DNA of 35,354 nucleotides, taken from IMG/VR virus record IMGVR_UViG_3300005663_000131, positions 1 through 35,354 of that record. One strand, given 5' to 3'. A program made the position numbers and the translations under genes. This document shows, one piece after another, positions 1 to 35,354 of the stretch. The DNA comes from a virus. The notes under the pieces were generated by a model that ran no database searches, was not told the origin of the DNA, and saw only the letters and a list, made by a program, of their open reading frames with translations. Every line of letters begins with the position of its first letter. The first letter of the stretch is position 1.

Positions 1-123
1 ACGCCCTTGCATCGGTCGCTCATGCGTGCACTGAATGCTCACTCGCCGAGGGACGTGAACGTCGTGTTCGGCGCCGGGCTCGCGGACGACGCCGCCGACG
101 GCTTCCTCGTCAAGGCCGCGTAG
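1..123 (+). CDS. C-terminal end of a tail protein (partial, 5' end outside window)
   Basis: An open frame runs in from the window edge and ends at a TAG at 121-123, giving the last 40 residues of a protein that ends in FLVKAA. No start or family motif is visible. It lies 14 bases upstream of the tail assembly chaperone. In siphoviruses that place is usually held by the major tail protein or a tail terminator, so a tail protein is the best guess, resting on position only. Codon use (GAC, GCC, CTC) matches the neighbours and supports coding. Confidence 0.55.
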   Translation, partial: TPLHRSLMRALNAHSPRDVNVVFGAGLADDAADGFLVKAA

Positions 124-137
124 CGAGGGAGCCCGAG

Positions 138-806
138 GTGGAGCGACGAGACGAGGCGGCGGAGGCGCGCCAGGCGACCGAGGCGGCCTCCGAGGCCGTG
201 GAGTCGGGGCGCGAGGCGGCCGAGGAGTATCTCAAGGGGGAGATCGAACTCTCCTCCGGGATCATCCTCGCGCTTCGCGACGTACCGCCGCTCGCTCTCC
301 GTCAGGCCGATCTCGCGGTGCCCGTCCCCGTGGTGCCAGTTGTCCGCATCGAGAGCCGCGATCGCGACGAGGAGAACCCGCTCGACCCCGACTACGTCGC
401 GGAGGTCGCCGAGCGCGATACACGCGTCTACCGCGCCGGCGTCGACATCGCCCTCGTCATGGGGACGAGCTGCGAGAGAGTCCCCGACGGGTGGTGCCGG
501 CCGGAGGATGCCGGATGGATCGACCAGCTCGAGGTGGGCGACCTTAAGGTCGACGTCTCGAACGACGCCATCCGCTACCTCAACTGGCTTCACCTCTACG
601 CCCTGCGCACGCCGCAAGACCTGTCGCGCACGACGTACAACGCCCTGGTGCGGGCGGGACTGTTGGAGGCCGAGATCGCACAAGCGATTGCCTCGTTTCT
701 CAGTTCAGCGCGACGGGAGGCCGATCGAGTCGCTGACGATTCGGAACGGAGTCTCGACGGGGATCCGGTATCGACCGCCGATCCCGGGGATGGTCTCGGA
801 GTATGA
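138..806 (+). CDS. tail assembly chaperone, short form (gpG-like)
   Basis: A 222-residue protein starting at GTG 138, with GAGGGAGC upstream as ribosome site. Residues about 1-35 are Ala/Glu-rich. They are followed by a domain with ELSSG, a VPP motif, a Pro/Val-rich strand, ENPLDPDY and a helical segment ending RAGLLEAEIAQAIASF. This pattern (VPP...ENP-DPDY...helices...IxSF) is one I associate with tail assembly chaperones just upstream of tape measure genes, and the gene sits exactly there. Codon usage looks normal to about position 698; beyond it the reading frame becomes Arg/Asp-rich and unconvincing to the stop at 804-806. Coding quality then moves to the +1 frame (see 700-1005). The role would be to coat and chaperone the tape measure during tail assembly. 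The family call comes from motif memory, not a search. Confidence 0.7.
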   Translation: MERRDEAAEARQATEAASEAVESGREAAEEYLKGEIELSSGIILALRDVPPLALRQADLAVPVPVVPVVRIESRDRDEENPLDPDYVAEVAERDTRVYRAGVDIALVMGTSCERVPDGWCRPEDAGWIDQLEVGDLKVDVSNDAIRYLNWLHLYALRTPQDLSRTTYNALVRAGLLEAEIAQAIASFLSSARREADRVADDSERSLDGDPVSTADPGDGLGV

Positions 807-1005
807 GGAGCGCCACGCGGCGAAGTGGGGCAGGTATCGCTGGCACGACTGGCGCGCCCTCGATCGCGTCGATCGCGTCCACGGCGTAGCCCACTACCGA
901 CTCGACCGCATGGTCGAGAGCCACTCGAACGATGCCGTCACGCAGGCGTCGAAGGACCGGGCCGCAGCCGCGCGCTCGCAGCCGCGGCGACGAAGGCGGA
1001 GGTAG
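700..1005 (+). CDS. frameshift extension of the tail assembly chaperone (gpGT-like product)
   Basis: The +1 frame relative to the gene starting at 138 is well coded from about 700 to the TAG at 1003-1005, three bases before the tape measure start. It gives SVQRDGRPIESLTIRNG and later EYEERHAAKWGRYRWHDW, ending in a poly-Arg tail. No start with a good ribosome site begins this stretch; ATG 790 is in frame but has only CGGGG before it. The natural reading is a +1 ribosomal frameshift at TCG TTT CTC (693-701), where tRNA-Phe on TTT re-pairs perfectly with TTC. The fused product would have 187 residues from the first frame plus 101 from the second. Programmed frameshifting between the two tail chaperone frames is widespread in siphoviruses, usually -1 but sometimes +1 or -2. 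A base error is possible but less likely given the location. Confidence 0.6.
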   Translation, partial: SVQRDGRPIESLTIRNGVSTGIRYRPPIPGMVSEYEERHAAKWGRYRWHDWRALDRVDRVHGVAHYRLDRMVESHSNDAVTQASKDRAAAARSQPRRRRRR

Positions 1006-1008
1006 CCC

Positions 1009-4000
1009 GTGCCCTTCGAGAAGGTGGGTGTCCGGGCGTCCGTCGAGGGCGTCAGCCAGTACGTACGCGACGCCGGCAAGATCGAGCGGTCCACGACCGG
1101 GATGTCGAACAAAGTCAAGGGCGTCGCGCCCTCGTTCCGGATCTCGACGACTCAGGCCCTCCGCTTCGGCGCGGCGCTCGTCGGGGTCCAGCTCGGTATC
1201 TCGGTGATGTCCCGGTCGGTCGTCGGGCTGCAAGCGTCGACCGTCGGCGCGGCGATCGCGTTCGAGTCCTCCTTCGCCGGCATCCGCAAGACGATGGACC
1301 TCACGGAAGATCAGTTCGACTCGCTCGCGCGAGCGAACCGGGATCTCGCGCTCGAGATCCCGGTCACGGCCAACGAGCTGAACCGGATCGGCGAGCTGGC
1401 CGGGCAACTCGGGGTACGCGGCGTCGAGAATGTCGTGAAGTTCGAGGAGACGATCGCCAAGTTGGCCGTCACGACCGATCTCACGGCCGAGTCGGCCGCT
1501 ATCTCGCTCGCCCAGTTCGCCAATATCCTGCAGATCCCGCAGGGTCGGGTCGAGAACCTCGGGTCCGCGATCGTCGGGCTCGGCAACACCTTCGCCACGA
1601 CCGAGTCGCGGATCGTCGACTTCGGCCTTCGCATCGCGGGCGCGGGAAAGATCGCGGGCCTTACGGCCGGTGAGGTCTTTGGCATCGGCGCCGCCTTCGC
1701 CTCGGTGGGCGTCCCGGCCGAGCGCGGCGGCACGGCCATCCAGCAGTCGTTGATCGCGATGCAGAAGGCCGTAGTGGAGGGCGGGGCGGAACTCGAGATT
1801 TTCGCGGCCGTAGCGGGAACGACCGTAGAGGAATTCGCCGCGCTCTTCAAGGAGGACGCGGCCGAGGCGTTCGTCCTCTTCGTCGAGGGTCTCGGGCTCG
1901 CCGGCGACCAGGGCTTCGAGATCCTCGACGCGCTCGGCCTCGCGGGGCAACGGCTGATCGGGTCGTTCCTCTCAGTGGCAGGCGCGGGCGACATGCTGCG
2001 GGACGCGATCGCCAGCGGCAACGAGCAGTTCGAGGCCAACATCGCGCTGCAGAAGGAGGCCGACACGCGGTTCGCGACGACGTCGTCGCAGTTGCAGATC
2101 CTACGGAACCGCTTCGCCGACATCGGGATCGCAGGTGGCGAGGCCGCCCTCGACGGTCTCCTCCCGCTGATCGAGGCGACCACCGACTGGCTCGACACCA
2201 ACGCGGACGAGTTCGCGCAGGACCTGCAGACGGCGATCGTCGGCGTGACGAACGCGGTCAACGGCCTGGTCGAGGTGATGCAGACGCTCGCCGACTTCGG
2301 TCCGATCTCGATCGCGATCGAGACGGCGACGGGGACGATCGCGCTGCTCGCCGACATCCTCGGGCTCGTCACCAAGGCGACGGGGGCTCCGGGGGAGGAG
2401 GAGCGGATCCTCGGCCTCCTGCAGGAGCAGGCCGAGCTACGAGAGGCGATCGCGCTGCTCGACGTCCCGGGCGAGCGTCCGATCTTCCTTCCGGAGGCTA
2501 CCGAGATCCAGCGGCAAGAACTCGAGACCATCCTCGCGTTCATCCAACAGGAGTTGGAGACGCTGCTCGTTCGTCGGGCGCGTCGCCCGGTGGTGGCCGA
2601 TCTCGCGGACATTCAGCGCGTGCGCGGCTTCGTCCGCGAACTCGAGGGGATGCGCGACGCGACTCTCGAGCTGATCGCGATTCAGGAGACCACCGGGGCA
2701 CCGGAGGCCGCGCTCACGGAACGGCTGGCGACGATCAACCGGCAGATCGAGCTTCGCCGGGCGCAGCTCGAAGGGTTGGTGCGCGGTGCCCCGAGGCCCG
2801 AGCGCCCCGAGGAAGAGGAGGAGCCGGAGGAGCGTGAGATTCGGCTCCCGCCGACCGACGCGGAGCTCGCGAGGGCGCGGAAGGCGCTCGAACGCCTCGC
2901 GCGCGACGCAGAACGCGCGAGAGAGCGCCTCCTGCGCGAGGGCCTGGCGGAGGTCGACCTCTTCGCGGGCCTCGTCGTCAGCGCGCTCAGGGCGCGCGCT
3001 CAGGCGGAACTCGATATCGAGCAGGACAAGATCTCGGAGATCCGCGAGGCCGAGCGAGACGCCCACGACGTCCGGATCCGCGAGATCGACGAGGCGCTCG
3101 AGCGGAAGCTCGACGCGATCCGTCGCGAGACCGAGGCCGAAGAGGGTCGCATCGACGCGGAACTCGAGGGGCTCCGGGAGGAGGGCGACGCCGATCGGCT
3201 CGTCGCGCTCGAGCGTGATCTTGCGCTCGCGTTCGAGGAGGACGACGTCTTCGAGGCGGAGCAGCGCATCGCCGACTTCCGGCGCCGACAGCGCGAACGC
3301 GAGCTGCGCGACGAACTCTCCGGCGTCCGGGAGGCCGGGCGCGACCGCGAGCAGGGCCCGCGCGACCTGGCTCGCGACGAGATCGAGATCGCTCGCGACG
3401 AACTCGCCGAGGAGCTCCGGTTGCTCGACGAGCGCGAAGAGGCGGCGCGCGTCTCGTTCGAGAACATCACGGAAGACTGGCGGACCGAGGCGGAAGCCCG
3501 CCGACTGATCCTCGCGGAGGAGAACGAGGAGATCGCCCGGCTGCTCGAGGCTCAGGGCGAGACGTGGAGGACCGCAGGCATCACCCTCGGGGCCCAGATG
3601 GTCGACGGCATCCGGAGCGAGCTCGACACGTTCATCGCCTCGGCGTTCGCCAACGTGCCGGGCACCGGGGCGGCGGCCGCGGCCGCGCGTCAGCGTGAGA
3701 TCGACCTCGAGGCGAATCAGCAGGCCGGCGTCGATGCGAAGGCGGCGGGCGTGCCGGCGTTCGTACTCGACTCGATGCGGCAGTTCGTGATCGACAACTT
3801 CGGCACCACGCCTCGCTTCCAGCGCGGGGGCTTCGTCGGCGCGGGAGGCGAGCGCGTGTCGATCGACGTCGAACCGGGCGAACTCGTCCTTAACCCCGTC
3901 CAGCAGGGCGCGCTCCTCGGAGGGCGTACCATCTTCGAGGCCGGGGCATTCGAGGGGATGTTCCGCGGCGCCGCCTTCGACGGGTCGCCCGAGGAGAACG

Positions 4001-4083
4001 GCCGCGAGGTCGCCCGAGCGTTCGAGGCGCTGATGGACGAGCAGCTCGGCCGAGGGGCGTTCATCCGAGGGGTGGGCAGCTAG
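1009..4083 (+). CDS. tail tape measure protein, TP901-type
   Basis: The longest gene in the window (1024 residues), starting at GTG 1009 behind GGCGGAGGTAG. Residues about 45-270 have the character of the phage tail tape measure core (TP901/PhageMin_Tail type): a hydrophobic helix near 50-75, SSFAGIRKTMDLT, an LGVRG block, then AFASVGVPAERGGTAIQQS. A second hydrophobic stretch lies near 410-455. Residues about 600-850 are extremely rich in Glu, Arg and Asp with few helix breakers, a long coiled coil. The C-terminus has FQRGGFVGAGGE and DVEPGELVLNP, typical of tape measure ends. The protein sets tail length. At the usual ~0.15 nm per residue it implies a tail near 150 nm, so a siphovirus. It is followed directly (TAGTG overlap) by the three paralogues. 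Confidence 0.95.
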   Translation: MPFEKVGVRASVEGVSQYVRDAGKIERSTTGMSNKVKGVAPSFRISTTQALRFGAALVGVQLGISVMSRSVVGLQASTVGAAIAFESSFAGIRKTMDLTEDQFDSLARANRDLALEIPVTANELNRIGELAGQLGVRGVENVVKFEETIAKLAVTTDLTAESAAISLAQFANILQIPQGRVENLGSAIVGLGNTFATTESRIVDFGLRIAGAGKIAGLTAGEVFGIGAAFASVGVPAERGGTAIQQSLIAMQKAVVEGGAELEIFAAVAGTTVEEFAALFKEDAAEAFVLFVEGLGLAGDQGFEILDALGLAGQRLIGSFLSVAGAGDMLRDAIASGNEQFEANIALQKEADTRFATTSSQLQILRNRFADIGIAGGEAALDGLLPLIEATTDWLDTNADEFAQDLQTAIVGVTNAVNGLVEVMQTLADFGPISIAIETATGTIALLADILGLVTKATGAPGEEERILGLLQEQAELREAIALLDVPGERPIFLPEATEIQRQELETILAFIQQELETLLVRRARRPVVADLADIQRVRGFVRELEGMRDATLELIAIQETTGAPEAALTERLATINRQIELRRAQLEGLVRGAPRPERPEEEEEPEEREIRLPPTDAELARARKALERLARDAERARERLLREGLAEVDLFAGLVVSALRARAQAELDIEQDKISEIREAERDAHDVRIREIDEALERKLDAIRRETEAEEGRIDAELEGLREEGDADRLVALERDLALAFEEDDVFEAEQRIADFRRRQRERELRDELSGVREAGRDREQGPRDLARDEIEIARDELAEELRLLDEREEAARVSFENITEDWRTEAEARRLILAEENEEIARLLEAQGETWRTAGITLGAQMVDGIRSELDTFIASAFANVPGTGAAAAAARQREIDLEANQQAGVDAKAAGVPAFVLDSMRQFVIDNFGTTPRFQRGGFVGAGGERVSIDVEPGELVLNPVQQGALLGGRTIFEAGAFEGMFRGAAFDGSPEENGREVARAFEALMDEQLGRGAFIRGVGS

Positions 4084-4622
4084 TGGGATCGATGCCGCCT
4101 CCCGCCGTGCCGGCCGTCTGCCAGGCGTTCGAGACGATCGGAAAGACCGTCCTCTCGGTCGCGGCCGCGGCGATCACGTTCTCGGGCATCGACACGTCGA
4201 ACCGGATGTTCCGAATCTCGCTGTACGCCGTGAACGATGGGAGTGCGGCGAACGTCCAGTTACGGATCAACAACGACAGCGGCGGCAGCTACGACCTACA
4301 GACACTCTCGGGCTCAGCCGCCTCGGTCGTTGCACTCCGTCAGACCGCGCTGACCCAGATCGGTCTCAATATCCTCGTACCTGCGGCAGCTAATGAACAC
4401 GTGACCTCGGAGATTGTGATCGCCAAGCAGCAAGCTGGTAACGAGGCTCTCATCGTAGCTCGGACGGTTTTCGTCATCGCTGGCGCACTCCTCCGTACCG
4501 AAGACCTGGGAGCGATCTGGAACAACACCGCCGCATTGATCAGCCGTCTCGACCTCCTCAAATCAGCAGGTAACTTCGCGGCCGACACCGTGGCGTTGCT
4601 CGAGGGGAACGCGACCTCGTGA
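4083..4622 (+). CDS. tandem structural paralogue 1 (unknown tail-associated protein)
   Basis: A 179-residue protein whose GTG overlaps the tape measure stop by one base (TAGTG). It shares a backbone with the next two genes: a VLSVAAAAITFSGI strand near residues 24-37, LRINNDSGGSY near 60-70, and near the C-terminus WNNTAALISRLD followed by LLEG. Alternating hydrophobic strands and small residues suggest a beta-sandwich. I do not recognise the family. Its place directly after the tape measure suggests a virion component at the tail tip, possibly a decoration or host-contact protein. The middle (about 4330-4560) is less GC-rich, with more A/T third positions than the tape measure, which may mean a different history or faster change. 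Confidence 0.8.
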   Translation: MGSMPPPAVPAVCQAFETIGKTVLSVAAAAITFSGIDTSNRMFRISLYAVNDGSAANVQLRINNDSGGSYDLQTLSGSAASVVALRQTALTQIGLNILVPAAANEHVTSEIVIAKQQAGNEALIVARTVFVIAGALLRTEDLGAIWNNTAALISRLDLLKSAGNFAADTVALLEGNATS

Positions 4623-5149
4623 GCCAGTTCCCGCCCGTCATCGTCGCGGTCAACGCCCTGTGGGAGAAGATCGACGAGCAGACGCTCTCGGTCGCGGCCG
4701 CGGCGGTCACGTTCTCGGGGATCAATACGTCGTTCACGTTCTTTCACATCGCGGCGTGGATGATTAAGGCAGCGGGAGGCGGCAATCAGCCGATCCTTCG
4801 AATCAACAACGACTCGGCCGGGAACTACGATCATCAGCGGATCACCGGCGACACGGCATCGGTGACCGGCGCTCGCGTGACGGGCGACACGGGAATCGAC
4901 ATCACATTTGGCGCGATCGGCGTAGGCGAAGAAGTGAACTTCGTCATGACCATCGCAAAACCGGTGGCCGGTGAAGAGGCCCAGACGGTTCACATCGCCG
5001 GGCCCCAGGCCACAGACATAAATCTCGACCTCTACGGGGGTCAGTGGAACAACACGGCTGCCCTGATCAGTCGTCTCGATATCCTCGCTGTGAGCGCGAA
5101 CTTCGACGTCGATACCCGCGTCCTGCTCGAAGGAGCGCAGCCCGCGTGA
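4619..5149 (+). CDS. tandem structural paralogue 2 (unknown tail-associated protein)
   Basis: A 176-residue protein starting at GTG 4619, overlapping the previous stop as GTGA. It repeats the layout of the preceding gene: TLSVAAAAVTFSGI near residues 22-35, LRINNDSAGNY near 60, IAKPVAGEEAQTV near 107-119, WNNTAALISRLDIL near 143-156, and a C-terminal LLEG. It is closest to copy 1 at the C-terminus and to copy 3 in the middle (KPVAGE, ARVTG), so the three look like a duplicated set that has diverged or exchanged segments. The function is unknown; a structural role at the tail tip is inferred from position. Confidence 0.8.
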   Translation: MSQFPPVIVAVNALWEKIDEQTLSVAAAAVTFSGINTSFTFFHIAAWMIKAAGGGNQPILRINNDSAGNYDHQRITGDTASVTGARVTGDTGIDITFGAIGVGEEVNFVMTIAKPVAGEEAQTVHIAGPQATDINLDLYGGQWNNTAALISRLDILAVSANFDVDTRVLLEGAQPA

Positions 5150-5673
5150 GCGACTGGCCGTCCGCCACCGGAACCGCCGAGGCGTGGACCCACATCGCCA
5201 CGCAGGTGTTGTCCGTCGCGGCCGCGGTCGTCACGTTCTCGGGCATCGCGGCGGCCGCGGCTCCGAGGCTCCGGTTCTATGTCTATCTCGTGAAGGACGG
5301 GACAGCCGCCATCCCGTTGCTGCGCCTGAATAACGATTCGGGCGCGAACTACTTCCAGCAACGGTTGACCGCCGACGGGGCCGGGGTCACTGCGGCTCGG
5401 GTTACGGGCAACACGTCGTATCTCCTGTTCTGGAATCTGACGGTCGCCTCCAACGGCCACGGACTGATCGTGGCCGACATCCAGAAGCCGGTAGCGGGTG
5501 AAGTCGGGCGACTGACAGTTCGCACGGCGGTAACGGTGGCGGCCGGAATTGCGCTAGCATCTGGTGCGGCCGAATGGACGAACGCGGCCGATCCCATCAA
5601 CCGCGTCGATGTGATCGCGGGCACGGGCAATCTCGACGCGGGAACGCGAACCGTTCTGGAAGGAGCAGCGTGA
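5146..5673 (+). CDS. tandem structural paralogue 3 (unknown tail-associated protein)
   Basis: A 175-residue protein. The start is GTG 5146, overlapping the previous TGA as GTGA. The frame is open further upstream, but that part duplicates copy 2 coding sequence out of frame, so the coupled GTG is preferred. It shares VLSVAAAVVTFSGI, LRLNNDSGANYFQQ, AARVTG, KPVAGE and TVLEG with the two preceding genes. The C-terminal WNNTAALISRLD block is changed to EWTNAADPINRVD, making this the most divergent copy. The family is unknown; a virion role is inferred from context. Confidence 0.8.
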   Translation: MSDWPSATGTAEAWTHIATQVLSVAAAVVTFSGIAAAAAPRLRFYVYLVKDGTAAIPLLRLNNDSGANYFQQRLTADGAGVTAARVTGNTSYLLFWNLTVASNGHGLIVADIQKPVAGEVGRLTVRTAVTVAAGIALASGAAEWTNAADPINRVDVIAGTGNLDAGTRTVLEGAA

Positions 5674-6293
5674 TGCAGCCTCAGGAGTTCTGGAGAAACG
5701 GCGCGGGCTACCTCTGGCGGCTGATCACGCCGGCGCCGCTCGGGACGCCGGATCAGGAACCGCCCGGGTGGGGTGTCGGGGCGATCGTCCGCGACATCCC
5801 CGACGTCGATCTGCTCCCCGGGACGATCGACATCTCCGAGGGCGATCGGGTCGTCACCCACTGGGACCCAGGCTGGAAGCTCGGCTCGAACGTCGAACTC
5901 GTGACCCAAATGGTTGCGCCATCTCGCGACTTCTACGTCGCACGGCAGACCGAGACGACGCGCCAGAAGGCCGAGGCGGAGACGGCGCTCGTCGAAGCTC
6001 AGGCCGAGGTCGGGCGAATCGACGCGATGGAGACGGATGCGACGACGATCGCGGCCGTGAAGCTGCTCAACGCGCCCGAGGGCGCCGATCCAGCCCCGGG
6101 CCTCCCGGCCAAGACGCCGTACGAGAAGCGCGCGGACGCCCGGGCGGCCGTCGCCCAGATCGACGCCTTCCTCCCGTCGGTCGACGCCGCGATCGTCGAC
6201 GTCGCCGAGGTGATCGCGGCGGTCGACTCCCTCGGGCGCGACTTCATCCCCGTCGCCGAGGTCGCGGCCGAGGTCGAGCGGCTCCGCCTCTAG
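5673..6293 (+). CDS. hypothetical tail-region protein with coiled coil
   Basis: A 206-residue protein starting at ATG 5673, overlapping the preceding TGA by one base and preceded by AAGGAGCAG at a good distance. The first ~90 residues include WRNGAGYLWRLITPAP, a Pro-rich turn and DLLPGTIDISEGDRV. From about residue 95 the chain is Ala/Glu-rich and probably helical (QKAEAETALVEAQAEVG), with a second helical part at the end (AEVIAAVDS...AEVAAEVERL). No catalytic motif is seen. It sits between the paralogue triplet and another beta-rich protein, so a tail-tip or attachment role is plausible but not shown. Confidence 0.7.
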   Translation: MQPQEFWRNGAGYLWRLITPAPLGTPDQEPPGWGVGAIVRDIPDVDLLPGTIDISEGDRVVTHWDPGWKLGSNVELVTQMVAPSRDFYVARQTETTRQKAEAETALVEAQAEVGRIDAMETDATTIAAVKLLNAPEGADPAPGLPAKTPYEKRADARAAVAQIDAFLPSVDAAIVDVAEVIAAVDSLGRDFIPVAEVAAEVERLRL

Positions 6294-6323
6294 CGCGCTA
6301 TCATCCGCCGGGAGGAGTAGCCC

Positions 6324-7007
6324 GTGGCCGTCACGATCATCGACCAGAACGATCAGGTCACGTCCGGCGGTGTCGACACCCTCTTCGCCTCGACACTCGG
6401 GCGCACGTTCCAGTTCGAGCTCGATCTCGGCGCGATGGTCGGCGGTCAGATCCTCCAGGTCGAGATCGACATCAAGGTCGTGGCCGGCGGCGCGTTCATC
6501 AACCTCTACGGCGGCGCCGACATGCTCTTCTCGGGCGCCCAGAGCGCCCCGGACAACATCCAGATCTCGCGCCCCATCCCCTCGGTACACGAGGTCCGGA
6601 TCACGATCGAACGCACGGCCGGCGCCGCGCTGACCGTCCCCTGGAAGGCGATCAGCATCGGCCTCGCCACCGCCCTCTTCACCGGGACTCAGGGGCTGGT
6701 CAACGGCGCGGCGGTCGCCGACATCGGCGGCAACGTCACCGACAATCGCGTCATCGTCGCGCTGACCGACCACTCGAACATGATCGGCGGCGACACCGTC
6801 ACCCTCCGGCTCGAGGAACGCGTACGGACGACTGGAGCCGATCGCGTGGCCTTCGAGCTGGTCCTCGTCGGCGTTCAGTCCGATCCGGACATTGCCCAGA
6901 TCTCGATCCCGATCGCCGTACCCGACGAGGGGGCCGCGACGGTGGCGCTCACCGCCGGCGGCACCGACCACGACATGCCGTTCACGATCATGGCGGTCGC
7001 GGCGTAG
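6324..7007 (+). CDS. beta-rich putative minor tail protein
   Basis: A 227-residue protein from GTG 6324, preceded by GGGAGGAGTAG as ribosome site after a 30-base gap. The sequence alternates short strands (FQFELDLGAMVGGQILQVEI, AFINLYGG, VTLRLEERV) with Gly/Asp turns. It appears to contain two similar halves, each with an alternating Ile/Val strand and a conserved D-N turn. I do not recognise the family. The location between the tape measure and the hub-like protein suggests a virion protein of the tail tip. Confidence 0.7.
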   Translation: MAVTIIDQNDQVTSGGVDTLFASTLGRTFQFELDLGAMVGGQILQVEIDIKVVAGGAFINLYGGADMLFSGAQSAPDNIQISRPIPSVHEVRITIERTAGAALTVPWKAISIGLATALFTGTQGLVNGAAVADIGGNVTDNRVIVALTDHSNMIGGDTVTLRLEERVRTTGADRVAFELVLVGVQSDPDIAQISIPIAVPDEGAATVALTAGGTDHDMPFTIMAVAA

Positions 7008-7017
7008 GAGGTCGTTC

Positions 7018-8109
7018 GTGAGTGAGTGGCCCGTCTCCGGCGTCGCGCTCGTCCACCGCAACCTCGCGCTCTACCTCCCGGGCGTCGACTTCGACGTGAC
7101 GATCGTCACGCCGGCGCAGGCGGCGGTCCTGACGTCGGCCGCGGTCGACGTGACGTGGACCTTCTCGCCCGGAGTGCAGGCGACGTTCCGGGTCGAAGCG
7201 CTGCTCGCCGGCGTCGTGGTCTACGACTCGGGGATCGTCTCCACCGCGACGCAGGCTCACACGATCCCCGAGGGCTTCCTCGAGACGGGCAACGCCTACG
7301 TGATCCGCGTGACGGTGACGACGACCGACCTCAACACCGGGCAGGGCGAGGTGAACGTCACGACCGCGTTCGCCCCCTCGGTCAACGTCACCGGCCTGGT
7401 TCTCGAGGCGCTCGGCGACAAGTGCGACCTCCCGGCGAACGGCGGTCTCGAGCTGCCCGGGATCAAGGTCTCGTGGGCCGAGGTCGTGCCGGGTGCGGGC
7501 GAGACGTTCGTCCGCTACTCCGTGTGGCGCCGCGACGCCGGCCAGAGCGACACGGACTACGTCCGCATCGCGTCGATCACCGCGGTCGCGACCGTGACCT
7601 TCACCGACCGCTGCGTCACGCCCTACACGACCCACGAGTACGCCGTGACGTGGACCGCGCTTGACGGGGCCGACACGCTCGTCTCGATCAAGCAGGACCC
7701 GCCGCCGTTCGAGCGCGTCGAGAACGACTTCGTCTACGTCCACCCCGAGGACGACCCCGCGACCTTCTTCACGTTCTTCTCGCTGCGGTCGTCGCAGGAA
7801 GTGGAGCAGCAGCACCGCGAGGTCCCGCTCTGGGGACGTCAGCAGCCGACGGAGTTCGTCGGTGAGCAGGAGTTCTCCCGGCTGCGCCTCGAGGGACTGC
7901 CGGATCTGCACCGAGGGGCCCTCTGGGACGCGCTGACGGCCGTTGTCGCGTTACAGCGCACCGCGGGGTCGGTTCTCTGCGTGCGCGTCGGATTCGCCGG
8001 CCAGCGGTTCTTTATGAACACGACACGTCAGAGCCGGGAGAACGCTCAGAAGACCTACGAGCCGCGGCTCGATCTCGTCGAGGTCTTCTTTGACGAGTCG
8101 GTCGCGTAG
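7018..8109 (+). CDS. minor tail protein with Ig/Fn3-like domains
   Basis: A 363-residue protein starting at GTG 7018 with TAGGAGG just upstream. Residues about 25-120 look like an Ig/fibronectin III-type domain (AAVDVTWTFSPG...FRVEALLAG...AYVIRVTVTTTD). A second such domain follows at about 140-230 (IKVSWAEVVPGAG...RYSVWRRD...HEYAVTWTALDG). The C-terminal third has SLRSSQEVEQQHREVPLWGR and GLPDLHRGALWDAL, which looks like a distal tail or baseplate contact domain. Fn3-like repeats are common on exposed siphovirus tail proteins and may bind cell surface sugars. It overlaps the next gene by one base (TAGTG), so the two are probably translated together. Confidence 0.75.
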   Translation: MSEWPVSGVALVHRNLALYLPGVDFDVTIVTPAQAAVLTSAAVDVTWTFSPGVQATFRVEALLAGVVVYDSGIVSTATQAHTIPEGFLETGNAYVIRVTVTTTDLNTGQGEVNVTTAFAPSVNVTGLVLEALGDKCDLPANGGLELPGIKVSWAEVVPGAGETFVRYSVWRRDAGQSDTDYVRIASITAVATVTFTDRCVTPYTTHEYAVTWTALDGADTLVSIKQDPPPFERVENDFVYVHPEDDPATFFTFFSLRSSQEVEQQHREVPLWGRQQPTEFVGEQEFSRLRLEGLPDLHRGALWDALTAVVALQRTAGSVLCVRVGFAGQRFFMNTTRQSRENAQKTYEPRLDLVEVFFDESVA

Positions 8110-9230
8110 TGACGTCGATCCCGGAGGCGCTCTCCGGCCGCTTCGGGCCCGTCGTCGAACGCTTCCGGTACGAACACCGCACCCGCACGAACACGCCCGT
8201 ACAGGCGCTCGAGGGCGTCGTGTTGCCAGGCGGCGAGCTCGACCTCGACTCCGACCGCCCGACCGTCCGCACCTGCCGGCTGACGCTCGATCAGGCGGGT
8301 ATCGACGCGCTCGCGACACCGTTCGATCCGGCAAGCGATCACGTCGCCGTCTTCCTCGAGCTCCTCGTCGACAGCACGTTCACCGCGTTCCAGATCGGGC
8401 TCTTCCGGCTCGACGTCGTCGATCGCGACGACCGACCCGACGGGACGCTGCTCTCGGTCGAGGGGGCGGACGTCGCGATCCACCTGCTCGAGGACTGGCT
8501 CACCGCTCCGCTGACCGTCGCCGCGGGGACGAACTACGTCGTCGCCATCCGTGCGCAGCTCGACGCCGTCGGTCTCTCGCACACCATCCCCGCGGTCGCG
8601 GCCGTGCTGCCGGCCGACCGGACGTGGGCGCCGCTCGAGAACTCCCGGTGGGACGTCGTCCGGGAGCTCGCGTTCTCGATCAATCGCTTCGACCCGTGGG
8701 CCCGGGCCGACGGTACGATCATCACCCGCGAGCGCATTGACCCCTCGAGCGAGGCGGCCGACGTCGCCTACTCGACCGAGACGGAGCCGAAGCTCCTCGT
8801 CCCGGGGACGCGCCGGCGCGAGAACCGCTCGCGCTTCACGAATCGGCTGGCGGTGAAAATCGACCACCCGGCGCGCCCCGCGGGCTTCGAGCTCCGGGTG
8901 AATAACGACCCGGCATCGCCGATCTCGATCGCCTCGACGGGCAAGACGGTCACCGACGAGATCGTCGGCGGGATCATCCTCGACCTCACCACGGCCGGTG
9001 AGATCGCGGCCTACGAGCTCCGCGACGCGGCCGCTCGCGCCCTCCTCCGAGAGATCGAGACCGTCGCTGATCCGCGACGCGACGCGCACGAATTCTACAT
9101 GCTCGAGATCACGACGATCGAGGCATCCACTCTCTGGCGGGCCCAGTCGTGGACGCTCCCGCTCGCCGTCGGGGAGCCGATGCGTCACACCCTCGGGCGC
9201 GCCGCGCCCGTAACGATCACAGAGCCCTAG
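8109..9230 (+). CDS. putative tail hub / minor tail protein
   Basis: A 373-residue protein with GTG 8109 overlapping the previous TAG. It is beta-rich throughout: DRPTVRTCRLTLD, FQIGLFRLDVVDRDD, WDVVRELAFSINRFDPWARADG, and RFTNRLAVKIDHPARPAGFELRVNND. The mid-protein pattern of a strand, a helix that starts WDVVRELA, then FDPWARADGTI is typical of gp27-like hub proteins of siphovirus tail tips. In those, two ring-forming domains are followed by a hinge of this kind. The call rests on that resemblance and on the gene order after the tape measure. The sequence shows no peptidase or glycosidase motif. Confidence 0.6.
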   Translation: MTSIPEALSGRFGPVVERFRYEHRTRTNTPVQALEGVVLPGGELDLDSDRPTVRTCRLTLDQAGIDALATPFDPASDHVAVFLELLVDSTFTAFQIGLFRLDVVDRDDRPDGTLLSVEGADVAIHLLEDWLTAPLTVAAGTNYVVAIRAQLDAVGLSHTIPAVAAVLPADRTWAPLENSRWDVVRELAFSINRFDPWARADGTIITRERIDPSSEAADVAYSTETEPKLLVPGTRRRENRSRFTNRLAVKIDHPARPAGFELRVNNDPASPISIASTGKTVTDEIVGGIILDLTTAGEIAAYELRDAAARALLREIETVADPRRDAHEFYMLEITTIEASTLWRAQSWTLPLAVGEPMRHTLGRAAPVTITEP

Positions 9231-9485
9231 ATGCTCAACGTCATGGTCGAAGTCCGGAGGCTGATCGATCGCCGGCATCGGCAGACCCACTTCTTCGCGG
9301 ACGTCGCGACCTATACCGCGGGCCCGCCGCCGACCGCGACGATCATCCGCAACGGGCAGACCGTCGCCGACGGTCAGGAGTACGAGGTGGCGGACGAGGT
9401 CGCGGTCCTCGTCGCGGACGACCGCGTGATCGTCCTCGACGTCACGGGCGAGGGTGGGCTCGTGATCACCCACAAGATGCCGTAG
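9231..9485 (+). CDS. small hypothetical tail-region protein
   Basis: An 84-residue protein whose ATG abuts the preceding TAG. The middle and end are made of short strands (ATIIRNGQTVADGQEYEV, DDRVIVLDVTGEGGLVITHK), suggesting a small beta-barrel. No family is recognised. Its close spacing with the hub-like gene suggests they are translated together and that it may be a tail-tip accessory. Confidence 0.65.
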   Translation: MLNVMVEVRRLIDRRHRQTHFFADVATYTAGPPPTATIIRNGQTVADGQEYEVADEVAVLVADDRVIVLDVTGEGGLVITHKMP

Positions 9486-9540
9486 AGTGCGTGGCGAGAG
9501 TTTGGCGACAACCCCGGGGATAGAAGAGACGGGGTATGCG

Positions 9541-9810
9541 ATGAGTCTATCGAACGGAGAGGCGCGACGTGTGGTCGCAGACGCGAAGACGTTCGAGGAC
9601 CTCGACGAAGCCACCCGTATCGAGAGCATCATGGCCCTCTCGGAGGCCGAGCGGACCGCCCTCCTGGCTCACCTCCTGTTCGAGAATCACCGCGAGATCG
9701 CTGCACTCCGATCGTCGCGCGCCCTGACGACCGTCGGGGCTCACGTCCTGACCGGCGTCGTCGCCGCGCTCCTCGGCCTCTTCGGACAGCCGTACGCCCC
9801 GACGCGCTGA
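9541..9810 (+). CDS. small membrane protein, possible holin
   Basis: An 89-residue protein. ATG 9541 is chosen because GGGG lies 6 bases upstream; GTG 9487 is in frame and would add 18 residues. The first ~60 residues are helical and charged (SEAERTALLAHLLFENHREI). They are followed by one hydrophobic segment near residues 63-81 (VGAHVLTGVVAALLGLFG) and a short cytoplasm-like tail. A single C-terminal transmembrane segment directly before a hydrolase-like gene fits an atypical holin or membrane anchor, but no holin family motif is recognised, so the function is a guess from size and place. Confidence 0.6.
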   Translation: MSLSNGEARRVVADAKTFEDLDEATRIESIMALSEAERTALLAHLLFENHREIAALRSSRALTTVGAHVLTGVVAALLGLFGQPYAPTR

Positions 9811-9836
9811 CCAGGCGATCGCCGGGTCGCTAGACT
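9809..9836 (+). promoter_or_regulatory. putative promoter/operator: 20-bp near-palindrome followed by GGTCGCTAGACT
   Basis: Bases 9809-9828 form a dyad (GACC-A-GGCGATCGCC-G-GGTC, one mismatched pair). It is followed at 9825-9836 by GGTCGCTAGACT, whose TAGACT resembles a -10 box. A loose -35 match (CTGACC, 9807-9812) lies 18 bases upstream. The next start codon is 24 bases downstream, behind AGGAGAGGAGG. Nearly the same GACC...GGTCGCTANACT arrangement recurs at 11579-11600, which supports a shared function. Confidence 0.35.
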
Positions 9837-9860
9837 TCTCGGTGCAGGAGAGGAGGGGCG

Positions 9861-10940
9861 ATGCCCCTTAAGATTCCGATTTGGGTCCACACTGTCGAGA
9901 CGGCCTACCCGGGGAGTTCGACCATCCCGCCCGACGACACCAAGAACCCGTTCTCGGCCGTCTATCAGAAGACGAACGACGGGCTTCGCTTCGAGGGCCG
10001 GTGGGACGGCCACCCGCGAGGTATCGACGATATCGCCGACGTCGTCCGTACGGACCGCGAGATCTACGGCGCACAGGGGATCGGCTGGATCCCGTGGGGC
10101 GTCGTCCACGGGCGGTGGGAGGGGTCCCACTCACCCGCCTACGCGATGCAGGAGGGCCGGCTCGCCGGGAAGATCGCAGTCGCGGCCGCCGGCGGAGGTG
10201 TCGAGAGTGCGGTCTACATCATCGATCTCGAGCCTCACTACTTCGCGCCGTTCCCGGCGTTCTGGCGCGAGGACCTCGGTGCCGGCGTCGACGACGTCGC
10301 AGCCTTCCTCGAGGGCTTCGTCCAGGCGGGAGGCGAGGAGCTCTGGATCGCGATCGACCCGCGCCCGCAACACCTCGACCGGGTCAGCTTCCGAGCGTGG
10401 TCGCGAGCGATGGAGGGACTCACCCCGGCGGTGACGCGGATTCTCCCGATGACCTACTTCACGGACTTCGTTGCGCCGCGCGTTGCGATGAACCTCGACG
10501 CCGAGGTCGTCCTCTCGAACGCGGTCGAGACCTTCGGTCGCTTCGGAGTGCCGCCGGCGAAGATCTTCCCCATCCTGCCGGCACCCGCGACGCCCTCGGT
10601 GATGGAGTTCGCGATCGGGACGAGTCACCGCCTCGGCTGTGGCGGCGTCTCCGTGTACCAGCGGGGCAACCTCTCGTTCGACACGGCGAACGCGATCGCC
10701 GCGCTCCGGGATCCGTGGGGCGCCGAGGAGGTCGAGGAACCGGTGCCGGCGTTCGACGCGGCGAATGTCGCGGGCGCTCTTCAGGAACTCTCGTTGACGA
10801 AGAGCTACCTGCGGGTATTGACTGGCGATCTTCGGTCTCTTGCCGAGTCGATCGACAACGAGCTAGACGACCTCAAGGGCGTCCACAAGGTCCTGTTCGC
10901 AGAACTCCTCGATGCGCGTAATAAGGAGGAGCCGAACTAG
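9861..10940 (+). CDS. TIM-barrel glycoside-hydrolase-like protein (possible lysin or tail-tip hydrolase)
   Basis: A 359-residue protein from ATG 9861 with a strong AGGAGAGGAGG site. The strand pattern fits a TIM barrel. IWVHTVETAY opens the chain, IGWIPWGVVHG lies near 75, a strand ending in acidic residues (YIIDLEPHY) near 116-124, LWIAIDPRPQH near 154, ILPMTYFTDF near 190, KIFPILPAP near 235 and GCGGVSVYQRG near 255. Asp and Glu at strand ends (IDLEP, IDPRP) are candidate catalytic acids, as in GH25-like or related barrels, but I cannot assign a family. The last ~75 residues form a helical tail (LQELSLTKSYLRVL...LDDLKGVHKVLFAELL) that may be an oligomerisation stalk. It could be an endolysin or a tail-associated depolymerase. 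No signal peptide is seen. Confidence 0.6.
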   Translation: MPLKIPIWVHTVETAYPGSSTIPPDDTKNPFSAVYQKTNDGLRFEGRWDGHPRGIDDIADVVRTDREIYGAQGIGWIPWGVVHGRWEGSHSPAYAMQEGRLAGKIAVAAAGGGVESAVYIIDLEPHYFAPFPAFWREDLGAGVDDVAAFLEGFVQAGGEELWIAIDPRPQHLDRVSFRAWSRAMEGLTPAVTRILPMTYFTDFVAPRVAMNLDAEVVLSNAVETFGRFGVPPAKIFPILPAPATPSVMEFAIGTSHRLGCGGVSVYQRGNLSFDTANAIAALRDPWGAEEVEEPVPAFDAANVAGALQELSLTKSYLRVLTGDLRSLAESIDNELDDLKGVHKVLFAELLDARNKEEPN

Positions 10941-10959
10941 ACTCGATCTGTCCCGCGAT

Positions 10960-11055
10960 GTAGAGTCCCCTCGACCCCGGTTCCCGGGCGACGCTCTCCG
11001 CCGAATTACCCCCGCCGCCGGTGGACGTGCACGATCGGAACCGGGGTCTCTCTAC
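10960..11055. repeat. nested long inverted repeat (12 bp + 6 bp arms)
   Basis: In the 192-base non-coding gap, GACCCCGGTTCC (10973-10984) is perfectly complementary to GGAACCGGGGTC (11037-11048). Outside it GTAGAG (10960-10965) pairs with CTCTAC (11050-11055). The enclosed ~52 bases are GC-rich and can fold further. A 13-base dyad (ACGCCC-G-GGGCGT, 11054-11066) follows directly. There is no T-tract, so this is not a classic terminator; it could be a structured RNA, a recombination or replication site, or a late-operon end. Confidence 0.7.
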
Positions 11056-11082
11056 GCCCGGGGCGTCACGGTAGAGTAGAGG

Positions 11083-11111
11083 GCGGGCGCACCGCTAGAA
11101 CGGTCGCCCGC
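11083..11111 (+). other. hairpin upstream of the HNH gene
   Basis: GCGGGCG (11083-11089) pairs with CGCCCGC (11105-11111), and ACCG (11091-11094) with CGGT (11101-11104). One base is bulged and the loop is CTAGAA. It lies just before the AGGAGG-type ribosome site of the HNH gene and just after two TAGAGT-like boxes (11072-11081). It could be a terminator, an operator or a 5' leader structure. Confidence 0.5.
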
Positions 11112-11132
11112 AGTCACCGGAGGATTATTCCG

Positions 11133-11585
11133 ATGCTCTCTCAGGCTATCGCAAGCGAACGATTCTGGGCGAAAGTCGATCGTTCCGGAGGGCCGGACGC
11201 TTGTTGGCCGTGGACAGGCTCGCGTTACCCGAACGGCTACGGCCAGTCGTCTTTTCGGGGACGTTCAACTCAGTCGCACCGCGTGGCCTACGAACTTGAT
11301 CGCAACCATCGGGTGCCCGCTGTTCGCCCCTACATCCTCCATCGCTGCGACAATCGTCCATGCTGCAATCCGCGGCATCTGTCGAGCGGCACAGCAGCCG
11401 ACAATATGGCCGACGCAGCCCGCAAGGGCCGTGTAGCTCACAAACTCTCAGAGGATCAGGTGCGCGAACTACGACATCGCTACGCTGATGGCGAGCTTCA
11501 AACTTCTCTAGCTCGTGCGTTCGGAATCGCGCAGCCGACGGTCAGCCTGATCGTTCGAGGTCGACGTCGTAAACATGTGACCTAG
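11133..11585 (+). CDS. free-standing HNH homing-type endonuclease
   Basis: A 150-residue protein, ATG 11133, with GGAGG nine bases upstream. The N-terminal part has FWAKVDRSGGPDACWPWTG, followed by SHRVAYEL, then HRCDNRPCCNPRHLSSGT and ADNMADAARKGR. This is the classic arrangement of phage His-Me finger (HNH_3-type) homing endonucleases, which cut DNA and spread into intergenic sites. The C-terminal ~45 residues (LSEDQVRELRHRYADGE...SLARAFGIAQPTVSLIVRGR) form a helix-turn-helix DNA-recognition domain of the nuclease-associated type. Third-position GC is visibly lower than in neighbours, in keeping with recent transfer. It lies between two small inverted-repeat regions and belongs to no clear operon. 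Confidence 0.92.
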   Translation: MLSQAIASERFWAKVDRSGGPDACWPWTGSRYPNGYGQSSFRGRSTQSHRVAYELDRNHRVPAVRPYILHRCDNRPCCNPRHLSSGTAADNMADAARKGRVAHKLSEDQVRELRHRYADGELQTSLARAFGIAQPTVSLIVRGRRRKHVT

Positions 11586-11588
11586 CGG

Positions 11589-11600
11589 GGTCGCTATACT
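11589..11600 (+). promoter_or_regulatory. putative promoter motif GGTCGCTATACT
   Basis: TATACT (11595-11600) is a close match to a -10 box and is preceded by GGTCGC as at 9825 and 32406. GACC at 11579-11582 forms a short dyad with GGTC. No convincing -35 is seen. The small membrane protein gene starts 49 bases downstream, so a promoter reading away from the HNH gene is plausible. Confidence 0.4.
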
Positions 11601-11607
11601 CCGATTA

Positions 11608-11629
11608 CGGGTAACGCAACGCGGCCCGG
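11608..11629 (+). repeat. 22-bp intergenic leader repeat, copy 1
   Basis: CGGGTAACGCAACGCGGCCC followed by GG matches 20 of 22 bases with the copy at 11831-11852. Each copy lies in the leader of a gene with its own ribosome site (ATG 11650 and ATG 11918). In copy 2 the end of the repeat becomes the left arm of a strong hairpin. It may be a conserved leader RNA element or the trace of a small duplication. Confidence 0.6.
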
Positions 11630-11649
11630 CGGTTTAAGGGGAGAACTAG

Positions 11650-11829
11650 ATGGAGATATTTGCGGGGCTACTCGTACTCGCGATCCCGATCGGGATCTGG
11701 TTGCTATTCGGCTACTGGGGCTCGTACATCACGAGAAACAAGGGGCGCGGCGGCGGCGCGGGGTGGGCCTTGGGGCTGCTCGGCATCCTCATCGCCGCGA
11801 CGCTCAGCGATAACCGCGGGGATACCTAG
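11650..11829 (+). CDS. small two-helix membrane protein
   Basis: A 59-residue protein from ATG 11650 preceded by GGGGAG. Two hydrophobic segments are plain: residues about 3-21 (LVLAIPIGIWLLFGYWG) and 40-51 (ALGLLGILIAAT). They are separated by a basic, glycine-rich loop (TRNKGRGGGAG). It ends at TAG 11827-11829. No family can be named. It might act in lysis, superinfection exclusion or envelope signalling. It is isolated between a promoter-like motif and a terminator-like hairpin, so it may be a single-gene transcription unit. Confidence 0.7.
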   Translation: MEIFAGLLVLAIPIGIWLLFGYWGSYITRNKGRGGGAGWALGLLGILIAATLSDNRGDT

Positions 11830-11830
11830 A

Positions 11831-11852
11831 CGGGTGACGCAACGAGGCCCGG
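11831..11852 (+). repeat. 22-bp intergenic leader repeat, copy 2
   Basis: CGGGTGACGCAACGAGGCCC followed by GG differs from the copy at 11608 at two positions. It starts right after the stop of the small membrane protein gene and runs into the hairpin at 11846-11873. Confidence 0.6.
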
Positions 11853-11873
11853 GGCCACGATCGGCCCCGGGCC
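11846..11873 (+). terminator. strong 11-bp GC hairpin, possible terminator
   Basis: GGCCCGGGGCC (11846-11856) and GGCCCCGGGCC (11863-11873) are perfectly complementary around an ACGATC loop. No T-tract follows, so it would be a hairpin-only terminator, as is often proposed in high-GC bacteria, or a leader structure. It lies 45 bases before the next start codon. Confidence 0.5.
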
Positions 11874-11917
11874 CACGATCGCACCCCAAAGACGAGTCTA
11901 CTAGGAGAGGAGACGCG

Positions 11918-12349
11918 ATGATGGGGCGAGAGGATGGTAGCACGGAGGCGTTCAAGATCGCGGAGGCATCGTTCGTGGAGGCGGCGGACGAGATCTACGA
12001 TCTGCGGATCAAGACGATCGAACTCCGACAGACGATCGAGACCGCGGAGAACTGGGTGAGGGAGCGTGAGCGCGACGTCGGCGCGGAGGTGCAGACGGCG
12101 CCCGACGAAGGAGTTCACAACGCCGAGACCCGGATGGCGCGGACGGTCGAGATCCTCGGCCGCGACGAGATCTATCTCGGCCACCGCGAGGCCGCGAAGG
12201 AGGCGCGGGAAGGGGTCGCTCGCGCGGACGCGGAGCTCGAGCGGTGGCGCGACCGACGTTCGGTCGCGCGTCGCTGGATGGACCTCCTCGTCGCGCTCGC
12301 CCGGCCCGACGATCAGATCGAGGTGGCGAGGAGCGATAGCCATGCCTAG
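11918..12349 (+). CDS. hypothetical coiled-coil protein
   Basis: A 143-residue protein; ATG 11918 and ATG 11921 are adjacent and in frame behind AGGAGAGGAG. The whole chain is charged and helical (EAADEIYDLRIKTIELRQTIETAENWVRERE...AAKEAREGVARADAELERWRDRRSV), with heptad-like spacing, so a coiled coil or helical bundle is likely. It overlaps the next gene by 8 bases, which suggests coupled translation and a joint role. Its place at the head of a run of early-type genes suggests DNA metabolism, but no motif shows it. Confidence 0.7.
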   Translation: MMGREDGSTEAFKIAEASFVEAADEIYDLRIKTIELRQTIETAENWVRERERDVGAEVQTAPDEGVHNAETRMARTVEILGRDEIYLGHREAAKEAREGVARADAELERWRDRRSVARRWMDLLVALARPDDQIEVARSDSHA

Positions 12350-13337
12350 ACCACCTGCAGGAGCGACCGGGGTACAGACCGCCGGCGGGAGCGGCCCGTC
12401 GAACAAGATCGACGCCGCGATCGACGGGTCGAAGTTCTTTGTCGTCCGCGAGCTCGTCGACGTCGGCTACCTCCGCAACCGTTTCGACAAGAACCCGGAC
12501 GCCGAGCCGATGCGCTCCCTCGTGATCAAGGGGATGCTGCTTCACGACGGGAAGGCCGTCGAGGTCTCCATGGACACGCGGATCTCGTTCGACCCGCGGG
12601 CGACGATCACGAAGTTCCTCACCGCCGCGCGCGGGGGGGTCGCGCCGTCGGACGACGAGGTCGTCGAGTTCTCTGAGATCATCGGGAAGCCGATACAAGT
12701 CACGGCGAAGAGTGCGCCGCGGTCGAAGGAGGCGGGGTTCTGGCTGCGGCTCTCGGACCCGGTGGCCCCGATCGAGGGTACGCCGATCCCCGAGGTTCTC
12801 GAGCAGTACTGTGTCCCGACGGACGAGCCCTTCGCGTGGCTCGAGGAGGAGCTGCTCGCCGCCATCAAGCGCAAGATGGGCCCCGCGACGCAGAAGGGAG
12901 AGGAGCAGGAGAGCCCCCCCGACCGGAGCGATGGGGCGATTGCGATCGACGGGTCGGAGATCACGGTCGGGGTCTGGCGCGAGGTCGCACCCGTACTGCG
13001 TCGCGTTCTCGACGACCTGTTCGACGGCGAGATCACGGCGATGCACGACCACTTCGAGGAGGCGATGCAGGGCGGCGACGCGAAGGCTGCGAACGTCCTC
13101 GGGTTCATCGGACCGAAGGACACCGATCCGGCCGCGATCGTCTTCAAGTTCGGGGGCCGCACCGACGCCGACGCGCAGGACCTCAAGACCGCGCTCGAGG
13201 CCTACGAGCAGGGCGCCGGCGAGTACGAGGGAGAGGACGAGCCGTCTGGGACGGCGGCGCTCGAGGCGGTGCCGGTACAGCCCGCGCTCACCGAGGCGGA
13301 CGCCGGGGGCGACGTCGAGCCGGGCGACCTCCCATGA
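12342..13337 (+). CDS. hypothetical acidic protein, weakly OB-fold/SSB-like
   Basis: A 331-residue protein from ATG 12342, inside the end of the preceding gene. Residues about 20-140 alternate strands and turns (KFFVVRELVDVGYL, RSLVIKGMLLHDGKAVEVSM, ATITKFLTAARGG, GKPIQVTAKSAP, GFWLRLSDPV). This recalls OB-fold-like ssDNA-binding or associated phage proteins in which a ligand strand precedes a TKFL helix. A middle charged linker (KRKMGPATQKGEEQE) is followed by a helical domain, and the C-terminus (from about 285) is strongly acidic and disordered-looking, as in many SSBs. The resemblance is weak and no family is claimed. The acidic tail and location in the early region favour a replication or recombination role. 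Confidence 0.7.
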   Translation: MPRPPAGATGVQTAGGSGPSNKIDAAIDGSKFFVVRELVDVGYLRNRFDKNPDAEPMRSLVIKGMLLHDGKAVEVSMDTRISFDPRATITKFLTAARGGVAPSDDEVVEFSEIIGKPIQVTAKSAPRSKEAGFWLRLSDPVAPIEGTPIPEVLEQYCVPTDEPFAWLEEELLAAIKRKMGPATQKGEEQESPPDRSDGAIAIDGSEITVGVWREVAPVLRRVLDDLFDGEITAMHDHFEEAMQGGDAKAANVLGFIGPKDTDPAAIVFKFGGRTDADAQDLKTALEAYEQGAGEYEGEDEPSGTAALEAVPVQPALTEADAGGDVEPGDLP

Positions 13338-13708
13338 CCGAGCGGCGGGCCTACCTCGACATCCACGTTTGGACGGCCGAGCTAGGGGGTAGCGCGATCC
13401 ACGGTCAGAGCGTAGACATCGACGAGATGACGGAGGACGACTTCCGCCGGGAGATCACGGAGGCGGCCGTCGCCGCGGTCGCGGGGCGGCTCGGCATCCT
13501 GGTACGGGCGGTCGACTTCGAGAGCGCGTGGTACTTCACCGCGCATCCGTGTCGGGAGCTGGTCGGCATCCAGCAGGACGCATGCGGCGAGCCGACGGCG
13601 GCGGTCGCGGCGGTCGCGGGCTTCCCGGCCCGGCGGATCTGCCCGCTCCGGCACACGTTCGAGGAACCGGCCAAGGGAGGAGGCGAGATCGACGAGACGC
13701 TAGACTGA
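13334..13708 (+). CDS. hypothetical protein
   Basis: A 124-residue protein, ATG 13334 overlapping the previous TGA as ATGA. It has a mixed alpha/beta N-terminal part (RAYLDIHVWTAEL, EDDFRREITEAAVAAVAGRLGILVRAVDF). The C-terminal part has cysteines at HPCREL, DACGEP and ICPLRH, which could bind metal. No family is recognised. The last codons overlap a TAGACT motif that may be the promoter of the following gene. Confidence 0.7.
   Translation: MTERRAYLDIHVWTAELGGSAIHGQSVDIDEMTEDDFRREITEAAVAAVAGRLGILVRAVDFESAWYFTAHPCRELVGIQQDACGEPTAAVAAVAGFPARRICPLRHTFEEPAKGGGEIDETLD
13695..13706 (+). promoter_or_regulatory. putative promoter motif AGACGCTAGACT
   Basis: CGCTAGACT repeats the core of the motif seen at 9825. 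The next gene starts 29 bases downstream behind GGGAGAGGAGG, a spacing close to that at 9836-9861. No clear -35 is present. Confidence 0.3.
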
Positions 13709-13735
13709 CCCGCGAAAACGGGAGAGGAGGACCAG

Positions 13736-13945
13736 GTGAAGATCAGCGAACAGATAGAAGTCCCGGTCGAACTGAGTCGTCTCATGACGATCGTCGCGGA
13801 GTTTGCGAGGGTCGCGAGCAACGCGGAGGCGGAGGTGACGTTCCGGCGCGTCGGGCGCGGCACGTCCCCGCTCGAGGTCGTCTGCGAGTGGGAGGCGTAC
13901 GCTTCCGAGGCCGACGAAGACTCGGACGAAGAGAGCGAGGGGTAA
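13736..13945 (+). CDS. small acidic hypothetical protein
   Basis: A 69-residue protein starting at GTG 13736 behind a strong GGGAGAGGAGG site. Residues 1-30 are helical (EVPVELSRLMTIVAEFARVAS). A strand block (EVTFRRVG...LEVVCEWEAY) follows, and the end is Asp/Glu/Ser-rich. No family is recognised. Its own ribosome site and upstream motif suggest it leads a short operon with the following genes. Confidence 0.65.
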   Translation: MKISEQIEVPVELSRLMTIVAEFARVASNAEAEVTFRRVGRGTSPLEVVCEWEAYASEADEDSDEESEG

Positions 13946-14040
13946 TGGTCGGAAGATGCGCCCGGTGCGGTTACTGGTGGGATTCACTTAAGCCAGTCGG
14001 AGGGTTCATGCTCTGCGAGTCGTGCGCCCGTGAGCCCTAG
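13945..14040 (+). CDS. zinc-ribbon mini-protein
   Basis: A 31-residue protein from ATG 13945, overlapping the previous TAA by one base. It contains C-A-R-C-G near the start and C-E-S-C-A near the end, a CxxC...CxxC zinc ribbon that fills nearly the whole chain. Such mini zinc proteins are common in phages of high-GC hosts and are of unknown role. The tight overlap and codon bias support it despite its size. Confidence 0.6.
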   Translation: MVGRCARCGYWWDSLKPVGGFMLCESCAREP

Positions 14041-14056
14041 ATCGAAGGAGTAGACG

Positions 14057-14317
14057 ATGGCCCGCTTCGAGACCCTGACCTGCGACTGGGCTCCGTGCGC
14101 GCAGGAGGCGCGTGTTCCGACGTTCGGGTGGATCTCCACCGCGGTGACGAAGGGGTCGACGACGGAGGCGTCGCCGCCGATCAAGGCCGACTTCTGCGGG
14201 GTGGATCACCTCGTCCAGTATTTCGGCGCCATCGCGATACAGCAGGGTCTCGAAGCGGCCGTCGATGGAGCGAACCTTCGCCTCCTCGACACCAACGGGG
14301 GTGACGATGACCAGTAG
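14057..14317 (+). CDS. hypothetical Cys-containing protein
   Basis: An 86-residue protein from ATG 14057 with GAAGGAG upstream. The sequence has TCDWAPCAQ near the start and ADFCGVDH in the middle, which may form a metal site. A helix (YFGAIAIQQGLEAAVDG) and an acidic end follow. No family is recognised. It overlaps the XRE regulator gene by 11 bases. Confidence 0.65.
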   Translation: MARFETLTCDWAPCAQEARVPTFGWISTAVTKGSTTEASPPIKADFCGVDHLVQYFGAIAIQQGLEAAVDGANLRLLDTNGGDDDQ

Positions 14318-14543
14318 CGAACTCGAGCGCCTCACGACCGTCGAGATTGGAGGCCGTATCCGGCGCTGGCGCGAGCGGCGCGGGATGACTCAGACGACGC
14401 TCGGCGAGAAGATCGGCGTCTCCCAGGTACAGGTGTCGTCGCTCGAACGAGCCTACCGCGACCTCCGCGTGACGACCGCGCTCGAGATCGCGGCCGCGCT
14501 CGGCGTCACCCTGCAGACGCTCGTTACGAAGGACCCGACGTGA
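14307..14543 (+). CDS. XRE-family helix-turn-helix regulator
   Basis: A 78-residue protein, ATG 14307. Residues about 13-70 form a full HTH_3 domain: IGGRIRRWRERRGMTQTTLGEKIGVSQVQVSSLERAYRDL. TQTTLGEKIGVSQVQVSSLE is the turn and recognition helix, followed by ALEIAAALGVTLQTL. It is of the lambda-Cro/XRE class and is the only obvious classic repressor-like protein in the window. It has no dimerisation or peptidase domain, so Cro-like regulation of an early or late switch is plausible. It lies mid-operon with an overlap to the ASCH gene. Confidence 0.9.
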   Translation: MTSSELERLTTVEIGGRIRRWRERRGMTQTTLGEKIGVSQVQVSSLERAYRDLRVTTALEIAAALGVTLQTLVTKDPT

Positions 14544-14857
14544 TCTTCCGGGCACCGCTCCTCGACCTCGTCCTCGCGGGCAAGAAGACGCAGACGCGCC
14601 GTATCGTCCATCTCGACCCGTGTCGCTATCTCGTCGGCCGCGACTACGCCGTGCAGCCGGGCCGAGGCAAGAAGGCGGTGGCGCGGATCCGCGTCCTCGC
14701 GGTTCGGAAGGAGGCCGTGGGCGCGATCACTGCGGCGGACGCGCGCGCCGAGGGCTTCGACACCCCGCAGGACTTCCGCGACTACTGGAACGAACTCTAC
14801 GGGTGGTACAAGGCCGAGCGCCTCGTCTGGGTGATCGACTTCGAGCTCGAGCGGTGA
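14540..14857 (+). CDS. ASCH-domain protein
   Basis: A 105-residue protein, GTG 14540 overlapping the previous stop as GTGA. It matches the ASCH layout: an N-terminal FRAPLLDLVLAGKKTQTRRI (loop and basic motif), YAVQPGRGKKAVARIRVLAV in the middle, ITAADARAEGFDT, and a closing strand LVWVIDFELE. ASCH domains form a small beta-barrel related to PUA and are thought to bind RNA or modified nucleotides; some hydrolyse N4-acetylcytidine. The role in this phage is not known. The next gene overlaps as GTGA. Confidence 0.85.
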   Translation: MIFRAPLLDLVLAGKKTQTRRIVHLDPCRYLVGRDYAVQPGRGKKAVARIRVLAVRKEAVGAITAADARAEGFDTPQDFRDYWNELYGWYKAERLVWVIDFELER

Positions 14858-15274
14858 GCGAAATAAGGGTCGTCGTCACCACCGACGCCAATGTGATCAG
14901 CGGCGAGGATCCACAACCGCCGTGCGTCGTTTGTGGCCAGCGGGCGCTCTGGCGCCTCGATTCACAAACGATCGTTTTCGTCATGGACGCGGAGGTTGAA
15001 CGGCTAGAACCGACGTCGCTCGAGTACTGCCGGGCCGTGTCACACAGATCGCGCTCGCGCGTGAACCCTGTGGAAGCGCCGTCACCCCGACGAGGTCCGG
15101 TGGCTCCGAGCCAACCGCTTCTGCGGCGAGTGCGGCGAGCCAGCCGATCAAATCGATCACATCATCCCGAGGGTCGCGGGAGGCCCGGATAAGCTGTCGA
15201 ACCTGCGCCCGCTCTGCGGTCGCTGTAACGCATCGAAAGGCGGGAGGTGGGATGCCTCGGTCCTCGTTCACTGA
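14854..15274 (+). pseudogene. HNH endonuclease-like gene split by a +1 frame change
   Basis: From GTG 14854 one frame encodes SEIRVVVTTDANV...CVVCG...EYCRAVSHRSRSRVNP and then degrades. From 15065 the +1 frame encodes WKRRHPDEVRWLRANRFCGE, then CGEPADQIDHIIPRVAGG and LRPLCGRCNASKGG, ending at TGA 15272-15274. The second part is a complete small HNH domain (C-x2-C, DHIIP, C-x2-C, N-x3-K) but has no ATG, GTG or TTG start of its own. The switch lies at about 15060-15068. Either one base has been gained (true mutation or sequence error), or the halves are joined by frameshifting; no good slippery sequence is seen. Without a frame change the first frame stops at 15190-15192. Confidence 0.55.
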
Positions 15275-15686
15275 CTGGTGGGACCGGATCGCCGCCCTCG
15301 CGATCCCGGCACCCGAGAAGGCCGTACTCCAGTGTCTCGCGCGTCACGGCGACTGGGAGGACGGCACCCACAGCTATCCGAAGGTCGGGCGGATCGCTAA
15401 CGAGACGGGCTACTCGGAGGGTACGGTCCGTCGGGCTCTACGATCGCTCGAGTGCGACGCGACGTTCGACGGGGAGTGCGAGCGTCGCTACTGTCACCAC
15501 CTGGCGCTCGTCGTCTGCACCGACCGCGCCCGTCAATACTTGCCCGCGATCTACGCCCTAACACTCGACGAGCAAGCGTTCCAGCCCCACTTACCAGAGG
15601 TCTCAGGGCGATCAGAGCGACCAGCCAGACCGATCAGAGCGACCACTGAGGACGATCAGAGCGCCCATGCAGAGCGATCACTGTGA
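15252..15686 (+). CDS. winged-helix protein, candidate replication initiator
   Basis: A 144-residue protein, ATG 15252 with GGGAGG just upstream. Residues about 8-70 form a winged helix-turn-helix of the HTH_36 or DnaT/Rep-like sort: WWDRIAALAIPAPEKAVLQC, then DGTHSYPKVGRIANETGYSE and GTVRRALRSLE. A Cys/His cluster follows (ECERRYCHHLALVVC). The last ~45 residues are Ser/Arg/Asp-rich and coded by an array of 22-bp DNA repeats. Initiators that carry their own iterons inside the gene are known from phage lambda O. This layout, plus the AT-richer DNA after it, makes a replication initiator the best guess. No helicase or primase gene is recognised nearby. Confidence 0.75.
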   Translation: MPRSSFTDWWDRIAALAIPAPEKAVLQCLARHGDWEDGTHSYPKVGRIANETGYSEGTVRRALRSLECDATFDGECERRYCHHLALVVCTDRARQYLPAIYALTLDEQAFQPHLPEVSGRSERPARPIRATTEDDQSAHAERSL

Positions 15687-15718
15687 CCATCCAGGCCGAT
15701 CAGAGCGCCCACCTATCT
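15609..15718. repeat. five 22-bp direct repeats (iteron-like array)
   Basis: The core GATCAGAGCG(A/C)CC starts at 15610, 15632, 15654, 15676 and 15698, an exact 22-base spacing each time, always preceded by C. The fourth core is changed to GATCACTGTGACC. After each core CA and CAG-like bases also tend to be kept. Since 22 is not a multiple of 3, each copy is read in a different frame, so the conservation is at DNA level and not for the protein. Two helical turns per unit would place all sites on one face of the DNA. The array crosses the end of the winged-helix gene. Confidence 0.9.
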
Positions 15719-15802
15719 ATCAGTCCAGAGATCCGTTCTAGATCCGATCGAAGACCAGAGAGAAGACCGGTGCTGGTTTTTCAACACGAAGGAGGTGAAC
15801 TA
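15711..15802. other. AT-richer stretch after the iteron array, candidate unwinding element
   Basis: Directly after the repeats, about 49 percent of bases are G/C in 15711-15800, against roughly two thirds for the window. It contains ACCTATCTAT, two AGATCCG copies, GAAGACC twice, and a T5 run. This is the kind of neighbour expected for the unwinding element of an iteron origin. A GTG at 15683 could keep a frame open through here, but the well-placed AAGGAGG and ATG 15803 make the region more likely non-coding. Confidence 0.4.
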
Positions 15803-15967
15803 ATGGCCTACCTCACGGGCTACGAGCCAAGGAAGTGCCGGGACGCGCTCTGCCTCAAGGTCGCGGCTCAGGAGCTCTACCGGAGTGACAACGAGAGCAT
15901 GGGGTTCTACTGCATGAGGCACGGCGCGGCCGCGCTCGAGGACTTACGGACGTCGGAGGCCCGATGA
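15803..15967 (+). CDS. small zinc-finger-like protein
   Basis: A 54-residue protein. ATG 15803 is chosen over the in-frame GTG 15683 because AAGGAGGTGA sits directly before it. The chain has PRKCRDALCLK near residue 10 and FYCMRHG near 37, giving a C-x4-C...C-x2-H pattern that probably binds zinc. Similar small proteins occur widely in actinophage early regions, with unknown function. It overlaps the next gene as ATGA. Confidence 0.65.
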   Translation: MAYLTGYEPRKCRDALCLKVAAQELYRSDNESMGFYCMRHGAAALEDLRTSEAR

Positions 15968-16239
15968 CCTATACGCCGTCTTGCGCGACCTTCGTCGGCG
16001 CTCGAGCGAAGGCCAGCGGGCGTCTCTGCGGTCACGCGTTTGAGGCTCACGAGCGCCACACGGATGGCGCGTTCGTCTACGAGATCTGTCGGCCGTGCCG
16101 TGACTCGGGCCTCCGTTGGACGAAGCAACTCGAGGACGCGACTGGCGCGGACCACTGGTACGCTGACGGCTATGGTGGTCGTCGCACTCCGGACCCGGAT
16201 CCGCGACCGCCGGTGGTGAGCGAGGTGGCGAGTGGCTGA
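15964..16239 (+). CDS. hypothetical zinc-binding protein
   Basis: A 91-residue protein, ATG 15964 overlapping the previous stop as ATGA. The cysteines and histidines are spaced as C-ATFVG...RLCGHAFEAHE...YEICRPC, a plausible two-part zinc site. The C-terminal ~25 residues are Pro/Asp/Arg-rich and disordered-looking. No family is recognised. It overlaps the methyltransferase gene by 8 bases, suggesting coupled translation. Confidence 0.65.
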   Translation: MTYTPSCATFVGARAKASGRLCGHAFEAHERHTDGAFVYEICRPCRDSGLRWTKQLEDATGADHWYADGYGGRRTPDPDPRPPVVSEVASG

Positions 16240-17303
16240 GAAGGGTCGGCGCGTCCGCGTCACGTACGACGACCTCGACGAGCTCGCCGCGGCCGCCCGC
16301 GAGGGCAACCCGAAGGCGCACAACCTGGCGGTGATCACCGAGAGCGTCGACGCCGTCGGGTACGTCGAACCCGTGGTGATGAACGATGCCGACGGGAAGA
16401 TGCTCGCCGGCCACGGCCGCATCGAGACGCTGACTCGGCTGCGTGAGATGGGCGCGTCGGCGCCCGAGGGGGTGAGGTCGACGCGCGACGGACGGTGGCT
16501 CGTGCCGACGATCCACGGCGTCGAGCTCTCGGAGCCCGACGCCGTGCCCGACGTGGTGGACGAGCCGTATGTTCTGCCGGGCCAGCTCTACGCCCTCGGG
16601 CCCCATCGCATCCTGTGCGGGAGCGCGACCGATGCGGAGGACGTGGCGTGTCTACTCGGCGGCGCTCAGCCGAACCTCATGGTGACAGACCCGCCCTACG
16701 GCGTGAACTACGATCCGGAGTGGCGCAACGACGCGGCCGCGAAGGGGCTCATCGACTATGGCGCAACTCGAACGGGGAACGTGCCTGGTGACGATCGGGC
16801 CGACTGGGGAGAGGCGTACGCGTTGGCCCCCGGTGACGTCGCTTACATCTGGCATGCGGGCGTCATGCCCAATGTGAGCCGGGATGGCCTGCTCGACTGC
16901 GGCTACGAAGTGCGTAACCAGATCGTCTGGGCAAAGCCGCGCTTCGCGATCTCACGCGGTCACTACAACGGGCAGCACGGAGGTCTGCTGGTACGCCGTG
17001 CGTAAGGGGAAGACAGCGAGTTGGATCGGCAGCAACAGTGAGACCACGCTCTGGGAGGTGACGCTCGACAGCAACGTCGATGGCGGTCATTCGACCCAGA
17101 AGCCGGTCGAGTGTATGGAGCGGCCGCTCCGCAACCACGAGGGGGACGTCTACGACCCGTTCGTCGGCTCCGGCACGACGATCATCGCGGCGGAACGCGT
17201 GGGCCGGGCGTGTTACGCGATGGACATCGAACCGCGCTACGTCCAGGTGACGATCGAGCGGTGGGAGAAGTTCACCGGCGAGAAAGCGGAGTTGATCGCT
17301 TGA
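16232..17303 (+). pseudogene. ParB-like/DNA methyltransferase fusion, interrupted by one extra base
   Basis: GTG 16232 opens a frame with a ParB/Srx-like N-terminal domain (residues about 1-80: NLAVITESVDAVGYVEPVVM, LAGHGRIETLTRLREMG). A class beta DNA methyltransferase follows, with motif IV VTDPPYG near 150-157 and GDVAYIWHAG. The frame stops at TAA 17003-17005. The well-known continuation of this family (H-E-V/P-C-W-Y-A-V-R-K-G) is found in the +1 frame from about 16981, and that frame carries STQKPVE and motif I DPFVGSGTT and ends at TGA 17301-17303. One surplus G at 16979-16980 explains the break. Restored, the product would have about 356 residues. It would methylate phage DNA (adenine N6 or cytosine N4), probably against host restriction. 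Either sequence error or real inactivation is possible; no slippery site is obvious. Confidence 0.8.
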
Positions 17304-17803
17304 TCGAGTGGATCCGGGAGCTCGTCGTTGCGTTCCTCATGCTCGCAGCGGCCGCTCTCGCGCCGCAGGGTGCCCCGGCGTTTCAATCGCCCTACCTACC
17401 GCCGCCCCAGACGCTCGAGGCCCTCCTAGCGCCCGCGCCCGCGCCGGTCGTGACCACGGCCGCGGCGATCGTCGCGGCACCCGCCGGCGGCTGTGCGCTC
17501 TACGCCGGGCCCCAGATCGACGACGACGTCGTCCTCGAGGAGATCCGCCGGCACGACTGGGCCCCGTTCTCCGCGGAGACGATGCTCGAGCTGTTCCGGC
17601 GCGAGTCGGACCTCTACCTGGCGGCCGAGAACCTCTGCACGGACGACCACGGCATCCCGCAGATCAATCGGCCCTATCACGGGTCGTGGTGCGATGTCGC
17701 CCGCGTGAAGGTCGATCTCCGGTACGCTATAACGTGCGCAAGCAGGATCTTCGCCGAGCAGGGAATCTCGGCGTGGATCGCGGCGAAGGGATGGCTCTGG
17801 TGA
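17300..17803 (+). CDS. secreted lysozyme/transglycosylase-like protein
   Basis: A 167-residue protein starting at TTG 17300, which overlaps the previous TGA as TTGA. The N-terminus is a clear signal peptide or signal anchor: charged IEWIRE, a hydrophobic core (LVVAFLMLAAAALA) and a possible cleavage near GAPA-FQ. A Pro/Ala-rich linker runs to about residue 60. Residues about 75-167 resemble a lysozyme-like transglycosylase: FRRESDLYLAAENLC with Glu102 as candidate catalytic acid, DDHGIPQINRPYHG, YAITCASRIFAEQGISAWIA, and a final KGWLW. Cutting peptidoglycan from the outer side of the membrane fits an exported lysin. It lies far from the TIM-barrel hydrolase, so the two may act at different steps. 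Confidence 0.75.
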   Translation: MIEWIRELVVAFLMLAAAALAPQGAPAFQSPYLPPPQTLEALLAPAPAPVVTTAAAIVAAPAGGCALYAGPQIDDDVVLEEIRRHDWAPFSAETMLELFRRESDLYLAAENLCTDDHGIPQINRPYHGSWCDVARVKVDLRYAITCASRIFAEQGISAWIAAKGWLW

Positions 17804-17994
17804 CTCAGCTCGTTACCCTCGCGCCGTGCGTCTCCTGCAACTCTCGCGCGGTCGCCTCAGGCTTCGACAAGGGCGGCCGCCGTGTCGTCGTCTGTTCGGC
17901 CTGCGGGAAGCGGGCGCTGGCGCCCGACTCGATGCAGCCGCGTCGCACGCCTCCCCCGTCCCCTATCAAGAAGCCCTACTGGATCGACGACTAG
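17800..17994 (+). CDS. zinc-ribbon mini-protein
   Basis: A 64-residue protein, GTG 17800 overlapping the previous TGA as GTGA; ATG 17791 is an in-frame alternative adding three residues. CVSCN and CSACGK form a CxxC...CxxC zinc ribbon about 22 residues apart. The C-terminal part is Pro/Arg-rich and ends KKPYWIDD. No function can be assigned. It ends the operon that begins with the methyltransferase and is followed by a 141-base regulatory gap. Confidence 0.65.
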   Translation: MTQLVTLAPCVSCNSRAVASGFDKGGRRVVVCSACGKRALAPDSMQPRRTPPPSPIKKPYWIDD

Positions 17995-18011
17995 CGCGGC
18001 ACCCCTCGGCT

Positions 18012-18029
18012 GTACTACTATCCGGAGTA
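18012..18029 (+). promoter_or_regulatory. 18-bp promoter/operator-like repeat, copy 1
   Basis: GTACTACTATCCGGAGTA recurs at 18928-18945 with two changes, in the next long gap. Each copy lies upstream of a gene with an AGGAGAGGA ribosome site. TACTAT could be a -10 box. The conservation in two otherwise unlike intergenic regions suggests a binding site for a regulator or RNA polymerase. Confidence 0.45.
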
Positions 18030-18030
18030 A

Positions 18031-18114
18031 CGAACCCGCGCCGCGCGGCGTGGTTCGAGGCGTCCGGGGTTCCTCTCCGCGCTTCGACCTCGCCGCACGC
18101 CGGAGGTTCCGGCG
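18031..18114 (+). other. two hairpins in the leader of the membrane protein gene
   Basis: The first hairpin has arms CGAACC (18031-18036) and GGTTCG (18052-18057) enclosing the palindrome CGCCGCGCGGCG (18039-18050). The second has CGCCGGA (18098-18104) and TCCGGCG (18108-18114) with a GGT loop. Neither has a T-tract. They fill the gap between the 18-bp repeat and the ribosome site, so they could end upstream transcription or shape a leader RNA. Confidence 0.5.
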
Positions 18115-18135
18115 CCTAGGAGAGGAGCGCAACTG

Positions 18136-18339
18136 ATGCTCGCCAACGACCCGACGATGGTCGTCATGGGCCTGGTTCTGCTGTGGGCGATCAAGCAGAT
18201 CGTCGACTACAGCACGGACCCGGAGACCGGCCCTTCGCTTGTCGGACAAGTAGTGATGATCGCGGGTGGGATCCTGCTCACGCTCTTGGCCGCGTTCGTG
18301 TTTGCGGAGGTCGTCCTCTCCTCGGCGTCGGGGCAGTGA
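18136..18339 (+). CDS. small two-helix membrane protein, holin-like
   Basis: A 67-residue protein, ATG 18136 behind AGGAGAGGAG. Two hydrophobic segments are seen: residues about 8-22 (VVMGLVLLWAIKQIV) and 36-60 (LVGQVVMIAGGILLTLLAAFVFAEVVL). A short acidic loop (DYSTDPETGPS) separates them. Size and topology fit a class II holin, and an exported lysozyme-like gene lies one gene upstream, but no holin motif is recognised. It overlaps the next gene as GTGA. Confidence 0.65.
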   Translation: MLANDPTMVVMGLVLLWAIKQIVDYSTDPETGPSLVGQVVMIAGGILLTLLAAFVFAEVVLSSASGQ

Positions 18340-18527
18340 GGCGCTTCGTGATGGGGCGCGAGGACTTCGAGAAGCTCGTCGCCGGCGACGTTGTCGATCT
18401 CGCCGACGGGTCGCAGATGATCCTCAACGACATCGGCGTCGCCCAGATGCGCAAGGCGATCGCCCGTGCCGAGGAGTTCGCTGAACTCGTCGAGCGGACG
18501 GCCCCGAGGGACGGGAGGTCGTCGTGA
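18336..18527 (+). CDS. hypothetical protein
   Basis: A 63-residue protein, GTG 18336 overlapping the previous stop as GTGA (ATG 18351 is an in-frame alternative). It is mixed: a helix (GREDFEKLVAG), a strand-like DVVDLADGSQMILNDIG, then a long helix (AQMRKAIARAEEFAELVERT). No family is recognised. It is translationally coupled on both sides. Confidence 0.6.
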   Translation: MRRFVMGREDFEKLVAGDVVDLADGSQMILNDIGVAQMRKAIARAEEFAELVERTAPRDGRSS

Positions 18528-18922
18528 CGCGTACGCGCTACCCGACGGGCCCCGTCGAGATGACGCCGTCCCTACGGCGCATGATCGCGATCCTCGACGA
18601 GAGGCTCGAACGAGGTCACTCGAGCGTTGTCTTCTACCCGTCGGGACGCCGGCGTTGTCCGCTGCCCGCGCCGGCAGCCGTCGCTCCGCCCCCGGAGAAG
18701 AGGCCCGACCCTCGGCGTACCGCGGTGCGTATACAGCTCGAGGACTTCTTCGCCCGGGCCTCGGTGAGGCGCGGCTACCTGGTCCGCGAGCTGGCGGACG
18801 AGTTGGACGACCGGGCCGACGCCGTCTCGATGGCGCTCGGGAACATGAAGCGCACCGGGCTCGTCCGGAACGAACGCCTCGCGGGTGGTTCGCGTCGCCT
18901 CTGGTACGCCGTCCGGAGCTAG
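18524..18922 (+). CDS. winged-helix DNA-binding protein
   Basis: A 132-residue protein, GTG 18524 overlapping the previous stop. The N-terminal half is basic and Pro-rich, with a linker (PAPAAVAPPPEKRPDPRR). Residues about 68-132 look like a winged helix: AVRIQLEDFFARASVRRGYL, VRELADELDDRADAVSMALG, NMKRTGLVRNERLAGGSRRLWYAV. In this, the helix AVSMALGNMKRTG is the recognition helix and GSRRLWYAV the wing. A DNA-binding regulator or replication accessory is likely. Confidence 0.7.
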   Translation: MTRTRYPTGPVEMTPSLRRMIAILDERLERGHSSVVFYPSGRRRCPLPAPAAVAPPPEKRPDPRRTAVRIQLEDFFARASVRRGYLVRELADELDDRADAVSMALGNMKRTGLVRNERLAGGSRRLWYAVRS

Positions 18923-18927
18923 ACGAC

Positions 18928-18945
18928 GTACTACGATACGGAGTA
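18928..18945 (+). promoter_or_regulatory. 18-bp promoter/operator-like repeat, copy 2
   Basis: GTACTACGATACGGAGTA matches 16 of 18 bases with 18012-18029. It starts six bases after the preceding stop and lies 40 bases before ATG 18986, a usual distance for a promoter with a short leader. Confidence 0.45.
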
Positions 18946-18985
18946 TCCTTGAGGCGAGAACGGAACGAGGAGAGGAACCCTCCAG

Positions 18986-19450
18986 ATGGCGACAGAGACG
19001 ACGATCGAAGCAGAGACCAGCCCCCGAATCATGCTGCTGACGGAGGACGGGCGCATCTGCCAAGTCCCCGAGGACTGGGAGGAGGGGATACGCGATCCCG
19101 AGCGGCTCCACGGCCTCGACTTCGAGGGGAACATCGTCGCTCACTGGACGGGCACGAACAGCAAGGGCGAGGCGTTCACGCAACTGTTCGGCCTCACCGA
19201 CTGCTGCGGGGCCTCGTTCAAGGGTATCGAAGGGATCGGCGTCGGCTGCCGCGCTTGCTACGAAGAGGCGTGGGGAAGCGACGTCCCGATCGAGCCCGTC
19301 TCGAAGTTCGTGCGGATCGTCGCCGACGACGACGAAGCCGACGAACTAGAAGAGGCGAGTTGGGCGATGGAAGTCGGCCGCGAGGGGATGTCCACGCTCA
19401 CAACGGAGGAAGGGCACCACGTCGCGCGGCGTACAGCGTCAGGCAGCTAG
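18986..19450 (+). CDS. hypothetical zinc-binding protein
   Basis: A 154-residue protein, ATG 18986 behind AGGAGAGGA. The N-terminal half has ICQVPEDWEEG and NIVAHWTGTNSKGEAFTQLF. Then TDCCGASFKGIEGIGVGCRACYEE gives a CC...C-x2-C cluster that probably holds zinc. The C-terminal part is very acidic (IVADDDEADELEEAS). The family is unknown. It has its own promoter-like site and is followed by a strong hairpin, so it may be transcribed as a single-gene unit. Confidence 0.7.
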   Translation: MATETTIEAETSPRIMLLTEDGRICQVPEDWEEGIRDPERLHGLDFEGNIVAHWTGTNSKGEAFTQLFGLTDCCGASFKGIEGIGVGCRACYEEAWGSDVPIEPVSKFVRIVADDDEADELEEASWAMEVGREGMSTLTTEEGHHVARRTASGS

Positions 19451-19505
19451 GCCCCCGCCCCGGCCGTTCGACCCTACGTGGCTAGGGGGGTCGAACGGCG
19501 GGGGC
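19451..19505 (+). terminator. long hairpin, probable terminator
   Basis: It starts right after the stop codon. GCCCCCG (19451-19457) pairs with CGGGGGC (19499-19505), and CCGTTCGACCC (19464-19474) with GGGTCGAACGG (19488-19498), leaving one 6-base bulge and a 13-base loop. No T-tract follows. The strength and place make a terminator of the high-GC, no-tail type likely. Confidence 0.6.
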
Positions 19506-19522
19506 GAGGGATAGGCCCTCGC
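19504..19522 (+). other. second hairpin overlapping the end of the terminator-like hairpin
   Basis: GCGAGGG (19504-19510) pairs with CCCTCGC (19516-19522) around ATAGG. It shares two bases with the larger hairpin, so the two compete slightly. It ends four bases before the AGGAGAGGA ribosome site of the next gene and may influence its access. Confidence 0.45.
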
Positions 19523-19541
19523 GGTAGGAGAGGAACAGGTG

Positions 19542-19889
19542 ATGACGACAGACACGCCACGAGGCACGCACACGCCGGGACCGCGGGAGACCGATACCAA
19601 CAACATCGTTTACGCCGCAGCAGACAGCAGGATGATCGTGGATTGCTCCGACATGGGGAGCGGCGAGCTTGACAGTGAACGCCGGACAGCCAACGCCCGC
19701 CTAATCGCAGCCGCACCGGACCTACTCGCCGAGCTGATCGCTTTGGAATGGTCGCCGGATCAGGTTGACGTTGAGGCCGGCGGGTATGAGGCCGGGTGCC
19801 CGTCCTGCGACGGTTCGCAGCGCGAAGGGCACAACACCGGTTGCCGCCTCCGCGCAGCCATCGGCGCCGCGACAAGGGGGCAGTCGTGA
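19542..19889 (+). CDS. hypothetical phage protein (ANARLIAAAPDLL type)
   Basis: A 115-residue protein from ATG 19542; the adjacent GTG 19539 is also in frame. AGGAGAGGA lies 8 bases before the ATG. The middle holds ANARLIAAAPDLLAELIALE, a helix found again and again in small phage early proteins of unknown role. The C-terminal part has CPSCDG and HNTGCRLRAAIG, a possible zinc site. The N-terminus is Thr/Pro-rich (TPRGTHTPGPRETDT). It is coupled to the next gene as GTGA. Confidence 0.75.
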   Translation: MTTDTPRGTHTPGPRETDTNNIVYAAADSRMIVDCSDMGSGELDSERRTANARLIAAAPDLLAELIALEWSPDQVDVEAGGYEAGCPSCDGSQREGHNTGCRLRAAIGAATRGQS

Positions 19890-20146
19890 CGGACCGGGCA
19901 CAGCAGTACGCCGACGCTCAGAGCCACGTACGCGCGATAGCGAGAGTCGGCCTGGACGACCCCAAGCTGGCGTCGCTCGTCGATATGATGGACGCGACGC
20001 TGCAGTTCTTGAAGCGACTCGCGGAGACCGGCGTCGACAGCCACGACCGGGAGGGTGTCCTCGTGCTCTTGGGAGAGATCCCGGAGCCCGCGCGGAGCCA
20101 GTGTCGCGAGATGTGCGAGCGGGTATGGGCGGAGCAGGAATCGTGA
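19886..20146 (+). CDS. hypothetical helical protein
   Basis: An 86-residue protein, GTG 19886 overlapping the previous TGA as GTGA. It is almost wholly helical (RAQQYADAQSHVRAIARVG, LASLVDMMDATLQFLKRLAE, EPARSQCREMCERVWAEQ). No motif is recognised. It overlaps the next gene as GTGA. Confidence 0.6.
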   Translation: MTDRAQQYADAQSHVRAIARVGLDDPKLASLVDMMDATLQFLKRLAETGVDSHDREGVLVLLGEIPEPARSQCREMCERVWAEQES

Positions 20147-20430
20147 CCGACTCGTACTTCACCGACGCGCGGCGAAGAGACCCGAGGGCGGCGAACTTCG
20201 AGCCCTACCGGGGACACCGCCTCGTCGAGGTCGAGCCGCACCGGGGGACGTCGACCGACGTGAGATACCACTACGCCATCCAGGAACACGGGCTCGACCG
20301 GCACTTCGCGACGCCGGCGTCGGCCCGGTCGGAGGTCGATCGTTGTATGGTTCGGCCCCGGCGCGGCTGCGTCCCGGGCGAGACGGAGTACCTCGTGAAG
20401 CCCGGCATCTTCGAGCGGTTCGAGAGGTAG
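20143..20430 (+). CDS. hypothetical protein
   Basis: A 95-residue basic protein, GTG 20143 (an in-frame ATG at 20125 is an alternative). Strand-like segments (HRLVEVEPHRG, DVRYHYAIQEHGL) are followed by a short helix (ASARSEVDRCMV) and an RPRRGCVPGETEYLVKPG end. No family is recognised. It is the last gene of the coupled trio before the second methyltransferase. Confidence 0.6.
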   Translation: MTDSYFTDARRRDPRAANFEPYRGHRLVEVEPHRGTSTDVRYHYAIQEHGLDRHFATPASARSEVDRCMVRPRRGCVPGETEYLVKPGIFERFER

Positions 20431-20490
20431 GAGCGGTGTGGCTGCGTATGCGCTCCGAACTCTCTGCGCTGACCTCGGGCTGACGTTCTA

Positions 20491-21816
20491 GTGCTGCTGC
20501 AGGCGTCGGCTCATGCCATCCCGCTCCGAGACGAGACCGTTCAATGCGTCGTGACGAGCCCGCCGTACTGGGGTCTCCGCGAGTACGACGGGGCCCAGAC
20601 GATCCGATGGGCCGACGGGGTCTCGACGGCGCTCGGGTGGGAGCGCAGGATCGAGGAGTACGTCGAGCACGTCGTCGAGGTGTTCCGAGAGGTGGCGCGG
20701 GTTCTTCGCCCCGACGGGACCGTCTGGCTTAACCTCGGCGACTCGTACGCGGCGAAAGCACGGGGCTCGGACGCCGGGTGGGATAAGAGTCGGCTCTCGA
20801 ATCCCGGTAGCTCTCAGAAGGCGCAGGCGGCCTCGATGCGACGTCTCTGGGAGCGCCACCGCGGGAAGGCGTCGGGCCTTCACCACAAGGACCTCGTCCT
20901 GATGCCATTCCGGGTGGCGCTCGCCCTGCAGGCGGACGGCTGGATCGTTCGTTCGGACGTCGTATGGCACAAGTCGAACCCGATGCCCGAGAGCGTGACC
21001 GACCGGCCGACGAAGGTCCACGAATACCTGTTCCTGATGTCGAAGGGCGAGCGGTACTTCTACGATGCCGACGCCATCAAGGACCCCGCGTCTCCCGGGA
21101 CTCACGCCCGCATCTCTCAACCGACGCTCGATGAGCAGACCGGGGGACCGAAGCAGGATGCGTTCGAGTTGAACGCCCCGGGACGTCGCAAGCACGACCG
21201 GCGCCCGAACGAGATCGTCCAGGCGCTCGGTCGGAAGGCCGGCGTGAATCCGAAGGCAGCGGTGAATCACCCCGGCTCGAAGCAGAACGCCTCGTTCTCC
21301 GCTGCCGTGACCGAGCCCGTGCCCATGGTCAACTCGCGTTCCGTTTGGACGATCGCGACTACGCCGTTCCCCGGAGCCCACTATGCGACGTACCCGGTTG
21401 AGTTGGCCGAGAAGTGTGTGCTGGCAGGCAGCGCCCGCGAGGCGTGCGGGGAGTGTGGCGCGCCGTGGGCTCGGGTGGTAGAGCGAACCGCGATGAGGAT
21501 AGCGAAGAGTGAGAATCGCAAGGCTCTAGCTGATGCTGGCGCGAGTTCGTCAGCGCGTACTGTTCCTAGCGGCACGATGATCGAACCGCCAACCTCTAAG
21601 ACGATCGGCTGGCAGTCCACCTGTGAGCACGACGATCCGTCGGGGCGCTCCGTCGTGCTCGATCCGTTTGCCGGCACATCGACGACCGGCGTCGCCGCCC
21701 TCCGCAACGGCCGCGCCTATGTGGGTCTCGACCTCTCTCGCACTTACCTGGTCGAACACAGCCGAGAACGGCTCCGGGGCGTCGTTACGGCCGTCCACGA
21801 GCGCCTTTTCGACTAG
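20491..21816 (+). CDS. DNA methyltransferase (SPPY type, probably cytosine-N4 or adenine-N6)
   Basis: A 441-residue protein, GTG 20491; the ribosome site is weak, but the N-terminal sequence (LLQASAHAIPLRDETVQCVV) starts as usual for the family. Motif IV is TSPPYWGLREY near residues 22-32. VARVLRPDGTVWLNLGDSY and DLVLMPFRVALALQADGWIV follow. Motif I is DPFAGTSTTGVAALRNGRAYVG near 391-412, so the order is IV before I (beta class). SPPY rather than DPPY leans to cytosine-N4. A C-GECGAPW segment near 325 may bind zinc. The middle, about 170-300, is a variable recognition region. It would protect phage DNA from host nucleases. No partner endonuclease gene is seen. Confidence 0.9.
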   Translation: MLLQASAHAIPLRDETVQCVVTSPPYWGLREYDGAQTIRWADGVSTALGWERRIEEYVEHVVEVFREVARVLRPDGTVWLNLGDSYAAKARGSDAGWDKSRLSNPGSSQKAQAASMRRLWERHRGKASGLHHKDLVLMPFRVALALQADGWIVRSDVVWHKSNPMPESVTDRPTKVHEYLFLMSKGERYFYDADAIKDPASPGTHARISQPTLDEQTGGPKQDAFELNAPGRRKHDRRPNEIVQALGRKAGVNPKAAVNHPGSKQNASFSAAVTEPVPMVNSRSVWTIATTPFPGAHYATYPVELAEKCVLAGSAREACGECGAPWARVVERTAMRIAKSENRKALADAGASSSARTVPSGTMIEPPTSKTIGWQSTCEHDDPSGRSVVLDPFAGTSTTGVAALRNGRAYVGLDLSRTYLVEHSRERLRGVVTAVHERLFD

Positions 21817-21868
21817 ATCGGACCGCTCTCGCTACGTCGACACCCTGCATCGTGTACGCTGGCGACCG

Positions 21869-21907
21869 GCCGGGGCTCGTCCTTATCGCGGGGTTCGGGC
21901 CCCCGGC
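21869..21907 (+). other. inverted repeat after the methyltransferase gene
   Basis: In the 147 bases between the methyltransferase stop and ATG 21964, GCCGGGG (21869-21875) pairs with CCCCGGC (21901-21907) across a 25-base loop. It has no T-tract. It may be a weak terminator or part of a leader; the rest of the gap shows nothing clear. Confidence 0.35.
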
Positions 21908-21963
21908 TGAACCTGACTGTGAGCGCGTCAGATACGCGCTGTGAGCGAGAGAGGCGCACGGCG

Positions 21964-22449
21964 ATGGCTACTCCTCGAGAAGATGCGAAGACCGAGGCCC
22001 GGACGGTAGATACGAGGCGCCGCCAGGTCGCGCGCCTCTTCGCCGCCGGCTACTCGACCGCGGAGATGGTCGCGACGCTCACTGACGCGGGCTATCGTCG
22101 CGTCTCGAGGCCGACGATCCAACGGGACGTCGATGCCCTCCGCAGGAAGTGGACCGAGGAGAACGCCGACGCTAGCGCACAGTGGGAGGGGTTCGTTCAG
22201 CGTCTCGACGAGGAGATCGAGTTCTGGCGTCGACAGGTTCTCCTCGCGCCCACCGTCGAGCAGTCCGCGAAGATCTACGCCGACGTCGTCCTCGTGGCGC
22301 TCAAGGAGCGGGCGAAGCTGTCCGGGTCGTACCTCCCGCCGAAGATCGACATCGGAGGGTTCGTGCGCAACTGGGCGCTCGGCGAGGGGTACGACCCCGA
22401 CCGGGCGGTCGAACTCGGCCGACAGGTAGTAGACTCGCTAGGCTTCTAG
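21964..22449 (+). CDS. helix-turn-helix protein, candidate small terminase subunit
   Basis: A 161-residue protein. ATG 21964 is chosen because GAGAGAGG lies about ten bases upstream; GTG 21919 would add 15 residues without a ribosome site. Residues about 15-65 form a helix-turn-helix (RRRQVARLFAAGYSTAEMVA, TLTDAGYRRVSRPTIQRDVD). A helical segment follows (GFVQRLDEEIEFWRRQVLL), then LVALKERAKLSGSYLPPKID. A DNA-binding N-terminus followed by helices for ring assembly and a KERAKLxGxY segment is common in small terminases. The position a few genes before the large terminase also fits. Other HTH roles cannot be excluded. Confidence 0.65.
   Translation: MATPREDAKTEARTVDTRRRQVARLFAAGYSTAEMVATLTDAGYRRVSRPTIQRDVDALRRKWTEENADASAQWEGFVQRLDEEIEFWRRQVLLAPTVEQSAKIYADVVLVALKERAKLSGSYLPPKIDIGGFVRNWALGEGYDPDRAVELGRQVVDSLGF
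22433..22444 (+). promoter_or_regulatory. putative promoter motif ACTCGCTAGGCT
   Basis: It lies at the end of the preceding gene and shares TCGCTAGRCTTCT with the motif at 9825. An additional TAGACT lies at 22430-22435. AGGAGAGGAGG and GTG 22464 follow within 20 bases. The leader would be very short, so the assignment is uncertain. Confidence 0.28.
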
Positions 22450-22463
22450 GAGAGGAGGAGCTC

Positions 22464-23246
22464 GTGGCCGACCACGCTCCGAACGCCGGGACCCCGCAGA
22501 TGGGGCGGAACAGCCCCCCGAGGACGCCGATATCCCGGCGCACCGAGAACCTCGCGCCCTCGCAGCGGACCCGGTCCCGTACGGCGATGCGGAACCTCCT
22601 GCGCGACCACCCCGACGACTGGTACGCGATCGCCGAGATCCGCGAGAACCTCCCCGTCGCGCTTCGCGGCGAGCTGAAGCACTTCACGACGAACGCCACG
22701 CAGATGCTTCGCCGGATGCTCGGTGCCGGCGAGGTCGAGCGGCGCGATACGACACGGGAAGACCACGTCGCCCGGGGCCTCGACCCTCGGGTGGGGCACC
22801 TCTGGCGCTACCGAGAGGCCGACGAGGCTCGCGATGTCGTCGAGGGGTACGAGACGGATCAGGCGGCGTTTCAGGGCGACAACCCGTACCGAGAGGAAGG
22901 ACTGATGCCAATACCAGCGCAGACGATTGAGGAAGCACGCGCGGTTTACGACGCGCTCATGCGCGGGGGGATGGTCCCCGACCCCGACGCCACTACGGCC
23001 GAGCCGATGGACCTCATGGACGCGTGGGACGATGTCACCGCCGCGTACTCCGCAGCCGAGGGCGACGAGTTCTGGGTCGTGTTCGACGGCGGACCGGGCC
23101 CGGTAGGGGGTCGATTCGTCGAGGTTGAGGACGGGCACGGAAACTCGGTCAGAACCAAGGCTGAGTGGAAGCAGCGCGGAAACGGCATGTGGGAGTTGGG
23201 GCCGTTCGTCGATTCGGTTGCGTTCCCCGGGGCGCCGCTGCCGTGA
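22464..23246 (+). CDS. winged-helix protein with a second C-terminal domain
   Basis: A 260-residue protein, GTG 22464 behind AGGAGAGGAGG. The N-terminus is disordered-looking. Residues about 30-100 form a winged helix (SRTAMRNLLRDHPDDWYAIA, ELKHFTTNATQMLRRMLGAG, EVERRDTT). From about residue 148 a separate-looking domain begins (PIPAQTIEEARAVYDALMRG...GDEFWVVFDGGPGPVGGRFV...GMWELGPF). Codon use in this part is less GC-rich. An internal ATG at 22905 has GAGGAAGGA before it and could yield the C-terminal 113 residues alone. Functions are unknown. The next gene overlaps as GTGA. Confidence 0.7.
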   Translation: MADHAPNAGTPQMGRNSPPRTPISRRTENLAPSQRTRSRTAMRNLLRDHPDDWYAIAEIRENLPVALRGELKHFTTNATQMLRRMLGAGEVERRDTTREDHVARGLDPRVGHLWRYREADEARDVVEGYETDQAAFQGDNPYREEGLMPIPAQTIEEARAVYDALMRGGMVPDPDATTAEPMDLMDAWDDVTAAYSAAEGDEFWVVFDGGPGPVGGRFVEVEDGHGNSVRTKAEWKQRGNGMWELGPFVDSVAFPGAPLP

Positions 23247-23824
23247 GCGATGCCCTCCTCGTCTGTCGGTGCGGCGAGGCTCGCTCCCCCGCCGACGACG
23301 ACGTCGGCGACTGGATCGTCCGTCTCCACTCGGGCGAGGGGCACAAGGTCGCGACCGATCGACACCGCGCCGACTGCTCGCCGCCGGCGGGCTGCCGGCG
23401 ATGCGGCGAGCCGATGCAGGGGCGGTTCATCTTCTACTGCGGGCCCGAGTGCCGACGTCTCTTCGAAGCGGACCACTGGTGGGGCCAGGCGCGCTCGACG
23501 GCGCTCGGGTGGGAGTGGGTCGACGCGAGGCGCGTCGCCCGTAACGGCTGCGTGCAGGTTGACGAGACGTGTGTCGGTGCCCTCGAGGTCAATCACATCG
23601 AGCCGCTCAACGGCGATCGCCCCGACTGGGGGTGCTGCCATCATCAGGAGGGGCTCGAGGTTCTCTGCCACTCTCACCACGTCCGGGAGACGGCGGCGCA
23701 GCGGCGCGACGGACGTATCGGGACGCCGGAGACGGCGGCGCGGATACGGGCGAATGACAAGCTCGAGCGCGCGCGCGAGGTCCGGCGCCGGCTACGCCAA
23801 GCCATGAACCCCCCGCTCCTGTGA
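23243..23824 (+). CDS. HNH nuclease with zinc-ribbon, near terminase
   Basis: A 193-residue protein, GTG 23243 overlapping the previous stop. The N-terminal part has CRCGEARSP...DWIVRLHSGEGHK. A zinc ribbon follows (CRRCGEPM...YCGPECRRLF), then WGQARSTALGWEWVDARRVA. The HNH core is CVGALEVNHIEPLNGD with CCHHQEGLEVLCHSHHVRE. The H-x3-P...N...H pattern and paired cysteines fit a metal-dependent nuclease. HNH proteins encoded next to terminases are known to take part in DNA packaging in several phages; a homing nuclease is the other option. The C-terminus is helical and basic. Confidence 0.85.
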   Translation: MSDALLVCRCGEARSPADDDVGDWIVRLHSGEGHKVATDRHRADCSPPAGCRRCGEPMQGRFIFYCGPECRRLFEADHWWGQARSTALGWEWVDARRVARNGCVQVDETCVGALEVNHIEPLNGDRPDWGCCHHQEGLEVLCHSHHVRETAAQRRDGRIGTPETAARIRANDKLERAREVRRRLRQAMNPPLL

Positions 23825-23997
23825 CGCTGATCGCGAACTCGGTTGAGGAGGCGCCCTCCCGCGGCTACATCGCCTGCGGATGCGACCACCCGCTGTGCCT
23901 CGGGTACAAGTGGCCGAAGGGCCGCGACGAACTCGCGCAGCGGGGCGCTAGTTATCGTGCGCGCCTGAGGAAGGAACGCCGTGCCGCGAAAGCCTAG
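23821..23997 (+). CDS. small basic Cys-containing protein
   Basis: A 58-residue protein, GTG 23821 overlapping the previous stop as GTGA. It has YIACGCDHPLCLGYKWPKG, a possible metal knuckle, then a basic helical tail (GASYRARLRKERRAAKA). The 3' end overlaps the next gene by 17 bases. No family is recognised. Confidence 0.6.
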   Translation: MTLIANSVEEAPSRGYIACGCDHPLCLGYKWPKGRDELAQRGASYRARLRKERRAAKA

Positions 23998-24241
23998 ACG
24001 TCTTAACCGCGCGCACCGGCGCCACGGCGACAAGACGCCGAACACGACGCAGCTCAAGCGCGTCGGGGGCGAGTTCGGTCCCGTCGTTCTCGACCGAGCC
24101 GACGGCGTCGGAGCGGTTCTCGTGGCCGGCTACGAGCGGCGCCAGCTCGTCGTCCGGGCGATCGAGATGGCGCAGGCGCGGAACGACGAGTCGCTAGAGT
24201 GGGACCCACACGCGCCGCGATGGGGAGAGGAGGCGTCGTGA
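23981..24241 (+). CDS. small basic hypothetical protein
   Basis: An 86-residue protein, GTG 23981 with GAGGAAGGA upstream inside the previous gene. The N-terminal 30 residues are very basic (PRKPRRLNRAHRRHGDKTPN), suggesting nucleic acid binding. A strand block (EFGPVVLDRADGVGAVLVAG) and a helix (YERRQLVVRAIEMAQARND) follow. No family is recognised. It overlaps the J-domain gene as GTGA. GTCGCTAGAGT near its end resembles the promoter-like motif. Confidence 0.65.
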   Translation: MPRKPRRLNRAHRRHGDKTPNTTQLKRVGGEFGPVVLDRADGVGAVLVAGYERRQLVVRAIEMAQARNDESLEWDPHAPRWGEEAS

Positions 24242-24762
24242 GTTATCGACTGTACTCGAAGGTCTCGTGCTACGAGACCGAACAGGATCTCGGCGTCACC
24301 TTCGGCAGATGGGGCCACCTCGAGTGGAGCGTCGAATACAACGTCAACTCGCGTCGACGTAGCAGCGAGGCGTACTCGTTCGGTGTCGAGGAGCGCGCCG
24401 TCACCGTGCGTTGGCGACGGCCGGACGGCTCCCCGATGGTGCTGTCGATGGCGGACCAAGATCGACCGCGCGACAACGTCCGCGTGCTGTATCTCGCGAT
24501 CGATTCGATAAGGCTCAACGAGAAGCGCGGTATCGACTCCTCGGTGATGCGGGCGGCGTATATACAACTGGCCGCGCCCTCCGAGGGCGACCCGTACGCG
24601 GCGGTCGGGATCGACCCCGGCACCGCGTTCGAGGACGCACGAGTGACGTTCCGGCGTAAGGCTAAGGAAGCGCATCCCGACACCGGGGGCTCGGACGTGG
24701 AGATGCGTACGCTCACGGTCGCGTGGCGCCGTCTCTGCGAGTTGGAAGGCTGGTCGGGATGA
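24238..24762 (+). CDS. J-domain (DnaJ-like) protein
   Basis: A 174-residue protein, GTG 24238 with GGGAGAGGAGG upstream. The first ~110 residues are a phage-specific domain (YRLYSKVSCYETEQDLGVTF, DNVRVLYLAIDSIRLNEKRG). Residues about 118-170 form a J-domain: DPYAAVGIDPGTAFEDARVT, then FRRKAKEAHPDTGGS with HPD at 146-148, and a last helix LTVAWRRLCELEG. HPD is the signature that stimulates the ATPase of Hsp70/DnaK, so this protein probably recruits the host DnaK to a phage task such as packaging or replication complex remodelling. The N-terminal domain would pick the target. Confidence 0.85.
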   Translation: MSYRLYSKVSCYETEQDLGVTFGRWGHLEWSVEYNVNSRRRSSEAYSFGVEERAVTVRWRRPDGSPMVLSMADQDRPRDNVRVLYLAIDSIRLNEKRGIDSSVMRAAYIQLAAPSEGDPYAAVGIDPGTAFEDARVTFRRKAKEAHPDTGGSDVEMRTLTVAWRRLCELEGWSG

Positions 24763-24965
24763 CCGCCGTCCTCGCGGCCTGCGTCTTCGCCAACGGCCAC
24801 GACTGGCACCCCGACCCGACGTATATCGATGCCGGGCTTCGAGAGTACGTACCGGATGGCGCGATCTCCCATCCGAAGACCGCCCAACGGTGCTGCCTCT
24901 GCGACGCTCGGAATGTCGTTACGCATGGCGTGAGTTGGAGCGGGTCGTGGGCGTGGCCCGCGTGA
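24759..24965 (+). CDS. small hypothetical protein with zinc site
   Basis: A 68-residue protein, ATG 24759 overlapping the previous stop as ATGA. It has ACVFANGHDWHPD near the start and CCLCDARN near residue 46, a likely C/H metal site, and ends with GVSWSGSWAWPA. No family is recognised. Confidence 0.6.
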   Translation: MTAVLAACVFANGHDWHPDPTYIDAGLREYVPDGAISHPKTAQRCCLCDARNVVTHGVSWSGSWAWPA

Positions 24966-25384
24966 CCACCTGGCCCGGCGAGCGCCCTCAGTCGCCTCCT
25001 GCGCCCGGGGTCGATACCCGTCGTCGCTTCCGCGCGACGCTCCCTTCGCCGCTCGGGACGCGCTTCGACGTCCGCACCGCCGCGCTCTTCGACGGGCTCG
25101 TCATCGTCCTCGTCGACGGAGACGGCGCGCCGGCGCGTGGCGGGAAGGGGATCGCCGTCACCGACATCCGGGCGGTCTTCAAGACGCCGCCGCTCCTCAC
25201 AGAGGACAGCGTCTTCGCCTACGTCGAGGACGTCGAACTCCGCGGCGACGGCGAGGCCGTTCGCTTCGTCTTCGAGCCGGTCGGCAACTCGAACGGCGCG
25301 GTCTCCGGCGTGTTCCGAGACCTGCTCGAGGGCGTGGGGGTATCGGAGGTCGTCGACCTCGTTCGGCTCGAGGGACGCGCGTAG
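24962..25384 (+). CDS. hypothetical protein
   Basis: A 140-residue protein. GTG 24962 overlaps the previous TGA as GTGA; two further in-frame GTGs upstream (24947, 24953) are less likely. It is strand-rich: RFRATLPSPLGTRFDVRTAA, LFDGLVIVLVDGDG, IAVTDIRAVFKTPP, VFAYVEDVELRGDGEAVRFV, with a final helix-strand VSGVFRDLLEGVGVSEVV. It may be a small beta-barrel. No family is recognised. Confidence 0.65.
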   Translation: MTTWPGERPQSPPAPGVDTRRRFRATLPSPLGTRFDVRTAALFDGLVIVLVDGDGAPARGGKGIAVTDIRAVFKTPPLLTEDSVFAYVEDVELRGDGEAVRFVFEPVGNSNGAVSGVFRDLLEGVGVSEVVDLVRLEGRA

Positions 25385-25386
25385 CG

Positions 25387-25605
25387 ATGATGATCCACGA
25401 GCGCCGCGAATACCTCCTACAGCGCCTCCGCGGCGCCGGGCGATGGCAGACGCGCGACGCGCTGATCCCAGAAGGCCACTGGACCGACTTCCCATATCCG
25501 GCGGTCGGTGCGCTCCTCCGCGAGCTCGTCGATGCGGGTACTGTCGAGCGGAGAGACGACGGTCCTAGCGGTCGCTACGAGTATCGGGTGCTCCCGCGTG
25601 GGTAG
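25387..25605 (+). CDS. winged-helix mini-protein 1
   Basis: A 72-residue protein, ATG 25387, two bases after the previous stop. It is close to a bare winged helix: RREYLLQRLRGAGRWQTRDA, AVGALLRELVDAGTVERRDD, GRYEYRVLPRG. The wing ends in a strand with YEYRV. It would bind DNA. It overlaps the next gene by 8 bases, and that gene is a second winged helix. Confidence 0.7.
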   Translation: MMIHERREYLLQRLRGAGRWQTRDALIPEGHWTDFPYPAVGALLRELVDAGTVERRDDGPSGRYEYRVLPRG

Positions 25606-25852
25606 GGCGGCACCTTCCGATTCGGTCGTCCTCGGGACGATGATCGTGCTCAGGCACCACGGCCTCCTCCGCAATACGCGACTAGAGCTCGTCGACGCAA
25701 CGGCCCTTGCGCCCGATACGATCCGCTACTCGCTGCACCGCCTCGAAGCGATCGGCGCGGTTCGGATCTACGGCGCCCAGGGAGGGAATCGTGGGAGCCG
25801 TCCGTTGGTCTACACCCTCACCGACCGTGCGCTCGAGCTGCTCCGTGGCTAG
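25598..25852 (+). CDS. winged-helix mini-protein 2
   Basis: An 84-residue protein, GTG 25598 inside the end of the previous gene. VVLGTMIVLRHHGLLRNTRL, LAPDTIRYSLHRLEAIGAVR, and a wing GNRGSRPLVYTLTDRALELL make a PadR/MarR-like winged helix. It overlaps the terminase gene by 8 bases, so it may be a cofactor for packaging initiation or a regulator of the late operon. It is not clearly similar in sequence to the neighbour. Confidence 0.7.
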   Translation: MGRAAPSDSVVLGTMIVLRHHGLLRNTRLELVDATALAPDTIRYSLHRLEAIGAVRIYGAQGGNRGSRPLVYTLTDRALELLRG

Positions 25853-27602
25853 CCCGAAGGCGCTCAAGGTCAAGCGTCGCCCCAACGCGGGCGCGTGGAT
25901 GGTCGAGGAGATCCGCGTCGTCCTCGAGCAGGAACGAGCCCGCGTCGAGGTCGAGGCGGGACGCGAGGCGGTCCCGTGGTACGACACCTTGGCCGAAGAC
26001 GAGCAGGAGGCGCTCGCGCGCTGCGAGGAGTTCCCCCGGGGGTTCTACGAGTTCCTCCGTCACTGGAAGTTCGTCAATCGCGAGACCGGGATCGTCGGGA
26101 CGTTCGAGGAGCTCTGGCCCGGCCAGGAGGCCGCGGCCGAGCGGATGGTGGCGCACAAATGGCTCTTCCTGCTCAAGGCCGGCAAGCTCGGCTTCTCGGA
26201 GCTCGAGTGCGCGTGGGACGGCTACGTCGCGCGCTTCGCGCAGCAGCGAGCGAACGTCAACATCTTCTCGAAGGACGGGCCGGCCTCGAGGGAGCTGCTC
26301 GAGTGGGTGAAGTACGGCGTCAAACGTCTCCCCCGGTGGATGGGGATCGAGATCCTCGACGTCGCCGGCGGCGACACGCTGACGTCGCTCAAGTTCCACG
26401 TCCGCGGCACCGAGGCGGACGACGTCCGCAACGTCAATTCGTACGCCGCGTCGGAACACGTCGCGATCGAGTCGACCGCGACCCACGCTCACGTCGACGA
26501 ACTCTCGCACATGAAGTTCGCCGAGATCGTTTGGGGCGCGGTCTCGACGACCGTCTCGCCGTGGGGGAGCCTCCATATCGTCTCGCGCGGCGCCGGCCCG
26601 AGTAAATACTCCGCCCGGCTCTGGAAGCAGGCGATGGCCGGCCGCTCCGAGAAGACGTACGAGCTAGAGAAGGGCCGGAGGGCCGAGGGCCTGCTCGTGC
26701 CGTTTTTCGCCCCGTGGCACGCACGCCCGCGTGAGCCGCTCCGCGCACTCGAGCCGGGCGAAGACCCCTTCCGCGCGTGGTACGAGGAGCAGCGGGGCAC
26801 ACGCTCGCTGCAGCGGTTGCTACACTACGCACCGGAGACGCCGGAGGATGCGTTGGCCGGCGACGAGACGGCCCAGTACATCCCGCTCGCCGTCTGGGAC
26901 AACTGCCGGGATTACGACATGCCGGCGCTGATCCCCGGCGATCGACAGGCCGCGGTCCTCGCGATGGACGCGGCCGTCTCGAGCGACTCGTTCGCCGTCG
27001 CGATCGTCACCCGTCACCCCGACCACGAGGACGCCGAGGGGCGCGCCTGCAACCGCACGAAGGCGGACCCGGCGATCCGGGCCGTCCGGATCTGGAGACC
27101 CGACCCGGTGACTGGCGTGATCGATCACGACCTGATCGAGCAGTGGGTACGGATGGTCTGCTGGGGCGGGTGCCACGAGGGGCACGCGAACCGCGGCCGC
27201 GAGACGATGTCCGCGCCGCCCGACGGCGAGGAGTGCGCGGCCTGTAAGGAGGGGCGCCGGCAGCCAGGGCTCAACGTCGTGCAGATCACATACGACGAGT
27301 TCCAGCTACACGGGATGGCCGGCCGCTTCACGAAGGACGGGGTCGCGTGGGTCGACAAGTTCCCGCAGACGACCGAGCGCCTGATCGCCGACGCCGATCT
27401 CTACAAGCTCGCGATGAGCGGGGCGCTCGCTCACAACGGCGACCCCGAGCTCCGGGAGCACATCTCGAACGCCCGGGCGAAGCTCCAGTCGGACGAGGAC
27501 TCGCGGATGCGGATCGTGAAGGCGTCGCCGCAGCAGAAGGTCGACGGCGCGGTGGCCTCGTCGATGGGGGTGAAGCGCATCCTCGAGCTGAACGTCGCGT
27601 GA
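25845..27602 (+). CDS. terL: terminase large subunit
   Basis: A 585-residue protein, GTG 25845, overlapping the previous gene by 8 bases. It has the two-part layout of the packaging motor. The ATPase part has FLLKAGKLGFSELECAWDG near 107-125, a variant Walker A region in which the usual GKT/S is replaced, and HAHVDEL near 213-219 as Walker B with its catalytic acid. The nuclease part has AVLAMDAAVSSDS near 370-382, QITYDEFQ and a closing DGAVASSMGVK. Its length is usual for the family. A cysteine pair set C439-x3-C443...C464-x2-C467 forms an insert that looks like a zinc knuckle within the nuclease domain. It acts with the portal to fill the head. Confidence 0.93.
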   Translation: MASPKALKVKRRPNAGAWMVEEIRVVLEQERARVEVEAGREAVPWYDTLAEDEQEALARCEEFPRGFYEFLRHWKFVNRETGIVGTFEELWPGQEAAAERMVAHKWLFLLKAGKLGFSELECAWDGYVARFAQQRANVNIFSKDGPASRELLEWVKYGVKRLPRWMGIEILDVAGGDTLTSLKFHVRGTEADDVRNVNSYAASEHVAIESTATHAHVDELSHMKFAEIVWGAVSTTVSPWGSLHIVSRGAGPSKYSARLWKQAMAGRSEKTYELEKGRRAEGLLVPFFAPWHARPREPLRALEPGEDPFRAWYEEQRGTRSLQRLLHYAPETPEDALAGDETAQYIPLAVWDNCRDYDMPALIPGDRQAAVLAMDAAVSSDSFAVAIVTRHPDHEDAEGRACNRTKADPAIRAVRIWRPDPVTGVIDHDLIEQWVRMVCWGGCHEGHANRGRETMSAPPDGEECAACKEGRRQPGLNVVQITYDEFQLHGMAGRFTKDGVAWVDKFPQTTERLIADADLYKLAMSGALAHNGDPELREHISNARAKLQSDEDSRMRIVKASPQQKVDGAVASSMGVKRILELNVA

Positions 27603-27721
27603 GGGCGCGGACGCACCAATACCGGCGTACGCTCACGCCGAGCAGTACGGCCACGACATGCTCGCCGTGCAGGACGCGCCGGCGCTGGCGCGAACGATTC
27701 GACCGGAGGAGGCTCGTCTGA
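27599..27721 (+). CDS. possible basic mini-protein
   Basis: A 40-residue frame from GTG 27599, overlapping the terminase stop as GTGA, ends at TGA 27719-27721, which overlaps ATG 27721. It is very basic with CSPC in the middle. Support comes only from the start/stop coupling. The amino acid make-up is Arg/Thr-biased, and the same bases read one frame over look better coded, so it may not be a gene. Confidence 0.3.
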   Translation: MRARTHQYRRTLTPSSTATTCSPCRTRRRWRERFDRRRLV

Positions 27722-27933
27722 TGGGACCACGGGTCGAGGACCTACGTGTAGAGTTCGCCGCGCCGGAGATAGCCGAGCTGATGGGCGCGGAGCTGATCGA
27801 ACGCGTCCTCGACTCGTGCCTCCTGGGCCGGCACGCGCAGTGCCCCGCCGTCCTCGGTACGGGCGGCCTCGACCACCACAAGGTCATCGTCGTCTGCGGA
27901 GACGCGTGCCACCGACCGGAGAGGCTTATCTGA
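27721..27933 (+). CDS. hypothetical protein
   Basis: A 70-residue protein. ATG 27721 is chosen because GGAGGAGG precedes it at a good distance; ATG 27658 is in frame and would add 21 residues (LAVQDAPALARTIRPEEARL) that look well coded but lack a ribosome site. The chain is helical at first (APEIAELMGAELIERVLDSC). It then has GRHAQCPAVLG and VVCGDACHRPERL, with three cysteines and histidines that may hold metal. No family is recognised. Confidence 0.6.
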   Translation: MGPRVEDLRVEFAAPEIAELMGAELIERVLDSCLLGRHAQCPAVLGTGGLDHHKVIVVCGDACHRPERLI

Positions 27934-28271
27934 TGGTGACCTACGGCGATTGGGTTAGCGTCGCCCGAAGCGAGCGGTACGCGATTCGTGACGCCGTCGT
28001 CGGCCCCTACACGGTCTCCGAGACGCTGCTCTGGCACGGCCAGTCGACTCGAGGGCACGAGCACGAGCGCGACGAGGTGTACTACTTCATCAGCGGCTAC
28101 GGCCGCATGATCGTGGGCGAGAAGTCGATCGATACCCCGTGGGGCTCGGTCGTCTACGTCGGGCCGAACGAGTATCATCGCGTCGAGAATATCGGCGGAG
28201 TTCAACCCCTCCGCTTCCTCTCGTTCTTCGTCGGCGAGCCCGGGCGACCGGAGGTAACGAGCGATGACTAA
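27933..28271 (+). CDS. cupin-domain protein
   Basis: A 112-residue protein, ATG 27933 overlapping the previous TGA by one base. It shows both cupin motifs: RGHEHERDEVYYFISGYGRM (H42-x-H44-x3-E48 and the closing glycine) and VVYVGPNEYHRVEN (P-x3-H82-x3-N). These residues make a single metal site in a small double-stranded beta-helix, as in sugar-phosphate isomerase-like cupins. It is short and single-domain. A cupin between terminase and portal is unusual. It could be a metabolic gene or a structural variant of the fold. It overlaps the portal gene by 8 bases, so it is made together with head proteins. Confidence 0.85.
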   Translation: MVTYGDWVSVARSERYAIRDAVVGPYTVSETLLWHGQSTRGHEHERDEVYYFISGYGRMIVGEKSIDTPWGSVVYVGPNEYHRVENIGGVQPLRFLSFFVGEPGRPEVTSDD

Positions 28272-30132
28272 CGGCGGCGCCCCCGCGCTCACGCTCGACG
28301 ACCTGACCCCCACCGATACGAAGGCGCTCGCCGACCCGGGCGTGATCGACGCGATCCGCCGGTCCGTCCGCCGCTCGGTGATCCAACCGGAGATCTCGAC
28401 GACCGTCCCCGGTGCGGTCGGGGGCGATCTCTCGTCGCTCTTCTTCACCGCAGCCCAGGCCGACGGCATCACCCGGTGGGGCGTCAACCCGACGATTCGC
28501 GACCGTCAGCTCCGCCTCTTCTACCCGACCGAGTCGGTCCTCAACTCCGCCTTCTCCTCGGTAATCGCTCGCAACGCGGCGTTCGACTGGGCGCTCAACG
28601 GGCCCGACCTCCAGGTCGACGCCACCTACGATCTCCTGCACAGCGCGAACCGCGGCGCCGGCTGGACCGACTTCGTCACGAAGCTCTCGACCGACCTCTA
28701 CACGCAGGACAAGGGCGCGTTCGTCGAGATGATCCGGACGGCCGACAGCGCCGCGGCGCCGACGATCGGTATCCAGACGCTCGACGCCGCTCGCTGCTTC
28801 CATACCGGCGACCCCGAGACGCCCGTCGTCTACGTCGACCGCAAGGGGAAGTGGCACCAGATGCGGTGGTTCCAGGTCTTCACGATCGCCGAGATGCCGG
28901 CGCCGCACGAGCAGCTCTACGGGCTCCAGTACTCGGCGCTCACCCGCGTGATGCGCGCCGCGCAGATCTTCCGCAACATCCAGATCTACCTCGACGAGAA
29001 GACGGGCGGCCGGCACACGCGGGCGATCCAGATCGTCGGCGGCGTCGAGGCCGACCGGATCGAGGCCGCGCTTCGGCTCATCAACGGACGCGACGACGCC
29101 TCTGGCCTCGAGCGGTTCGGGCAGATCCCGATCGTAACGTCGCTCAACCCCACGATCGCCCCCTCGGTCGTGACGGTCGAACTCGCCTCTCTGCCGGACA
29201 ACTTCAAGACGGAGGAGGCGTTCAAGCAGTACCTCACGACGATGGCGCTCTCGCTGCTCGTCGACTTCCAGGAGCTCGCGCCGCTCCCGGGCGGCAACCT
29301 CGGGACGTCGGCGCAGTCGGAGATCCTCCACCTCAAGTCGCGCGGCAAGGGCCCGGCGCTCTGGATGAAGCTGATCGAGCAGAAGCTCAACTTCCACGGC
29401 GTGATCCCCCGCGACGTCACGTTCGAGTTCGACGAGACCGACGTCGAGGCGGACGAGGCGATCGCCGAGGTGCGGAAGACGCAGGCCGAGACGCTCAAGG
29501 TCCTCACCGAGGCCGGCATCGTCGACGTCGAGGGCGCGCGGCAGATCGCGGTCGACGACACGCTCATCCCTCAAGAGCTCTTCGACGCGATGGAGCAGCG
29601 CGACCTCACGGCAGAGCCGCGTCGCTCGACCGACAAGCGCCGCCCGGAGAACGAGGGGCGCGACGCGCCGAAGGAGGGGGACGAGACGCTCGAGGAGGGC
29701 GACGGCACGAAGTCGCTCGTCGACCGGCTGCTCGCGGGGACGAAGGAGGAGGGCACGACGACGGTCCGCGACGTCCTGATCTCCCGCCTCCACCGGGCGT
29801 TTACCACGGCGGCCGACGACATGCGCGGGCTCGACGTGATGAACACCGAGGAACGGATCGCCGTCTCGGGTCTCGTCGGGAAGGTTCTCGACAGCGCCGA
29901 GGACATCCTCTCCGAGGGCGCGCGGGAGGTGATGGAGCGCAACCTCGAGCGCGACGACCTCCGCGTCGTGATCGGCGCGAAGGAGGAGGACCCCGACCGC
30001 GCCGGCCCGGAGGACGAGCGGCTCGACCTCGAGGCCGAGGTCGCCGGCGTCGTGAAGGTTGAGGCGCTCGACCGGATGCGCCGCAGCCTGCGGGGCCGGC
30101 TCGAGGACGAGTTGCGCGAAGGGAGCGACTGA
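28264..30132 (+). CDS. portal protein
   Basis: A 622-residue protein, ATG 28264 with GGAGGT 8 bases upstream. Recognisable portal features are RLFYPTESVLNSAFSSVIAR near 80-100, a wing and strand part with QTLDAARCFHTGDPE, YGLQYSALTRVMRAAQIFRN near 220-240, then SLPDNFKTEEAFKQYLTTMA and LPGGNLGTSAQSEILHLKSR near 342-360. The C-terminal ~180 residues are highly charged (RRPENEGRDAPKEGDETLEE), longer than usual. They end in helices that may extend into the head or carry an assembly function. Twelve copies would form the vertex through which DNA enters. It overlaps the next gene by one base. Confidence 0.88.
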   Translation: MTNGGAPALTLDDLTPTDTKALADPGVIDAIRRSVRRSVIQPEISTTVPGAVGGDLSSLFFTAAQADGITRWGVNPTIRDRQLRLFYPTESVLNSAFSSVIARNAAFDWALNGPDLQVDATYDLLHSANRGAGWTDFVTKLSTDLYTQDKGAFVEMIRTADSAAAPTIGIQTLDAARCFHTGDPETPVVYVDRKGKWHQMRWFQVFTIAEMPAPHEQLYGLQYSALTRVMRAAQIFRNIQIYLDEKTGGRHTRAIQIVGGVEADRIEAALRLINGRDDASGLERFGQIPIVTSLNPTIAPSVVTVELASLPDNFKTEEAFKQYLTTMALSLLVDFQELAPLPGGNLGTSAQSEILHLKSRGKGPALWMKLIEQKLNFHGVIPRDVTFEFDETDVEADEAIAEVRKTQAETLKVLTEAGIVDVEGARQIAVDDTLIPQELFDAMEQRDLTAEPRRSTDKRRPENEGRDAPKEGDETLEEGDGTKSLVDRLLAGTKEEGTTTVRDVLISRLHRAFTTAADDMRGLDVMNTEERIAVSGLVGKVLDSAEDILSEGAREVMERNLERDDLRVVIGAKEEDPDRAGPEDERLDLEAEVAGVVKVEALDRMRRSLRGRLEDELREGSD

Positions 30133-30284
30133 TGGATAGGACGGCGACAACGATCGAGGCTGCGTGGCAGGAATACGGCCGAACCACGATCGGCGGTGCC
30201 GAATGGAATTATATGTCCCTAGCCGAACGGGAGTGGGCCGAATTGTCGTTCAAGGCTGGATACGCCGCCGCCGGTGGCCGATGA
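30132..30284 (+). CDS. small hypothetical protein
   Basis: A 50-residue protein from ATG 30132, overlapping the portal stop by one base and ending in TGA 30282-30284, which overlaps the next ATG. It has TTIEAAWQEYGRTTIGGAEW, a helix, then LAEREWAELSFKAGYAAAGG, and resembles many tiny phage proteins with an aromatic helix. Its GC is lower than that of neighbours. No function is known. Confidence 0.6.
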   Translation: MDRTATTIEAAWQEYGRTTIGGAEWNYMSLAEREWAELSFKAGYAAAGGR

Positions 30285-30526
30285 CGACTAAGCCGATGGC
30301 CGATCAGTACCGGGATATCGAGACCCGTCGCGACGTCGACCGTCAGGCCGACTTCACGGTCGGGAACTGTGCCCGCTGCGGGGACGATCACGAGGGGCTC
30401 TCCGTCGTAACGTTCTTCCGGCCGATCGAGGACCACGAGGACGGCTTCGAGTGGATATGGTGGGCCGAGTGCCCGACGACGGGCGACCCGATCCTAATCT
30501 GCGAGAAGCCGAAGGAGGCCGACTGA
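30281..30526 (+). CDS. small zinc-ribbon-like protein
   Basis: An 81-residue protein, ATG 30281 overlapping the previous stop as ATGA. NCARCGDDHEGL is a CxxC-type site and the later AECPTTGDPILICEKP supplies two more cysteines, a likely zinc ribbon. Between them lies a strand block (VVTFFRPIEDHEDGFEWIWW). No function is known. It is coupled to the next gene by one base. Confidence 0.65.
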   Translation: MTTKPMADQYRDIETRRDVDRQADFTVGNCARCGDDHEGLSVVTFFRPIEDHEDGFEWIWWAECPTTGDPILICEKPKEAD

Positions 30527-30891
30527 TGGACGCCGAGCTACGTGTAAAGGAACTCGAGCACCACTTCGGGAGGATCGCGATCGAGGTCGGGAAGATTCAG
30601 GGCGACCTCATGCTCTATCGAGGGGAACACCCCGACGAGAGCTACGAGAAGCTCGAGGACGATCCGCTCTTCATGATCGGCGTCGACGCGGCTCGGATTA
30701 TGACCGCCGCCGTCGCCATACGAAACGATCGGTGCGAACATCCAGACTCAGAGACGTTCGAGTGCGTCCACGAGTGGAGCGAAGGCGCGTTACTCCCGAT
30801 CCGGAGCTGCGATCTCTGTTGGCTCGAGGAGCCGAGTACGCTCGACCCCGACTTACCGGAGGGCAAGCGCCTACATCGTGCCCCCGCCTAA
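30526..30891 (+). CDS. hypothetical protein with C-terminal Cys/His cluster
   Basis: A 121-residue protein, ATG 30526 overlapping the previous stop by one base. Residues 1-65 are helical (LRVKELEHHFGRIAIEVGKI, DPLFMIGVDAARIMTAAVAI). Residues about 70-100 have RCEHPDSETFECVHEW and SCDLCW, a probable zinc site. No family is recognised. Its 3' end overlaps the Mu gpF-like gene by 14 bases. Confidence 0.65.
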   Translation: MDAELRVKELEHHFGRIAIEVGKIQGDLMLYRGEHPDESYEKLEDDPLFMIGVDAARIMTAAVAIRNDRCEHPDSETFECVHEWSEGALLPIRSCDLCWLEEPSTLDPDLPEGKRLHRAPA

Positions 30892-31492
30892 GCTCGTCAC
30901 CCCGGTCGTCGACGACGCCGGGTTCTGGGTCCGGCTCGGTGAGGAGATTAAGCCGAAGATCCGGCCGCTCTTCCGCGACCTCTTCATCGAGGGCGCGATC
31001 GCCGGCGGCGACGCCGACCCCGTCGTCGCGACGAAGGACGTCGCGCTCGACCTCGACGCGATCAACGATATCGCCGACGACCTCATCGCCAACTACACCG
31101 ACGAGTGGTGGGCGCAGATCGAGCAGACGACGCGCGAGCGGCTCCGCGCCGCGATCGCCGAGGCCCGCGAGCTCGGGCTCGGCGCGGAGTTCGTCGCTCG
31201 AGAGATCGCCCCGCTGTTCGGCGAGACGCGCGCCGTCCTGATCGCCGTGTCGGAGGTGACGAACCTCTTCGGCCAGGGCGCGCAGGCGACGTACCGCGCG
31301 GCTGGCTTCCCGACGTGGATTTGGCGCACGGCGAACGACCCGGCGGTCGATCCGATCTGCGCGGATCTGGCGACCGAGTCGGAGGCGTCGCCCTTCCCGA
31401 TGAGCCGTGTCTTCGTCCGCGCCCACCCGCGCTGTCGCTGCTGGCCCGTCCCGGCCGGCCGCGCGGTGACGATGCCGTCGGCGGTGGCGTAA
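30878..31492 (+). CDS. head morphogenesis protein, Mu gpF-like
   Basis: A 204-residue protein, GTG 30878. The first ~120 residues are helical (GEEIKPKIRPLFRDLFIEGA, ADDLIANYTDEWWAQIEQTT). The conserved end is VSEVTNLFGQGAQATYRAAG, WIWRTANDPAVDPICADL near 148-165 and VRAHPRCRCWPVPA near 183-196. The latter (C...HPRCRC) is the signature of the phage Mu F-like family, minor head proteins needed for head assembly and found beside portals. Its start overlaps the previous gene, and a long non-coding block follows its stop. Confidence 0.88.
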   Translation: MPPPKLVTPVVDDAGFWVRLGEEIKPKIRPLFRDLFIEGAIAGGDADPVVATKDVALDLDAINDIADDLIANYTDEWWAQIEQTTRERLRAAIAEARELGLGAEFVAREIAPLFGETRAVLIAVSEVTNLFGQGAQATYRAAGFPTWIWRTANDPAVDPICADLATESEASPFPMSRVFVRAHPRCRCWPVPAGRAVTMPSAVA

Positions 31493-31508
31493 CCCGTCGA
31501 TCTCCGCC

Positions 31509-31525
31509 CCGTGGTAGAGTCACGG
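31509..31525 (+). promoter_or_regulatory. dyad around a TAGAGT box, candidate promoter of the RNA candidate
   Basis: CCGTG (31509-31513) and CACGG (31521-31525) flank GTAGAGT. TAGAGT could serve as a -10 box; the same box with CACGG next to it occurs at 11067-11077. No -35 is clear. Transcription from here would run through the structured region to the terminator at 31732-31756. Confidence 0.3.
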
Positions 31526-31756
31526 CGTCCGGAAGGCCGCACCGAAGCGCCGACGGACGGGAGCTCTCTCGAAGGGGCGTCCGGAGCGCGGGCAACCGCA
31601 ACCCAATGGGCGTAAAGGGGAGGGCCGAACGGCGACCCATCGTCGTTCCGAAGTGGCCGGGTCTTCGCAATAGTGCTCGGTACGGCGGCAGCGCTGCAGG
31701 CTGAAAAATACGTCAGAAACGCTAGCAGGACCCCCGGCTCGGTGGCCGGGGTTTTT
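31526..31756 (+). ncRNA. candidate structured non-coding RNA ending in an intrinsic terminator
   Basis: The 424 bases 31493-31916 hold no credible gene, the longest such block in the window. This part is rich in possible stems. CGTCCG (31526-31531) and CGTCCG (31578-31583) can each pair with CGGACG (31554-31559), so two hairpins exclude one another. The decamer GGCGTCCGGA occurs twice. Further on GCCG-AA-CGGC, CGAC-x5-GTCG and GCAGCGCTGC occur, and the region ends at a textbook terminator. A 32-residue frame (31606-31704) has no ribosome site. It could be a regulatory leader for the capsid operon or a free small RNA. I recognise no known riboswitch class. Confidence 0.4.
31732..31756 (+). terminator. 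intrinsic terminator
   Basis: CCCCGGC (31732-31738), loop TCGGTG, GCCGGGG (31745-31751), then five T. This is the only classic hairpin-plus-T-tract terminator in the window. It separates the terminase-portal operon from the protease-capsid operon, unless it is opened by antitermination. Confidence 0.85.
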
Positions 31757-31765
31757 GCTACCCGT

Positions 31766-31778
31766 CGATCACTGATCG
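31766..31778. promoter_or_regulatory. operator-like dyad CGATCA-C-TGATCG
   Basis: A perfect 6-bp dyad with a one-base centre, just after the terminator, followed by TGCTATCGT, which could be an extended -10 (TG-x-TATCGT). The arrangement suggests a repressible promoter for the downstream genes. Its GATCA matches the core of the iterons at 15609, but that is a short coincidence. Confidence 0.3.
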
Positions 31779-31823
31779 GTGCTATCGTCGGGCCCTCGGC
31801 GGCGTTGGAGCGGGCTCACTGCT

Positions 31824-31843
31824 CCGGCGGAAGCTTCCGCCGG
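31824..31843. repeat. perfect 20-bp palindrome
   Basis: CCGGCGGAAG is followed directly by its exact reverse complement. In RNA it would make a hairpin, and in DNA a two-fold protein site. GGAGC (31806-31810) and GCTCC (31821-31825) form another short stem that partly overlaps it. It lies 74 bases before the next gene. Confidence 0.6.
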
Positions 31844-31916
31844 GACCACGTTGCCCCGGACCTCGGCCGTTCTGGACTGGCGGCCGCGCGCCGGGGCTTC
31901 GTCGTATCATCGATGC

Positions 31917-32396
31917 GTGACCGTCAAGCTCACGATCGTCCCGCTCGTTCCGAAGCGCCTCGTCATCGACGTCGAGACGTTCGTCACCGACCTCGACCGC
32001 GAACTCGCGGTCAATTTCTCCGGTGCGGTGATCCGCGACATGACGATCTACCCCGCCGTGCGCCCCTGGTCGCGCGGCTTCCCGCGAAAAGGTCCCCGCC
32101 GCGGTGGTCGGCGGACGGGACGCTACGGTCGGGGCTGGCAGCTCAGAGTCCATCGCCGTGGGACGTTCGTCGAGGTGTCGAACCCCGTTTTCTACTCGGT
32201 CTTCGTCGGGGGGCCGAAGACGGGGGCGCGAGGGCGGCGCCAGGCGGCGTTCATGCGGCGTCGTGGGTGGCCCTCGATCGACGACTCGGTGAACAAGCGG
32301 TGGCCGCCGACGCGACGGGCCATCGTCCGCATCATCGCCGGCACGGGGCGGTCGAACCGCATCGCGCGCGCGCGCGCCGGACTCGCGCGGCTGTAA
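31917..32396 (+). CDS. putative head-tail connector / minor capsid protein
   Basis: A 159-residue basic protein. GTG 31917 gives VTVKLTIVPLVPKRLVIDVE, a helix (FVTDLDRELAVNFSGAVIRD), and a Lys/Arg/Gly-rich loop. Then come GRYGRGWQLRVHRRGTFVEV and SNPVFYSVFVGGPKTG, and a basic C-terminus. The pattern of helix, G-x-W-x-V strand and N-P-V-x-Y-x-x-x-V-x-G is typical of HK97 gp10-like or gpG-type head-tail completion proteins. No ribosome site is strong; an overlapping ATG 31913 lies in another frame. The position before the protease is a little unusual for this family. Confidence 0.6.
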   Translation: MTVKLTIVPLVPKRLVIDVETFVTDLDRELAVNFSGAVIRDMTIYPAVRPWSRGFPRKGPRRGGRRTGRYGRGWQLRVHRRGTFVEVSNPVFYSVFVGGPKTGARGRRQAAFMRRRGWPSIDDSVNKRWPPTRRAIVRIIAGTGRSNRIARARAGLARL

Positions 32397-32405
32397 GCAT
32401 CGCTA

Positions 32406-32417
32406 GGTCGCTATAGT
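32406..32417 (+). promoter_or_regulatory. putative promoter motif GGTCGCTATAGT
   Basis: TATAGT is a good -10 match and GGTCGC before it repeats the arrangement at 9825 and 11589. It starts 10 bases after the preceding stop and 98 before ATG 32504, so it could drive the small ChaB-like gene, the protease and the capsid gene. Confidence 0.4.
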
Positions 32418-32503
32418 AAGGCCGAGGAGATCGCCGTCGTCGGAGAACTCGTCGGCCTCTGATCCCTTGACACCGGCAACGCAAGGGGGTGAGACTCCCT
32501 CCG

Positions 32504-32659
32504 ATGCCGTTCTCCGGTCCGGGCGACCCGAGCCTCCCGACTCACGTCAAACGGCTGTCGGCGAAGCGTCGACGCCAGTGGGTCGCGGTGTGGAACTCGA
32601 CCTTCGACCGGGAGGGCGACGAGGGGCGAGCGTTCGCTGCGGCGAACTCCGCGGTCTAG
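32504..32659 (+). CDS. small ChaB-like phage protein
   Basis: A 51-residue protein, ATG 32504 to TAG 32657-32659. PSLPTHVKRLSAKRRRQWVA, then VWNSTFDREGDEGRAFAAAN, matches the small module often found next to or fused to phage prohead proteases: proline, helix, R-R-Q-W-V-x-V-x-N-S, helix with A-x-A-N. It resembles ChaB-type proteins. The role is unknown. A GGGGGTGAG lies 14 bases upstream, rather far for a ribosome site. The gap to the protease gene is 9 bases. Confidence 0.75.
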   Translation: MPFSGPGDPSLPTHVKRLSAKRRRQWVAVWNSTFDREGDEGRAFAAANSAV

Positions 32660-32668
32660 GAGGTCGAA

Positions 32669-34657
32669 GTGCCCGAGGACCAGCAGCCCGTCCAGACCGT
32701 CCCCTCGCTCGTCGACGGCCCCCGAGCCGCGGAGGATCCGCAACAGTCTGCGGATCCGACCGAGGCCGAGCTCCGCGCCGCGCTTGGTGGCGGCGACGGC
32801 ACGACGCTCGCAGATCTCGGAGTCGCCGTCGGCGGCTCGTCGCAGCCGGCCCCGGGCCCCGACGCCGTCGTATTCCGGAAGCCGACCACCGCAGACGTAC
32901 TCAGGATAGTCGCCGCCCTCGATCCCGCCGAGACGAAGGCCGTCGGCGCCAAGCACGGCGACGGCGACTTCATGCCCTTCCCCGTCACGAGCGTCGGGCC
33001 GTTCGGCGGCGCCGAGTCGTTCGCCGACTACGACGCGTGGAAGCAGGCGGTGGAGGTACAGGGCGAGGTCGACACGCTGACCTTCGCCTTCGATGGCCTC
33101 ATCTCGAACATCCGTAACGACCCGGAGCTCACGCTCGCGCAGAAGGCGACCAATATCGCCCTCGTTGCCGGTGAGCTCGGCCGGCGCGTCGAGGCCCAGA
33201 ACTCTTCGCACCTCGACGAGGACGAGAAGGCGCTCGACGAGCCCTCATCTGCGACGTTCTGGTTCCAGGCCGAAAACTTCTCGTTCACCTACGTCGATGA
33301 CCAGAAGGACTTCGCCCAGAAGGTCGCGACGAAGCGCGACCGCGGCGTCGAACTCAAGGCGTCGGACTTCGCCGACGTGCCCGATGCGACTAAGCCCGGC
33401 GGCTGGAAGCTGCCGCTCGTCACCGGTCGCTCGGGCAACTTCGACCTCGCGCGGATCGGCGACGCGATCACGGCGCTACAGCCCACCGGTTTCCGCGGCA
33501 ACCCCGTCCAACTCGGATCGCCGAAGGGTCGCGTGAAGTCGCGTATCCGTTCGGCGATCTCCCGAGCGTCCGGGCCGGCCGACCGCAAGAAGGCGCTGCT
33601 CGAACGCCTCGGGAAGGCGAAGGACGCGGGCGACCCCGGATCGCTCGTCGTCTTCAAGGACCGCGATGGGCGTCAGCGGTGGCTCACGATTCACTCGAAC
33701 GAATATGTCGACCGCGAGGGCGAGGCGTTCCACAAGGAGGCGCACGACGAGTTCGTCCGGTGGGTCGACACCGACAAGGCCGAGCGGATGCCCGAGCTCC
33801 GTGTCTTCCACGTCCCCGGCTCCGGCCTCGGCCGCGCGGACATCGTCGACCACACATCCGAGGGATTTATGATCGCCTCCGGCACGTTCTACCCGCAGAT
33901 GGAATACGTCGCGAAGGGGCTCGCCGAGCGCGACGACCTGGGCGTATCCCACGGATTCTGGTTCGACCCTGCCGCTTTTCACGGCGGCGTGTATCATCGA
34001 TATCGCTCGTTCGAGGTCTCGGTCCTGCCGAGGGATCGGGCGGCGAACGAGGCGACCGGCTTCATCGCCGGCAAGGAGGTTCCCATGCTGAACGAGGACA
34101 AGAAGGCCGAGCTCGTCGCCGTCGGTGGCGCGGCGTGGGCCGACGCCGTCGAGTCGGGACTCTCCGAGCTCGCGAAGGAGGCGGACGAGAAGGGCCTCCA
34201 GTACAAGGAGATCGAGACGCGCGTTCTCGCCGCGCTTACGCCGGCGAAGGAGAAGGCCGAGGGCGACCCTGCAGGAGGCCCCACGCCCGACCCGACGACC
34301 GTGAGGGTCGGGCTCGACGCGGTGATCGCGCCGATCGCGCAGGGCATGGCGGCGATCGCCGACACGGTGAAGACGATCGGTGCCGACGTGAAGGCGCAGG
34401 GCGAGCAGATCGCGGCCCTCAAGGAGGGCGACGACGAGAAGATCGCCGACGCCTTCCGGCCGCGCTTCGACCCGACGAAGGGGGCGCCCGCGTCGGAGGA
34501 CCCGAACAACGAACCGTCGGCCGAGGTGAAGGCGACGGTCGAGAAGTCGCTCGAGGGCGACGTCCCGGATTACCTCAAGCCCTACGTGAATAACGACGGG
34601 TCGCTCGCCGGCCTCAACGCCAACGTCACCCCGGTACCGGAGGGCATGCCCGCCTAG
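32669..34657 (+). CDS. prohead protease with long N-terminal region and C-terminal scaffold domain
   Basis: A 662-residue protein, GTG 32669 behind TAGGAGG. Residues 1-70 are Pro/Gly/Ala-rich. Residues about 70-330 form an extra region with ELTLAQKATNIALVAGELGR, DARFWFQAENF-like strands and basic RVKSRIRSAISRAS. The protease lies at about 330-465: HSNEYVDREGEAFHKEAHDE, LRVFHVPG, DLGVSHGFWF with His428, and RSFEVSVLPRDRAANEAT with Ser451. His and Ser in these settings are typical of HK97/herpes-assemblin-like prohead proteases. The rest (about 470-662) is helical, acidic and Lys-rich, like a scaffold. The protease trims scaffold and capsid proteins after head assembly. An internal start at 34085 may give scaffold alone. 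Confidence 0.8.
   Translation: MPEDQQPVQTVPSLVDGPRAAEDPQQSADPTEAELRAALGGGDGTTLADLGVAVGGSSQPAPGPDAVVFRKPTTADVLRIVAALDPAETKAVGAKHGDGDFMPFPVTSVGPFGGAESFADYDAWKQAVEVQGEVDTLTFAFDGLISNIRNDPELTLAQKATNIALVAGELGRRVEAQNSSHLDEDEKALDEPSSATFWFQAENFSFTYVDDQKDFAQKVATKRDRGVELKASDFADVPDATKPGGWKLPLVTGRSGNFDLARIGDAITALQPTGFRGNPVQLGSPKGRVKSRIRSAISRASGPADRKKALLERLGKAKDAGDPGSLVVFKDRDGRQRWLTIHSNEYVDREGEAFHKEAHDEFVRWVDTDKAERMPELRVFHVPGSGLGRADIVDHTSEGFMIASGTFYPQMEYVAKGLAERDDLGVSHGFWFDPAAFHGGVYHRYRSFEVSVLPRDRAANEATGFIAGKEVPMLNEDKKAELVAVGGAAWADAVESGLSELAKEADEKGLQYKEIETRVLAALTPAKEKAEGDPAGGPTPDPTTVRVGLDAVIAPIAQGMAAIADTVKTIGADVKAQGEQIAALKEGDDEKIADAFRPRFDPTKGAPASEDPNNEPSAEVKATVEKSLEGDVPDYLKPYVNNDGSLAGLNANVTPVPEGMPA
34085..34657 (+). 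CDS. internal in-frame start: probable separate scaffold protein
   Basis: Inside the protease gene, AAGGAGG (34073-34079) lies five bases before ATG 34085, in the same frame. This is the best ribosome site in the whole region. Translation from it would give 190 residues (LNEDKKAELVAVGGAAWADA...): helical, acidic, with a Pro/Thr-rich linker (GDPAGGPTPDPTT) and a final NVTPVPEGMPA. This is the size and make-up of a capsid scaffold. Phage lambda makes scaffold Nu3 in just this way from the 3' part of protease gene C. The site cannot be needed for the protease reading itself. Confidence 0.65.
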   Translation: MLNEDKKAELVAVGGAAWADAVESGLSELAKEADEKGLQYKEIETRVLAALTPAKEKAEGDPAGGPTPDPTTVRVGLDAVIAPIAQGMAAIADTVKTIGADVKAQGEQIAALKEGDDEKIADAFRPRFDPTKGAPASEDPNNEPSAEVKATVEKSLEGDVPDYLKPYVNNDGSLAGLNANVTPVPEGMPA

Positions 34658-34724
34658 CGGCGATGCCACGTAGAACGAGCGCCTCTTAGGAGAGGGGGGC
34701 ACCGCAGGACGAAGGAGTCCGCAC

Positions 34725-35354
34725 ATGCCCCCGACGAACGCAGGAGTTCTCGACCCCCGGGCCGTCGCCGCCGCGATGGGTCAACTGACCGCAGCCCTCA
34801 CGGGCGAGAAGGCCGTCGGCCCCTCCGGGTGGCCCACCGCCTTCCGCCACGACTCACCGGGCGCTCCCGGCGCCGCCGGCTACGCCCACGGGCCCGGCGG
34901 CCTGCTCTCCTTCCCGGGTCTCGACCCGCAGATCTTCCAGACGATCGTCGGGGTTCGCCCCGGCGTCCTCGGCGAGATTCCGACGCGGCCGTCGGTCTTC
35001 ACCGACCCGGTCTACGAGATCCTCACCGGCGTTCAGACGAACACGGGCTCGAACAAGGAGAACGTCTGCGACGACGCGCCCGTCGCCGGCCTCACGAAGG
35101 GCGGCAAGGTCTCGATCCCCTTCGGTCGCTACGAGTTCTCGACGCGCGAGCTCGAGCTCAACCGCATGGGCCAGCGCAACGACCGCGCCGACCCGGTCGA
35201 TCTCCGGATCGTCGGCAACGCGATCCCGAGCGGCTCGATCTTGGGCGTCGATCAGACGATGCCGCAGAACGTCCTGACCAACGAGATGGAGAAGGCGTTC
35301 TTCGAGCGCAACGTCTTCGCTCACCGCACCCTGGCGCAGCAGGTCTGGGTCGGC
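34725..35354 (+). CDS. major capsid protein (partial, 3' end outside window)
   Basis: Open from ATG 34725 (GAAGGAG upstream) to the end of the window, 210 residues seen. GLDPQIFQTIVGVRPGVLGE, RPSVFTDPVYEILTGVQTNT, VAGLTKGGKVSIPFGRYEFS, TRELELNRMGQRNDRADPVD and LRIVGNAIPSG match the N-terminal part of HK97-fold major capsid proteins, which I have seen with very similar wording in several phages. The first ~60 residues (AAAMGQLTAALTGEK...GYAHGPGGLLS) may be cleaved by the protease. An extra AGGAGAGGG (34688-34696) lies 29 bases upstream and does not serve as ribosome site. The gene follows the scaffold by 67 bases and is probably the most strongly expressed. Confidence 0.87.
   Translation, partial: MPPTNAGVLDPRAVAAAMGQLTAALTGEKAVGPSGWPTAFRHDSPGAPGAAGYAHGPGGLLSFPGLDPQIFQTIVGVRPGVLGEIPTRPSVFTDPVYEILTGVQTNTGSNKENVCDDAPVAGLTKGGKVSIPFGRYEFSTRELELNRMGQRNDRADPVDLRIVGNAIPSGSILGVDQTMPQNVLTNEMEKAFFERNVFAHRTLAQQVWVG

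Follow-up and report, generated by a model that had tools for sequence, protein, structure and literature searches.

A conserved internal start site points to a scaffold gene nested within the capsid-maturation protease gene of a diverse phage group

Background

The nesting of a scaffold gene within the gene of a capsid protease is known from phage lambda, phage Mu and the herpesviruses, and has not been documented before for the phage group described here. For lambda, the nesting of Nu3 within C goes back to Shaw and Murialdo 1980 (cited by PMC8508860); the nested architecture of Mu I/Z is also found in PMC4378225, where such a protease/scaffold architecture is proposed for phage PaMx73; the same was proposed for the Mu-like phage KS10, in a paper that states embedding of this kind to occur in many phages (PMC2628397). 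In the herpesviruses, the protease lies N-terminal to the scaffold in pUL26 and the scaffold is also made alone, as pUL26.5, identical to the C-terminus of the fusion, whose scaffold part brings the protease into the procapsid (PMC7920273). The scaffold of HK97 is the N-terminal domain of its capsid protein (PMC12749128).

Here we analyse a stretch of viral DNA of 35,354 nucleotides (IMG/VR record IMGVR_UViG_3300005663_000131; hereafter the window), in which a scaffold gene is very probably nested inside a capsid-maturation protease gene, such that two proteins would be made from one mRNA by way of an internal start. A sequence-only reading of the window had proposed a separate scaffold of this kind, and the start codons, Shine-Dalgarno (SD) sequences and codon choice of the homologues collected here support that proposal. 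A literature search of partial coverage recovered no report of this protease-scaffold family. The finding would supply, for a diverse phage group, a scaffold gene that routine gene prediction would miss, hidden as it is within a larger gene, and the codon-level test that was used could reveal other hidden scaffold starts.

The fused gene and its protease domain

The fused gene encodes, in this order: an N-terminal helical region, a KASDFADVPDA-type domain, a putative capsid-maturation protease, a linker and an acidic helical part. The features of its upstream part are the following (basis between brackets).

32658 to 32663, + strand: Shine-Dalgarno AGGAGG of the full-length gene, with a 5-nt spacer to the GTG at 32669 (duplex energy -10.8)
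32669 to 34657, + strand: fused protease-scaffold gene, 662 aa, GTG start (ORF, homologues, structure model)
33332 to 33562, + strand: domain common to PHROG 19463 and Salmonella phage 9NA gp38, about residues 222-298
33641 to 34033, + strand: putative protease domain, residues about 325-455, T4 gp21/herpes assemblin fold (structure model, fold comparison, HK97 gp4 profile match)
33809 to 33811, + strand: invariant His381, putative catalytic residue (29 aligned homologues)
33947 to 33949, + strand: invariant Ser427 (VSHGF), putative nucleophile (29 aligned homologues; aligns with MSVGF of HK97 gp4)

As modelled, the upstream domain matches a protease of the T4 gp21/HK97 gp4/herpes assemblin fold. 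Folded alone, the protease domain reached a pLDDT of 85, and in a VIA-align comparison this model recovered T4 gp21 with a Z of 11.3 (rmsd 2.7 over 128 residues) and herpes assemblins with a Z of up to 9.6; the best 38 rows were all T4 gp21 or herpesvirus proteases, and the first unrelated fold appeared at Z 4.3. A Foldseek comparison with viral models (BFVD) retrieved prohead proteases at E-values of 1e-8 to 1e-6. The profile match to HK97 gp4 took in two motifs, that of the Ser and E-x-S...AN, and His381 and Ser427 occur in the same order as the catalytic His and Ser of the HK97 gp4/T4 gp21/assemblin-fold proteases. A sequence search of the PDB did not identify the window protease, whereas the fold comparison did. 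The Pfam search gave no match for the window protease and the PHROG search no protease family, where it should be considered that profiles may miss divergent members; one relative weakly matched PHROG 3017 (head maturation protease).

The domain N-terminal to the protease (KASDFADVPDA...FRG) is shared with 9NA gp38, a protein that lacks the protease and yet is encoded directly upstream of the 9NA capsid module. When the full-length sequence was used as query against INPHARED, only 9NA and related Klebsiella phages were matched, at this N-terminal domain. The protease and capsid queries had no match among the 50,697 phage records of INPHARED, and two scans of 84,980 bacterial and archaeal genomes recovered no relative.

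The internal start site in the window

At the junction between the protease domain and the C-terminal part the following features were identified.

34055 to 34084, + strand: junction linker, with the internal SD at its 3' end (model pLDDT < 50 at residues 463-470)
34073 to 34079, + strand: internal Shine-Dalgarno AAGGAGG (duplex energy, recoding test)
34085 to 34087, + strand: internal in-frame start codon ATG, Met473 (NTG in 46/46 homologues)

The sequence-only reading had placed an AAGGAGG with 5-base spacing before an in-frame ATG at the boundary between the protease and a helical acidic C-terminal part, and had considered few mid-gene sites to be as strong. All three points were borne out: the spacer is TTCCC (34080-34084), the ATG is codon 473 of the ORF 32669-34657, and the structure model has a low-confidence linker at residues 463-470, where the beta fold of the protease gives way to the C-terminal helices. 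The anti-SD duplex energy of the site (-12.0 kcal/mol) is the best among all internal in-frame ATGs of the 15 late-region ORFs (runner-up -7.5), is reached by only 3 of the 487 ATGs on both strands of the window, and is slightly stronger than that of the gene's own start. When GTG and TTG codons were included, the site ranked second of 170 within the late-region ORFs. A GTG at 10743 behind AGGAGG, internal to the ORF 9861-10940, scores -12.4, above the putative scaffold start.

Synonymous recoding of the window sequence yields an equal or stronger SD in 85% of draws and the window's own codons thus show no departure from the recoding expectation. Since the Lys-Glu-Val codons give the SD motif by default, selection cannot be demonstrated from the window by itself, and the significance of the site rests on the homologues.

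Conservation of the start site among homologues

Homologues were gathered via similarity to the protease or to the adjacent capsid protein, without use of the SD/ATG motif. After removal of duplicates the sample comprised 46 distinct fused genes (the window phage and 45 relatives; 35 clusters at 60% identity), with a median identity of 33% in the protease region and a GC content of 46-70%. The internal starts were picked by rule, with manual choices at L016, L018, L027, L037 and four further loci. All 46 genes were fused and a split version, with protease and scaffold as separate genes, was not found in this set.

A start codon was present at the junction in every one of the 46 homologues (44 ATG, one TTG and one GTG), a count that, like the others over this set, is not one of independent cases since the loci are related. 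In the two exceptions (TTG in L016, GTG in L050) the Met was lost and a start codon was kept behind AGGAGG. For comparison, each of the 24 neighbouring codons (-12 to +12) was NTG in 0 to 6 of the 46 genes. An SD core of at least 5 nt (AGGAG, GGAGG, AAGGAG or longer) was found at the junction in 40/46, and the remaining 6 loci carried weaker purine-rich motifs of about -5 to -9 kcal/mol. The sequence-only reading had put forward, as a check, whether homologues keep the SD and ATG, and the outcome is in its favour. The mean SD energy over the 46 genes was -9.1 at the junction versus -2.7 for the background. The junction SD was the strongest among the in-frame ATGs in 22 of the 26 genes of the first set and in 14/16 genes of the second, separately collected set; in L019 the competing strong site is the gene's own likely start.

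Codon choice and mRNA structure

The summed SD strength exceeded that obtained by synonymous recoding in both sets (first set: z -5.0, 0/2000 draws; second set: z -3.4). Where the junction residues are Lys-Glu, AAG-GAG is used in 27/30 cases; for the Lys-Glu pairs at other positions of these genes the figure is 65/248 (p 1e-11), and with one gene per 60% cluster the figures were 19/20 versus 60/218 (p 2e-9). The residues that encode the SD vary: Lys-Glu (KE), Gln-Glu (QE), EE, RE, TE, Gly-Gly (GG) and Lys-Gly (KG) were all encountered, and the SD occupies either of two codon frames (AAG GAG G or A GGA GG). The mRNA around the junction start (-25 to +20) is predicted to be less structured than the average of the same gene in 46/46. 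Together, the codon choice, the shifts of SD frame and the exchange of Met for TTG or GTG are signs that selection acts on translational initiation, not on the peptide, and, as judged from these sequences, the junction signals across the homologues are features of a translation start and not of a peptide.

Alternative explanations

We considered four other explanations for the junction site. First, the scaffold might be translated from a shorter transcript of its own, comparable to herpesvirus UL26.5, with the internal SD being used on that mRNA. We consider this very improbable: there is a sigma-70-like match (9/12, with 0.1 expected) at 33846-33873, some 210 nt before the internal start, but this match is weak, stands alone and lies in a GC-rich genome, and a promoter of this kind would add to internal initiation and not remove it.

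Equally improbable, in our estimate, is that the junction peptide represents the protease's own cleavage site and that the scaffold is freed by proteolysis rather than by internal initiation. Scaffolds are indeed cut by prohead proteases, and K-E..M is found repeatedly at the junction, within a predicted flexible linker; however, the residues vary at a constant nucleotide motif, the Met is exchanged only for other start codons, and a peptide signal would leave the synonymous bias and the low mRNA structure unexplained, on which grounds we rejected this explanation. We give still less credence to the idea that the SD-like sequence, lying as it does at a domain boundary, makes the ribosome pause and so aids folding of the protease ahead of synthesis of the tail: for a pause, a start codon just downstream would be superfluous, yet NTG is retained in all homologues, TTG and GTG included, and the idea was rejected as well. 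Least probable of all is chance, by which a common Lys-Glu pair, spelled AAG-GAG at high GC, happens to be followed by Met; the outcome of recoding in the window agrees with this, but for the family it is refuted by the comparative tests (the start codon in all 46 genes, the junction SD being the strongest in most genes, the AAG-GAG excess over the same genes, the SDs encoded by GG and KG, and the TTG and GTG replacements).

The predicted nested product and its proposed role

The nested gene and the neighbouring head genes are the following.

28264 to 30132, + strand: portal protein gene (PHROG 146; context)
30878 to 31492, + strand: Mu F-like head morphogenesis gene (PF04233; context)
34085 to 34657, + strand: nested in-frame gene, putative scaffold, 190 aa, acidic helical (ORF, structure model)
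34725 to 35354, + strand: putative major capsid protein gene, truncated where the record stops (position and conservation)

The nested frame ends at the TAG at 34655-34657 and its product of 190 aa (19.6 kDa) has a pI of 4.35, with helices at 476-507 and 550-600 in a structure model of moderate confidence. Throughout the family the C-terminal product comprises 153-395 aa (median 199 aa) with a median pI of 4.46, and the fused gene was located directly upstream of the capsid gene in 28/28 capsid-anchored loci. From this position, the composition and the analogy with described systems we infer that the nested product is the scaffold.

In the proposed mechanism, ribosomes that start at the GTG at 32669 would make the 662-aa protease-scaffold fusion, and those that start at the ATG at 34085, behind AAGGAGG in weakly structured mRNA, would produce only the C-terminal 190 aa. 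This short protein, presumably made in excess, would serve as the bulk internal scaffold on which the adjacent major capsid protein assembles; the fusion, sharing the scaffold part, would allow a minority of protease to be recruited into the prohead, where the protease would later cut the scaffold away.

Two further features were observed in the window: an ORF with a cupin domain (27816-28271) lies between the genes for the terminase large subunit and the portal, and a DNA-methyltransferase-like sequence (16232-17303) appears to be divided between two overlapping frames (16232-17005 and 16884-17303), which may reflect a frameshift or a sequencing error.

Comparison with known systems

The annotation of Mu I/Z (AF083977) corresponds in layout: as proposed for the window, the scaffold starts in frame within the protease gene, an SD (AGGAG in Mu) precedes that start, both proteins share a stop and the capsid gene comes next. 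As a control, the same SD scoring was applied to Mu, where it put the internal start that is annotated for Z in first place. The Mu I protein has no profile similarity to the window protease. In lambda C/Nu3 (J02459 annotation) the scaffold is likewise nested in frame in the protease gene, between the portal and capsid genes. The parallel with lambda that was drawn in the sequence-only reading thus holds for the nested architecture, but it does not extend to the type of protease, which in the window is predicted to have the T4 gp21/HK97/assemblin fold and lacks profile similarity to lambda C (probability 0.1%). Lambda C is a protease of another class (S49/ClpP-like). With regard to lambda itself, the SD is poor (-2.7) at the older Nu3 start given in GenBank, residue 239 of C, and the strongest internal in-frame ATG of C is at residue 309 (MTKETQSTTV, -9.7), a candidate for the true Nu3 start.

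HK97 gp4 and T4 gp21 have the same protease fold and motif order as the window protease; the HK97 gp4 record, unlike the window gene, holds no nested gene. The protease of herpesvirus UL26/UL26.5 (UL80/UL80.5 in HCMV) is of this fold too, and the search of the PDB detected no sequence similarity between the window protease and a herpesvirus protease. UL26.5 has its own transcript, whereas in our reading the internal Shine-Dalgarno would serve instead. The nesting in an assemblin-fold protease makes the comparison with UL26/UL26.5 a direct one. That an assemblin-fold protease with a nested, separately made scaffold is an old arrangement shared by tailed phages and herpesviruses, kept here by an internal ribosome-binding site and not re-invented, seems unlikely to us. 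Taken together, the shared architecture and the dissimilar proteases suggest a locus that works as C/Nu3 does in lambda and I/Z in Mu, and whose protease is of the HK97/T4/assemblin kind.
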